Under the pieces are notes generated by a model. The model was not told the origin of the DNA and did no database searches. It saw only the letters and a program-made list of their open reading frames with translations. This document shows, in pieces, positions 1 through 64,000 of a DNA stretch of 64,000 bases (position 1 is its first letter; every line of letters starts with the position of its first letter). The position numbers and the translations under genes were made by a program. The stretch is from Trichodelitschia bisporula (lineage: Eukaryota; Ascomycota; Dothideomycetes; Phaeotrichales; Phaeotrichaceae), in assembly GCA_010356995.1 (NCBI GenBank), contig ML996705.1:310001-374000 (forward strand), in the 5' to 3' direction.

Positions 1-155
1 AGCGCCACTTGGAACTGGCAGTTTTTAATGTGTATCTCTCGCATTCGCTCCATTCACGCTAGAAGTACAGAAACAAGAAGCGCCACTAGATCCATGCATA
101 CGGTGGAGGTATTCATGCTCACACCCACTATCGGAAATTACCAAGCTTTTGGCAG

Positions 156-215
156 CTACTTGCTGTCCTTGCTGTCCTTACTGTCCTCGCTGTCCTTGTT
201 ATCCTTGCTGTCCTC
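156..215. repeat. 9-bp coding tandem repeat (Asp-Ser-Lys)
   Basis: About six imperfect copies of a TGTCCTTGC-like 9-mer lie in tandem. On the minus strand they encode the Asp-Ser-Lys tail of the adjacent small membrane protein. Length variation between strains would be expected here. Confidence 0.75.
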
Positions 216-1016
216 GCCACCTTCAGGGCCAGTGCCTTTCGCGGTTTCGGGCTAAACAACAGTTAGCGGTAGCTCTTCCCACAATGGATTGATACACACT
301 GGTCCTCATACCTGGGGACGGTCAGGCTTGATGGTTCCCTTGACCTTCGCCGAATCAACGGTGCCTTCACCCTTGCGGCTCTTGTCGGTATTCTCCGAGA
401 CGTCGGACGAGTGCTTGGTGTCGGTGTTGGAATTGCCAGCCTGCTTCTTGCCACCCATTTCATCACCCTCACCGGAGCTCACGCCCTCGCCGACCTTGGT
501 GCCGTAGCCGCTGTCAATGCGCTTTTTGTGGCCTTTGGCATCGACTTCAGACTTGTGGTCATCTGTATCCTCCTTGTTGGTCGGGCCTTTATTGCTGGGT
601 GCGCCCTCCTCTGTGCCACTCGGAGAGTCTTTCGGCGCCCCCTTCTCCTTGGGATGATCCGGCACCTGCTTTTCCGGCTTCAGGTCATGAGGATCATGGC
701 CATGAGGCTTTGTCGACGTGTCGCCAGAGTTGAGAATCATGAAGACACCAGGGACCGACACGCCCACAGCGGCAAGCAACCTGAAATGCAGAAGTAAGCG
801 ACGCACTGCGCTGTAACAGGAAAGTGTCAATCCATTGCAAGGGAACACTTACCATGGGAGGTCACTGCTGGCCTGACGCATCGCAGGGGAGCTAGAGGAG
901 CTGGCATACTGGCGGGCAGCGCAGCGGCGAACGACAGGCGTGCGAAGGAAGCTGGCAGGACGGACAAGGCTGGCAGAGGAAGGCATACGCAAGGCTGCCG
1001 TTCTTAAAGAAGCCAT
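156..1016 (-). CDS. Small mitochondrial-type single-pass membrane protein, hypothetical
   Basis: Three exons can be joined in frame: 1016-853, 780-312 and 251-156, giving 242 residues. The N-terminus (about residues 1-45) is rich in Arg, Ser and Ala and has no acidic residues, which fits a mitochondrial targeting peptide. A single hydrophobic segment follows at about 55-72. The rest is a long, very hydrophilic Lys/Asp/Glu/Gly tail that is probably disordered. The last exon begins after a GCTAAC branch site and a TTTAG acceptor, and it encodes a run of Asp-Ser-Lys units from a 9-bp repeat. Reading through the second intron instead would stop one codon past the donor, at 306. The protein family is not recognised; the layout suggests a protein anchored in a mitochondrial membrane. 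It is divergent from cand1 across about 0.8 kb. Confidence 0.7.
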
Positions 1017-1811
1017 TATGAAGCTGTTGAATGCGCAATTGAGAGAATGTGAATAAAGCAGTTGGGGTATGTACGGTGGTTTGGGGGGGGACAATGGGTT
1101 TACAGGTGTGCAGTTTGGTGAAGTTGATGGAGTAGAACTGGTGGAACCAGCTTGGAAGAAGCCACCCAGCAAGTCCCGCAGGGCAAGCCAGGCACGACCC
1201 ATCATGCTCGCGTCATCCGGCGTCTTCACCCGAGGTTGCCAAGCAGTACGGGTTCGTTAACCAACATCTAGATATCTGTTTACTTTCCTCCTATTTCAGT
1301 TAAGCCACCGCTATCCGAATCGATCCTCCTCCCCCAGAGCTGGGGAATCCGTGCACCGCCTGTGGCTGAGAAAGAAACCCCGCAGACGACAACCAAGTGG
1401 GAAAGCTACCACCGGCTCCCACTCGCGCCTTCCTAGAAGTCGACTTTCCTCTCCCCCCACCAGCAGACAATATCACCGTCGCGTCTTGGTCATAAGGCGT
1501 TACGTGATCATCTCTTCACAGGCACTTGAACTAGACCTCACCTCGTATCTTTCGCACCACTTCTTCAGGCTGTTTGTTTGCCCCGCACTTCCTAGCCTGG
1601 CTTTCCACAAACATTCACCATACAGCACCCGTCACCGAACCGCCTGCTTACCCGTGTCTTCGCTTGGCGCACATCTCTTGGACTGTATACCGTACGTAGA
1701 GTACAAAGCTTACCTAGTGAATCTGCTCACCTTCACCTAGTGTCTGGCAGCATTCCCCGAGCCGCCGTTTCGCAAGCCACCCGAAAGGCACGTCTGAACT
1801 AGATATCCAGC
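1017..1811. other. Divergent intergenic region, 0.8 kb
   Basis: This separates the start codons of the small membrane protein (-) and cand1 (+), so it must hold both promoters. Short open frames here show no protein-like pattern. No RNA gene or repeat was seen apart from a run of G near 1083. Confidence 0.6.
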
Positions 1812-4800
1812 ATGTCATACGCTACTTCGGTAGCCAACCCAACAGGCCTGCTCCCTCGACTCCAAGATGAAGATCCCGACATCCGGTACATGGCGCTGAA
1901 CGATCTCTTCGAACTCCTGAATGCCACAGGGGCAAGCGTACTAGCTCATGATGCTCCAGCAAGCAATAGAGTTGCAGATGGTTTAGTGTCTTCTCTGAAG
2001 GACAAGAGTGGCGAGGTCCAGAACATGGCCATGAACTGCCTTACACCCTTTGTCCAGAAGGTCCAGGATACCGCCATCCTGAAGAGCCTCATCGAAAAGA
2101 TTGCACAGCTGCACTACGCCGAAGGAGTCGACTTGGCCGTGCCGGCTCTGGCTCTTCGCGCCGTTGTCATCGCTCTTCCGCGCCCTGTTCCCAACACCCC
2201 TAGATCGAAACCCGTCCAGGAAGCCAGCGCAACCGTCAGCAGGGGCTTGCTTCCTCAGATTCTTGGCCTCTCTACCCAGGGAATCTCCTCGGCCAAACCT
2301 CCGTCGATGCTAAAGCGGGATCTGGCTACCGGAACTGATAGCAACGTAGTGGACGTCGTCATCGAGGTTGCTAAGCGGTTCGGCTCCATCCTTCAGGAAG
2401 GCGAGGTGTATGCACTTGTTCGGTACTTGATGCAGCTCCTCCGGAGCGACAAGCCGAGCGTCGTGTTCAAAAAGAAGATGATCGTTGGACTTTCGGCCTT
2501 GGTCCAGTATCTTTCGGACAAGGTCGCCATTCACGTCATCGGACAAGTCGTAGAATACCTGCGCGACGATGCACTTGCGTTAAGCAAGCGAAAGGTGTTC
2601 TTGATGCTACTAGGCTCCCTTGCCAAATCCATTCCCTCAGTGTTCAGCCAGTCTATTGAGGGAGTGACGCCTGTTATCTTGTCCGCCTTGAGCCAAGAAC
2701 ATATTGACCGAGACGTCGCGCACATGGAAGAGACAGAGGAAGAGCGTGACCCGGAATCCGATGAGGTCCGGGATGCGGCGCTCACCACCCTCGAGCATCT
2801 TCTGACGTCCTGCCCTGAGGAGCTGGAGCCATATGCAGACCAGTGTCTGGAGATTATAGTCCGTTTTCTGAAGTATTGCCCGAATCTTGCTTATGAAGAT
2901 GATGATGATATCAACGAAGACGTTGACGACGATCTCGACCTGGAAGAGGACTTTGAGCAAGAAGCTGGTGCCGATGATGATGACGACTTAAGCTGGAAGG
3001 TGCGGCGAGGCGCGGCCAAACTGGCTCGCACCTTCATCGCGACCCGCGGTCGTGAAGATCTTGTCGGTCCGAAGAAGTTGTACACCAAGCTGGCTCCTGT
3101 CTTGGTTTCGTCGTTCAAGGAGCGCGAAGAAACCGTACGCTTGGAGATACTTGCGGCTCTCTCGCTGCTCGTGCAGCTTACAGCTGGCCAACCCTCAACA
3201 TTATATGCTTCATCTGTCCCGACTTCATCGCTTGGCCGCATGGACCCTCCTCCGCTGCCTAAACGCCGGAGAGTGGGAAGTGATGTGAGCATGGTTGACA
3301 CCGAAGCCAACTTTGCCTCGCGGTACGAGGCGCTTCAGAAGCCATCTGGCTCCCTCGACGGTTCTGTGAAGCTGCTGGAGCAACTAAGCCCTGACATTGT
3401 TCGTGGCGTAGCTGGGCTGCTGGTGTCAGCTCAGCCGAATCAGCAGGCAACGAAGCAGGCGGCCCTAGTACTTGCACGCGATCTCATCGCGGCTCTGCGA
3501 GATCGGCTCGTGGGCTTCCTTGACCAGATCGTTGATCCTGTGGTCGATGCAGTCAAGTCTCCAGATAACAAAAACGTGACCACCGGAAATGCAGCTGCCG
3601 TCAACGCCTACCGGACGGAAGCCCTTCACCTGCTCGGCACGATTGCAGACACGCACACACCTCAAAAGCTGGAGCGGCATTTCGCTACAATCATTCCGGC
3701 TCTTGTGGTTACGGTCCAGGAAAAGTTCGGCAAAATTTCAGCAGCCGCGCTGGACTGCATCGGCGCCTATGTGGGTGCGCTGACCCCCCCACGCGCTGAA
3801 CCCGCAGTCCCAAATGCCGCGTACATCGCAGTTCTCTTCACAGCCGTCTCCAATACCGTCTCAGGGTATGACGCCGACACAGAGGTGCGCCAGTTGGCCA
3901 TATACACCTTAGGGCAAATCCTCAGCTCGACATCGGGTACGCAGCTGCTGTCTGCTGAGGCTCGAGCCAACGGCCTCCAGCTCCTCGCCTCGCGCTTAAA
4001 GAACGAAGTCACGCGTCTCGCCGTCGCACATGCCATCGCTTCCATCGCTATCGCAGCCCAGGACCCCAAGGAGTTCCCTCCTGGCTGGACTAGAGACGTG
4101 AGCCTGGAACTCGGTGCGCAGCTTCGGAAAGCAAGCCGGTCGCTGAGGGGCTCCAGTCTCGCAGCACTGAAAGCCATTTTTGTCGGTGCAGCCAGCCAAG
4201 AATCCATCGATAATGCCACGGTTGCCGAGATGCTCCCGTTGATTTTGCCACTGCTTAACACCGGTGATTTGCACCTCCTCGGGCCAGCCTTGCGCATTCT
4301 GGCAGCCTTTGTCGAGAAGGATGCGCGTAACGTTGTCTCCTCCGAATTCATCTCGGCAGTTTGTCAGCCTATGTACCTTCCCCTTGGTGATAGTACGTTG
4401 GAGGCTATGCTGCACTTGGTTCGAGTTGTTGGCAAGCTAGGGGTCGGAGGACCATTGATGGCCAAGCTTCTCAAGGAAATCAGCCTGGCTGCCAACCCAG
4501 ATCTTGTAGGCAAGGTTGTGGGCAACCTTCTGGTTTCTGGTGGCCCTACCGTTGGTGTCAAAGTGGACGACTTCATCAATGAAACTGTCACTAGCCGCGA
4601 CGCGGAGCGCAAGTGCCTTGCTCTGTCGGTGCTGGGCGAGACGGGACTGCTGATGGGCGACCAGTCGCCTCTGTCCCCGGAACTCTTTATCAGCCACTTT
4701 GATGACAAGATCGCAAAGGTTCGACTGACGGCTGCGGTCGCATTGGGCCGTGCTGGGTCGGGCCGGATCCAAGCCTACCTTCCGCCCATCTTGTCTCTAA

Positions 4801-5883
4801 TGGAACGGTCAGGTCAAGCACCCGAGCAACAATACTTGCTCTTGCATGCAGTCCGGGAGATCGTGGATCACGAAGGCGCCAAGTCGGATATCGTTCCATA
4901 CGCCGGATCTCTCTGGAAGAATCTCATCGCAGCTTCACTGGCAGAGGACAACAAAGTGATTGGTGCCGAATGCATCGGTAAGCTGGCTGTTATTGATCCC
5001 AAGACCTATCTTCCTCAACTCCAGGTGAGCTGCCTTACGATCATGGCTTGATCGGGCTGACTGTACAGGCTTTTCTCACCGACAGCAACGCAACCGTTCG
5101 GGGGATGGTGATCTCGGCTCTGCGCTACACCTTTGCCGATCCCAAGGAGCCGTACGACGACAACTTAAGGGCTGTGGTTGTGGACATGCTCAAAGCCATG
5201 CTGAAGGAGGAAGATCGAGAGAATCGCCGCCTTGCGTTGCGGACCATAGGCGCCGCTGCCCAAAACAGGCCGGAGCTGGTCCACCAGCATTTGGATTATC
5301 TTAGCCAGCTGATCATGCAGGAGACCGTCCTCCGTCCTGAGCTCGTGCGCGAGATCCAGATGGGCCCGTTCAAGCACAAGGTCGATGACGGCTTGGAGCT
5401 GAGAAAGGTGTGCTTGCTCGTTCGGGACTTGAGACTCTTGCTTATCGTTTACAGAGCGCTTACGAGTGTGTCTACGCGCTCCTTGAATCCGCATTCCCAC
5501 TTCTTCAGATCGGCCCGCTCTACGACCGGGTCATCGCCGGACTGGGCGATGAACATGACATCCGCATGCTCTGCTCCCTTATCCTAACCAAACTGATAAA
5601 CTTGGCGCCCGTAGAAACCGCGGCGCGTCTGGATCTTCTCGTCGAACCTTTCCGCACCGTCCTCAGCGTCAAGACTAAGGACAGTGCCGTGAAGCAGGAG
5701 GTCGAGCGTGTTGCCGAGGACAATCGTGACGTTGTGAAGGTCAGTGTGATGCTTGCGCGCCGTTGGGCAGAAGAGAGCTCGGAAACCTCACGTCCGTGGG
5801 GGGCGTACTGCGAGTGGATGCGGAAGGAGTTTCCTCAGCTGGTGAAGCATGCTGAGGAGGAGGGGAGGGATAAGGAGCGGTAA
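1812..5883 (+). CDS. cand1: CAND1/TIP120 cullin-associated exchange factor
   Basis: CAND1 binds un-neddylated cullin-RBX1 and drives exchange of substrate receptors on cullin-RING ubiquitin ligases. Exons are 1812-5024, 5069-5407 and 5455-5883, with both introns in phase 0, giving 1326 residues. The protein is an array of HEAT repeats from end to end. An acidic Asp/Glu stretch at about residues 362-393 lies where CAND1 proteins have an acidic loop. The last 150 or so residues match the conserved TIP120 C-terminal domain. Animal CAND1 has about 1230 residues, so the gene looks whole. In Aspergillus the gene is reported to be split into candA-N and candA-C, whereas here both halves are in one frame. 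It acts in cytoplasm and nucleus. Confidence 0.93.
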
Positions 5884-6611
5884 ATTAGGGTAGAACAGCT
5901 AGCTCGCAACTCCGCACCCCAAGTAGCGGAGTAACTGAGTTGAACTGGGGGCATCGTTAGAGCGATGTTCAAAATTATTCCAACCCGTTTAAGCGAGCAT
6001 TCAAGCAATAGAATACTCCACATTAGAACATTCAACGTGCTCCTCGTGATAGCAATATCGCCCCTGGATTGAGCATGCGCCTCTCAGCCCCTGATCCTTG
6101 CCTCGCACCCCACATGGCAAGCATCTGGCCACGCGATGCCCATGTTCGGCGAACCATAAATACCATCGCTAACAGGATGCGGAAAACCGACGCAATCCAG
6201 ATGCAGCCTCGCAGGCGTGCAATGAAGCTAATTGAAGCCGCACGCCGCCCTATCTTATTTCCCCCCACAAAGGTCCTTACAAATTAGCCGGCGCATGGCT
6301 GCTTTTTCCCCACGCACGGGCACGTCAACGGCCCAACCCGCGCCGCCACGCGGCACGCGTTAAAACGGCGCGAGGTCGGAGAGATAAGACAGGCACGAAC
6401 GTCCGTTCGTCCCTGGGGTAAAGACACCAGAAAATTGTCGCCACTGGGAAGTGCTGTCTCTTGATTTCTTTGACGTCCTTGACCTTGTCTTATGCTCCTG
6501 GACATACTCGTACACGGACTCCAACACCGAACCACGAGACAACACGCCTATCCTTACGCATACGATCGAACCCCTTCACCACACCCCACATCACCCCCAA
6601 ATGCTCGCAGC
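5884..6611. other. Intergenic region
   Basis: This holds the 3' flank of cand1 and the 5' flank of the small coiled-coil gene. An ATG at 6492 is in frame with that gene, but the segment it adds is Pro/His/Thr-rich and looks like translated leader. Nothing else was seen. Confidence 0.5.
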
Positions 6612-7139
6612 ATGACCGCACAACACCTATTCCACCCCAGCGTGCGCCCACGCCCCCACTCCTCAGAATGCGAAGCCGCCGCCCTGCTCTCCACCATCGC
6701 AACCCTAGACATAACCGACGACGAAGCGCGCCACCTCCTCGTCGCGGACTTCGAACGGTCCGCGCGTATACTCTGCCGAACCCTCGACCACCTATCCAAG
6801 ATCCAGAACCACCGGCGGCGGCTCGCGGTGTGGGAGAAGACGCTCGCACTGTGGGCAGGCGTGTACGAGGAGGCGTATGCGCTGTTGCAGGTGCGGTGTC
6901 GCGGGGCGGGGGATAGGGGGGAGAGAAGGCTATGGAGGGAATTGACGAGGGCGGGGGGGGCGACGCTCAGGGGTGTGTTGGATCGGATTGAGGGGGCGAG
7001 GAGGGAGGAGGAGGAAAGGCTTGTGGTTTGGATGGAGGATGTGTTGGCCGAGAGTGAGGAGTTGTGGAAGGAACGGGAGGCGTTGAGGGTGGAGTTGAGG
7101 GAGTTGGGGGCTGTGAATGGGAAGAAGAGGAGGAGGTAG
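6612..7139 (+). CDS. Small coiled-coil protein, hypothetical
   Basis: A single exon gives 175 residues from the ATG at 6612; an upstream in-frame ATG at 6492 would give 215. Residues from about 25 to 100 are predicted helical, with a Leu/Ala-rich segment followed by a His-Arg-Arg-Arg stretch. The C-terminal half is a charged Glu/Arg/Leu heptad-like coiled coil ending in a Lys/Arg cluster that could be a nuclear signal. GC content rises sharply towards the 3' end. The family is not recognised. A small subunit of a nuclear complex would fit, but that is only a guess. It is tail to tail with rad4, about 285 bp apart. Confidence 0.6.
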   Translation: MTAQHLFHPSVRPRPHSSECEAAALLSTIATLDITDDEARHLLVADFERSARILCRTLDHLSKIQNHRRRLAVWEKTLALWAGVYEEAYALLQVRCRGAGDRGERRLWRELTRAGGATLRGVLDRIEGARREEEERLVVWMEDVLAESEELWKEREALRVELRELGAVNGKKRRR

Positions 7140-7424
7140 GGGGGTTGGGTGCTGTTTGTTCTGCATCTGCATGGAGCGGGGAGCTTGTATTATGGATTCG
7201 ATTGCATCTTCTAGTGGGCTTCTAGCGAGGGTGGCTTCGATATTCTTGGCCTACCTGAGCGAGGAGGTACCGATGTATTAATGGGCATATGACGATGGAC
7301 TGGAGGGCGGAGAATTTGCATAGGTAGAATTCGGCCTCTGTGCCTGGGTATCGCCATCTATCTACTGTATAACAGAGCCATGCACCCGTGCAAGCCATGA
7401 TATTACATTGTTCCATAGGGCGGT

Positions 7425-10058
7425 TCAAATCAGCTTCTTCCCCCGCCTGGTTGTCCGTTTCACGGATACCTCCGCCTTGTCCGTGACAACTCCGATGCTG
7501 TTCGCCATCTTTCTCAGATCGCTAACCTCGACTGTCCCCCCCAGCTTTGCGATCAGTCGCGTACGATCATCCATCGTCTCGGAGTCATCGTATATGACCT
7601 TCTGGCTCGGACAGATGCCAATTGACTTCATCTTCTCCGTCTCTGGCTCCACAGGCCCCGCTTCAGCACTGTCCCCTAGCGCTTTGAATGCAGATGCAGA
7701 AGCCTGGTCGTCGACGAATGAGTCCACTCGTCCGAGACTGGTCGCTGAATCGGCACGACCAAGCTTCTGGAATTTGCGTCGAGAGACCGGCACATCGCTG
7801 CTATCCGCTGACGGTGGCCGACTTGCACTTTTGCGAGCAAGAAGCGCCGCTACCCTGTCCTTCAGTGGATCATACCCCGACGAAGTCTGTGACTTGGGCG
7901 GGGAAGATGACGGCTTTGGTGGGGAGGGTGGCGGCTTCATCGCGGCTGGTGGAGGAAGACTGATGCTCTCGGGGGCTGCCTTGTCGACGACCTTCTTATT
8001 CAGTTCGGTAGCAGTCTGCTCCCGTAAGGGCTGTACCAGCAATGATGCCGGTGGTAATGATTCCTCTCTGCAGTCCGACGCGTTATCTGGAGAATCCTCG
8101 CGGAAGGGGCCATGCGCAATGGAAATCTTCTTGGGAGGGCTTTGCTTTGCGACAACTGGTGCTGGAGCGGGGCGCTTGTAGTTGCTGCAAGACTGTTAGT
8201 TCAGTTCCGAGTCTTGTATATATCCCAGCAAAAAAGGGGGTGCTGCAAGTTATGCGCAACTTACTCGGGCACAACAAAGGGTTTATGCTCAAGTCGGGAT
8301 GTGTGCCTTACCTGTCCTTTTCACTCGGTTGCACTGACGCATTGGAGTCTGTTCCCGCCAAGCTGTGACCAAAGAGGTCCTTCTTTGGTCGGTAGGCAGA
8401 GGGCTGCTTTCCGGCGATGTATGGATCAAACTCCTTCATTATGCCAGTTGCGATGCAGTCGTGGAGCCAAGACGGGGAAACCACAGGTATGGAATGGTCC
8501 CGAGCAAAGGCAAATTTTTCCCGGTTCGGAAGCGAGGATCCGGTGATGACAACAGATACTTGAGGCGTCAGATACTCGCTGTATATGGCACCCAGTAGTC
8601 GGAGAGCCTTTGTGAGATGCAGTAAATTGACCCCCTGGAATCCGGTGGAGTGGACAGTGATATCGTCGAACCCTACTCCTAGTTAGTGTCATTATCGGGA
8701 TGGCCGCACCCATGTCACTCACCATCGATAGTCAGATACGGAAATGGGGTAGAAAACGGCTGGACGGCTGGGTCCAGATATTTCCGTTCCATGACGCAGG
8801 CTTCAACCCACCACTCAGTGATACGCGGAAGATTCGAAATATGTGAGGGAAGGGCATCCACTTGGAGGTTATGAGGTACGAGCAAGAACCGTGACGCATC
8901 AACCTCCAAGGCAAGAAGCGATTCCGCGTCCTCGAATATCTGGGCACCGTTCGGTTCAAGGAATTCGCACAGCTTCTCCTGCCTGGCAGCATCAAACCCG
9001 TAGATGTGCGTCTTCAGGCCACTAAAGATTCCTGTCTGCGCACTTTCGGAAAGACCTAGATCCGTTCCAAGAGACGCATTTTCGGAGAGAGAGGCGGCAT
9101 CTCCCAGTGGTGCTGTAGGCCGGCCAAGCGATTGATCTACTGGCAAAGGCGCTGGTCTTATCGAATCGAACATCTGATCGACCTCGCTGGCTAACATGGC
9201 CGACTTGATCCTCTTGATTTGGCGCTTGGGGGCCGGCTGTTTAGTCTCGACATCCGGGTCGGCCTCTCTCCGACGCTTGAGGGTTTGCACAGTCGGAGCC
9301 TGTCGATTCCATGCACCCTTTCCGCGGAGTGCTGGCGAGAGTGTGGGATTGTAGAGCGCTTCGTTCAGCACCATACCGCGCTCAACGCAGTCGCTGAGCC
9401 ATTCCTGTGCGACAATCTTTATATCCCACAGCTGAGAATACTCATACTTTTTGCCTTCGGGCTTAGCAGCAATGAGGTGCGTTCCCATACCCTTGTTGAG
9501 ACTAGGATCGTACGTTCCGCCGTTGTCTCGGATCATAGCGGTCATTGTCTTATGCAGCTTCTCTATAGAAACGTCAGCGGAGCAGGTAGCGGCGCGGCAC
9601 ACGTACCGTCGCGGAAACCGGTGAGGGTAATGACAAGGTTCCAGAAGACCGGCACCCGGTGTTTGGCCTCGAGAGCCTCAACGTCGGTATCTCCGCCGGT
9701 TATCCAGGATTGGCGCACAGCTTCAATGAAGTCCGGAAGGACGACCTTGATATCGGGGCGCTCCCTGGCAACATAGCGGTACTTTTCGGTGTTGATGTCT
9801 CCGACAATTAGGTGTGTAACGTTCGAAGTGAGGTCGTACTCGTGTCTGGCGCCCATCTCCGTGGCCGTGGTAGCTAGACGTTGCTTGCGACATTCAGTAT
9901 GAAGCTCGTGCGGGTAGAGACGTGCGACATACCCGTTCCTCAATTGAGATGCCCGTACAGCACAACACGGCGCCCGCGAGGGGGGTAGAGTCCTTTACTA
10001 AGGATTTCGCGTCAGTATATGAGCGCCGAAGAGCGCAATTGCATTTACCGGGTTCCAT
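7425..10058 (-). CDS. rad4: BRCT-repeat replication/checkpoint scaffold (Rad4/Dpb11/TopBP1)
   Basis: Six exons (10058-10049, 9997-9933, 9883-9607, 9562-8723, 8672-8312, 8184-7425) give 770 residues. The first exon is only 10 nt. Two N-terminal BRCT domains lie at about 10-95 and 105-195. The first has the family's conserved CCTG and THLIVGD strings and a closing Trp near the RQSW motif. A linker with basic patches follows, then two more BRCT domains at about 300-390 and 395-485. The C-terminus is Pro/Ser/Lys-rich and probably disordered, ending in basic residues. In yeasts this protein bridges Sld2/Sld3 phosphopeptides to load replicative helicase partners and activates the ATR kinase. Length and domain number match Dpb11 and Rad4. 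It acts in the nucleus. Confidence 0.9.
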
Positions 10059-10495
10059 AGTGGTAGGGTACCAAGTATGGGCAATGTGTGGGACTCTCAG
10101 GGAACAAAGGACCAAAAGTCGCGAAGCGCGGGGGACGCGACGTGAGGGACGCAACATGCTTCTTGGCAAGGGACCCTCGGAAGCGGGTAAGGCGGAGCGG
10201 GGCGGGGCGGGGCGGAAATGCGGGGGGGACGGGGTCCAACGGCCAGCGTGGGGATACATGACGAATTCACAAAATTTGGAAACTCGTACCTCTGTACCTT
10301 TCACCCTACGCATCTATCTTTCTTCATCTTGCGCATATCGTCCGACCTAATCACATCACAGCTTACTTGCTGACCGCATGCTGCAGGCAATAGTTCTAGA
10401 CCACGCGACGGCTTTGTTCGTGAACTCATAATCTTGAGGTTACTCGAACAGACCTACTCTCTGTGCCCCCCCGCACACCTTACCGCGAAGCTTTG

Positions 10496-10735
10496 ATGCC
10501 GAAGAGCAGCAGAGCACAGGATGCGGTGTCTCCAAGCTCCAATCAGGCAAAGTCCGAGTTTCGGCCTTCGCGCCCTTCCTCGCACCTTCTTGAGGGGCCT
10601 GGCGAAACAAAGAAGCAGAACCCCGGACGGTCCGGGCGGGCCATGAGAAAGAAACCCAGTGATCTTCCGTATGCTCTTCGTCTCACGACTCGCGACATTG
10701 GATTGGAGAAACGAAGGGCGAAGTGCAACGAATGA
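10496..10735 (+). CDS. Possible small basic protein, weak call
   Basis: This is an uninterrupted 79-codon frame starting with Met-Pro-Lys-Ser-Ser. It is rich in Ser, Arg and Lys (predicted pI very high) and reads smoothly without low-complexity artefacts. The opposite strand is also open over much of the stretch, which lowers confidence. No family is recognised. It could be a short nuclear protein, the first exon of a longer transcript, or chance. Confidence 0.25.
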   Translation: MPKSSRAQDAVSPSSNQAKSEFRPSRPSSHLLEGPGETKKQNPGRSGRAMRKKPSDLPYALRLTTRDIGLEKRRAKCNE

Positions 10736-12126
10736 CGCGGCAGCCTACGCGCTCCGGGAGTCCGTCAGCATGCCGCAGTCCCGGCAGATCCGACAGGTCT
10801 GATGTGAAGATGCAAAACGCGTCACGGTCGAGAAGCTGCTGCGGATGAGTTTTGAAGTCGTGAGCATGGACCCCTTGGACATTTGCACACCTCGAATCCG
10901 AGCCACACTGTTGATAGATGGCAGGGGGAGGTGGGGCCACTGCTGACCGCGTCAAGGGCGCGAAAGGGAATTCATCGCACCATCTACAGTACAACTTACA
11001 GTACTCTGGCAGGGCGCTTGCTTAGGTCATTCGTCTGACCATGGAACTTCCCCGTACTGCATAGAGTCCAAAGGGGAGTCCGTGACAAGTATCTGGAGTA
11101 GCTTCGGAGATGACCAGCGGATTCCCGCAAGTAGCCTGAGAAGCTAAATTCACTGAAGAAGTTGGTGAAAGGTTGAGTGGACAGGACACCAGAGCTTTCT
11201 CTTGCTTCTTCTTCTTCCCCCCCACAAAAAGCCGGTACAAGGTCGTTTACGTAGCGCCCGCCGTTTCCCGCCACTGACGTCGACAATTGTACTCTCAAAA
11301 TCAACCACAATCAACCACCAACTTCCCTTCTCCCGCCAGCCCTTCCCACTCCCTCTCGATCTTGCTTGTTCGTCTTTCCTTCAGTGTTTTCAATCCTTTT
11401 TTCTGCTTCGTCTCTTTTGCAGGTCGCGACAACCTCCGCCATTCTACCAGTCCACATCCTAAGATTCGGTCACGACTGGTACAATAGCTTTGCTGCTGCG
11501 ATAATCCACAGCTAAGCACGCGTGCCCCGCCCTGCAACCCCCTCTCCTCCCCAAGCATAACCCAAAGAGGGTGGGAAACCTGACGTGGGAACATTTGCCG
11601 CACAGCTGGCTCTGCGAGTCCCGTCCCATCCCATCTGCCCATCAGGCCTTGCGCTACTCTCTGCATATTACAGCTCGGCATCCCCACTACATATGCTCCT
11701 TGCGCCCTTTCGTCCCTTTCCTCCCTCTCTCTCTCTATTGTTTCGTTGGATCATCCGTTTGCGCACTCTCCCTCCTCCTAACACTACCCTACCACATCAC
11801 CTCAACACCACTGCGCGCTGCGCGACTCTCTTCCCAAACCCCAGGCGCCGCGTCCGTGTTCGGCTTCCAGGCCCCCCTCGTCGCACCATCTTTCTACCCG
11901 CTCAAAGATCCGCAACACCTTGAAATCCCTCCCTCGCTCGCCCTAGCAGTGAGCCACAGACTCCGTATACCAGGCACCAGTGTTATAGCCCACGCTTCAC
12001 AGCTAAGAGCAAGGAAAACCGACGAGCACATCCTTGCGCATCCAGGTCAAACGAACCCGTCTGCTAGCTGACACTCGTGTCAAACTGCCCCATACGCCGT
12101 GGGCTCAATTTATCTGGCGTCCCTCT

Positions 12127-12193
12127 GTAAGTTTTCATTTCTACTCGCCTTTGTCTACTTTTTGTCCGCTCTTTTGCGATCATATTTTTTCAG
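12127..12193 (+). other. Candidate leader intron of the arrestin gene
   Basis: A GTAAGT donor follows CTCT, and a T-rich tract ends in CAG 67 nt later. The branch site is not clear. It lies wholly upstream of the ATG at 12362, so splicing would not change the protein. Confidence 0.4.
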
Positions 12194-12361
12194 TCGTCCC
12201 TCTTGCTCTTTGTTCGTGGGAATTCTGTTCGTCCCTGCCGCTCGACGCCGATTGCGTGGCATTGCGACCACCAGCGCAGGAGCACTCTCCGGTGTGCTGT
12301 CGGATAGAGCGCCTTGAAAATCCCGCTGCGAGAGCGTACCGCAAACCATATTTTGCCCAAT

Positions 12362-15269
12362 ATGATGCAGATTCCATCTCAGTCTTTTTACTCACATTCG
12401 CCAACAGCACTCGGCTACGTTCAGGTACAGAGCGACCACGGTCGATTGTACTATCTTCCGGAACCGCGCCATCGCCGTAGCTACCCTGCGGACCCGTTCT
12501 CATCTGGATACGCGCCACCATCAAGCTACACGCCACCGAATATCTTTCAAGCGCGCACCCTCCGTCCGCATCGCATTCACATTGCGCGCCTCGCGAACAT
12601 CAGCAAGTCGCCAGATCGTCGCAAGAGACGTGCAGGCGGAAAGAAATCGCCTCCGCGAAAGAAGAAAGCGAAGACCAAGCGGAAGCGTCGCTCAGTCTCA
12701 GAGGTCTTCGGAAAGCTGGCGGGATCAGGTGACGGGGTGAAGCGCTTTCTGCGAACTTTGGTCAGGCTGGATAGTCGTGAAAGAGAACGGAGCCGGGAGT
12801 CGGGCCACACCGACAGTCCTGGGTCCCTCGCAGCTGCCACAATCCACCGCCCTACGCGTCCGTCGTCGTGGGCCGCGCCGCACGCCGAAGCGCGTGACGT
12901 GCGGCTCAGCTTCAAGGACCGTCTTCTCCTCCGGCCCGGTTCGGGATTCTGGAGCGAGGCTCGGCGCGAACGGGAGCGAGAGCGGGAACGGGAACGGATG
13001 GAGGCTATCGCGCGCCCGGGCCGACATTCCTTTCAGGGTCCTGTCGGCGGGGCAATGGCCGCTGTTGAAAATGCCTGGGGAGGCTCGACACCAACGCCCG
13101 CGAGTCCTGTGCTAGGCGCCGCCCACAGTCCGTCATCGCCGAGGCTGGACCCTCTGCTGGCAGGGCTCGGTGACGACCGACCAGTTGCGAGTGCCAACGG
13201 CATCTGCGTGTCGATTGCATTGGCAGAGCCATTTTTGTTTTTTCAAGGGTTTGAGCAGGGCGACCATGCTGCGGCGCGCAGTACTGCCATGCTGCGAGGC
13301 CGGATGATTCTGCGCATTACGAAGCCTACGAAGATCAAAGCTGTGACCCTGCGGTTCCGCGGTCGAGCGGTCACAAAATGGCCTGAGGGTACGCTGACTC
13401 GCTTTGCGACCGTTCGCTGCTAATATCACAGGCATACCGCCGAAGAAGACGGAGTTTGAGGAGGTCAACACCAATATGAGCCACACATGGCCCTTCTTCA
13501 ACGCCCAGTTTCCGACGGCCGAGGGCAGCACCGGCGCTGACAATGTTGAGCTGCACCCGAGCACTGACTCCAATGTCGCGCGCAACCGCTCTTCACTGGG
13601 ATCGCTGGAAATCCTCTCACGTAATCCTGCTAGCACTTCGAACCCGAATCTCCGAGAGTCGAAGCGCCTGTCTCTGCAGGTGACGCAGCGCCGGGAACCC
13701 TCCCCAGCACCCAACAACGCCAATGTCGCTCAAAAGGGGTATCGAACGTTCCAAGCCGGCGAATACACTTACAATTTTGAGCTCCCGCTCGACAGTCACC
13801 TTCCGGAGACAATAAATGTCGAGCTCGGCTCCGTCAAGTACGAACTGGAGGCCACAGTCGAGCGCTCCGGCGCCTTCCGTCCTAATCTAGTCGGGACCAA
13901 GGAGGTCAGCGTCGTGCGCATCCCGGCCGAGGGCTCCCTGGAACAAGTGGAGCCTATCGCCATCAGCCGCAACTGGGAAGACCAGCTGCATTACGATATT
14001 GTAATCAGTGGCAAGTCGTTTCCGCTCGGCGCGCAGGTTCCTATCGCGTTTAAACTCACCCCGCTGGCGAAGGTGCAGTGCCACCGGATCAAGGTGTTCG
14101 TTACTGAGAGCGTCGAATACTACGCCAGCAACCGGCGCGTCCACCGCCTCGAGCCCCCGCGCAAGGTACTCTTGTTCGAGAAGCGCGCCGATGCGCCCCC
14201 GACAAGCACGTTTCCCGGAAGCACGATGCGCATTGTATCGGGTGGCGGAGTTCCGTACGACTTGCGCGCCGCGGCGGCCCGCGGCGAGGAGGTACCGGCC
14301 GCTGATTCCAACAACTTGCTCGGCAATCTTGAGCGGGATGCAAACAATGCCGGGCCGACAGAGCTCGAGTTCAGCGTGCAGCTCCCGGGATGCGGCCACA
14401 CTGCGAGTCACCTCGGTGCATGCGGATCATTTTCGAAAGACCGGCCGGAACGGGACAAGAATCTGCGGCTGCACTTCGATACAACGTATGCCAATATCCA
14501 GGTTCACCATTGGATTAAGATTGTGCTGCGTCTCTCACGGCCTGACACCACGGACCCGTCGCGCCGGCGCCACTTTGAGATTTCGATCGACTCGCCCTTC
14601 CATATCCTCGACTGCCGCGCCACACAGGCCAACATATCGCTCCCCGCTTACGAGCGCGGCCCCTCGGACCCACATGCCGTGGCGCTCGCGCGGCTAAACG
14701 GCGAACTCCCGAACGTGGGCGAGGTGGACTCAGATGGTGAAGCCGAGTCTCCGCAGGCTGAAAGCAGCAGCGCCGTGCCCATCCGGAGCCTAACACCGGC
14801 GCGTCCGGCGGCGGCACACATATCGCCGCATTCACAAACGGAAGATGGGATCACAGAGCTAGACTCCTCGATCAGTTCGATGCGGGACTCGCATCCGTCG
14901 TCGGCGCACCAGTCCTCAAGTCGCACGTCGGGATCTAGCTGGCAGAGCCAGATACAGGCGCCGCTCCGTCCGATGCACTTTATCCGCGCACCGTCGTTCA
15001 ATCCACCCGGCTTTGATGAGGAAGAGCCACCGCCGCCGCTGGAGACACCGCCGCCGCGGTATGATTCGATTGTCCAGAGTCCGGGATCGGGGCTTGCGGA
15101 TTACTTTTCGCGGTTGTCGGATGCTGAAGCTGAGAGCGCGGCAGCGGCGTTGGGTGGGTTTGATGGGCTGAGAATTGACCAGGGGATGGGAGATTTTGAT
15201 GATAGTGATGGCGGTGCAAGTACGCCGCGGCAGCGGAGGGGAAGTTTGGAGATTACGACAGGGCAATAA
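12362..15269 (+). CDS. Alpha-arrestin (ART-type ubiquitin-ligase adaptor)
   Basis: Two exons, 12362-13388 and 13432-15269, give 954 residues; the intron is phase 1. The first 250 residues are Arg/Lys/Ser-rich, including a strongly basic stretch at about 85-120, and are probably disordered. The arrestin N-terminal fold follows, with the segments GRMILRITKP and LRFRGRAVTKWP. After an insertion of about 110 residues comes the arrestin C-terminal fold, with motifs such as YEFN-like YTYNFELPL and KGYRTFQAGEY. The tail has a PPxY motif (Pro-Pro-Arg-Tyr, about residues 882-885) suited to binding the WW domains of a Rsp5/HulA ligase. The family selects plasma-membrane transporters for ubiquitination and endocytosis. 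It resembles the Aly1/Aly2 group more than PalF/Rim8, but the exact orthologue is not certain. Confidence 0.85.
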
Positions 15270-17205
15270 TGTGCTCCTTTTTGTAGTTTTTGCGTTCGGC
15301 GTTGCGAGGGACCGGGCCCGTTACCACGGATGGGATTTCTGGCGCCGCATTTCTTTGCATTTGGGCGGCGCTTTGGATATTTGGAGCGCATCGAGGTGTG
15401 CGCAATACCCAGGAACCTCGGCGGAAGGAACAGTGAATAATTTGGATCCGATCATTTGGATGAAACAGTAATGTCTGAGCTATTACCTCGAATCCAAAAA
15501 TGGCATTGCTGCTGCCCGTCTGTCATGAGCTAATTGCACATGCGATCCGCCTCAATTAGGTAGTGGTGGAGATTCTGTAACAAGATAGCGAGCTTGATTA
15601 GCTTCTTTATGAGTAGGAAAGGGCGACTCGGGTGCTAGCTATGGAATCGCAGACCGCATGCGCGGGAAAACAGTCAAACCTGCACCAGAGAGCTTAACGG
15701 CATTTAGCTCGAATTTAACGGAGCGGCGGTGGTCTTTTGATCACCCAAGTTAAATAACAGGAAGGAGAGCCATTACGCATACACCTCCAAAAGCAGAACT
15801 ACGTACCTTAAATCGTACTCTCCTGCCCCTCAGTCCAGCCAGTGACCAGACGTCAATTCTAGCAGACAAATGCCAGTCAAATCAGCTTCCTTAAGCTTGT
15901 TATGAGGTACTTGTGAGAAAATTTGTCGGTTAACTTTAAAGTCCCGGTGGAGTTCATGGAAGAAGCCTCCAGGCTTGGAGGCGTGGCTGGGTCGTAATTT
16001 TTTACGTCTTCCAATCGGTGCGTAAAAGCTGTACGCATGCTGTGTGAATCTCGGAGTTTGCAGGGTATGCGCGGTGGCTTGGTGTTATTAGAGAAATGCC
16101 CAAATTCTTTTGGATCAACACCTTGAACAGGCACCCCAAAATCAGCCTTGGACACGGGGAGGAATCGAAAAATGGTTAAGCCAATAAGATTCTCTTATTC
16201 TCCTCATCCATAACAAGCTTTGAACCGGTTTCCCAGGGAGAATTATCCCACACACACACCCTACCCTCACCCGAACCAGTCTATCATGACTAGAATTCCG
16301 AGTTCCGATTTAACCACGACTAATGGTCAAGCTTCGTCCAAGCTTTGGATAAAAAATTTGCACTATCTTGCCCACAGGTGTACCGGGCAAAATAAAATGT
16401 CGCACTACTCGTCTCATAGAGACAGTTCCAATAAACGAATTTCCATTTCAGTGTACACGCCATTCACAGGGGCCTCACGACTGAAGCTTGTTTTTAAACG
16501 TGTCTTCACACGACCGGAATAACCGCTACAGAGCATAGGCAATTTTACTACTGAACGACATCATTTTCTCCAGGCTCATCGCGACGAATACAAGTGCCAA
16601 ATTACATGTCTGGGGAGCAACTGTAAAGACATGAATTTATCTCAGTCCATTGACGTTGCGTGGTCTGGTTGATCATGTTTTGCTGACATTTAAGGCTTAT
16701 GTGGTTTAAATACTAAGGTTCTCTACTCGATAACACGAATGCAGTGAGATGCCAAACACAATTATACTCATCAGTGGTGTAGGGGTGCTTCACAACTTCA
16801 AGGGTGGCTTTGGAAATTTTGAGGGAGTTATGGTATTGACTAGGGGAGGTGCGCATTGTAAGGTGAGTATAAGGATTTTGGGGAGAATGCCTTATAGGTC
16901 TTGTCATAAATCTCGCCTATTAGATGGAAAAACTGTGACCGAGCTTGCACGTGAAATGCTCCATGGGATAAAGCCAAGAAGAATGTAGGGACCAATTGCT
17001 AGCATTTACTGTCCGGAACGAGACATCCGTAACACGATTGGTGGGGTGGAACCTACACCTTCCCTACAAAAAAATAATCAAGGGGTGGCTGTCGGTCACT
17101 TTTAGTCTTACCGAGTTAGGAGATTGTTTGCCCCCAACAACTCGTCTAATCTAGCCCCCAGCTCCTTCCATTCGAGTAAACTAACTTGGAAGTTTTAACT
17201 ACTTG

Positions 17206-17665
17206 TACTGCGGGCATGCTCCCTGACGTTTTCGTAACTGGCGGACCAGTCAGGGGGCAAAGCTTCTGTCAGACTTAGGGGCTTTCAGGTAGCCAGCCAG
17301 TTCCAGATTGTGGGGGCCTCAGGCATCAAGGCATCAAGTCCAGACCGTCCGGACATTGGCCTTGGCCTGTAGCCTGTGCACATGATGTCTCCTGAAACCG
17401 ACCCGCGCGGGCCGGGTTCCCGATTAGGACTAGCGCGTTTGGTCTTGGCGCTTCTACATACATAAATCCCCTTCTACGTAGATAGCTTACTCTATAACTT
17501 CACAACCACTTCATCTCTCTTATTAGAGAGCTCACCCATCATTATTACCGCACTGCGTGACGTCACCATACAATCCATAGTGCGATAGCTTTTAACAGAA
17601 TCGGTCAGTAAAGCAATCTCTCTCTTTAATTGGTCTGCGAGTGACAAGAACGCCTGCAGTAGAGA
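17206..17665. mobile_element. Fold-back MITE, family B, with enlarged loop
   Basis: The arms at about 17221-17262 and 17615-17656 are inverted copies of each other: GACGTTTTCGTAACTGGC with the ACCAGTCAGG core on the left, and TTAATTGGTCTGCGAG with AACGCC on the right. The ends read TACTGCGGGC and GCCTGCAGTA. Two sister copies at 20.1 and 20.7 kb have only about 40-50 bp between the arms, so about 350 bp here look like an insertion in the loop. Confidence 0.5.
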
Positions 17666-17827
17666 TGGATAGCTCAATTACCATCCGTTAAGGCTCCCAA
17701 AGGTCCATGAGGATGGCAAACTCTAGAGCCAGCTAGCGGGCGACCACAGTACAGTAACTACAAAAAGGACATAATTATTAAAATCATGGATATGCAACGC
17801 GATGGATTTGATGAGATGTGCGACCCC

Positions 17828-18036
17828 ATCCCTTGTACGGCCTAGGTACTGGCCTAGGTACTAGCCCAGGTACTCGTCGCCCACGTACCAGCGATCATGG
17901 GCCAATCAAAGAACTAGGATTTGTTACAGAAACTAAGAAATCTTTACAAAACCAAATTCTAGCTTTTTAATTGGTTCACGATAGCGCGTTCGGGGGCAAC
18001 GAGCACCTGCGCTAGCACCTTGGCCGTACAAGGGAT
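17828..18036. mobile_element. Fold-back MITE, family A, copy 1 (complete)
   Basis: This 209-bp element begins ATCCCTTGTACGGCC and ends GGCCGTACAAGGGAT, a perfect 15-bp terminal inverted repeat. Inside each end are two or three tandem copies of an 11-mer like GGCCCAGGTAC, then CTCGTCGCC. Further in lies an inverted pair around GGCCAATCAAAGAAC and TTTTTAATTGGTTCACGATAG. The whole element can fold on itself. It has no coding capacity. Confidence 0.85.
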
Positions 18037-18921
18037 ATTAACACTACTGACATATGATCATTTTTAAGGTTCTCACTATGGTCCACGCTCATCACCTAGT
18101 GTCAGAAACAAGCCACTAGTACTCTAGTCTGCGAAGGAATACCGGACGCCAACAGGCCTATATGGTTTTTGTTAACGCAACCACCGCCCCTAATTGGTCT
18201 AGGCATCGGGTATCTGACTTCACTTTCAAACTTTTCTGAGCATCAATATCTTCCCGTAGATCGAGCTAGGGAAGCATTTGCGCATGAGTTCATCAAAGTT
18301 TTTTTTTATCAACAGCAATCGTTGTACCTTCTATTAGCACTGAGAGCGATCTGGTGCTTAACGGGCTTATGGAGTTTTGCCTCACCCTGTAGCCCACTGG
18401 AAGCCCTACATGTTAAACTCTGAGAAGCCAGGTATCGTGCTTATTAGCTATATCATTACTAGAAATGGCTCATTGCAATATGCTATCCACCTGATCCTTG
18501 CCTTTGCTCCTAATGGAAGTCCTTCTGTACAACCTAGTCTGACCTCCATTTTTTTTCGGATTCCTCAGTGCGATTCTCACCTTACAGCAGTACCCAGTAT
18601 CGCATTTTCACATGCAAACTAAATTCGTCACACTTTCAACATTGGTGGCTACCCATTTGATGCATGTGGTTCACGCATGCTCTCAAATTATTAGGGCGTA
18701 AATTCACCAAGTCACGCAGGCAGAGATGTGAATTACAGATCAATGTTTTATTAAAACACCTTTTCTATAGCATCCGGCAACAAGAGTTGACAGCCACGGA
18801 GATAAGAAAAGAAAATGCTTAGCCAATGGGCTCTACGTATGACTTGACAAAACCTTTAGGGGGGCACCTATGAATTTTCAAGTAACTCCTGTGCTTCTTG
18901 ATTTAAGTTGGGCTTGACACC

Positions 18922-19130
18922 ATCCCTTGTACGGCCCAGGTACTGGCCCAGGTACTTGTCACACATTAATCTGCCATCATGGACCAATCAAAGAGCTGGC
19001 ATTTAGTTCCGTAAAGATTTTTCTACTTCTGCAACAAATCTTAACTTTTTGACTGGTCAATGATAGCGAATAAGTGGGGTTCGAGTACCTGGGCATGTAC
19101 CTGAGCATGTAACTTGGCTGTACAGGGGAT
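18922..19130. mobile_element. Fold-back MITE, family A, copy 2 (complete)
   Basis: This copy is also 209 bp, with the left end ATCCCTTGTACGGCCC and the right end GGCTGTACAGGGGAT. It has the same subterminal 11-mers and the same inner inverted pair (GACCAATCAAAGAGC and TTTTTGACTGGTCAATGATAG). It is diverged from copy 1 by scattered substitutions but is the same length. Confidence 0.85.
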
Positions 19131-20099
19131 AGGAAAGCTCATTAGCGTTTCTGCTCGCACGCCGTAGAGAAATGCTCATTTACGCAATGCCCCGCTACCG
19201 CACCGCCCGACGCTTGAATTCACAATCATTCCTTTCTAAGAAAACTAATAGATAGCTGAGATACCCCAAAATACGGGGGCACGCGGTACTTGAAAAGAAG
19301 CTAATGCATAAGTTGCTTCCACGTTGTAAACCAATAGGTCCACCATAATAAAGCGGCCATACTAAGCCGCCCATATGCGTACAAACTCTGTCGGCAGATA
19401 CATTGAAGGATAGGGGCCACGCCGAACGAGTTTATTATCCTTTTTGGTGTTGCCACGAGCCGATTTTCTCTACTGAGCCCATGATGGCGCTCATGTTTCT
19501 TATTTGTTTGACGTAGGCAAGGCGGAATGGTTCAGCTCAGGGCTGGGCGTGGGGCTCTTTGATGGGGCACACTGGCAGGGGCGCACAAATCACTGGTTGC
19601 ACAGCATTGGTTTTGCCTGATGTCTAATGGAAGTGTCACTGGCAGAAGCATTGAACCATGCCCCTGTGGCTGATAGAATGCGAGAATGTTCGAGAATAGC
19701 TCAATACATTTAAGTAAGATATGTTCTGGGCAAATCAAAGCATGACAATTCTTTTTCTTCCCAATCCAATGCTATCCTAGCATTAACTGGGAGTAAATGG
19801 GTGCACATGTACACTTAAAATTAGTGTGACGCCCGCTTCCGCTTTTTACAGTGCATTTGGGCGTGGTGGCTGACCCGTCCATGCGGTTAATTACACGTTT
19901 TGCAGCAATGGCTCTGATGGGCCAGGAAGACCTTCGCAGGGACAAGCCTTCTTTGGAGTAACTCAGGGCCAAATTCCGCAGCACCTTCGGGCCGAGGTGG
20001 CCTAGGGTTTTAAGGATGCTTCGAGACCATTGGAAGTTCAAGCCCTTTCAGGGACGGATCGATGCCGGCACTCCTCATGCCTTGTGCTGTCGGAGTCGT

Positions 20100-20228
20100 G
20101 GCGGGCATCTTCGTAATTGGCAAACCAATCAGGGAGCAGAACGCTTCAACGGAATTGCTCCGTAAAAAAGAATCTACCGTCAGATTGGTTTGGTAAACAC
20201 GAGGACTTCAGCAAGGGCCCCTGCAGTA
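20100..20228. mobile_element. Fold-back MITE, family B
   Basis: The left arm has GGCGGGCATCTTCGTAATTGG then AAACCAATCAGGGAGCAG. The right arm has CAGATTGGTTTGGTAAAC and CCCCTGCAGTA. The two arms are inverted relative to each other. The loop is about 45 bp. It is followed 26 bp later by a truncated family A element. Confidence 0.6.
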
Positions 20229-20254
20229 CGAAGGATAAAGTGAGATACTGTCTT

Positions 20255-20390
20255 ATCCCTGATACGGCCCAGGTACACGCCCAGGTACACGCCCAGGTAC
20301 TCGTCGCCCTGGCCTTCACTATAGTGGACCAATCAAAGTGCAATAATTTAGTTCTGCAAAGATTTCTCCCGTTTCCGCAATAAATCCTAG
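20255..20390. mobile_element. Fold-back MITE, family A, copy 3 (right half missing)
   Basis: The left end ATCCCTGATACGGCCC is followed by three tandem 11-mers (GCCCAGGTACAC-like), CTCGTCGCC and the GACCAATCAAAG core. Similarity stops at about the central AATAAATCCTAG, so the right arm is absent. Confidence 0.75.
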
Positions 20391-20720
20391 ATAGAGAACA
20401 GGGCTGAAGAAATCCTTTCGTATTTCTTTTGGGTTGGCTTCCATCGGATGGAGGCTTCTGCACGTCGAGCATAGCATTTTTATTGGTTTTGATACGTAAT
20501 TCTTTTTTTAATCTTCTTAATATGCTTGGGACATTCTGTTTAGCGTACTCATTTAGATGTTCCCATCCGGTCCGATGGTGCGCGAGAAATTTGGAGAACT
20601 CTTCTTTCCTAGAGGAAGATGTATCGGGTGCCTCGTAGTTAATCTGCATCAGAAAGTGTGGATCATATCAATTTTGAAGACTGGGTTCCCTTGTTCGGTA
20701 GCTGTCCTTATTTGTGTCAT

Positions 20721-20849
20721 GGCTGGCGTTTTCCTAACTGGCAGGCTGATGAGGGAACAAAATCTTTTTACTAGCGCCGTTGGGTAAATAAATCTTGCTC
20801 TCTAGTTGGCCTGCTACTACGAGGACGCTAGCGTAGATGCCCGCAGTAT
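20721..20849. mobile_element. Fold-back MITE, family B
   Basis: The left arm GGCTGGCGTTTTCCTAACTG and GCAGGCTGATGAGGGAACA is mirrored by the right arm TCTCTAGTTGGCCTGCTAC with GAGGACGC and CCCGCAGTA. Length and layout match the copy at 20.1 kb. Confidence 0.6.
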
Positions 20850-22266
20850 AAGGGGATAGAGAACAGGTGTCGACAACGTCAGTAACTATTTGGAAGGAAT
20901 TTAGCATCATTTGCTCTTGAGTTCCTCGATTATGTACTTGCTGTGGAAAGACGCAACCAATACTACCTCTATTCCGAACTTCAGTCTGGCACCTCTGGAG
21001 GGACTCTGTAGTATGGAAATGAAAACAAACCCCTGACCGAAGTGGCTTGAAAAAGCCACGATATTATCGACAGTCAGTGAAGTACCTGCTTCTTAACTCT
21101 GTATACATCATCCGGAATTATATCTGAGGCTCTCCTCCCTTGCTCGGCTACGCCAGTCTTGTTTGCTACTATGTTTAAAAACAATGCAAAATTCAGTCCC
21201 ATTTAGAGAACCTCTAGCACTCACTTTCACCAGCCACAAGTTACCAACAAAAAGTATATGATCTGTCATGGTTCTGGCCATACACGGTGTGATACCTCAG
21301 GCCATGATGTGGTCTGGGTGGCAGCACAGTACCGAGGTGACGTACGGGGACTAGCGCAGTCCTGTGACTGGCGCCAAGCCCCCACTGCGGTTATGCTTTT
21401 GCACACCCATCCCTGTATATTGCTTCTCCAACTCTTTATCATCGTCTCGAAGCAATCTATGGTTTTTGCACCGCTCTTCGCTGGCACCGTGACATAATCA
21501 AAGGCGTCACAGTGTACGAGAGCCTTGCTGACGATGTCAGCGTCTATGGGCTTCGCGGTTAGTCTTACATGCGGTAGTTAAGTATTTAGGTTCTTATGGC
21601 GCCTATTAACCAGGATCCCCACTATCAACATCCTGTCCAAGCATTGACGTTAAAGAACCTACCGGCTTTTTTAGGCCTCGGACTCTCTGAAGAACGCTCC
21701 ACCTTCCTAGTTTCTTTATCTAACTTATCAACGAACGGTTGCTTCCTGTTTAATCTGACGTTATAAAACTGCTTACTCAGGCGCTCTTTTTTTGTAGCCA
21801 ATAGGATAGCTCTGTGTCGTCTAAAGCAGGTACCGGTAATCCGGCAATCATAACTGTCAATTATGCAGCCGTAGGTCGCTGCAGCTGCTGGGATCCAGTC
21901 TCATCTCAATTTTTTACTAGCCCGTGCTCAATGTATTGTCCATGCAATCTTTTCTTTCAACGTAATCATAACGAGTCCGGAGACCCGGCAAGGAGAACTG
22001 TTCCAAAGGTCTTTCTTGCTCATTTTCCATACGTACCGGAAAATATTTACGAACACAACATTATCCAGTAAATTCAAAATACCCTTCAAGCCGTCAAATT
22101 ACTCATCAGAGGCGTAACAATAAAATGTAGAACCAGTGAGGCTTCCTTATTCTTTGCCCTTGCACATTTTTCATCATCGGCCCGGGGGTACATCCCAAAA
22201 AGGCATAGAGGCATATTACTTTTCTCATAGAGGCCAGTCATAGCGGCCCTTCTACTGCTGTGGTCT

Positions 22267-22366
22267 AGGTGAGTCCGGAGTGAACCTATCACAAAGCAGA
22301 ATTTCTTGCAGAATCGATTCCGCAAGAGAAACGCACTCTCTGATTAGTCCACTTCGGACTCACTTG
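22267..22366. repeat. Near-perfect 100-bp palindrome (fold-back element C)
   Basis: GTGAGTCCGGAGTGAACC on the left pairs with GGTCCACTTCGGACTCAC-like sequence on the right. The symmetry centres on ATCGAT at about 22315. The inner arms carry AAGCAGAATTTCTTGC and GCAAGAGAAACGCACTCTC. The inner TCTCTGATTAGTCC is like the family B core, so this may be a distant relative. Confidence 0.65.
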
Positions 22367-23105
22367 GACCCTAGCCGGGAATATAGCTCTCGAAGGGGAA
22401 CTGTCTTTATTCACCGGCATCGCATGAGTAAATCGTCATTTCAAATTCAGCCATGCCGATTTTAATGTGATGACCGGAGGGAGGTGCCAAAATTCTTTTC
22501 TATAGCCCGGGCGGCCCTTACATCCCCCCGCAGCTAATGACAGTACTGCCTCAAAACTAAATATTACAAAAGCCTGGCGCGCGACGCTCGGAAAAATGTT
22601 TTACTCTTTGATGCAAGTCATGTGGTACTCATCGTGGAGCGATTTAGGGAGGTAGTTCATAAAGGGCATAATACCCGGGCCTAACCTTCACAAGCTAGCG
22701 TCCGAGCTGGGGTACTAAGACTGACGTATTGTTTGGTGTCCTTCATTCAATCAAATTAAGAGAATAGTCAACGCCCGAAGATTTATGACATCTTGAAGTA
22801 GGCTGTTAAAAGACTGTCTTAAGAATGTCTTCTTCAATATCCCCTTTGTTCTGGCTGCCGCCGAATGTCCAAGTGCGGAGAAAACTATCTTTGTAATAGA
22901 GGCGGCGCAAAAGGAGGCATTTTCGTGACGTCGAGGAGACACGGTACTAGGGTATCAGGAAGCTACTCTGAATTCTCACGCAGCTTGCGCTCGGCGCGTA
23001 TGGCCAGTAGAAAACGAAGAACCCTAGCCATTGCCTCAGCTAGCACCTCGGAATATGAGGGGATAGTCTTGTCAAGAGATTGAAGTCGGATAGTTCGGAA
23101 ACTTT

Positions 23106-23323
23106 ATCTCTTGTACGGCCCAGGTATTGGCCCAATTATACGCCTGGGTACTCGTCCCCTACTTTTCCCCTCTCATGGACCAGTTAAAGAGCTAGGATTT
23201 GTTACAGCAATGGGGAAATATTTATAACCAAATTGTACCTCTTTGATTGGTCTGTGATAGCGAAACGTGGGGGACGAGTACCTGGGCATGTTCCTGGGCC
23301 AGTACCAGGGCCGTACCAACGAC
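23106..23323. mobile_element. Fold-back MITE, family A, copy 4 (right tip diverged)
   Basis: The left end is ATCTCTTGTACGGCCC. The inner pair is GACCAGTTAAAGAGC and CTCTTTGATTGGTCTGTGATAG. The right arm carries GGGGACGAGTACCTGGGC and GGCCGTACCAA, with the last bases no longer matching the terminal repeat. It is slightly longer than the other copies because of small insertions. Confidence 0.8.
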
Positions 23324-23520
23324 ACATCTTATATTTATCTGATCCCATCGTGTGTGGAGATGCTCGCAGCCGGCTAATGACACGCAGGAAGCTTCAACCA
23401 TGCATGGCTCATTGGATTTCCGCTTTCTATTGGCCTATTAGAAATTTTACAGAATGCTCCCATCAATATTGATGAAAAAGTAGTACCGACATTCTGGCAT
23501 TGTTAGGTCATATCTGGATT

Positions 23521-23718
23521 ATCCCTTGTACGGCCCAGGTATTGGCCCAGTTACTCGTCGCCTAGATCCTTACTATCATGGACCGATCAAAGAGCTAAAA
23601 TTGAGTTCTGTAAAGATTTCTCTGTTTTGGTAATAAACCTTAGCTCTTAGACTGATCCATGATAGCGGGTTACGTGGGCGACGAGTACCTAGGCCAGTAC
23701 CTGGACCGTACAAGGGGT
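23521..23718. mobile_element. Fold-back MITE, family A, copy 5 (complete)
   Basis: This 198-bp copy has ends ATCCCTTGTACGGCCC and GGACCGTACAAGGGGT. Arms and core are as in the other copies (GACCGATCAAAGAGC and AGACTGATCCATGATAG). One subterminal 11-mer is missing on the left. It lies 200 bp from copy 4 in the same orientation. Confidence 0.85.
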
Positions 23719-24259
23719 GAAGGGATGTCATCGGTCGACAATTGAATCTACTACCATTCCCATATCGCATGAGTGTATCGCAACTTGAAGTATTGACTTT
23801 ACAGAATTGGATAGGGTGACTGGGGGCAGGCGGCGGGATAGTGGCGCTAAGGATGCCACAGCCGTATCTACATAACGACACCCAGATCACTCCCATAAAA
23901 GAAATTCAAAAGTTAGAGTTCAATCCGTGTAGCATTTAGGCGACGCAGTTGAATAATTCTCATCTTCACTGAGCATTTTGGTATCAATTTTGGTGTGATG
24001 CGTATACCCAAAGACGGTGTAAGTTATGTATATATTCAATTTCTCCTCCGATGCGGTTTCATAGGTCCATGCAGAGGGCTAGTTAAGCTAGCGACTATAA
24101 GGGTGTTCGTGCAAAACCAAAACCTCCACGTAGGAGGAAAACGTCCATCTACAAACCTTAGCCGTGCGATCGAGCTCCGGGCTCCGGCTGGGGGTCTTGG
24201 GTCAAGTTTAGGGGAGGGGAGTGTATCGATACTTGAGGGGAACTACTTAACGCTTTAAA

Positions 24260-25790
24260 CTATCGCTGCCACACTCGCTCGCTTATCCTGGTGTGGTCCG
24301 TTCCGGTGTGGGTCTATATATGGGTGCCGATCTCCTGCGTCTTTAACGTCATTAGCGGTCCGGGCCGGTATTGTAGCCGGCCTGGTTCGTCCCCGGTTGA
24401 GGACGGTGGAGGGTAAGATGTATAGCGTGAGGGAGGGACCGGCCGTCGAGACGGTGGTATATTCGGTAGCTGAGGCGGGGTCGGCGGCGTCGACGTCTAT
24501 CTCGGAGTAGGAGGTGGTAAGCCCGAGTCGGATCGGGGCCTTGCCCTTCTCGGCCCGCTTCGCTTCCGCTTTCTTCTTTCTGTTGTAGGTAACCGGGGTC
24601 TACTTATTTGGGTTAGCTGACTGTCCATGGCCCGGTCCGGGATCGGGTGTTCCAGTAATCGGGCGGTCTCTATGGATGGTCGGGTTCTTAAGCCGGTACG
24701 TCGTTTAAGGCACTTAATGCGCAGCTCCGCGAGCTATTTATGATAGTTAGCCCACTCGGGGCAGGACGCGCGTTATTCTGTGTAGCATATTCGGGCCGTT
24801 GCCGGCTGCGTATATACCGTATATCTTATCCGTTGCATATCCCCCTTATGGGGACAGTCGGCAGCCTAGTATTCACCTGTATAGTAACCGCACCGGGTTT
24901 CGCGTCGGTAGGTGCTCGCGGCGTAGCCTGGCGCGTAATAATTTATATAACGCTTCTTAGATAGGGCGTGGTGGTGTATCGTAACGTCCTACTAGTTACC
25001 GGGTAGCCGGAGGCCGTACCGGACGAGAGCCTCCTATTGTTCCTTCGTTTCCACATAAAAGATGAGGTATGTACGTATTTTCGGATGCCCGGCCGCGTTA
25101 CGTACTCGGGATTACCGGTTGCCGTAAGGCTACCGGATCCGTGTGATCCGTAGTTCCGATTGCCCCGGAACGGTTATAGCTCGTACGAGACGCTTAATAA
25201 GCTCCCGGTTTTGTGCTGTCAGGCCGTGCTTAACTGTATGGGTAATGGGGAAGAAGTACGCGATAACCGGGCAATCCTATAGTTGAATCTTACCGTAGAG
25301 CCGGCTCCGGTAAGCGTCCCTCCTCCGAAGTAAATCCGCAGCCTGATCGGGCCTCTTGAAGTGTACCTTCTATAATCCGCTCTTTAGGCGCCGGGCTGCG
25401 ACCGCTCCTAGTTGTGTTATAATATGCCGTTTAGCTGCGTCATCGGGTATAGCCGCCAGGTCGGGTCCGAGGTGGATGATGACGTCGGCGGTTATCTTAT
25501 TGTGTGCCGGGAGAGGCTTCGGCTTCGGTACCGGTGCCGTGCTATCGATCGGGTTGTTTGCGGCGCGCGGGAAGGCCCCGGCTTGATTGTCGGTGTTAGT
25601 ATTAGCGGGCTGGCTGGCGCGTAGCTCGTTGACCTGCGTCTGGAGCCCTGTAGTTATATTAAGGACTTGACAGAGCGGGTCGGATTACTTTAGCTATAGA
25701 GCTCCGGCTCCGACTCCGGTTCCGGTTCCGGTTCCGTCTCCGGTATAAATCGGGAGCCGTTTAAGCGCGTCCTTAAGGTTGTTAACTAGT
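24260..25790 (-). mobile_element. Decayed LINE ORF1 (Tad1-like, zinc-knuckle), RIP-mutated
   Basis: On the minus strand one frame runs from about 25690 to 24690 with protein-like composition, interrupted by about ten stops. All are TAA or TAG where CAA or CAG would be expected. The N-terminal half is Pro/Asn/Thr-rich, then a folded stretch (DVIIHLGPDLAAIPDDAAKR). Near 24950-24790 come three zinc-knuckle-like groups in which several expected Cys and His codons read as Tyr, ending in RASCPEWANYHK, as in ORF1 of Tad/I-type LINEs. TpA is very common and CpA scarce. These are the marks of repeat-induced point mutation on both strands, although GC is still high. No reverse transcriptase follows. 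A retroelement gag is a less likely alternative. Confidence 0.6.
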
Positions 25791-26569
25791 GCAAATGAAC
25801 GGGATGAACGGTGTCGGAGCGAGCAGGGTATTATCGAGGGATCGAAGCGTAGATTTAATCATGTGGGACGTCAGGGCGTCTCCGGTAGTGTCTTCAGAAG
25901 ATATGGTGGATTCTGAGTTGCTGGATGATTAATCGGAGGTATTATTATTTGACAATGGTGGGGGTTAAAAACTCTGCAGTTGCGGAGATCTTCTACTACC
26001 ACCGCGTCGATGGAGTGCCGGGGCGTTCCCGGATATCATTTGGCTGCTCATAATGAGCTGTCGACGATAGCGACGTCAAATTGAGGGAAAAGTGTCAATT
26101 TCAAGAACTGGCGTTGTGGCCGGTGGCTTTTCTTTTGTGTAAACTATATGAGATTGGGTGGAAGGAAGATCGTTAATTGCGTTTGCATTTTCCAGACGAG
26201 TGAAACTTTCATATTGACTACCTAAAGGGTGACTATCTAAAGTGGCCATCTCAGAAATCTGAGATGTTTGACAGGGCGGGACGCCTCTTACTGTACCAGA
26301 CCTACCAAATCGCCCGTCGCTCTCTCAGAGTTCACGCTGCATAATGAGAAAGACGAAGTTGGACATGGGGCAGGGACAGAAATTAACCTTTACGCGAAGG
26401 CCGTCAAATCCTTTTGTAAAACGGTTGACATAACCGCTCTTGCATCCGTGCTCCCCAAATCCTGCCGGAATCGGACCATATAGACCGCTTCCCGTACTTC
26501 GTCTTCCCCGCGGTTCTCTTCCTCGCACCGCTGGGGTGGGTATAAGCTGCGGTTGAAATGAGTCTGGGT

Positions 26570-26688
26570 ACTAGGGCTGACGCTGAATGACGGACTAATC
26601 GGGGAGCAGATTTCATTTTGAATATATTCTGTAAGAAGGTCTGCTTTCTGATTAGACCGCTAATAAGCGTGAGCCCAGAGTGAGCCCC
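26570..26688. repeat. Imperfect palindrome (fold-back element, family B-like)
   Basis: GGGCTGACGCTG and GACGGACTAATCGGGGAGCA on the left pair with TTCTGATTAGACCGC and AGCGTGAGCCC on the right, centred on AATATATT at about 26625. The core resembles the ACCAATCAGGGAGCAG of family B. Confidence 0.55.
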
Positions 26689-27004
26689 AACCCCAAGACT
26701 CTGTCGAACCCCAGTTTGAGCCCCTGCCGTACAATGGATACGTCGTCAAACTCCATCAGGGAATTTTTACACAGATTCCCCCAACGCCTGAAACACCCAC
26801 CACATGGCTCATCTCAATGGAGCGATTTAATAATCAATTGTGGAAAAACCCCCGCGTCGCATGAGCTCCACCTACTGCAATGCTGACTTCTAATTTGATA
26901 TGATCTTATTGCCAAGGCCCTTTGGCTAGCGTTAGGGCCCACCAAAATTCCAGTTAAGGTTAGAATCTCGGTGCGCTCATGCGATGTAGGTATTCCTGCA
27001 GGAT

Positions 27005-30000
27005 CTATGGCTCATTCCCTGCGCTCCGCTCTTTGATCTTCTCCAGAACCGAACCCATCCCATCCTGTAATCCTGTAGTGACCTGTCTGTGGTAATTCTA
27101 CGGCCATTTGTATCTAGTTGTGAAAGGGTATGCAACGGTGCTGGACTCTTCGCCATGACTTGGCGGTTTGGCCTCCTAATATCACTTACCCGCTGGCCAG
27201 AGGCGTTGCACCCGCTGTTTGATCTTTCTCCCCTGAACCAGGTACAGCCACGTGCAGAAGAACACCATGGCGAAGTTGAAGATGATGTATGCCCAAAATA
27301 TGCCGTAGTCACGCCAAACATTCTTCCAAAAGACGTTGAAGCTCGCAGCCTTCCTACGTCAGCACTTCTTTTATAGCCGGACGAGGTGAACTTACGAATT
27401 GATCTCCATTTGCATACTGGCAAAAACCACATTCACCGTTTGGCAATGTCACAACATACCCTCCTGCTTTTTGCACGTATTGCTGCGTATATGAGTTGCA
27501 GGTCTGGCCAGGAGGCGCGCTAAAGACAGCAAGCTCAACCTGATCGCAGCGGACAGGAATCTCATGCACAATGAGCGCCAGCATGCCTTCAAAGAGGTAG
27601 CGGAACGGCGAAAGATGGTACATCCAGTGCCAGAACTTGATCATGGCTGCGAGAGGAACAACGACCCCGCAGAACGAGATGACGAATAGGAAGAATAGCG
27701 GTACAAGAATTGAGGCGAGCAGATCATTCGGGGAGAAGGACGCGATGGCCTGCCCGAATCCAAGGTAGAAGAGCTCAAACACTTGGATAAACATCCAGAT
27801 GACGGCAGCTCGATATGTCCCGCGGGGGAAAGAGGGCGCCCAGTACCAACAGGCCCAGTACACGGTGCCCGCGACAGCGCGGTAGGGAATTTCGGAAACG
27901 ATCGCGCCGGTTGTAAATGCAATCCAGGAATATATTTTCGCCTTCGCTTCGCGCGACTCATAAATGCCCCTTGCGTGCAAGAAGCGCGGCTGCAGCTGTT
28001 GGATGAGTGGCGGGCTGATGGTTAGCGTCATAAAGATGCTAAAGACGTGACTCTGCATGTCGATTTGGCTATGTCCGAGGTTCCAGAAGGTGAAGCCGTT
28101 GAACAGGCCGGTAAAAACATGCAGCATAAACATGCCTATGACATATTTGGGGCTGCGCCACATGGCAGTGAATGACCGATGCACGACTGCAAGCACCTGT
28201 GTAGACAAGGGCATCGCGTACTCGCGGTCATCCTTTGTGTGATCAGCTGCTGAAGCATCGTGCCGCGACTTCACGATGTGATAGATCTCTTCTGTCAGGG
28301 CGGCATTCTCTTCAGAGTTGCTCCATACTTCGCCCCAGTCTTTGCCCTTGTAATCGGGGTTGCCGGCGCCGATGACATCAAGCATGTGTCTGAGCAGTGT
28401 TAATTTACAGAACCCATGAAGAAGGGTAAAGCTTACTCCGCAGGGTTCGCATGTGAAGGACACTTCTTTCCTCCATTCCTCTCAAAATACTCGAGCAGCG
28501 TGCGACTATCTGGCCCAAGGTCGCCAAAATATACCGTGCGGCCTCCAGACTCAAGCAGCAGCAATCGGTCAAATTCTTCGAAGAGAATGCTAGATGGCTG
28601 GTGAATGGTGCAGAGGATCGCCTGGCCAGCATCCGCGAGCTTGCGGAGAAACCGTACAATGTTAAACGCAGCGCCAGAGTCAAGGCCAGAGGTCGGCTCG
28701 TCCAAAAACATCAGGAGCTCGGGCTTGCTCGCAAGCTCCACGCCAATCGTCAGGCGTTTGCGCTGTTCCTGGTTGAGGCCTTCGCCAGGTGTCCCGATAA
28801 CGGCACCTGCGATACTTCTCATCTCGAGCAAGTCAATAATCTTCTCGCAATAATCGTACTTTTCCTGCAGAGGCACCTCGGGTGGCTGTCTAAGCTTTGC
28901 GGAGAACCGTAGAGCCTCGCGTACTGTGGCGGTGGGTTCATGAACGTCTTGCTGTTCTGCAAACCCCGATGATCTCTGGAACGAGCGCGGCAGCGGCCGG
29001 CCATCGACCAAAAAGTCTCCGGTGACCGTTCCGACCCGGATGCGCTGTGCAAGTGCATTGAGGAGAGTAGTTTTGCCAGCTCCTGAAGCACCCTGCTCAG
29101 GTCAGAAAGAACGTCCGAGAGAGCAGAACATACCATGAGGGCGGTCAGCTTTCCGGGCTGCACATAGCCCTGAACATGCTGCAGAAGCATGCGCTCCCCG
29201 CCTTGATAGGGGATGGTGTAGCAGATGTCCTGGAACGTGAGGACCGACTCGTTTTTGGCGAGCCCCTCTGTAGGATCTTTTGTCTCCTCGTTTGCATTTC
29301 GCGAATCGACATTCCCTTCCACAGTCTCCTGCTTTTCACCAGACTCCTCATCGCTTGGAGATTGGTGCTCCAACGACCGCTCGACGTCCAGCGCCTGGCC
29401 ACGCTCGTAAACGACAACTCCTCCGCCTCCTTTATTCGGTTTCTGGAGTTCCATCCCCAAGGCTGTGAGGGCGACGAAAAAGCCGAAGAAGGCGCAGATG
29501 AACCCAAAATTGCGCCACAGGTGCCCTCTCGAGTAGCCAAATGCCGTCTTGATGTAATCTGAGCCGCGAACAACGTTTGAGCCTGGATTTGATCCTGCTA
29601 AAGCACAGCTTTGGTACCGCGGCGATGCATTAGGGACCATTGGGACGAGGTATGGAGGCTCGCACTGGATGTCGAGACTGTAAAACTCGTTCGCCATCAA
29701 AGCTTCAAACCCATACTGGACTGGGTTTATCCACCTTAGCCACGAGAACCACGGATGCATCTTCCTCGGCGGGATGAGATATCCAGTGTAGACAACAAGC
29801 GCCTGAATGGCGACGCCTGTGACTCTCGTTGCGGCGTCCAGCGATCCCATAAGTGCTCCGATGGACCTGAAAAAGGCATACATGGTCATGGTAACGATGA
29901 AAAGAAAGAGGTACGCAATGAAGAATTGTGATGCGGTCCGCTGTAGGTTAGCCATAAAGTAGACGATGACCAGGAATATTGTAACCTGGACCAGGACAAG

Positions 30001-31874
30001 CGGAACGTCCACGACCGTCTGCGCGATGGCATATGCGGCGGGCCGGTAAAACGTGAATGACTTATGCTTGAGCAGGATTGGCTTCGACTCAAAGGCAGCT
30101 GTTAGTTCTGCCAGTGCGAGCAGGGCGTTGAACAGCAGCATGAAGAACATAACACCACCGCGGGTAAAGACACCACTGGTAGTCTTCGGTAGGTCGTAAA
30201 ATAGACTGCCTACGATTAGGGCCTGGAACAAAATGCCGCCCCATTTACCGCCGAGAGACTGTTTGTCGCCAATCATTACGAGAAACTGGCGCTTGGTGCA
30301 CACCCAAACCTGCATTGGGAAGGAGAGGGTGTAGTTTTTCGGGCGTTCATTTGGCGAGTGCTGCTGGCGCATACTCTCCATCTCTTCGCGAAACGTTTCA
30401 ATCTCGGAGAGGTTCTGCTCTCTGATTTTGCTTTGCGCCAAGGCCTGCGCGAATTCCTCAGGAGACCTGGGAATTCGATCTTCCCAACCTTCCCTTGCGT
30501 GTCTCTCGTGCTTGTCCGTAACGGAAGTTAGAAAGTCAGCGGTCGTCCAGCGGTCGGGACGTTCAAAACCCAGGTCCTTGAAGTACTGTGCCGCCTGGTC
30601 CGTAGGCCCAAAGTAACAGCAATGCCCTTCGTCAATGAGCAAGACTTTGTCAAAAAGCTCGTAAAGGCTTTCGCCTGCCTGGTACAGTGCAACGCACGTT
30701 GATATGTTGACCATGTTGGTAAGAGCGCGTAGGGACGTGACGTATTCCAATGCTGTGCTGGCGTCGAGACCCCGGGTGCTATTGTCCCAGCACTGGGTGG
30801 ACGCTTTCGTGATCATTGCCTCTGCAATGCTCACACGCTTCTTCTCACCACCGGAGATACCTTGAATGAGCTCGTTACCGACTTTAGTGTTCATTGTGTG
30901 CTCGATCCAAAAGAGTTTGGAGACAACGCGCAGAAACTCGTTGACATAGTCTGAGCGAGACTCCCCTTCCTTTCTGGAAGCCTGACCAGGTGTACGCGTT
31001 CGGAGCGCAAACTTAAGCGTGCTCTTGACCGTGAGTGTTGCGTAGTGAAAATCGTCTTCGGGGTTGTAGAGCACTTCACTACGGTACTTTTTGTGCATCG
31101 TTTTTGCGTCGACGCCTCCGTACTTGACCTCGCCTTCGATACCCTCGTAGCCGGAGCGCTGATTTCCGACGACTTTGAGAAAGGTTGAGCAGCCGGCTCC
31201 AGGCCTCCCAAGTACTAAAAGCATCTCGCCTGGCTTCACGCAGCCCGTAAAGTCATGGAGTAGAGTTCTAACTGGAGGTTTGTCGCGTGCACGCCCTGTG
31301 CGGAACAGCCGCTGGAAGAATCGAAAGGGGCCAACGAAAAGGTCACCAGCCTCTGGACTTAGCGAAAGGAGACTATCTAGAGTGTGATACTTACCTTGGG
31401 TTGTAATGCTGCACCGACTCCCGTACCCTTAACAGTGAGGTTTTCCCATGTCACACCAACATGCCTGGACCGCTCTTCTTCCGAGTGTTCCTGCCGCGTC
31501 CGGCCGAACATTCGGGAGAGCAGCAGGTCAACTCCCTCGGTTTCATCTTCACCACCGGATTTCTCGGAAGAAGCTCCCGGCTTGCTTGACCGACGGCGGG
31601 AAAGGGCCCGGAGCGTATTTTCTTCGGACACAGCTCGCTCGCCCATAGTTCGTTGCTCCAAGCCCTCCAAATTTCCAGTCGACCTTGCTTTGATCGGGAC
31701 ATATCCCAATTCTTTGCGATCATTCGAGATGATACCCCTGGAATTTGAGTTCTTCTCCGACTTCGTCGATTCGGGAGTGGCACTTTCGCTTCTGCTGAAC
31801 TGAAGGCGGGATTCCGACTGGGTCTGCTGCGGTTGCGGTGTAACTGGTGGGCGACCAGGCGTCATGTCGGTCAT
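27005..31874 (-). CDS. PDR-type ABC transporter (ABCG, full size)
   Basis: Six exons (31874-31395, 31350-29134, 29092-28437, 28389-27396, 27349-27190, 27072-27005) give about 1524 residues in the order NBD1-TMD1-NBD2-TMD2. NBD1 has the fungal degenerate Walker [10 protein letters not shown] (about 208-216), signature [14 protein letters not shown] and Walker B ending [12 protein letters not shown]2 has a canonical Walker [10 protein letters not shown] (about 900-908), the degenerate LNQEQRKR signature and [12 protein letters not shown]. This asymmetry marks PDR pumps, which export azoles and other hydrophobic compounds across the plasma membrane. The first 160 residues are Ser/Glu/Arg-rich. 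The 3' end is uncertain: reading on past 27190 stops at 27182 inside a GTAAGTGA donor. Splicing to 27072 adds an amphipathic 22-residue tail. The first intron, at 44 nt, is short. Confidence 0.92.
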
Positions 31875-32585
31875 GGTGTCAGGACTGTCACTGGATTCTC
31901 TGCACACGAGGGTGTCAACGGTGGTGCACCCTGCGAGAGCAAGGGATCATGCGAAGTGCAAAGTGTAGATAAATACCATTGCTGGGCAAGACGCAAAGTA
32001 ACGCAGATCCTGCGCGCACCTACAACCATCAGATAATACAAAGAACAGAAAACAAGCTACAGGTCATGCATTCCGGAGTAATTGACTTGGGTTGGATGCG
32101 CCGATCGGTTGCGTGAGCAAGACGTCATCGTATGGTCTTGGCATCGGATCCGAAAGCCCTGGGAGATTGGGCCAGGGGAGATCCTGCATAAGACCACACA
32201 AGCGCAGGCTTACCCCCACGACAGAGAGATCCACATGTGTTGATGCAAAAATCGTCGCCCTCGATCGTCGCACCCTGTCATGGGCTTGTGACAGTCGGAC
32301 AAATAAACCGCCCGACGTTCGCTCAACGAGCTTTCGACGAACGAAATGCACTTGGCATGGACCTGGGAGCACATAAGACAAATCCACATCATAGAGCAAT
32401 ATACTTCTCTCCAATGCCTGACACGGTCACACAGCACACGCCCGAGTACAGGTTTACCAACCGCCCGTGGCCCTAGAATATGCGTCAAGCCATTAGCGAC
32501 ATTGTCCCCAACGCCCCAGTAATAACAACGCAGTAGTGGAATCACTCAGACAAGCAAGCTACCCCGAAAAGTTACTCCGCCCACA
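31875..32585. other. Intergenic region between ABC transporter and spf30
   Basis: This 0.7-kb region holds the promoter of the transporter (-) and the 3' flank of spf30 (-). No gene, repeat or RNA was seen. Confidence 0.5.
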
Positions 32586-33550
32586 TCACACTTCGTCCTC
32601 GCCCAGAGCCTGGTACGTGTGTCGCGATCTAGTGGGATCCTTTCGCATGGCTTGACCGGAGCCAGTGAAGCCAACTACAGTTGTCAGCGGCAGGTTTCCA
32701 TCGAGTAAGATAAACGAACCTCGAGCGTTGACACCTTCACCGGTGCGGAACATGCTCTCCTTGCCTAAAGCCTTTTTCCCCGCCCCCTTCTGCTGGAAAC
32801 TCTTCCAGCTGTTCTGACCCGCCTCCAGCTCCTTCTTAGCCTTGACCTGGCGCGGCATTTTGGGCGGCCGCGGAGGCCCATCGCTGACCTTGCTCGGCTC
32901 CCGCTTGGCCTGCGTCGCGAGAGCGGGGTTGATGTTGGCGGCGGCCGAGATGACGCTTGAGCCATTAGAGGGGCTCACCAGCGTCGAGGTCACTGGAGGG
33001 CCGTCAGCCTTGCGCTTCTTCGACTCGTACATGAGAGGTTTCAGGTCCGAAGGAGAGAGCTTCTCGGTGGTGTCGTATTTGTCAAACTTTACATAGTAGA
33101 TCGGGTTCGTCGACGAGCCGGTGATAGACGTGATCTGTGCTGGATAAAAGCCCTTATCTCCCGTGATCCACCGCGCAAGAACGGAGTCGTTGACTTTGAA
33201 CTTCACGGCGGAGGTATCGTCGGCTGTGGGCTTGCGGCTCTGCTCCTGGAACTTGGGATGATTCTCCTTGGACCACTTCGGCTTGTCCTCGACTTGGGGC
33301 GGTTGCGACGTCTTTGGCGCCTGACGTACACGGTGCTCTTGGAGCTCGCTTTCGATGAGGCTAATGCCTTCGAGCAAATCGGCTTGAAGTGTGAGCAACT
33401 CGGTGTTCTCAGGATCGGCTTGCAGGCCGGATTGAACCTCTTCGAGCTGGGATGTAATCAGAATCTGCCAAGGAAGGAGCATGCATAATATACCAGAGCC
33501 TTTTGCTCCTTCAAATCGTTTTCATACAGTTCGATCTGATCGGTCGCCAT
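32586..33550 (-). CDS. spf30: Tudor-domain splicing factor SPF30 (SMN-like)
   Basis: Exons 33550-33494, 33446-32720 and 32674-32586 give 290 residues. Residues 1-55 form a helical segment, including LEEVQSGLQADPENTELL, which matches the N-terminus of SPF30/SMNDC1. A Tudor domain at about 85-140 (VNDSVLARWITGDKGFYPAQ, then YYVKFDKYDTTEKLSPSDLKP) would bind symmetric dimethyl-arginine on Sm-type proteins. A Lys/Pro linker follows. The C-terminal block (NSWKSFQQKG, SMFRTGEGVNARVGFTGSG) matches the conserved end of SPF30. The family acts in assembly of the U4/U6.U5 tri-snRNP into the spliceosome in the nucleus. The 47-nt first intron was chosen because a shorter 29-nt option is implausible and because the join restores the family's helix. 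Confidence 0.85.
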
Positions 33551-35137
33551 GTTGCATGGGTGTGGTAGCGTACCGCTACCTTGTGGCGGTTCGGGTGTAG
33601 ATCCGGCGTGGGGAGGGGGGGAAGAGAGGAAAGAAATGGCAGAGAAACAAATGGTGTCTTCTCGTGCGGCAGCTATGTCCTTTTCCGATAAGCTGGCTGT
33701 TTGCGCAAACAGTGGATCGAGAAGATCGGTGCTGATCTGCTGCCGCAGATGGCTGGCATCCAGCGAGGGCGATGGCGATGCTTGGCAAAGCTGCCCCCCC
33801 CCGGATTAACAAAAGACCGGCATCAAAGCGCGCCTTCACGTGCTCGCCCATTTAGCGCTCGCGTCGCAAACTTTGAGCGCTGAGTGAGGGGCTGAACGGT
33901 CTTTAATGCAAGAGGGAACGGCTTGGTCGAAACAGCAGCTTCCTCAAGGCAGGCCTGGTCGGTACGGGTAGTCATACAGAGGATAAGTCCCAAGTGCTGT
34001 GTCTGCAGTCTTCCTTCAAATGAAGGAATCAACGCGTCTTGGTGAAGCTGCGACTATCTGATCAGATCTGATCACTTTTAGGCATCAATCAATCATTCCC
34101 CCCTCTGTGCCCCTCCCCCAACTGCCCAACCGTCCCGTCGCGCATCACTCTAGAGCTAGTTCCATATTTCCCGCCCGAATGAATGCAAGGCACAGCCGAG
34201 ATATTTGATGTACTACGTAGGGCGTCAGGGCGTGCCTTTTTGAACCGCACTCAAGCCTCAAGCCCTCAAAAACCGGGGTCGGGCCAATTCCAACGTCCAT
34301 CAGGACGAATAAAACTTTGCCAAGGCAATTAACTCCGCTCACGACCAGCATCTCTTGCATCTCTGCTTAGCAATCAGTCCATGTGTCTCTCCGACTCTAC
34401 CACGGACTCCTCACTCAGCAAGCACCCCCAACTCTTGTGCTGCAAAGTTCTACTCGTACCCGCACCCTGACGCTGTTCATCTCCCAATCGAAAAGGCTGA
34501 AGACCAGTTCGTACCGGTTGTTCGCCATCACTTTCGTACTCTTTCCATCTACCAATTCGTAGAGCCAATCGGTACTGCCTGTAAGCCTGCACCCTTCGCG
34601 CTCCCCCCCAGTCTAGGAGCCTCGTTTTCCTCTCCGGCCGCTTTGTCCAAGTTCCTACCTCCCCAGGTGCATCTGATCTGACTCCGACTCCCTCTCCCCT
34701 CAACCCTCATCAATCTCTATCAAAGCTTCTGGCGGAAAGGTTCATCGCTGCTTCCTCTTGCGCATCACCGTCTATCCCTTCCCTTTCGCCTTCGATCCCG
34801 TTATCTTGTTAAGTGAGCCAACGCGGGGCGTCGCGGTCTGCCGAGCGGGGTAGCAGCCGTTGAGTGGCAAAAACTTGAACAGGTGTGCCACTCCCCAGGC
34901 CCTACATTTTCGCAGCTATCCTTCGCAATTCGTTACCAATTGTAGTTCTAAGGTCTTATCATTCGTTGGGCGCGTGCTGGAGTTGCGAATTATTGTTCTT
35001 GACTCGCCACCGTTAGACTGAAACGATGCTGACTGCCCGTAGTCCCACCTGGTTGACTCAATCGGTGCCAGTTGATTCTCAACATCTCGTCCCCAAACAC
35101 AAGCCATCACTTCGTATATCCATCGCGGTCGTCTGTA
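33551..35137. other. Divergent promoter region of spf30 and ap1
   Basis: This 1.6-kb region lies between two outward-facing start codons. The plus strand from about 34370 is C/T-rich, consistent with a long ap1 leader. An ATG at 35026 starts an overlapping upstream frame (listed separately). No other gene is seen. Confidence 0.55.
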
Positions 35138-35262
35138 ATGGCAGGACAGCCGGCCTTCAAGGCACCGTACAGCCTGTCGTCAGACCAGCAGGGCCTCCTC
35201 ATGGCCGCATTGGCCTCGAACAACCCCAACATGAAGGATGGCTTTGGGTCAGCGTTGGCTAA
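35026..35262 (+). promoter_or_regulatory. Candidate overlapping uORF of ap1
   Basis: The ATG at 35026 has A at -3 and opens a 78-codon frame that runs across the ap1 start at 35138 in another frame and ends at 35262. If it lies in the mature leader it would hold back ap1 translation. YAP1 and YAP2 mRNAs of budding yeast are known to carry uORFs. Whether transcription starts upstream of 35026 cannot be told from the sequence. Confidence 0.35.
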
Positions 35263-37170
35263 TCCCAGCCAAATATCCGACCAGCAACTTGTGCAGCCTT
35301 TTTCCTTTGACGGCTTGGACCCTACCTTCTTTCCGGCCGGTCAGGATGGCGCCCTGAACGCCTTTGGCACCACCTTGGAGTCCCCTGACGGCCCATACCT
35401 GGACTTTCTCGATTCCAGCAACGGGGATCTGGACTTCGATTTCGAACAGGATCAAGTAATGGAAGGCATCACGGCATCGGAGCTGCCGGATAAGCGCAAG
35501 AGCCCGGATGGCGAGAAGGAGGAAAATGAAAATGGCTCCAAGCGTCGGGAAGGCGAGGACAAGACCGCGAAGAAGCCAGGAAGAAAGCCCCTGACATCGG
35601 AGCCCACAACGGTAAGCAGGAGCCTGCCCCAAAGGGATGGAACCTAATGAAGAGCAGAAACGCAAGGCGCAAAACCGGGCTGCGCAAAGAGCTTTTCGAG
35701 AGCGTAAGGAGAAGCATTTGAAGGACCTTGAGACTAAAGTTGTCGAGCTCGAGAAGGTCTCGGAGTCAACGAACCACGAGAATGGGCTTTTGCGCGCACA
35801 AGTTCAGCGCTTGCAGATTGAGCTACGAGAGTACCGCAAGCGCCTGTCGATGAATAGCACCGGGCTTCTGGGCCGGTCACCTCCGCTTGGGGCATCATCA
35901 CAGCTCTCAAGTTCGACGAACGGTGTGAACTTCTCGTTCGACTTCCCTCAGTTTGGAACCAACTCCCTTCCATATGGCAGCCGCCCTACACCAAACCCAA
36001 GTACATCTTCTTCCGCAAGCCCTCCTGTAGCGGCTGGTTCCACCGCCGTCCGGAGCAGCAACGGTGAAAACGCAAGCCCCGGCGCACCGTGCACCTCACC
36101 GACCAGGTTCGGATCCGCCTCTCTTCCGCCGACCAGCCAAGGGAACATTAACCGCGATGTCCTGAATAACCTGTTTAGTCCTTGGATGCTTAACGGAGCC
36201 GGAAGCAGCAGCAGCTCTCTTGAGTTTAAACGGTTGTCCACTGAACCGCAGAGTGCTAAGGGTACTGAGAAGGAATCAAGCCAGACACGTGCTTTCCAGT
36301 TCAACGGTACCTCGGTGTCATCTGCTTCACCTTCTGCATCATCCGTTTCTCAATATGGACCAAATTCATCCTGTGGGACATCACCCGAGCCAAGCCACAA
36401 CTCTCCAAACACTGGCAACAGGGACGGCGCTGCGGACATCCAAGACGCAATCGGGCACACTTGCTCAGCTAGCCCCGAAGGTGAGAGCTCCTTCTGCGAA
36501 AAGCTCAACATGGCTTGTGGCACTTTCCAGAATCCGATTCCGCGCGCGATGAGAGTATCTAACGCTGCGCCAGCAAATGCAGCCGGGTCGCCGCCAGAGG
36601 GCGTGCCTATTGACAATGCCTTCAATACCTCCTTTAATACATCCAAGGGTCTTGACTTGTGGGTGAACCAAAATGGCGGCAAGTTCGATCCGGTGCTCTT
36701 TGGCGACTACCGCGACAGTCAGGTTGCCATTGTTGGGGACGGGGACTTCACTGGCGGATTTTTCAATGACGCGATGCCAAATTTCGAGCTTGGGAACCCG
36801 CTGACCTGGAGTGACCTTACTACCGGCACTGGGTTCACACCGACCTTGCCAAAGATGAATCCGATGGAGCAGGCTGATGCGTTACAAGCTGGCCTTGACG
36901 ACGATGAGGTTGTTCCTGGCGAGGATACTTCGAAGATGCTTAGCTGTCACAAGATATGGTTAGTGTACTCTCTGCCTCTCTGGAGCTTGCTAATACCTCA
37001 TTAGGGAGAAGCTGCAGTCTACTGAGGACTTTAACAACGGTAAAATCGACATCGATGGCTTGTGCTCTGAGCTGCGCGCAAAGGCACGGTGCTCTGAATC
37101 CGGCGTTGTCGTGGATCAAAAAGACGTGGATGCTGCTCTGCAGAGACTCCCTCCAAGACGTTCATCCTAA
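35138..37170 (+). CDS. ap1: AP-1-like bZIP oxidative-stress regulator (Yap1/NapA)
   Basis: Exons 35138-35611, 35658-36958 and 37005-37170 give 646 residues. The basic region KRKAQNRAAQRAFRERKEKH starts at residue 159, exactly at the second exon, and is followed by a leucine zipper to about 220. The n-CRD has Cys 427, 438 and 445. The c-CRD has Cys 588, 612 and 621, with the last two flanking IDIDGLCSELRAKA, the family's export signal. In Yap1, peroxide forms disulfides between these clusters, hides the export signal and keeps the protein in the nucleus, where it turns on thioredoxin, glutathione and catalase genes and drug pumps. All six key cysteines are present, so redox sensing should work. 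The preceding KKPGRKPLTSEPTT string is typical of mould orthologues. Confidence 0.95.
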
Positions 37171-37971
37171 ATGATTCGAGTTTGTCCGCAATTGCTTTTC
37201 ATTGCATGGAGTCGACCCAGGCAAATGGGTAATGGGTTGTTTTAATGGATGCCGGGGTTTCCGCGTCCTGAACCTTGGAGCAGCAGGCGATAATGATGGT
37301 GTCGGGTTACGGTCTTTACGACGACGGCAAGATGATGGCGTCTTTGTAGCTTGGTCCGCGTTCAGAATGACTTTGGAGAAAAGCCCCTTATATTATGTCC
37401 CCGCTGGCTGCGGCTGGTTGGGGGGGGGGGGGAGGTCGCTCAGTCCGTGTCATGATGGGGAATAACTCTGGCACGTTGGTTATGGAATCCGGTGTTACAA
37501 GAGTATGTGTTACGAGTGGAGGACTGTGGCTGTTTGAATGAGATGTATTGTTCAGCGTTACTCAACTTCCTTCGGATCATCCCGTCTTCGTGTTACCGCC
37601 AACCGACTGTGACAGAACAGAGAACTCGAGACAAAGATGACCATGGAATCCTTTGACGCCCCCCGGTCATGCCCAGGTGGTGGTTCATTATGGACTTGAG
37701 CAACTCGCATTTCGCTCGCTCCTCGCCTTGTTGTGGGACAAAGAGCGTCGAACATGGAAGTCTCCCAAGGCCAGACAATAGGGGACAATGCCGCTCAGTG
37801 TATGCTCGGTGCACGCTATATATCGGCATGTGTTCCTCACTGGCCTCTCTGTACGAACAGCAATAACGTGCCATCAGCCAATTGAGCCGAACCTCGTTCA
37901 TCGGTGATTGTCCCCTCATAATTTTATTCAGTCACTTTCGAACTTGACGGCAACACTTCCTTCCAGCAAAT
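37171..37971. other. Intergenic region
   Basis: This holds the 3' flank of ap1 and the 5' flank of the next gene. A run of 13 G lies at 37420-37432. No gene was recognised. Confidence 0.5.
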
Positions 37972-38637
37972 ATGGGCTGGAACAGCGGTAGGGGACTTAG
38001 CATCGTCGGAATACTGGACAAGGGCGGCTACATCGGCCTTGCGGACTCGGAGCCTAACCCTCCCAGCTACTTACGGGCGCTGAGCAAGACAAAAACCCGA
38101 GTCCAAAAGCCGCTGTCCGGCAATCCATCCTTTATCAGACTGAGGGAAAGACTGAGCAAATGCAGGTTTCGCCGCACCCCCCGCTCATCACATGTTCCAG
38201 TCGAGGTCGCAGGAAAGCCGGGCGTAACGCTTTTCGGAGCTAGCAAGCTTCAGGCCCAGAGCCTCGTGCTCACAGAAGAGATGTCGGCATTGATGCAGGA
38301 ATCGCTGGTAGGCCAGCAACTACTTGAAAAAGCCGAACGGCATGTCGAGAACCGAAAGGCGGAACTCTTCAAGAAGGAACAGAAGATCGTGCTCCGCATG
38401 CGCCGGCTCAGCAGCCATTTGACGGATCTGCGCAACTTGGGCGACGAGGACGACGAGGACGACGGGGACGATGTGGACGATGTTCCGACAACGAAAGATG
38501 CGATCCGCCAGGCCGAGAGAGAGTATGTCGACCTCGTTAAGGAGGAGAACAAGCTTACTCAATGGCTCTTGACTCTGCACGAAGAGCAGGTCAAGCGTGA
38601 AGCTGCGCTGGGTGCGGCCATCACGTCGCGAATGTGA
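37972..38637 (+). CDS. Coiled-coil protein, hypothetical
   Basis: This single-exon frame encodes 221 residues. The N-terminal 90 residues are Gly/Ser/Arg/Pro-rich and carry no known domain. Residues from about 95 to the end are strongly helical with heptad-like Leu spacing: a first coiled coil at about 100-155, an acidic Asp/Glu linker at about 160-175, then a second coil to the C-terminus. No catalytic motif, signal peptide or membrane segment was seen. The family is not recognised. A structural or adaptor role would fit but is not shown. Confidence 0.65.
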   Translation: MGWNSGRGLSIVGILDKGGYIGLADSEPNPPSYLRALSKTKTRVQKPLSGNPSFIRLRERLSKCRFRRTPRSSHVPVEVAGKPGVTLFGASKLQAQSLVLTEEMSALMQESLVGQQLLEKAERHVENRKAELFKKEQKIVLRMRRLSSHLTDLRNLGDEDDEDDGDDVDDVPTTKDAIRQAEREYVDLVKEENKLTQWLLTLHEEQVKREAALGAAITSRM

Positions 38638-39188
38638 TACGAAGCATTTGAGGCCGTTGGAGATGCGTTGTGAGTACAATAGATCAGGCTAGCCGCCTAA
38701 CATGTGTGGGTCTTAAGGATTATCCACAAATAAACAGAGCTCAGCATGATTCTGCCTCGTTGAATCGATAGTACAGTAATGTCGGATCGCGTTCGTCACC
38801 CAAACGCCCTGTGTCGAGTCTGTGGTTCGGATTTCCGGGGATTCGGGTCGTGGGTAGCTCCAGAAGGAAGGCGGCTAAGCGCCTTGTGGGGCCCATGTGT
38901 GGCCCATGTGTGTGGCCGTGTGGACCCCAAGACCCCTTCCCTTGTCTGTTTGCGCTCATGCACAGCCTCATCCCTCAAGTCTCACCAGCATGTTCCCCCG
39001 CGCTTTAGCCCTCTAGTTCTCGTGGAAGCCTGGTATACGTACGCCTAGCGCACCAATCTTCACTCTTTGCGGGTTATGCTTCATCTGCGGTCGCTTCGCC
39101 TTTCGTTTGTCAATCCGCTCTTTCGTACTCGCTCCACCCTTCTTTGTCCTGAGAAATAGCGCCGTTGAGGTGACGTTGAAGCTCCGCA
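38638..39188. other. Intergenic region
   Basis: No gene is supported. At about 38890-38925 the phrase GGCCCATGTGTG is repeated directly. An open frame at 38779-39048 has Cys/His-rich, irregular composition and is probably chance. Confidence 0.4.
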
Positions 39189-40694
39189 ATGTTGGACTCA
39201 AATCTCCCCAGTAGGTGGACTTGCCGCCGTTTGAGATAAACAATAGCTAACCATGGCGATGTAGCATACTACTTCAAGCCCTCGCACGATAAGAACAGGC
39301 CATTCGAGTCCCCTCTGCTCTTTACTCAATTCGAGTCCGACCCTGAACCTCGTTACATCCTCCGCCATGCTGATCCGACGTCACCCGCTGGTAAGAACTG
39401 TTATGCCGCAGCACTCTTCGACGCATACATTGCCGATGTGCTTTTTGGAGAGGTGCTGGTGAAGCCACAATGGACACAGCCTACGCTCTCACCAGACGAG
39501 ATACGGCGTAATGGCGGCGTTCCCCCTCCACCGCAGCCGATCATTCCCCTGGAGTTCACTATCCAACTCTACAACCCCGATCAGCAAGTGGTCATCACCG
39601 AGAAACCTGCGTCATGGGGCGGCACTCCGACATACCACTTCACCATGCCTCAACACACATTCCGCATGCCCAGCGCATCGGCCCTGGACCGCAGTTCCAG
39701 CGACCCGGCCGTCGACCTAGCCACTCCGCAGCTCAATTTTGTGTGGAAGCGCGACGGCAAACTCACCAAGGACCTTTCATGCTACATGACGGGCAGGACA
39801 ACAGATACGCGGGGGAAGAAGAAGGGAGGGAAGGAGCCTGATATTGCCATTGCCATATTTTCTGGACTTAGGGACCTTACGATCTATGAGCCGAACCTCT
39901 CGAGGGTGGAAATGGAGGACTACAAAGGTCTAGAGCTGGTTTTACTGCTTGGAGCTACGGTCATCCGGGACATATACTGTGGACAGAAGAAGGACTGTTT
40001 CAATACCGGCGAGGCATCCCGAAAAAACAGCGGTCCAGTCAGGAGAAAGTCTTCCATGCCTCTGCTCTCACTGACAACCACACCATCGGTTTCTCCACCA
40101 GCACCCCAGACCAATGGAAACCCGACGCTTCCTGCACGCGACGGTCCCCGACCACCCCCGGCCGATCCTCGAACGCAGTGGGAAATTGATGCCGAAAGTG
40201 CGCGGCTCCGCGCTCAGACAGAGGCCGAGAAGCGCGAGAGACTAAAGGTGGAAGAAGCTGAGAGGAAGCGTATCAAGAAGATGGTTGACGCCGAAGAAAA
40301 GGAAATGCGGCGCCGGCAAGCCGAGATTGACAAGGAGACGCAGCGGTTAGTGAAGCGCTACGGTGACCAGAGCGGCCTGCTTCCGCCCAAACCTCCGATA
40401 CCTCAGCGACATTCCGCCCCGCTTCTATCCCATTACCCGGCTCAGCAGCAACCCCGTCCGGTTCAGATGCAACCGTACCGTCCGCCCCCGCAAATGGCAC
40501 CTGGGCCGTCTCTGCAGCCTTATGGACAGGCGGGCCCGGCCGCTTCTGCAAGCTCATTCTTCCACGGCGCGCCGAGACCTCAGCAGCCGCAATTGCAACA
40601 GCCGAAGCCCAAGAAGAGTCTCTTCAGCTTGCGCGGGTTGAGCAGCGGAAATCCGACAGGACCTGGCAAAATTTCGAAGAAGCAAAGCGTGTAA
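39189..40694 (+). CDS. Conserved fungal protein of unknown function, Pro-rich tail
   Basis: The supported part is 39247-40694. It opens in mid-protein (NHGDVAYYFKPSHDKNRPFE), so a 5' exon must exist. The nearest candidate is 39189-39210 (ATGTTGGACTC), joined over a 36-nt gap with GTAGGT and AATAG; the frame fits and gives 489 residues, but so short an intron is doubtful. Residues to about 230 are beta-rich and well ordered (EFTIQLYNPDQQVVI; VEMEDYKGLELVLLLGATVI) and look like a conserved fungal domain without a known name. A basic coiled coil follows at about 300-350. A Pro/Gln-rich tail (100 residues) with several PxxP motifs ends in Lys-Lys-Gln-Ser-Val. A membrane-trafficking or actin-adaptor role is only a guess from the tail. 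Confidence 0.7.
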
Positions 40695-41577
40695 TTACCG
40701 AATCATGAGGGCCGGTGGAGTTTTGGGTGTATGTCACATGGTGCAGGAGCCGAACTGCCCTTTGGTGGCCGTCGATACCTTGGGAAATGGCGTTATTGTA
40801 GTTTTGTTTAACTTGCTCATCGTGGGAGGCGTTCAAGCGCCTCTGCAAGGTCGGTATGGGGTATGTACTGAGAGAGAAATTGATCAATTGCGTTCGCAAA
40901 TCACTGTTGACGAGCAGCACGAATGGAGTGTCCCCGTTACCGAAGAGAGGCGTCTAATCCAGCTAAAAAGCTGTCATCGACTTGCCTATTTTTCCGAGAG
41001 AAGCAGTCGTGGGCCTGTCGCAGGCCAGTCATGATGTGTGGCTGGAAGCACTTGTCAGGTTCATATGTGCAGGGTTCATATGTACAGCAACAGACGCAAA
41101 TGTGCTCAATTTTCCGCTTGGCGAACGCCGCACTTCCTACGGCCTGGCCTTACTTGGCTGTGAGGCTGCCCCACCACCTCCACATTCCGCCATTCCACTA
41201 CCAAAAAGCCAGCTTCAACCCCGCTCTCCACACTGCTTGCCTGTACCTTTTCGCGCCGACGCCGCACACCCGGTCGATGCGGCGTCTAGCTGCCCAGCTT
41301 CACGGCGCAAGTCCCGTCCCTTGGTGCATGCCGCCATCACCAACTGGGCAAAGCCAGCCGCCATCGGCTCGTAACAAGAGCATGGAGAGCGGCCTTGTGC
41401 CCATCATGCAATGAGCTAGCTGGTGTGCGGGGGAGCTGCCGTCGACGGGCTCTCCCCTTGCCGTGGTAGACTGAAAGAGCTATAAAAGGAAGCTATGGAG
41501 CGCTGTGAAAGCTGAAGACAGTAACAGCTTACTCCATACCATCCTGTACAGCTATCCCGAAATCACAACAATACACA
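40695..41577. other. Intergenic region
   Basis: This is the 3' flank of the preceding gene and the promoter of the BIM1-like gene. Open frames here have no protein-like features. A TATA box lies at its end. Confidence 0.5.
41481..41488 (+). promoter_or_regulatory. TATA box of the BIM1-like gene
   Basis: TATAAAAG lies 97 bp upstream of the ATG at 41578, a usual spacing for a TATA-driven, regulated fungal gene. Confidence 0.6.
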
Positions 41578-42372
41578 ATGCTCGCTACGTTGCTCCCTCT
41601 GTCCGTCGCACTCCTCCCTTTCGCCTCTGCCCACTTCCGTCTTAACTACCCACCCTGGCGCGGCGACTCCTTCGCAACAGGTGCCTCGCAATGGATCTAT
41701 CCTTGTATGTGCTTCATGGTCCTCTCAAGTCTCGTGCCCGATCAGTATGGCTGACAAGTCGTTCCATCTCAGGCGCCAATGTCTCCCAAGATGCCAGCAA
41801 CAACAACCGGACGTTGTGGCCGCTGGACGGCGGTAGCGTCATATTCGCGGGCTCGCACCCACATGCGTTGACCACTGTCAACCTGGCGCTGGGCGAAGTT
41901 GGGAATTCCTTCAACGTGTCCATCATTCCTCTGTTCAACCAGACTGGCAACGGCACCTTCTGCGTGCCCAAGGTCGGCACAGGCGCCCTGAAGGGGCTGG
42001 CTGGTGTGACCGAGGGTGCGAAGGCCAGCATCCAGGTCATCCAGATTTCGACAAGCGGTGCCGCCTTGTACAACGTGGGTTTTCCTCAGGCAGGTGTGGC
42101 CTGTTCCAGTGCTGACGTCCAACTAGTGTGCGGATATCACCTTCTCCTCGCAAGCTAAGATCCTCGAGGGCGACCAGTGCAAGAACGCTACGGGCGTCAG
42201 CGGCGTAGACATTGAGAACGTGGGCTCCTCCAAGTCATCATCTGCCAACGGCAGCTCATCCTCATCCGCTCCTTCTTCGACGGCCACGGCCAAGAGCGAC
42301 GCAGTTTCCGGCAGGATGGCCTGGGGAGTTTTGGTCGGTGCCGTGGCGGTTGGGATGGCGGCTGCTATGTGA
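41578..42372 (+). CDS. BIM1-like (X325) GPI-anchored copper-binding protein
   Basis: Exons 41578-41704, 41773-42074 and 42127-42372 give 224 residues. A signal peptide of 18 residues ends in SAHF, so the mature protein starts with His19 followed by FRLNYPPWRGDS. An N-terminal His is the copper ligand in X325/BIM1 proteins, relatives of LPMOs that do not cut polysaccharides. Four Cys (YPCAN, TFCVP, NCADI, DQCKN) suit two disulfides. Several NxS/T sites are present. A Ser-rich stretch and a hydrophobic C-terminus (MAWGVLVGAVAVGMAAAM) fit a GPI anchor. In Cryptococcus, BIM1 helps copper uptake when copper is scarce. The protein would sit on the plasma membrane or wall. The third exon starts with Cys at the TAG acceptor. 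Confidence 0.88.
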
Positions 42373-43498
42373 GATGATGCCTGACGAAAGGAAGCGAAAT
42401 TTTGTTGCAGCCCTACGGTGGAAGCGTAAGACTTGCGTCTTATGAGGATGCGGTTTACCTTGGATAATGAAGCTAATAAACAATGACTCCACGAGAGCAA
42501 TGCTCCAGGAAGGCATAACATCCGTGAAGTACTATCGTGATGGCCAAGAGTTTTTTTTGCCTAAGCTTGGCTACCCGCGTTCTAGCACTCATGGAATGGC
42601 TGGAACGGTCGCCGCCTTGCCTAAGCATGATTCGCAAGTGGGGAATGGGCGGCTATGTATTGCAAAGACCCTCGGATGATTGAACGGCAGGCTATTCTCC
42701 GGCGGTAGGGAAGGGAGAGTTAGCCGAATAGGACCTTGGCCTGTCACTCCGGACGGCTGGGGACACTCGGGAACCAACCACCCAGTGAGGCGGGAGGATC
42801 GGGACAAAGCCGAGATGTTCCGTGGTGCATTTTGCATGGCACGGCAGGTTCCAGGGCTGACATGCCAGGGTACTTGGGTAAGGCGAGAAGCAGGCAACGT
42901 TGAATGGACGGTTTGTACATTGTAGGTTACGACTTTACCCGCGAGTACATCAGCCTGCCGCTCCGCACGACCCGGGCGAGTAACGAGTTGATAACGAGTC
43001 TGCGATGTACCGCCGGCGATCTGCCATCCATTCAGGCAAGTGATGTTTTCTGGCGGGAATGGGGGCAGCGCAAAACGGCCATCATTCCGAAACAATCGGT
43101 GTGGGTAATCACAACGCAGCGGACGTGTTCTCATTGATATCTGAGCGATTAATTTACTTTCTGTTTAATCGATCGGACGGGAAGTTTATCATTCTCTACA
43201 ATCAATCGAGCGGCTTGCACCACAGTTTTCTTCCTCTATGGCTCATGCTTCCTTCCTTCCCCCTTGTTCCGTTGTTTCCTTTCACTGTACTCCGTACCTG
43301 TATCCGCAACTACCCCACCTAGCAACGGTTATTGCCGGTCCTGGGGGATGGCTGGGGGGTTGGAGGCGCAGTGGCAGGTGCTCGCGTGTGAATTGCAGGG
43401 CGGGGTTCCAAGCATGCGGGGCGTCCCTGGCGGACATTGGACACGGGAACGACTTGCGGGCAAGTGACAAGAGTGGACGGGTAAGGGCTGTATGACGA

Positions 43499-43571
43499 AG
43501 AGAGAGAGAGAGAGCGGATACGTACCGTACCGTAGAGAGAGAGGGAGAGAATACCGTACGGTAAGAGCGAG
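43499..43571. repeat. (GA)n microsatellite with TACCGTA motifs
   Basis: A GA run at 43499-43514 is followed by two overlapping TACCGTA units, a second GA-rich run and the 12-bp palindrome TACCGTACGGTA at 43552-43563. It lies about 1.1 kb upstream of pck1. Confidence 0.7.
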
Positions 43572-44517
43572 AGGGCAGCAGCCAAATGATCCAATCTTGC
43601 CTAGAAGCGGCGTTTACCCCTCACCAAACTCGCAAGCCGCTTTCGCCTCTCCCTCTTCACTCACTCACCTGTTTCCATTCCCATCTCCAGATCTCTTCCT
43701 CATTCCTCATCTTCCTCTCCTTTTGTTCCTCAAGAACCACTACTCTAAGATACTTCACGAAAAAAGGCGCACTGCTCCCAAGGCTGTGGCGCGCACTGCC
43801 TTCCGATAGCCTCACCCGTTAACCGCCTCTTTTGCCCCTCAATACACACGATTCTCCCCCACCCCTCTCAAGCTGGATCCCGATACGACTAGGTTATCCC
43901 ACATCCTCGTCTCCCCACTCCACCCGCAACCGCCCGTCTTCCCCAGTACCCACTCTGCTACCCCCGCAGATTTCCACAGTTCGCACTCAGCTCGTGAGGC
44001 CGCCTTGTGCGCGCAAACCAACTACAGCCCTAGTTTACTGGACTAGTGACACCTAGACACCCCGCAACCCCTGGCTCGTGATCTTCCCAGTTCGTCATGA
44101 TCCCTTACTCCTCTCGGCCGTCTTCTTTGTTGTTGGCTGTCGTCACTCAGAACAGCGTCGTAGTCCCGCGTGCCCATCCGCACGCCCGCCATCGTCAGCT
44201 AACGGGCGCAACGCGAAATATGCATACAGCGACACCATCACGCTCCCCATCGTGGCCCAAGCCACGCGAAGCAGCCGGCCTGTGGTCCGACGTCCGCTGC
44301 TGCCCGGAGGTGACGCCCTGCGCACGAAGAGAAACCGGGTGGGTTTCCACGAGGAATTCTCGGACTCGCCGCCCCGGCGCGCTCCCTCGGCAAACCTCCG
44401 CAGCAACCAATCGTAGCTCGCTTCTGGAATCTGGGGTGGTAGTTTCTGGTCTAATGGTAGAGAAGCTCCCTGCACAGTCCCCGACCATCTTCCGAAGGCT
44501 TCAGATATGTCAAAGGC

Positions 44518-44525
44518 TATTAAAG
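44518..44525 (+). promoter_or_regulatory. TATA-like box of pck1
   Basis: TATTAAAG lies 122 bp before the pck1 ATG. Spacing and sequence are acceptable for a TATA element, but the match is imperfect. Confidence 0.35.
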
Positions 44526-44646
44526 GCGAGGACGCCCCGCCATTTCCAAGTCCTTCTCCAGACTACTGGCTGAAGACTTTACCCGTCAGCAGGAACACCC
44601 TCCACAAAAACAATACTACCACTCCTCCACATTGACATCATTCAAA

Positions 44647-46742
44647 ATGGTCTCCCCTTCAGTCAACAAGACTTCGTTGCACCCCGGTGGTGTCCAGTAC
44701 GTTGCTCTCACAACTTGCTCGTCGTCGGGTTACTGACCAATTCCTCCAGACCGCAGCGCGAACACACCGAAATCGAGGAGGAGCTGCACTCGCATGCCCA
44801 CATCGACTATGACCGTGTTGCCATTGTCAGCCTTCCCGTGCTCTGCCTCAACTTATCTCATGCTGACGTCAATTGATAGGTCGCCAACCCCTCAGTGGCC
44901 GCGCTCTATGAAGACGCGCTGGTTTACGAAAGTGGCTCAGCAATTACGTCTTCCGGTGCTCTCTCTGCCTACTCTGGGGCTAAAACCGGCCGTTCGCCCT
45001 CGGACAAGCGCATTGTCCAGGAGCCGAGCTCAGAAAAGGACATTTGGTGGGGACCGGTAAACAAGCCGATGACGCCTGATGTAAGCCGATCGCCTTTTTC
45101 TCCACTTTCTTTCATTTGCCCCCCGCGCGAAAGAAACTCAGATCACTCGACGGGTGATTTCTGGGACGACGTCACGTTGGGTGGGTCTGGCTTCGTTGCC
45201 GAACGCAAGCCTCGGAGACCCTGGTGGCGCCTGCGCTTCCCCGCATTTCGCACCATGTCCGATCCGGCGCCCACGGCTATTACATACTCACCTTGCACGT
45301 GATTGGTTGCCTCTTTTGACATTTGCTGACATTTTTCCCTTCTAGGTCTGGCGTATCAACCGTGAGCGTGCCATTGACTATCTCAACACCCGGAATCGCA
45401 TCTACGTCGTCGATGGCTTCGCTGGCTGGGATGAGCGGTACCGCATCCGCGTGCGCGTTGTCTGCGCTCGCGCCTACCACGCACTCTTCATGCGCAACAT
45501 GCTCATCCGCCCGTCGCCCGAGGAGCTCGAGGGCTTCCATCCCGACTATGTCATCTACAACGCCGGCGCTTTCCCCGCCAACAGGTACACCACCGGCATG
45601 ACGTCAGCGACCTCCGTATCCATCAACTTTGCTGAGAAGGAGATGGTCATTCTCGGCACCGAGTACGCCGGCGAGATGAAGAAAGGTATCTTCACAGTTT
45701 TGTTCTACGAGATGCCCGTCAAGCACAACGTTCTTACCCTCCACTCCTCGGCCAACGAGGGCAAGGACGGCGATGTTACCGTCTTCTTCGGTCTTTCCGG
45801 CACTGGCAAGACCACTCTTTCGGCCGACCCCAAGCGCGCGCTCATTGGTGACGATGAGCACTGCTGGAGCGACCGTGGCGTCTTCAACATTGAGGGCGGG
45901 TGCTACGCCAAGTGCATTGGCCTCTCTGGCGAGAAGGAGCCTGATATCTTCAACGCCATCCGCTTCGGTTCCATCCTCGAAAACGTCGTTTTCGATCCCT
46001 TCTCCCGTGTTGTCGACTACGATGATTCCACTCTGACCGAGAACACTCGTTGGTGAGTTATTTCGACCCAAGTTTCATATCTTACCTAACCTCTCCCAGC
46101 GCATACCCCATTGAGTACATCGAGAACACCAAGATCCCCTGCATCACCGATAACCACCCGACGAACATCATCCTCCTCACCTGCGATGCTCGCGGTGTTC
46201 TCCCCCCAATCTCCAAGCTCAACACCGAGCAGACTATGTTCCACTTCATCTCCGGTTACACCTCGAAGATGGCCGGCACAGAGCAGGGTGTCACCGAGCC
46301 CCAGGCCACCTTCTCGTCTTGCTTCGCGCAACCCTTCCTGGCTCTGCACCCCATGCGCTACGCCAAGATGCTTGCGGACAAGATTTCCTCGCACAACGCC
46401 AACGCTTGGCTCCTGAACACCGGCTGGGTTGGTGCCGGCGCCACGACTGGCGGCAAGCGTTGCCCTCTCAAGTACACTCGTGCCATCCTCGACGCTATCC
46501 ACTCTGGCGAGCTTGCCAAGTCAGAGTACGAGACCTACGAGGTCTTCAACCTCCAAGTGCCCAAGACCTGCCCCGGCGTGCCGGATGAGCTGCTTAACCC
46601 CGCCAAGTCGTGGACTGGCAAGGCCTCCTTCACCGATGAGGTCAGCAAGCTGGGTGTCCTCTTCAACGAGAACTTCAAGAAGTACGCCGACCAAGCGACG
46701 TCTGAGGTTATTGCTGCGGGTCCCCAGGTTCCCTCGTCATAG
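44647..46742 (+). CDS. pck1: Phosphoenolpyruvate carboxykinase (ATP)
   Basis: The enzyme turns oxaloacetate and ATP into PEP, CO2 and ADP, the committing step of gluconeogenesis in the cytosol (acuF in Aspergillus). Exons 44647-44696, 44750-44825, 44880-45080, 45346-46052 and 46100-46742 give 558 residues, close to yeast Pck1 (549). The kinase-1a loop GLSGTGKTT lies at about 258-266, and the ATP-type PEPCK signature LIGDDEHCW starts at about 275. The oxaloacetate and metal site region (ENTRCAYPIEYI, then [10 protein letters not shown]) is intact. The N-terminal exon is short, as in other moulds. The third intron is 265 nt, long for this window. Expression is normally induced by acetate or other gluconeogenic carbon and repressed by glucose, but no regulator site was proven here. 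Confidence 0.96.
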
Positions 46743-47497
46743 TTGGCATGACTTTGTCGTTTCTTGGTCTGTCTTGATATCACCATTGTTTGCATTGGAC
46801 TGCTTTGGCTTTTGGGCAAATACTACGGAGTTTCCTGGACGGGTCCTTGATATTCCTCGTTGCGTGTGCCGCACGGTGGCATTATGTACTCCGTCGCGTG
46901 TGTTCTGTGGGACCGATTGGCCCGACTGGCTTGTACACTTTAGGGATCGTACAACTTACGCATCGGTTGGGAAGTAATCCTACCAAAATAGATGCTGCAT
47001 GTTATTAGTACGTTGTCTGAAATCATTCGTGCAACTGTTTCTCCTTAGCCTTTTCAGATCCTGTAGCTAAATGATGTGCCATGGTGCTCCTATATCCGTA
47101 GATGCCATCCAGCAGCAATAGTTTTATCATAATGGAAAATATTGGGCGTCAAATGAACATCTCAATGTGATGAAAATCCCAAAGTACGTTGTACTCTGTA
47201 TCCGTTGCGAATGACGTCCTGCAATCGTTCTCCCCGCAGCCCCTCCGAACCTCGAAACGCTTGGACCGATGCGGCCCCGCATGTGGCTGGTGATGGCTGT
47301 GCACCCGCCTTTGTGTGTGAGGGCTGAGTGCGACCCAAACACCCAAGGACCCACGACCCCCCCGAACCCTCCGCCGGCCTCGCATGCGCCGGTATCAATA
47401 AACACCAGCGCTGTGGAATGGCCTTGAATCTGCGCAAGTTTCCGTGGAGGCGGAAAACAACCATCACCCATTGCTGTTTTTGTAACTAACCGCCGCC
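46743..47497. other. Intergenic region
   Basis: This is the 3' flank of pck1 and the promoter of pan2. Nothing distinctive was seen. Confidence 0.5.
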
Positions 47498-50400
47498 ATG
47501 GAGAGTGATTGGGAGGAGGTAACCTCGATGCGCTCCCATTGTCTTCAATGGCCATCTGCTTACACGCCACACAGGTTCTTATGGTACCTCACCCGGGGCA
47601 GGATGCGAACCATCTTACCTCGCGGGTGACGACTCTGGCCTTCGATACTTCTCAGGAACTGCTTTGGACTGGAAACCATGTGGTGAGTGGGCCTTCGGCT
47701 CTGCGCCACGCGACATCAGAGAACTGACGGCTGTTGATAGGGCAGGGTCATGTCATTTATCGCTCCTGACCTCCGCAAGTACACGTCGTTCCGAGCACAT
47801 CCTACAGGGGAAGTCAAACAGATACTATTTACCGACAAGGGCGTCCTCTCCGTATCTCCACACAGCGTTCATCTCGCGTCTCGACGAGGTCTCACACAAT
47901 GGCATATGACGTATGTGATGGAGCTCTCGAGCCAGACTCGGTCTTAACCATATGGAAGCTTACGAATGCAGGGACGAGAAGTTCATCGACTTGCGGTGCA
48001 TGAGCTTCACCTCCAGGGGTACCCAGGAGATTCTCGTGGCCGGATTTCAGGATACAATGTTCAGGGTTGATGTGGAAAAGGGCACCATCATACAAGCTGT
48101 GGGTTCCACATATTGTCTAACCTTGCACGCTCTAGCTAACCACAACCTAGTTACCAGCGGAAGACAACTATTCGATTATGAAAAAGGGCAGTCAATACAT
48201 CTGCGCGGCAAACGGCTCTGGGGCAATCCACATCTTGGACCCAGGTACCTTCAAAATCGTTAAAGTGTGGCAGGCACACAGCAGCTTTGTGAATGACATG
48301 GACGTCAAATCGGATTTCGTCGTGACCTGCGGGGCCTCGCCGCGCCAGCAGCAAGGATTCATGCTTGATGGCCTAGCAAATGTGTACAATCTCAAGACCT
48401 TGCTACCCCTTCCACCGATACCATTCCAGGCAGGTGCTGCCTTCGTTCGCATGCATCCTCGAATGTCTACCACGAGCATTGTTGCGTCGTCTACCGGGCA
48501 ACTTCAGGTGGTGGACATCATGAACCCGAATGCCGTCAATCTCATCAAGCAAGCGCACGTATATGACAGCACTTGTCTTACCTCTTTCGAGTTGGCGCCG
48601 TCTGGAGATGCACTGGCTTTTGCCAACTCGTTGGGCTACATGCATTTGTGGGGCTCCCCTTCAAAGATCCATTTCACCGAGTTCAGCAATCCTCTTGTAT
48701 TTGCCGACCAGGTCATCCCGCCACCTGGGCATATGGATTGGTCCCAGGACACGTGAGTTCGTCCCGTCTATCCCACATATGGAAGCTGATACCCTTTGTA
48801 GAGCCCTCAATACCATTGGGATCCCTTATTACCGCGATGTACTCTTGTCCGCCTGGCCAAGCCATATGATCTTTGAAGTTGGCGCTCCGCCACCGAAACT
48901 GGACCCCATTCTGCTCGCCAATTTGAAGCGGTCCGATAATGTAAGCTATGCGCCGAATCCCAAAAAGCTGCACCGGAATCAGATCGAGAGAACCCGCGTT
49001 GTGGACAAAGGCTCCGCTATCGTTGCACCGAAGTTCCTGAGTGAGAAGGCCAGAGAAGCCGCAAGTTCTCCCAACGGAGAGAGGCGCATCAGCGATGTTC
49101 TCGACACGCTGGCCGACATCATACTTGAAGGCTCAACGAAGAAGGAAGTTCCAATCATCTATCGAAACGTGGAAATCAAATATTCGAAATTTGGAGTAGA
49201 CGATTTTGACTTCGAGTAAGTTAGAGAGGCGCAAACAGCAGTGAGGCATGCACACTCACACTTTTGTGACAGGTACTACAACAAGACTCGATTTTCCGGA
49301 CTGGAAACACACATTGCCAACTCATACGCCAATCCATTGCTTCAGCTCTATCGCTTTATACCCATAATCCGGAATCTTGCGTTGCGCCATACTGCATCGC
49401 CTTGTCCTTTTGAGGATTGCCTGTTGTGCGAGACGGGTTTCCTGATAGACATGCTCGAGAAAGCGGCAGGGCAAAATTGCCAGGCCACGAACTTTCTTAA
49501 GAAATTCAGTGGCCAGTCAAGCGGCAAGTAGTCATCTCGCCTTTGACCCTGTAGTCCTAACCTCCTAATAGCCGCTTCCCTGAACCTGCTGGAAGAACAC
49601 GCCCCTACCACTCCCCTCACCTCCATGATACAAGCGGTCAACCGATTTCTGCTTGCCCGGTTCAGCGATAACTTCCGGCAATGTCCCCCACAGAGCCGGG
49701 CATTGGAGCAGGCGCTGGCAACACAGGTGACTGCCAACATCCGATGCGCTCATTGCAATCATGAACAGATAAAATCGGAGGATCTGTATCTTCATGACCT
49801 CATATATCCTCCCAAAGTACGTAGCTGCTGAGTTACAACCATTAGAGACCATCTAACGAGGGCAGAACATGATACGAGGTCCAGCCCGAGCCACCCCGTC
49901 CCGAACATTTTGCGAGATTCTCAAGGCCAGTGTCGAACGCCAGGACCAGAGCAGGGGTTGGTGCTCTCGTTGTAAGCGATACCAAATGCTGTCCACGAGG
50001 AAACAGGTTCAAAATGTCCCGAGCGTCCTCATGATCAATGCGGCCATTCACACCATGGATGCGAAACAGCTGTGGTGTACGCCCAACTGGCTTCCCCACG
50101 AGATTGGGGTGGTTGTCGGCAACGGACAGTTCTTTTGCTTTGAAGGCCAGGATCTCAACTTCCTCATCAAGAAGAATACCCATAATGTTCAGATTTATGA
50201 GCTCATTGGCGTAGTTGCCGACATCAACAGTGGGGAGGCACAGAAACCTCACCTTGTGTCTATGATCAATGGTATGAGCATCCGGTGCCAGTATCCGAAT
50301 ATCTGCTGACCAGTTGAAGTGGCTCCATCGTTGCCAGATGAGCAAGTGAACAATCAGTGGCATCTCTTCAACGATTTCTTGGTCCGGCAGACGTCAAAGG

Positions 50401-51474
50401 AAGAGGCTTTGCGATTTGACCCGGATTGGAAACTCCCATCAGTTCTTGCATATCAGCTCAAGTCCGAAAGCCACGTTATTGACGATAGTTGGAAGATGAA
50501 CCTGGACACTTCGATTTTGTACCGTTCAGAGACGCTTAGGTACGTGCACACTAAATGCGTCAGAGTTAGCTTACAATATATCCAGTCACCATACGGAGCC
50601 TTCGAACATACCTTTGCGCCTACTCTCACCAGAGGAACCTCCGTGTCCTGGCATGCCAGTGGGAATCGACGCCGAGTTTGTTGCACTGCAACGTGAAGAA
50701 ATCGCGATCAAAGCCGATGGTACCCGCGAAACCATCCGACCCAGCCGCCTAGGCCTTGCTCGTGTAAGCGTGCTGCGCGGCAGTGGCATGGACGCCGATC
50801 TCCCCTTCATAGACGACTACATCGCCATATCTGAGCCGGTAGTTGACTACTTAACGCAACACTCGGGGATCCGGCCCGGCGATCTTGACCGAATGGCCAG
50901 CAAGCACACTCTCGTGAGCCTCAAAATGGCTTACAAAAAGCTCTGGCTCCTTCTCAACCTCGGCTGTATCTTTGTGGGCCATGGGCTGATCAAAGACTTC
51001 CGTACAATCAATATCCACGTGCCCAAGGCGCAGGTCATCGATACGGTCGAGTTATTCTGGGTCAAGACGCGTGTGCGCAAGCTCAGTCTGCGCTTCCTAG
51101 CCTGGCTGCTGCTCAAGGAGGATATCCAGATGGATATGCATGACTCAGTTGAAGATGCGTGGACAGCGCTGCGCCTCTGGCGTAAGTACGAGGAGTTCAA
51201 GGATGCGGGCGTGTTGGAGGAGACGCTTGAATGGATCTACAAGAAGGGCGCGGAGGTTCGCTTCAAGGTCCCTGGTGCAGCCGCCCCGGTTGCTACGGCC
51301 GTCACGGTGAGGTCGGATAGGAGGGGCTATGGAAGGAACACTCCGCCGCCTGGGTTCAGATCCGAGAGCTCTGGGGGGGGTGATGGGGAGGCGGGTCGCA
51401 CGGAGTCGACGCCTATCAAGAAGCTTACCTTTGGGACGGGGCCGCCTGCGTTTGGGAGCCCGGCTAGGAGGTAG
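47498..51474 (+). CDS. pan2: PAN2 deadenylase catalytic subunit
   Basis: PAN2 with PAN3 trims mRNA poly(A) tails bound by Pab1 in the cytoplasm. Eleven exons (47498-47518, 47575-47682, 47741-47910, 47972-48098, 48151-48752, 48802-49215, 49273-49523, 49572-49816, 49866-50271, 50314-50539, 50586-51474) give 1152 residues, the usual length in moulds. A WD40 propeller fills about 20-330. A linker to about 440 includes a PAN3-binding stretch. A UCH-like domain without a protease triad lies at about 450-820. The DEDDh exonuclease follows: D885 and E887 (GIDAEFV), D994 (GLIKDF), and H1042 with D1047 (MHDSVEDAW). The tail is Gly/Arg/Pro-rich. The intron after exon 7 uses a GC-AG pair (G followed by GCAAGT at 49524), which is the only join that keeps the frame and gives the family's [11 protein letters not shown] sequence. 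Confidence 0.95.
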
Positions 51475-51874
51475 CGGTGGATATAATGACTCTTCACATT
51501 TAGCGAACTGATATGCCATTTTCTGTAAGCTGTGTAGACTAGATACCGATGATATCAGCCGATTGACCGAATTGGCTGCCCTTCCAGGCAGTGAAGCGCA
51601 ATAGCTTTGAAGTTTGACTTTTACAATGAGATACTTCGGCGGGCTCAGTGCTAGCTGAGCCATATCACTCCTTTTGCCGCTGATAGGCCTCCAACAGCGG
51701 GAAGCGGAAACTATCCTTCCCAGGCATCTTTCCCACCTATTCGGTCTCTAAACGCCGCCGGTGCTCATACTACAATCGCTCATATCAGGCCCAAATAGTA
51801 CATCTATATGCTTGACAGAATCACCCAAGTACCGCCAATGGCCTCAATCATCCACAAGATGTTGATCCCCTAAA
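51475..51874. other. Tail-to-tail intergenic region
   Basis: The 3' flanks of pan2 (+) and the membrane protein (-) face each other here. No gene or repeat is seen. Confidence 0.5.
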
Positions 51875-53456
51875 TCATCTCCCAGCCCTTGCCATCCTCC
51901 GCACTTCGCCCCGCCTACCTTCCTCCCTCCTTGTCACCAAATACCACGCGCTGCTCAACCAACAAAGTGCCACCCCAACCCATGCGTGGACCGGTAGCCT
52001 TCCGCCACTCAGAATAACCAACTGCACAGCTGCTCGCGGCACACCGATGAAGTTTACTGTGAGAGGACTCGTAGCTCGTACCAGGGCGAGAGTAGTGCTG
52101 AAAACTGCTGCAGAAGCCAATCCACCGCACACGCAGAGGAACCAAAACCAGGGAACGTCGAGGAAGTAACAGTTTCGAAGGATGTTAGGAACCTCACCCG
52201 AAATCAGCACCAGCGGGCTGAGAATGAGGATGGAGAGGAGAGATGTATAGTGGAGGAGTTGCCAATAGGCGCGAGTACTTTCTTTTGTTCCATGGTTGTT
52301 TTGTGAACCGTGAGCTGGTTGAACTTGGGATGGTGACAAGCTCGTCAGCATATCCCCCTGTTGAACTTGGGCTATTGTTAGTTGCCGGTGTACTTTGGAG
52401 AGCAGGATCGGGTACAGCGATGCGAAGATGGTGCTGAAAACCCCTGCGACAATTGATTCCCAGGTCATACGTTCAGACTTGCGTATGCTCGCCCCTAGTA
52501 GGTTGAGGGTAGCGATCAGTGCCGAAGATAGTGTCGAGGTGGAGTGTGAGGCTCGGGTTAACGTCGCCGTCAGAATAAGGGTGAATGGCACTATTGCAAT
52601 TCGGGAGAGTGTGTACAACGGCAGCGCACCATACCTAGCAGAAAGGGCTTAGCGAACGCAGTGGCAAGCGTGCGATACTAGTTCTAGACTTACGCGTATG
52701 AGATGTTGCTCAAGACCACTTTTCCGACATAAATAACCGCCAACGGTGTAACCGTCCAGATAGCTCGTTTCTCGAGCTCAAAGAAGCCTCCTCCAGCAAT
52801 GCCGCCGGAGCTGTTAAAGATGCCAACGAGGATTCGCCTAGGCAGTCCCGCACCAGCTCTAGAGCCACCAGCCTGGGCCGATGTCGGAGAAGAAGGCGCG
52901 ATGATCGAGGAGAGGCCCAGCTTGCGCAACGGTTGAGAAATCGCACGCGTTATAGATGCAGTAATAAGAAGGAATATGTGCGTCAAAACGAGCTGGATCC
53001 AAGTCGATGCAAGCGGGTAGGGGAATTTATAGGTACCGGCTGAATCCCTGGTTAGCCAAACAGTCGTACCGGTGAGAGAAGCGGAGCCTTACTCCAGAGG
53101 ATGAACCTATTCATCAAGACAAGGGCGAACTGTACACCTATGCTCCAGATGACTAGCAGTCCGACATAGACTTGCCATCCAAGCCATGTTCCGTACAGAA
53201 ACCCCCCAATACCTCCTTTCGCAAACTCTCTTCTCCACCAAGTGCCATGATCACCGGAGTCCGCGACAAGTGGCCGCAAGGTGGCTGGTATATAATCATC
53301 TTCATCATCGGATATTGCGTTTTGGAGCTGACGATGATAAGGCGAAGGGCTCGGCGTTCGGGAGAAATCAATGAGTGGTATGCCTCCCGGCTCCAGTTCT
53401 GCGGACGAGTCTCTTGAATGATTCATGCGAGACGGCTTCGTACTTCCGCGGTCCAT
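51875..53456 (-). CDS. Nucleotide-sugar-transporter-like protein (DMT/SLC35 superfamily)
   Basis: Exons 53456-53093, 53039-52694 and 52634-51875 give 489 residues. The first 95 residues are polar, with Ser/Pro and Asp/Glu clusters, and probably face the cytosol. About ten hydrophobic segments follow, in the pattern of TPT/GDP-mannose-transporter relatives. TYKFPYPLASTWIQLVLTH in the first pair and the KVVLSNISYAYGALPLYTLSRIA junction (exon 2/3) match the family's conserved sites. A long loop of about 45 residues with Ser/Pro/Gly lies between the second and third segments. A Golgi or ER antiporter for a nucleotide sugar is likely; the substrate cannot be told. The acceptor at 53040 was chosen over one 8 nt upstream because it keeps the frame. 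The C-terminus is basic. Confidence 0.82.
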
Positions 53457-54988
53457 CGTTGTTATGATATTTCAAGAAGGCTGGTTGTCATGAATTAACG
53501 AGCATGTAGGACTGAAATAGCGAATTGCGAAGCTCGATTTATGAATTGTGTCGTCGTCAGATGATGTGAAGCTTTTGTAGGACGAGAGCTGATGCTGAGG
53601 GAGAGGGAGCGGGCCTTTGGGCGCGCTGACAATCGTTCTGACTGTTGACTGCAAGTGTATTGGGAGAAGAGAAATTGTCGCTCGAATACGTATACGTATA
53701 GTGGCAGTTCGAGGCCGTAGACTTGTTACCCTGCTGCGGAGTGTCGGAGTGTCGCAATGGTGTCCGTAAGGGCGTTGACTCCCAGTACTCTCTATGGTAG
53801 TGGTGCGTGGTTCACGCACATTGTGAAAGGGCGGGATCCAGTTTTGCTCGAGTTTCTCGAGAGCTGTCGTGAGCGTTAAAGGTGAACGGCGGGTAATCAT
53901 GCAACACGTTGACGTTAGGAGAGTTGATGATGCGCGTTTCGCCCAGCCTTGGCAGTTGGTGACCCCAGCTGTGACATGTGCCAAACGTCGTTCCTGAACT
54001 TGATGCCGAAAGTCTGGGACGAGCTGAAGCACAATCAGGTTCTGAAACGTAAAGGATGCCCTGCAAGCAGCTCTTTATGCTGAGCCGAGTTGAACAAGCA
54101 TCCAATCGTTTTCCGCAAGCCTTCAGTTTTCACGCGATTAAACACCTTCGAGAACGTTTGTGACCTAAATTTGGGGTCTTCCTCCTCTTCAAGCCATCTC
54201 CTGAATACTGCGCAATGACCTTCAGGAAGAGAATGGACCCCAGACGACGTTTCCTGCCAATCGCAGCCTTGCAATCGGATTATGTCCCTCGATGCGCCAT
54301 CATGGAACTATTCTGACTCCAGAGGGACACATGGCCTCTGGGTAACGATGCAGGTGTCCCGGCCGCAGTCCTTGCCGCCCCCATCCACTCACGAATCTTG
54401 ACAGGGACCGCATCTTCAAACGGAGTACATCTAACACGGGGTAGGCCTTCTTGCTTGTACGCAAAGTTTTGACACTCTAAGCGGGCCGTAGCTTCGGCAC
54501 TGGCAGAACTGGTCATTGGCATGTCTACAAGATGAAGGGCCACGCGGATAGGAGACGCCCCATAAGGAACCCTCGGCTGGAGCGATGCTGTGAGGACCCG
54601 ATGCCGCGATCCGCTATGCCTCATGCCTATCCTATGGTAGCCGATGAACGCTCTGTCGGATCTCAATGGATGTGGAAGTCTCGTGGTCTGCGCTCCTTTG
54701 ACAAGGAGTCAGTGCCATCCCAGGAGAGACTGTTGGGTTCGCTAACAGATGTAAGCAGAAAGTAGTCTTTGGGATAAACTGAAGTATAGACATCATAGCC
54801 TCGCCATTCAAGGGACGTCTTTTGAATGGCAGCTTAGTGTGAATTGGTCTCAGAGGCCTATTTGAGCTTGCTTCCGGGGGATTCCTTTCCATCCCAAGCC
54901 TTCCACACTGTACAACGCCATCCAAGGCAAACTCGCTTCCTTCTGTACAAATAGTAAGAGACCAGCCCGCTGAGAGAGTCGTACAAAG

Positions 54989-55441
54989 ATGTGTCTTCCC
55001 CTGTTATTTGGTGGATCGGCGAAGCGCAGCCATTCTAGAATGAAGGCCGGTACCCACGATGTCTTCATCGAACGATGGCAAAGAGGAAATCCCGTCAACG
55101 AGCTAAATCCTGCAGCAAATGGTAGAGCAAATGGCGGAGCAGGGGGCAACGCAAACGGGGAAGCGAATGGTCAAGTGATTGACGAAGCGAATGGAGGAGC
55201 AAATGGAGAAGCAAATGGAGAAGCCAATGGAGGAGCGAATGGAGAAGCGAATGGCGAAGCGAATGGCGAGGCACATGTCGATATTGAGCAGCGAAAGCAA
55301 CCGAAGAAGCCAAAGCGGCCACGGAATGCATTTGTGGTCCGCAGGTTTACCCCCCACGATCAGGAGCATGCACACGGAATGCAAGGACCATATCAGAAGT
55401 TTAAAGACGGGAGCGAGTTTCGAGGGGGGCGCTTCTTTTAG
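54989..55441 (+). CDS. Possible protein with Ala-Asn-Gly-Glu repeats, weak call
   Basis: A 150-codon frame from the ATG at 54989 (or 103 codons from a later ATG) contains about 12 four-residue units like GANGEANGEANG at residues 44-91, then a basic stretch (PKKPKRPRNAF) and an uneven tail. The repeat is a 12-bp tandem array that keeps both strands open, so an open frame is expected even without a gene. No family is recognised. The basic stretch resembles the start of an HMG box by chance only. Confidence 0.25.
   Translation: MCLPLLFGGSAKRSHSRMKAGTHDVFIERWQRGNPVNELNPAANGRANGGAGGNANGEANGQVIDEANGGANGEANGEANGGANGEANGEANGEAHVDIEQRKQPKKPKRPRNAFVVRRFTPHDQEHAHGMQGPYQKFKDGSEFRGGRFF
55119..55271. repeat. 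12-bp minisatellite
   Basis: About 12 units of a GGAGAAGCGAAT-like 12-mer lie in tandem with small changes. The unit length is a multiple of three, so frames stay open across it on both strands. Confidence 0.8.
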
Positions 55442-56172
55442 GCACATTGGAATTTATCTGATTGGTGGTTATCAGTTGTACTCTTATACAAAGTTACATA
55501 CGCCCTCAGGGGAGATCTCAGACAGGCCGGATCCTGCATGACCTGGCTTGCCTGACCCGGTGAAGATGGAGGTCCGATGTTAGAGAGCTAGGCTGTTTGC
55601 AAATGGCGACGTAGGAGGCAATATGAGATGATACTAGCATGTGAATGTAGAACTCGTCCAAAGATTTCACTAGCTTAAGAAACTCTGAACTATCGGCAAG
55701 CATGCCAGAACTGACTTTGTGCAATACCCGAGCTGCCTCTCATCCCTTTATCGCTCTCGGCTGTGAGGGCGGCCTGCGCGAGTTCATATCAGCTGTATGT
55801 TGAAATTGCCACTCCGGGCGGTTCTCGGAGAGGTTGGAATGGTTGCCGTTTTCAGACTGGTGAGGTGAAAGACGTCTGTCACAGCCTTGCCATTCCACAT
55901 TCCATATCCCGTGACTTGATACTGAAATGCCAAAGCTTGTGGACCCTGGATCCCTGACCCATGCCCCGCTTCCACTAGCCACCGGGCGCCCGCTGCCAAG
56001 CGTAGGAAGGGAGGGGTTGAAGACACCAAAAAAAAAAAGTTTCTATGCTTTTGTGCCTCTCTCATCTCCGACCGTCCGCCCACCCAAAAAGCCTTATACC
56101 TCCCCTCTCGTGTTCTGCGGCTTTGCCGCTATCATCTTTCACCGAGACTCACCATACACAGCAGCTTTCATC

Positions 56173-59100
56173 ATGAATGAACAAGAATTTGTCGGGCTCC
56201 TCGAGAGTCTTCTTCTTCGTAGGTTTTTCTAGGATATCGCACAAGTTTTTACTAACTTCAAATGCAGCGGACACAGAGAAGGTCAAGTCGGCGACCGCGG
56301 CTCTGAAGAAGAACTACTACACATCGCCGAACAGTCTCACTGCATTGATACACATCCTCTCCTCTCATCCTTCTCACCAGCTTCGCCAGCTTGCTGCTGT
56401 CGAGGCTCGTAACCTCGTCCCTAAACACTGGACGAACATTTCGGGAGATGAAAAGGCTCAGTTGCGGAACCAGCTTCTGCAATCGACGCTCAAAGAGGAG
56501 AACAAACTTGTGCGGCACTCGTCTTCCAGAGTCGTATCAGCAATCGCCAAAATCGACTTCGTCGATGACGCATGGTCCGACCTTCCCCGCACCTTACAGG
56601 AGGTGGCCATCAGTGAAAATCCTCTCCACCGGGAAGTTGGCGTGTATATCATCTTCACCTTGGTTGACACGTTGGGAGACTTCTTCGTGGAACATCTAGG
56701 TGATCTCTTCACACTCTTCACCAAGACGATCCAGGACCCGCAGAGCTCGGAAGTTCGGCTCAACACAATGATGACACTGGGTCGGGTGGCGATGCTCATC
56801 GATGGTGATGAGGATGCCCACTCTCGAGAAGCCTTCCAAAACTGCGTCCCGCACATGGTTGCCGTGCTAAAAGGCGCTATCGATGCGAACGATGAGGCCC
56901 ATGTCAACCAGGCGTTCGAGGTGTTCCAGACTCTCCTGGGCTGCGACGCGTCCCTCCTCCAGACGCATTTCCGGGACCTGATCCTTTTCATGATGGAAAT
57001 TGCTACAACGACATCCCTTCCAGCAGATTACCGTTCGCAGTCTCTTTCGTTCCTCATGCAGTGCGCCAGATATCGCAAGTTGAAGATTCAGGCTCTTCGT
57101 CTCGGCGAGGAGCTAGTGTTGAAGTCGCTCCCGATCGTAACCGAGCTTGGGGATATTTCCGAAGAGGATGAGGACGTTACCCCAGCAAGGTCTGCACTCG
57201 GTTTACTGGACACCCTGGCGAGCAGCCTTCCTCCCAGCCAGGTGTTGGTTCCGCTGCTCAAAGCCATCGGGCCATACGTGACCAATCCTAATCCGGATTA
57301 CCGGAGAGCTGGCATTCTGGCCCTCGCCATGTGCGTGGAGGGTGCGCCTGACTTCATTACGACCCAGCTTCCGGAAATCATCCCCATGGTTCTCCGCCTT
57401 CTCGAAGACCCTGATGTTCGGGTTCGTGCTGCGGCATTGAACGGTGTTGCCAGGCTCGCCGATGACCTTGCTGAAGACGTGGCCAAGGAGCATGCGAAAC
57501 TCGTTCCTGCGATGATCCGGAATTTTGATCTCGCCGTGCAAGCCCTACCGTCGTCACAGGGCATTGAGCACGACCGCTATCTTAGCATCATCCATGGCAG
57601 CTGCAATGCTGTGGAGTCACTGATCGAGGGCCTGGATAATAAGGAAGAAGCTGTGGCATATGCCTCCCAGCTCGTCCCTCGTTTCAGCCAGTTCCTCAGT
57701 CCAGAGGCGGATCTCAAGTCTAGGAACGCTGCAGCGGGCGCGGTGGGCTCCATCGCTGCTGCATCCGGCGAGGCCTTCATGCCGTACTTTGAGCAGACCA
57801 TGCAGATTCTGGGACAGTACCTGGAGGTGAAGGAGAGCCAGGATGAACTTGATCTCCGCGGGAACGTATGTGACTCGATGGGCAAGATTGCCGCTGCTGT
57901 CGGTGCCGCGCCTTTTCAGAAGTATGTCCAGCCATTGATGCACGCTTCCGAGGAGGCCCTGCACTTGGACCACCCGCGGCTCCGTGAAACGAGCTATATC
58001 CTATGGAGCGTGATGGCCAAGGTCTATGAAGAGGAATTTTCACCTTATCTCCCAGGTGTCGTCAAGGCGATTCAGGATTGCTTAGAGCAAGATGAGAAGG
58101 AGACGGCTCTCGAGCTTGCCGGCGGCACTGAGGTCGAGATTGGCGGCAAGAAGTTCCGGGTTGTTGAGCCGGATAGTGATGACGATGATGAGTACATTGA
58201 GACCGCCAGCGACGATGACCTCGATTACAACCCGGCTACCGCTGTGGCGATGGAGAAGGAGATTGCCATTGAAGTCATCGGAGACATCATCTCGAGCACT
58301 CGGGACAAGTTCCTTCCATACCTGGAGAAGACCGTTGAAACGGTCCTGTCGCTCGTCGAGCACCAGTATGAGGGAGTGCGCAAGAGTGCGATTAGCACAG
58401 TCTGCCGCGCCTATGCCTGCCTTTGGGGCATGGCTGAAGGCCAGGGCATGGAGAAGTGGCAGCCTGGGTTCCCCTTGAAGGTCCAGCCTGCTCCGGAAAT
58501 CAAGAAGCTCGGCTCCGCTCTCATCGCCGCGACCTTGGCTGTGTGGCATGAGGAGATGGATCGGTATGTCACTTCCTTCTCTTTACCTTTTGGCTCAACA
58601 TTTGGAAATGATGATACGACTTCGTATACCCAGCTCACTCAGACACATTGTGGTTGACGAGAACGCGAATCTGCTTCTGATCCATCCATTTTCTGCTCTA
58701 ATTCTGAGGAATTAACATTTTTTTTCAGATGCTCCGATGCTAACTACATTTGAAGGGGAACCGTGACCGACATCAACCGCGACCTCGCAGCTACTCTGAA
58801 ACTCTGCGGTCCGGCCATCCTCGTTGACGAAAACGGTGGAGAGAACTTGATTGAGGTGCTCGTCGAGCTGCTCCTGCAGATCATCACCAAGCACCATCCC
58901 TGCCAACAGGACTTGGGCGATGACGGCGAGGACGCTGCCCCCGAAGAATCGTCCGAGTACGACTGGCTGGTCATCGACACTGCTATCGACTGCATCACAT
59001 GCTTGAGCGCAGCGCTCGGTCCTGATTTCGGCCAAATCTGGAAGAATTTCGAGAAGCCGCTCATCAAGTACGCAAGCAGCCAGGAGTCCATCGAGCGCAC

Positions 59101-59714
59101 GGCGGCCATTGGCGGCATCGCAGAGTGCATCAGCAACATGGAGGGTGGCTGCACCCCTTTCACGACGTCGCTGATGCGTGTCCTCACCCGCCGCATCGGC
59201 GATGAGGATATGGACACCAAGATCAACGCGATCTACGGCATCGGCCTTCTCTGCGAGAAGAGCGACGACACTGCGGAAATCACCAAGAATTATCCCAGCA
59301 TTCTGACCCAGCTCGAACCCTTCCTTACCAGCGATACACCGAACAAGCGTCTGCTTGACAACTCCGCCGGTTGCGTCAGCCGCATGATCAAGAAGCATCC
59401 TCAGAATGTGCCGCTGCAGGAAGTGCTCCCGAGGCTTGTCGAGCTTCTCCCGGCCAAGGAGGATTTCGCCGAGAATAACCCTGCCTTCCAGTGCATTGTG
59501 TCCCTCTGTAAGTACCATTTGCCCCGTGGCTGCTTTCCGGTGAGTCCAAAAGCTAACGCCTGCAGACCATCACCAAGAGCCGACGATCCAGACGCTCACC
59601 GCCGTCCTTGCGCCGAAGATCCAGCAGGTGCTTAGCCCGCCGGAGGAGCAGCTCGATGAGACTACGCGCGCTCAGCTACTGGAGCTCGTGCAGTATCTTC
59701 AGCAGCAGGCGTGA
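56173..59714 (+). CDS. kap123: Importin beta-family karyopherin Kap123 (importin-4)
   Basis: Kap123 carries ribosomal proteins and histones H3/H4 from cytoplasm to nucleus, releasing them when Ran-GTP binds. Exons 56173-56218, 56268-58563, 58756-59507 and 59566-59714 give 1080 residues; yeast Kap123 has 1113. The protein is a solenoid of HEAT repeats. The N-terminal block (TEKVKSATAALKKNY, RQLAAVEARNLV) is the Ran-binding end. An acidic loop, EPDSDDDDEYIETASDDD, lies at about 649-668 as in importin-4. The first intron is 49 nt with an ACTAAC branch site. The third exon starts with GGAACCGTGACCGACATC after a 192-nt intron; the acceptor AAG was chosen by frame and by the VTDINRDLA match. The C-terminus (YHHQEPTIQTLTAVLAPKI) matches the family. 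Confidence 0.95.
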
Positions 59715-60160
59715 TTTGGGCGGATTCTAAAAGGTATGAGTAGGGATTCGGTCATGCAGTCATGAAATACGGTTGATACTTTCACGGAGAGGGTTAGGGA
59801 CACAAAAAAGATACCATTTGCCGATCGGTCATCAAGGGCACACTACATTCCGGTAGTAGGTTCGAGAATAGAAGTTCCTCGGAGTTATTCTTGTCGTGAA
59901 TGCATGTGAGCTAGCTGTCACAGGTCGTCTTGCGGCGGAGCAGCAAGAACAAAGGTGCAAATCCCAAGTCACTAACATTAAGGTATAAAGCTGTCAAGGG
60001 AACGAACGACCCGGCATCCTATCCAACCGACACACCACGCATGCCTTTTCCAATCCCGAAGAAGGCATGGCTGTCATCCGAATATCCACATCGTGACCCC
60101 ACTCATGCCGACGATAGAAAAGACAAAATATCCGAACGACGAAATACAACCGCCCCCGCC
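59715..60160. other. Tail-to-tail intergenic region
   Basis: This lies between the 3' ends of kap123 (+) and the sugar transporter (-). No gene was seen. Confidence 0.5.
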
Positions 60161-62773
<2,613 letters not shown>

Positions 62774-64000
62774 TTTGAGGTGTCGGGGGAGGAAATTCAA
62801 CTCGCAGTACCACTTGCTCTTCCACAGGAATGAGGTGTGCAGGTCAAAACGGGGGAATTTGGAAAGAAGAGGAAGATGCGCTGCAAATCTCGTCGTACGG
62901 GGGGTCCCAGGAGCTCAGTTATGACCTCGGAAGCATTACAGCCGTGTGCGAGGGGACGGAAGGTCCGGGGGCGGGGTGTGCAGGCTGTGGCTGCGTCTGG
63001 GGGGAGGTATTGATCTGGGGTCTCGAGAAAAGGCGACAAGGAACGGAACGATAGCTTGACCGGGGGAAGGATTTGAACGGAGTATTGGTGGATGGGCGGA
63101 GAGATTTACGAAGGTTTATGGCTTGCGGGCAAGGGCTTGTACATGCATGCTGGGGGCCTGTGGAGGGAGGGGTATCACTGTTTATCCACGCACCATTCAC
63201 CAAAGCGGTGCTGCGGTGGAATGTGCGTGGTTCAGCCTCTCCCGTTGAAGCCAACGATCAAAGCCATTGCGGAGAAGCATGCATTTGGCGCACTCAAGCG
63301 TCGATCGCGGTAGCTTGGCCCCCCGCCCCGAGGCTGAAAGCAAGTGGGTAAGCAAGTGGCAGCTGATGTTAGAACTACCCGGACACGGCGGCAACGACTC
63401 CATAGCAGGAATAGGTATGTACAGTCGAAGTGACGAAGGAGAAATTTGACGCTTCCTGAAATGTTGAGGCAAGTTGCAAGCATCCAGGCGGAGCGTCAGG
63501 CTGACTTCTAGTTCTGCGACTAACGGCGGCTCGCGCAGACACCGTCGTTGCCGGTCATCACGCGAATTCCGACTTGCTGGTCTTCCCCTCCTCCGCCATG
63601 CACGCCGGCTGTACTCCCTAAAGTACGAGGCCGGCGGCGCACGGTTGGTAGGGTGGCCGAGGGGCCTGTTACATTCCCGAGAATCCTTCGGTGCAGCGTC
63701 AAGTGGATGCGGACAGTGGTGGTACGGGCATGGGGAGGAACTGCATGGGTTCATCCGCTGTTGACAATTCAGCCTGACAAGTTGTGCAAGCAGTGAAGAC
63801 AGTCGATATACGAACAGGGCGTATGTACACCTCCGGTTGATGAAGATGGTTTCGCAGTGATTGATCACCGTTGGCGGGGAACACCCGCTGGCCCTCAAAG
63901 GCTCCATCTACCGAAGTCGAAATTGCCGTTTAGCTTCTAAGCCACTTATGAGCCACCGACGCAATTTGAAGGCGAAATGGAGCGAGCGTGACCGGCTGCA
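62774..64000. other. Upstream region of the sugar transporter
   Basis: This is 1.2 kb to the window edge. It holds the transporter promoter and only scattered open frames with no protein-like features. No gene is supported. Confidence 0.5.

Follow-up and report, generated by a model that had tools for sequence, protein, structure and literature searches.

The window, a stretch of 64,000 nucleotides of the fungus Trichodelitschia bisporula (bases 310001-374000 of contig C19), carries a group of short fold-back elements between positions 17828 and 23718. This raises the question of what kind of element they are and why they lie together at this place.

Fold-back elements in the window

Five whole copies of a miniature inverted-repeat transposable element (MITE) with common ends had been proposed in an earlier note on this DNA. 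The shared ends proved real: with up to two mismatches, the 15-bp end was found nine times in the window (0.08 matches expected from shuffles), and eight of the nine matches are ends of MITE copies, the ninth (position 26725) being isolated. Four of the five elements, all on the plus strand, are whole fold-backs with arm identities of 70-76%, namely copy 1 (17828..18036; profile score 200.6 bits, arm identity 0.76), copy 2 (18922..19130; 187.0 bits, 0.71), copy 4 (23106..23322; 181.6 bits, 0.72; right end decayed) and copy 5 (23521..23718; 176.2 bits, 0.70). Copy 3 (20255..20399, plus strand; 96.3 bits, 0.40) comprises the left part only.

The subterminal tandem unit, previously described as an 11-mer, has a true period of 12 bp (GGCCCAGGTACN). 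Its number does vary between copies as stated before, with two or three units per scorable arm: 3 and 2 in the arms of copy 1, 2 and 3 in copy 2, 3 and 3 in copy 4, and 2 and 2 in copy 5. The left arm of copy 3 has three units, and unit scoring detected none in its right arm. With up to one mismatch, GGCCCAGGTAC occurs 19 times in the window compared to 0.90 expected, and 17 of the 19 matches are inside MITE copies. Ends like GCAGTATAAGGGGATAG are present at 20842-20859, 23049-23066 and 17202-17236 (two direct, one inverted); given their likeness to the MITE end, they are possibly part of a related fold-back family.

Confinement to one cluster per contig

The search for further copies that the earlier note had suggested was extended to the whole assembly (25.65 Mb, 30 contigs, C1-C30). 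The 24-bp end, at up to three mismatches, yielded 95 matches and the reversed control none. All 95 fall into a single cluster per contig, each at most 13.5 kb long, on 21 of the 30 contigs (C1-C13, C16, C18-C20, C22-C25). No match at this threshold was obtained on C14, C15, C17 (785-818 kb each), C21 (517 kb) and the small contigs C26-C30. An inner 22-mer gave the same picture, as 45 of 45 matches are within these clusters; 19 of the 21 contigs are represented, and the control had no match. Two DNA queries produced at least 75 and at least 88 alignments, and among the matches listed all lie in the same clusters. The cluster spans total about 114 kb, or 0.4% of the assembly, the widest being that on C16 (11.1-24.5 kb). 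Under random placement by length, the probability of 21 clusters falling on 21 different contigs is 1.4e-6.

Sampled contig ends (40 of 60, 500 bases each, five of them all N) had no MITE match. No TTAGGG array was found, so the contigs may be less than whole chromosomes. By eye, the letters at the contig ends L059, L062 and L067 look like fungal WD40-repeat genes coding for NLR-type proteins.

Further, a profile search (matches above E 1e-5 excluded) recovered 66 copies in 16 clusters. Of these, 47 are near-full (170-224 bp) and were used as a set, 19 short or low-scoring copies being excluded.

AT-rich troughs holding the clusters

The window copies lie in an AT-rich, gene-poor trough at 15401..24100, delimited by GC segmentation and regarded as the putative centromere of contig C19. 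Its GC content is 0.462 as compared to 0.552 outside (window 8001-32000), and nowhere else in the window does 2-kb GC drop below 0.50. No stop-to-stop ORF of 200 or more amino acids is present from 15266 to 27357. When eight window ORFs were scanned against Pfam, seven matched families including CAND1, arrestin, PDR ABC transporter, PAP1-type bZIP and importin (for the importin ORF, the nearest relative with a solved structure bears the name Kap123), and one had no match.

Sixteen of the 21 clusters were read, and GC was low in all of them. Segmentation of the ten with both borders visible delimited troughs of 8.7-13.9 kb with a GC content of 0.459-0.481 inside versus 0.530-0.600 outside; GC was examined in the window and the cluster regions read, so that similar troughs elsewhere on the contigs are possible. 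All 44 MITE copies of these ten regions are inside the troughs. Their positions are indistinguishable from uniform, and a central placement was discarded accordingly (P 0.30). Where flanks were read, their TpA/ApT ratio is 0.59-0.78, as against 0.84-1.06 for the troughs. Long ORFs are sparse in the clusters, though present: stop-to-stop ORFs of 203-253 amino acids occur in or beside those on C1, C4, C6 and C8. The trough on C12 extends into Ns.

Other repeats accompany the MITEs. A second family of about 477 bp was noticed beside an ATT microsatellite at L011:8711-9187 (C1:1628711-1629187). It has 33 rows in the genome, with 89-97% identity across rows other than itself; 25 are in or near MITE clusters and eight far away, one contig with this family being C15, which has no MITE cluster. 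None was found in the window trough. Window positions 21324-21495 are 94% identical to the start of C27 (L044:327-500) and also match regions of C6 and C9 (94-95%); judged by these identities, the segment is another, younger trough repeat.

We consider it probable (about 0.7) that the elements are an old, TA-inserting, Tc1/mariner-like, non-autonomous MITE family whose copies are restricted to putative regional centromeres. The MITE clusters would then be the regional centromeres, one AT-rich and gene-poor locus on each of 21 contigs, in a genome that encodes a CENP-C domain. The cluster-less contigs C14, C15, C17, C21 and C26-C30 count against the centromere assignment, as do the second repeat family on C15 and the ORFs of 203-253 amino acids at the C1, C4, C6 and C8 clusters. 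The centromeres of the cluster-less contigs may lie in gaps or have diverged.

Four of the contigs without a cluster are large, and this would also be expected if an ordinary old MITE family survived only in AT-rich transposon graveyards that are not centromeres. The gathering of other repeats in the troughs and their raised TpA/ApT ratio fit such graveyards, and so do the age and the base changes of the copies. The 47 near-full copies match their consensus at an average identity of 0.79 (range 0.67-0.90) and are hence old. C-to-T changes affect 22.7% of CpA sites and 10-12% of CpC, CpT and CpG sites; the complementary change is found at 16.5% of TpG versus about 8% of GpG and ApG sites. This is a mild RIP-like bias, and DNA-methylase domains are encoded in the genome. 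Strong RIP was rejected, since TpA/ApT is raised yet the (CA+TG)/(AC+GT) index shows no decrease. The restriction to a single cluster on each of the 21 contigs, improbable under random placement, speaks against graveyards, which we regard as an unlikely explanation. Nor does a general loss of repeats outside the troughs explain the confinement, because two other trough families are also found elsewhere.

Anatomy, conservation and insertion mode

Each arm starts with TCCCTTGTAC and continues with the 12-bp units in tandem; a linker then leads to a conserved 22-bp block, and the centre of the element is AT-rich. Among the 94 arms of the 47 near-full copies, 13 have one unit, 33 two, 36 three, five four and one five, with six arms unscored. 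The arm alignment comprised 24 of 40 eligible elements (48 arms). Conservation is mirrored between the two arms (Spearman 0.71 over 80 arm pairs), with means of 0.80-0.90 for tandem units, ends and inner block compared to 0.66-0.76 for linkers and centre. Arm identity is 0.747 within and 0.719 between elements, a difference reached by none of 2000 shuffles; subfamily structure is enough to account for this slightly better match within elements.

Mirrored conservation of this strength, in a family confined to putative centromeres, might suggest a functional centromere repeat whose copies were kept by selection for protein binding to the 12-bp units or the inner block, as CENP-B binds its box. 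Recognition by a transposase before insertion, however, predicts mirrored conservation as well. Changes restricted to single copies show no preference for variable over conserved blocks (0.011-0.022 per copy-site) and thus give no sign of selection after insertion, so that selection on the copies is not supported; the uniform positions of the copies in the troughs also speak against a functional repeat, which we hold to be improbable. The inner block was further considered as a CCAAT (NF-Y) site and rejected, many arms reading CCAGT or CCAATT.

Returning to the proposed MITE family of putative centromeres, we looked at the bases next to the 47 near-full copies in the 16 clusters. A T precedes 39 of them, an A follows 39, and 31 have both. 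Direct-repeat identity beside the copies reaches 0.77 at 2 bp but falls to 0.23-0.29 at 3-10 bp, i.e. duplications longer than 2 bp are at chance level only. The target duplication suspected earlier is therefore indeed 2 bp long, but it is TA and not AT. The outermost base of the element is T at 74 of 87 well-aligned ends. The AT seen beside CCCTTG consists of the A of the target and the first T of the element. The window alone could not settle this point because none of its whole copies has both the flanking T and A (copies 1 and 2 are flanked by C and A).

Comparison of the 94 flanks revealed four similar pairs, each over 21-33 bases. Together, the TA target, the mostly unrelated flanks and the 79% identity identify the copies as separate old insertions rather than a satellite. 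They have the character of cut-and-paste insertions at TA. Although the copies are common to these loci only, their sharp ends at TA, the few and short flank similarities and their dispersed, not head-to-tail, arrangement make it hardly credible that they are satellite DNA of centromeres, or segmental duplicates, which recombination between centromeres rather than transposition has spread.

The description as a MITE-like fold-back was thus upheld for the family: its members are short, non-coding and numerous, have terminal inverted repeats and a target duplication, and occupy independent sites. The TA duplication is that of the Tc1/mariner superfamily; the 9-bp duplication of Foldback elements is missing, as identity is 0.26 at 9 bp. 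TA dinucleotides number 63 per kb in the window trough and 34 per kb in the rest of the window, and this roughly twofold difference is too small to cause a distribution of 95 to 0.

Search for an autonomous partner

An autonomous element with the same ends, which the earlier note had advised to look for, was not found among the longer same-end elements or around the DDE_1 match. Two longer elements share the MITE ends, C10:330283-332065 and C3:982876-983778. The latter was discarded as autonomous partner, because its inner part is found also without MITE ends (10 of 127 rows, at three places: C17:718.8-719.4k, C1:876.9-877.6k and C1:886.9-887.4k); it was read as a MITE into which another fold-back element has inserted. 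By similarity to this case, the C10 element was read as an interrupted MITE and likewise discarded. Its fold-back insert also carries the 477-bp second family.

The single DDE_1 match found in the genome (C23:90264-90599; L076) lies in an open frame of 300 amino acids that looks like a truncated pogo/Fot1-type transposase. It is located about 35 kb from the MITE cluster of that contig, and no MITE end was detected within 1.5 kb of it (3.3 kb around, three mismatches allowed). In addition, one weak DDE_3 match was obtained at C4:1482400.

Comparison with known systems

Tc1/mariner-type MITEs such as mimp, Guest and Stowaway are non-coding elements of about 200 bp with terminal inverted repeats and a TA target, as is the family described here. 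To our knowledge, its end is unlike those of mimp, Guest and Stowaway; it further differs from them by its confinement to one locus per contig and in that no partner transposase was found. Long inverted arms with subterminal direct repeats are likewise a feature of Drosophila Foldback elements and of IR/DR Tc1 elements. Foldback elements, however, make a 9-bp target duplication instead of the 2 bp seen here, and IR/DR Tc1 elements either encode a known transposase or rely on one, whereas none was identified for the family described here. The 13-mer CCCTTGTACGGCC was not mentioned in the literature searched. An exact 19-mer had no match across bacterial and archaeal genomes, which has little meaning for a fungal sequence.

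In Verticillium dahliae, the retroelement VdLTRE9 marks every centromere, with 204 of its 215 matches in the eight centromeres, which were proven by CenH3 ChIP (about 94-187 kb, 74-78% AT) (PMC7482064). The likeness lies in old copies of one transposon family in AT-rich, gene-poor regions, which are proven centromeres there and putative ones here; VdLTRE9, however, is an LTR retroelement of about 7.3 kb (PMC7482064), whereas the family in T. bisporula consists of fold-backs of about 200 bp in troughs of 9-14 kb with 52-54% AT. For Dothistroma septosporum, single repeat-rich regions have been put forward as the centromeres (PMC3510045). A 196-bp MITE lies beside the yeast centromere CEN2 of Dekkera bruxellensis; it differs by 5-bp direct repeats and 51 copies at different genomic loci, and is missing beside CEN2 in some strains (PMC4999066). 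Small fold-back MITEs are described for Epichloe festucae, a filamentous ascomycete that likewise has AT-rich blocks and weak RIP, with gene-rich DNA as their main location (PMC6218096). A centromere-confined MITE family was not found in the literature searched on fungal MITEs, centromeres and centromere-specific DNA transposons.

Implications of the confinement

With all 95 end matches of the genome in a single AT-rich cluster on each contig concerned, the window copies take on another meaning than that of a local repeat group. A transposase acting in trans would have recognised the MITE ends and the subterminal repeats, and confinement would result if the element inserted preferentially into centromeric chromatin or if its copies survived nowhere else. 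Both are compatible with the distribution, and the family is old enough to allow for survival. It is conceivable, though we consider it doubtful, that the family homed to centromeric chromatin by cut-and-paste transposition. All detected copies would then have been placed in the centromeres by its transposase, perhaps together with a factor that reads the tandem 12-mers and is CENP-B-like or linked to the kinetochore. If true, such a homing family would correspond, among DNA transposons, to the retroelements that home to centromeres.

The candidate centromeres are short (9-14 kb) and their AT content is only moderate, which lets them largely assemble. As a possible centromere marker, the repeat provides a sequence tag for these candidates in the fungus, and the family offers a test case for whether cut-and-paste elements seek out centromeric chromatin or persist nowhere else.
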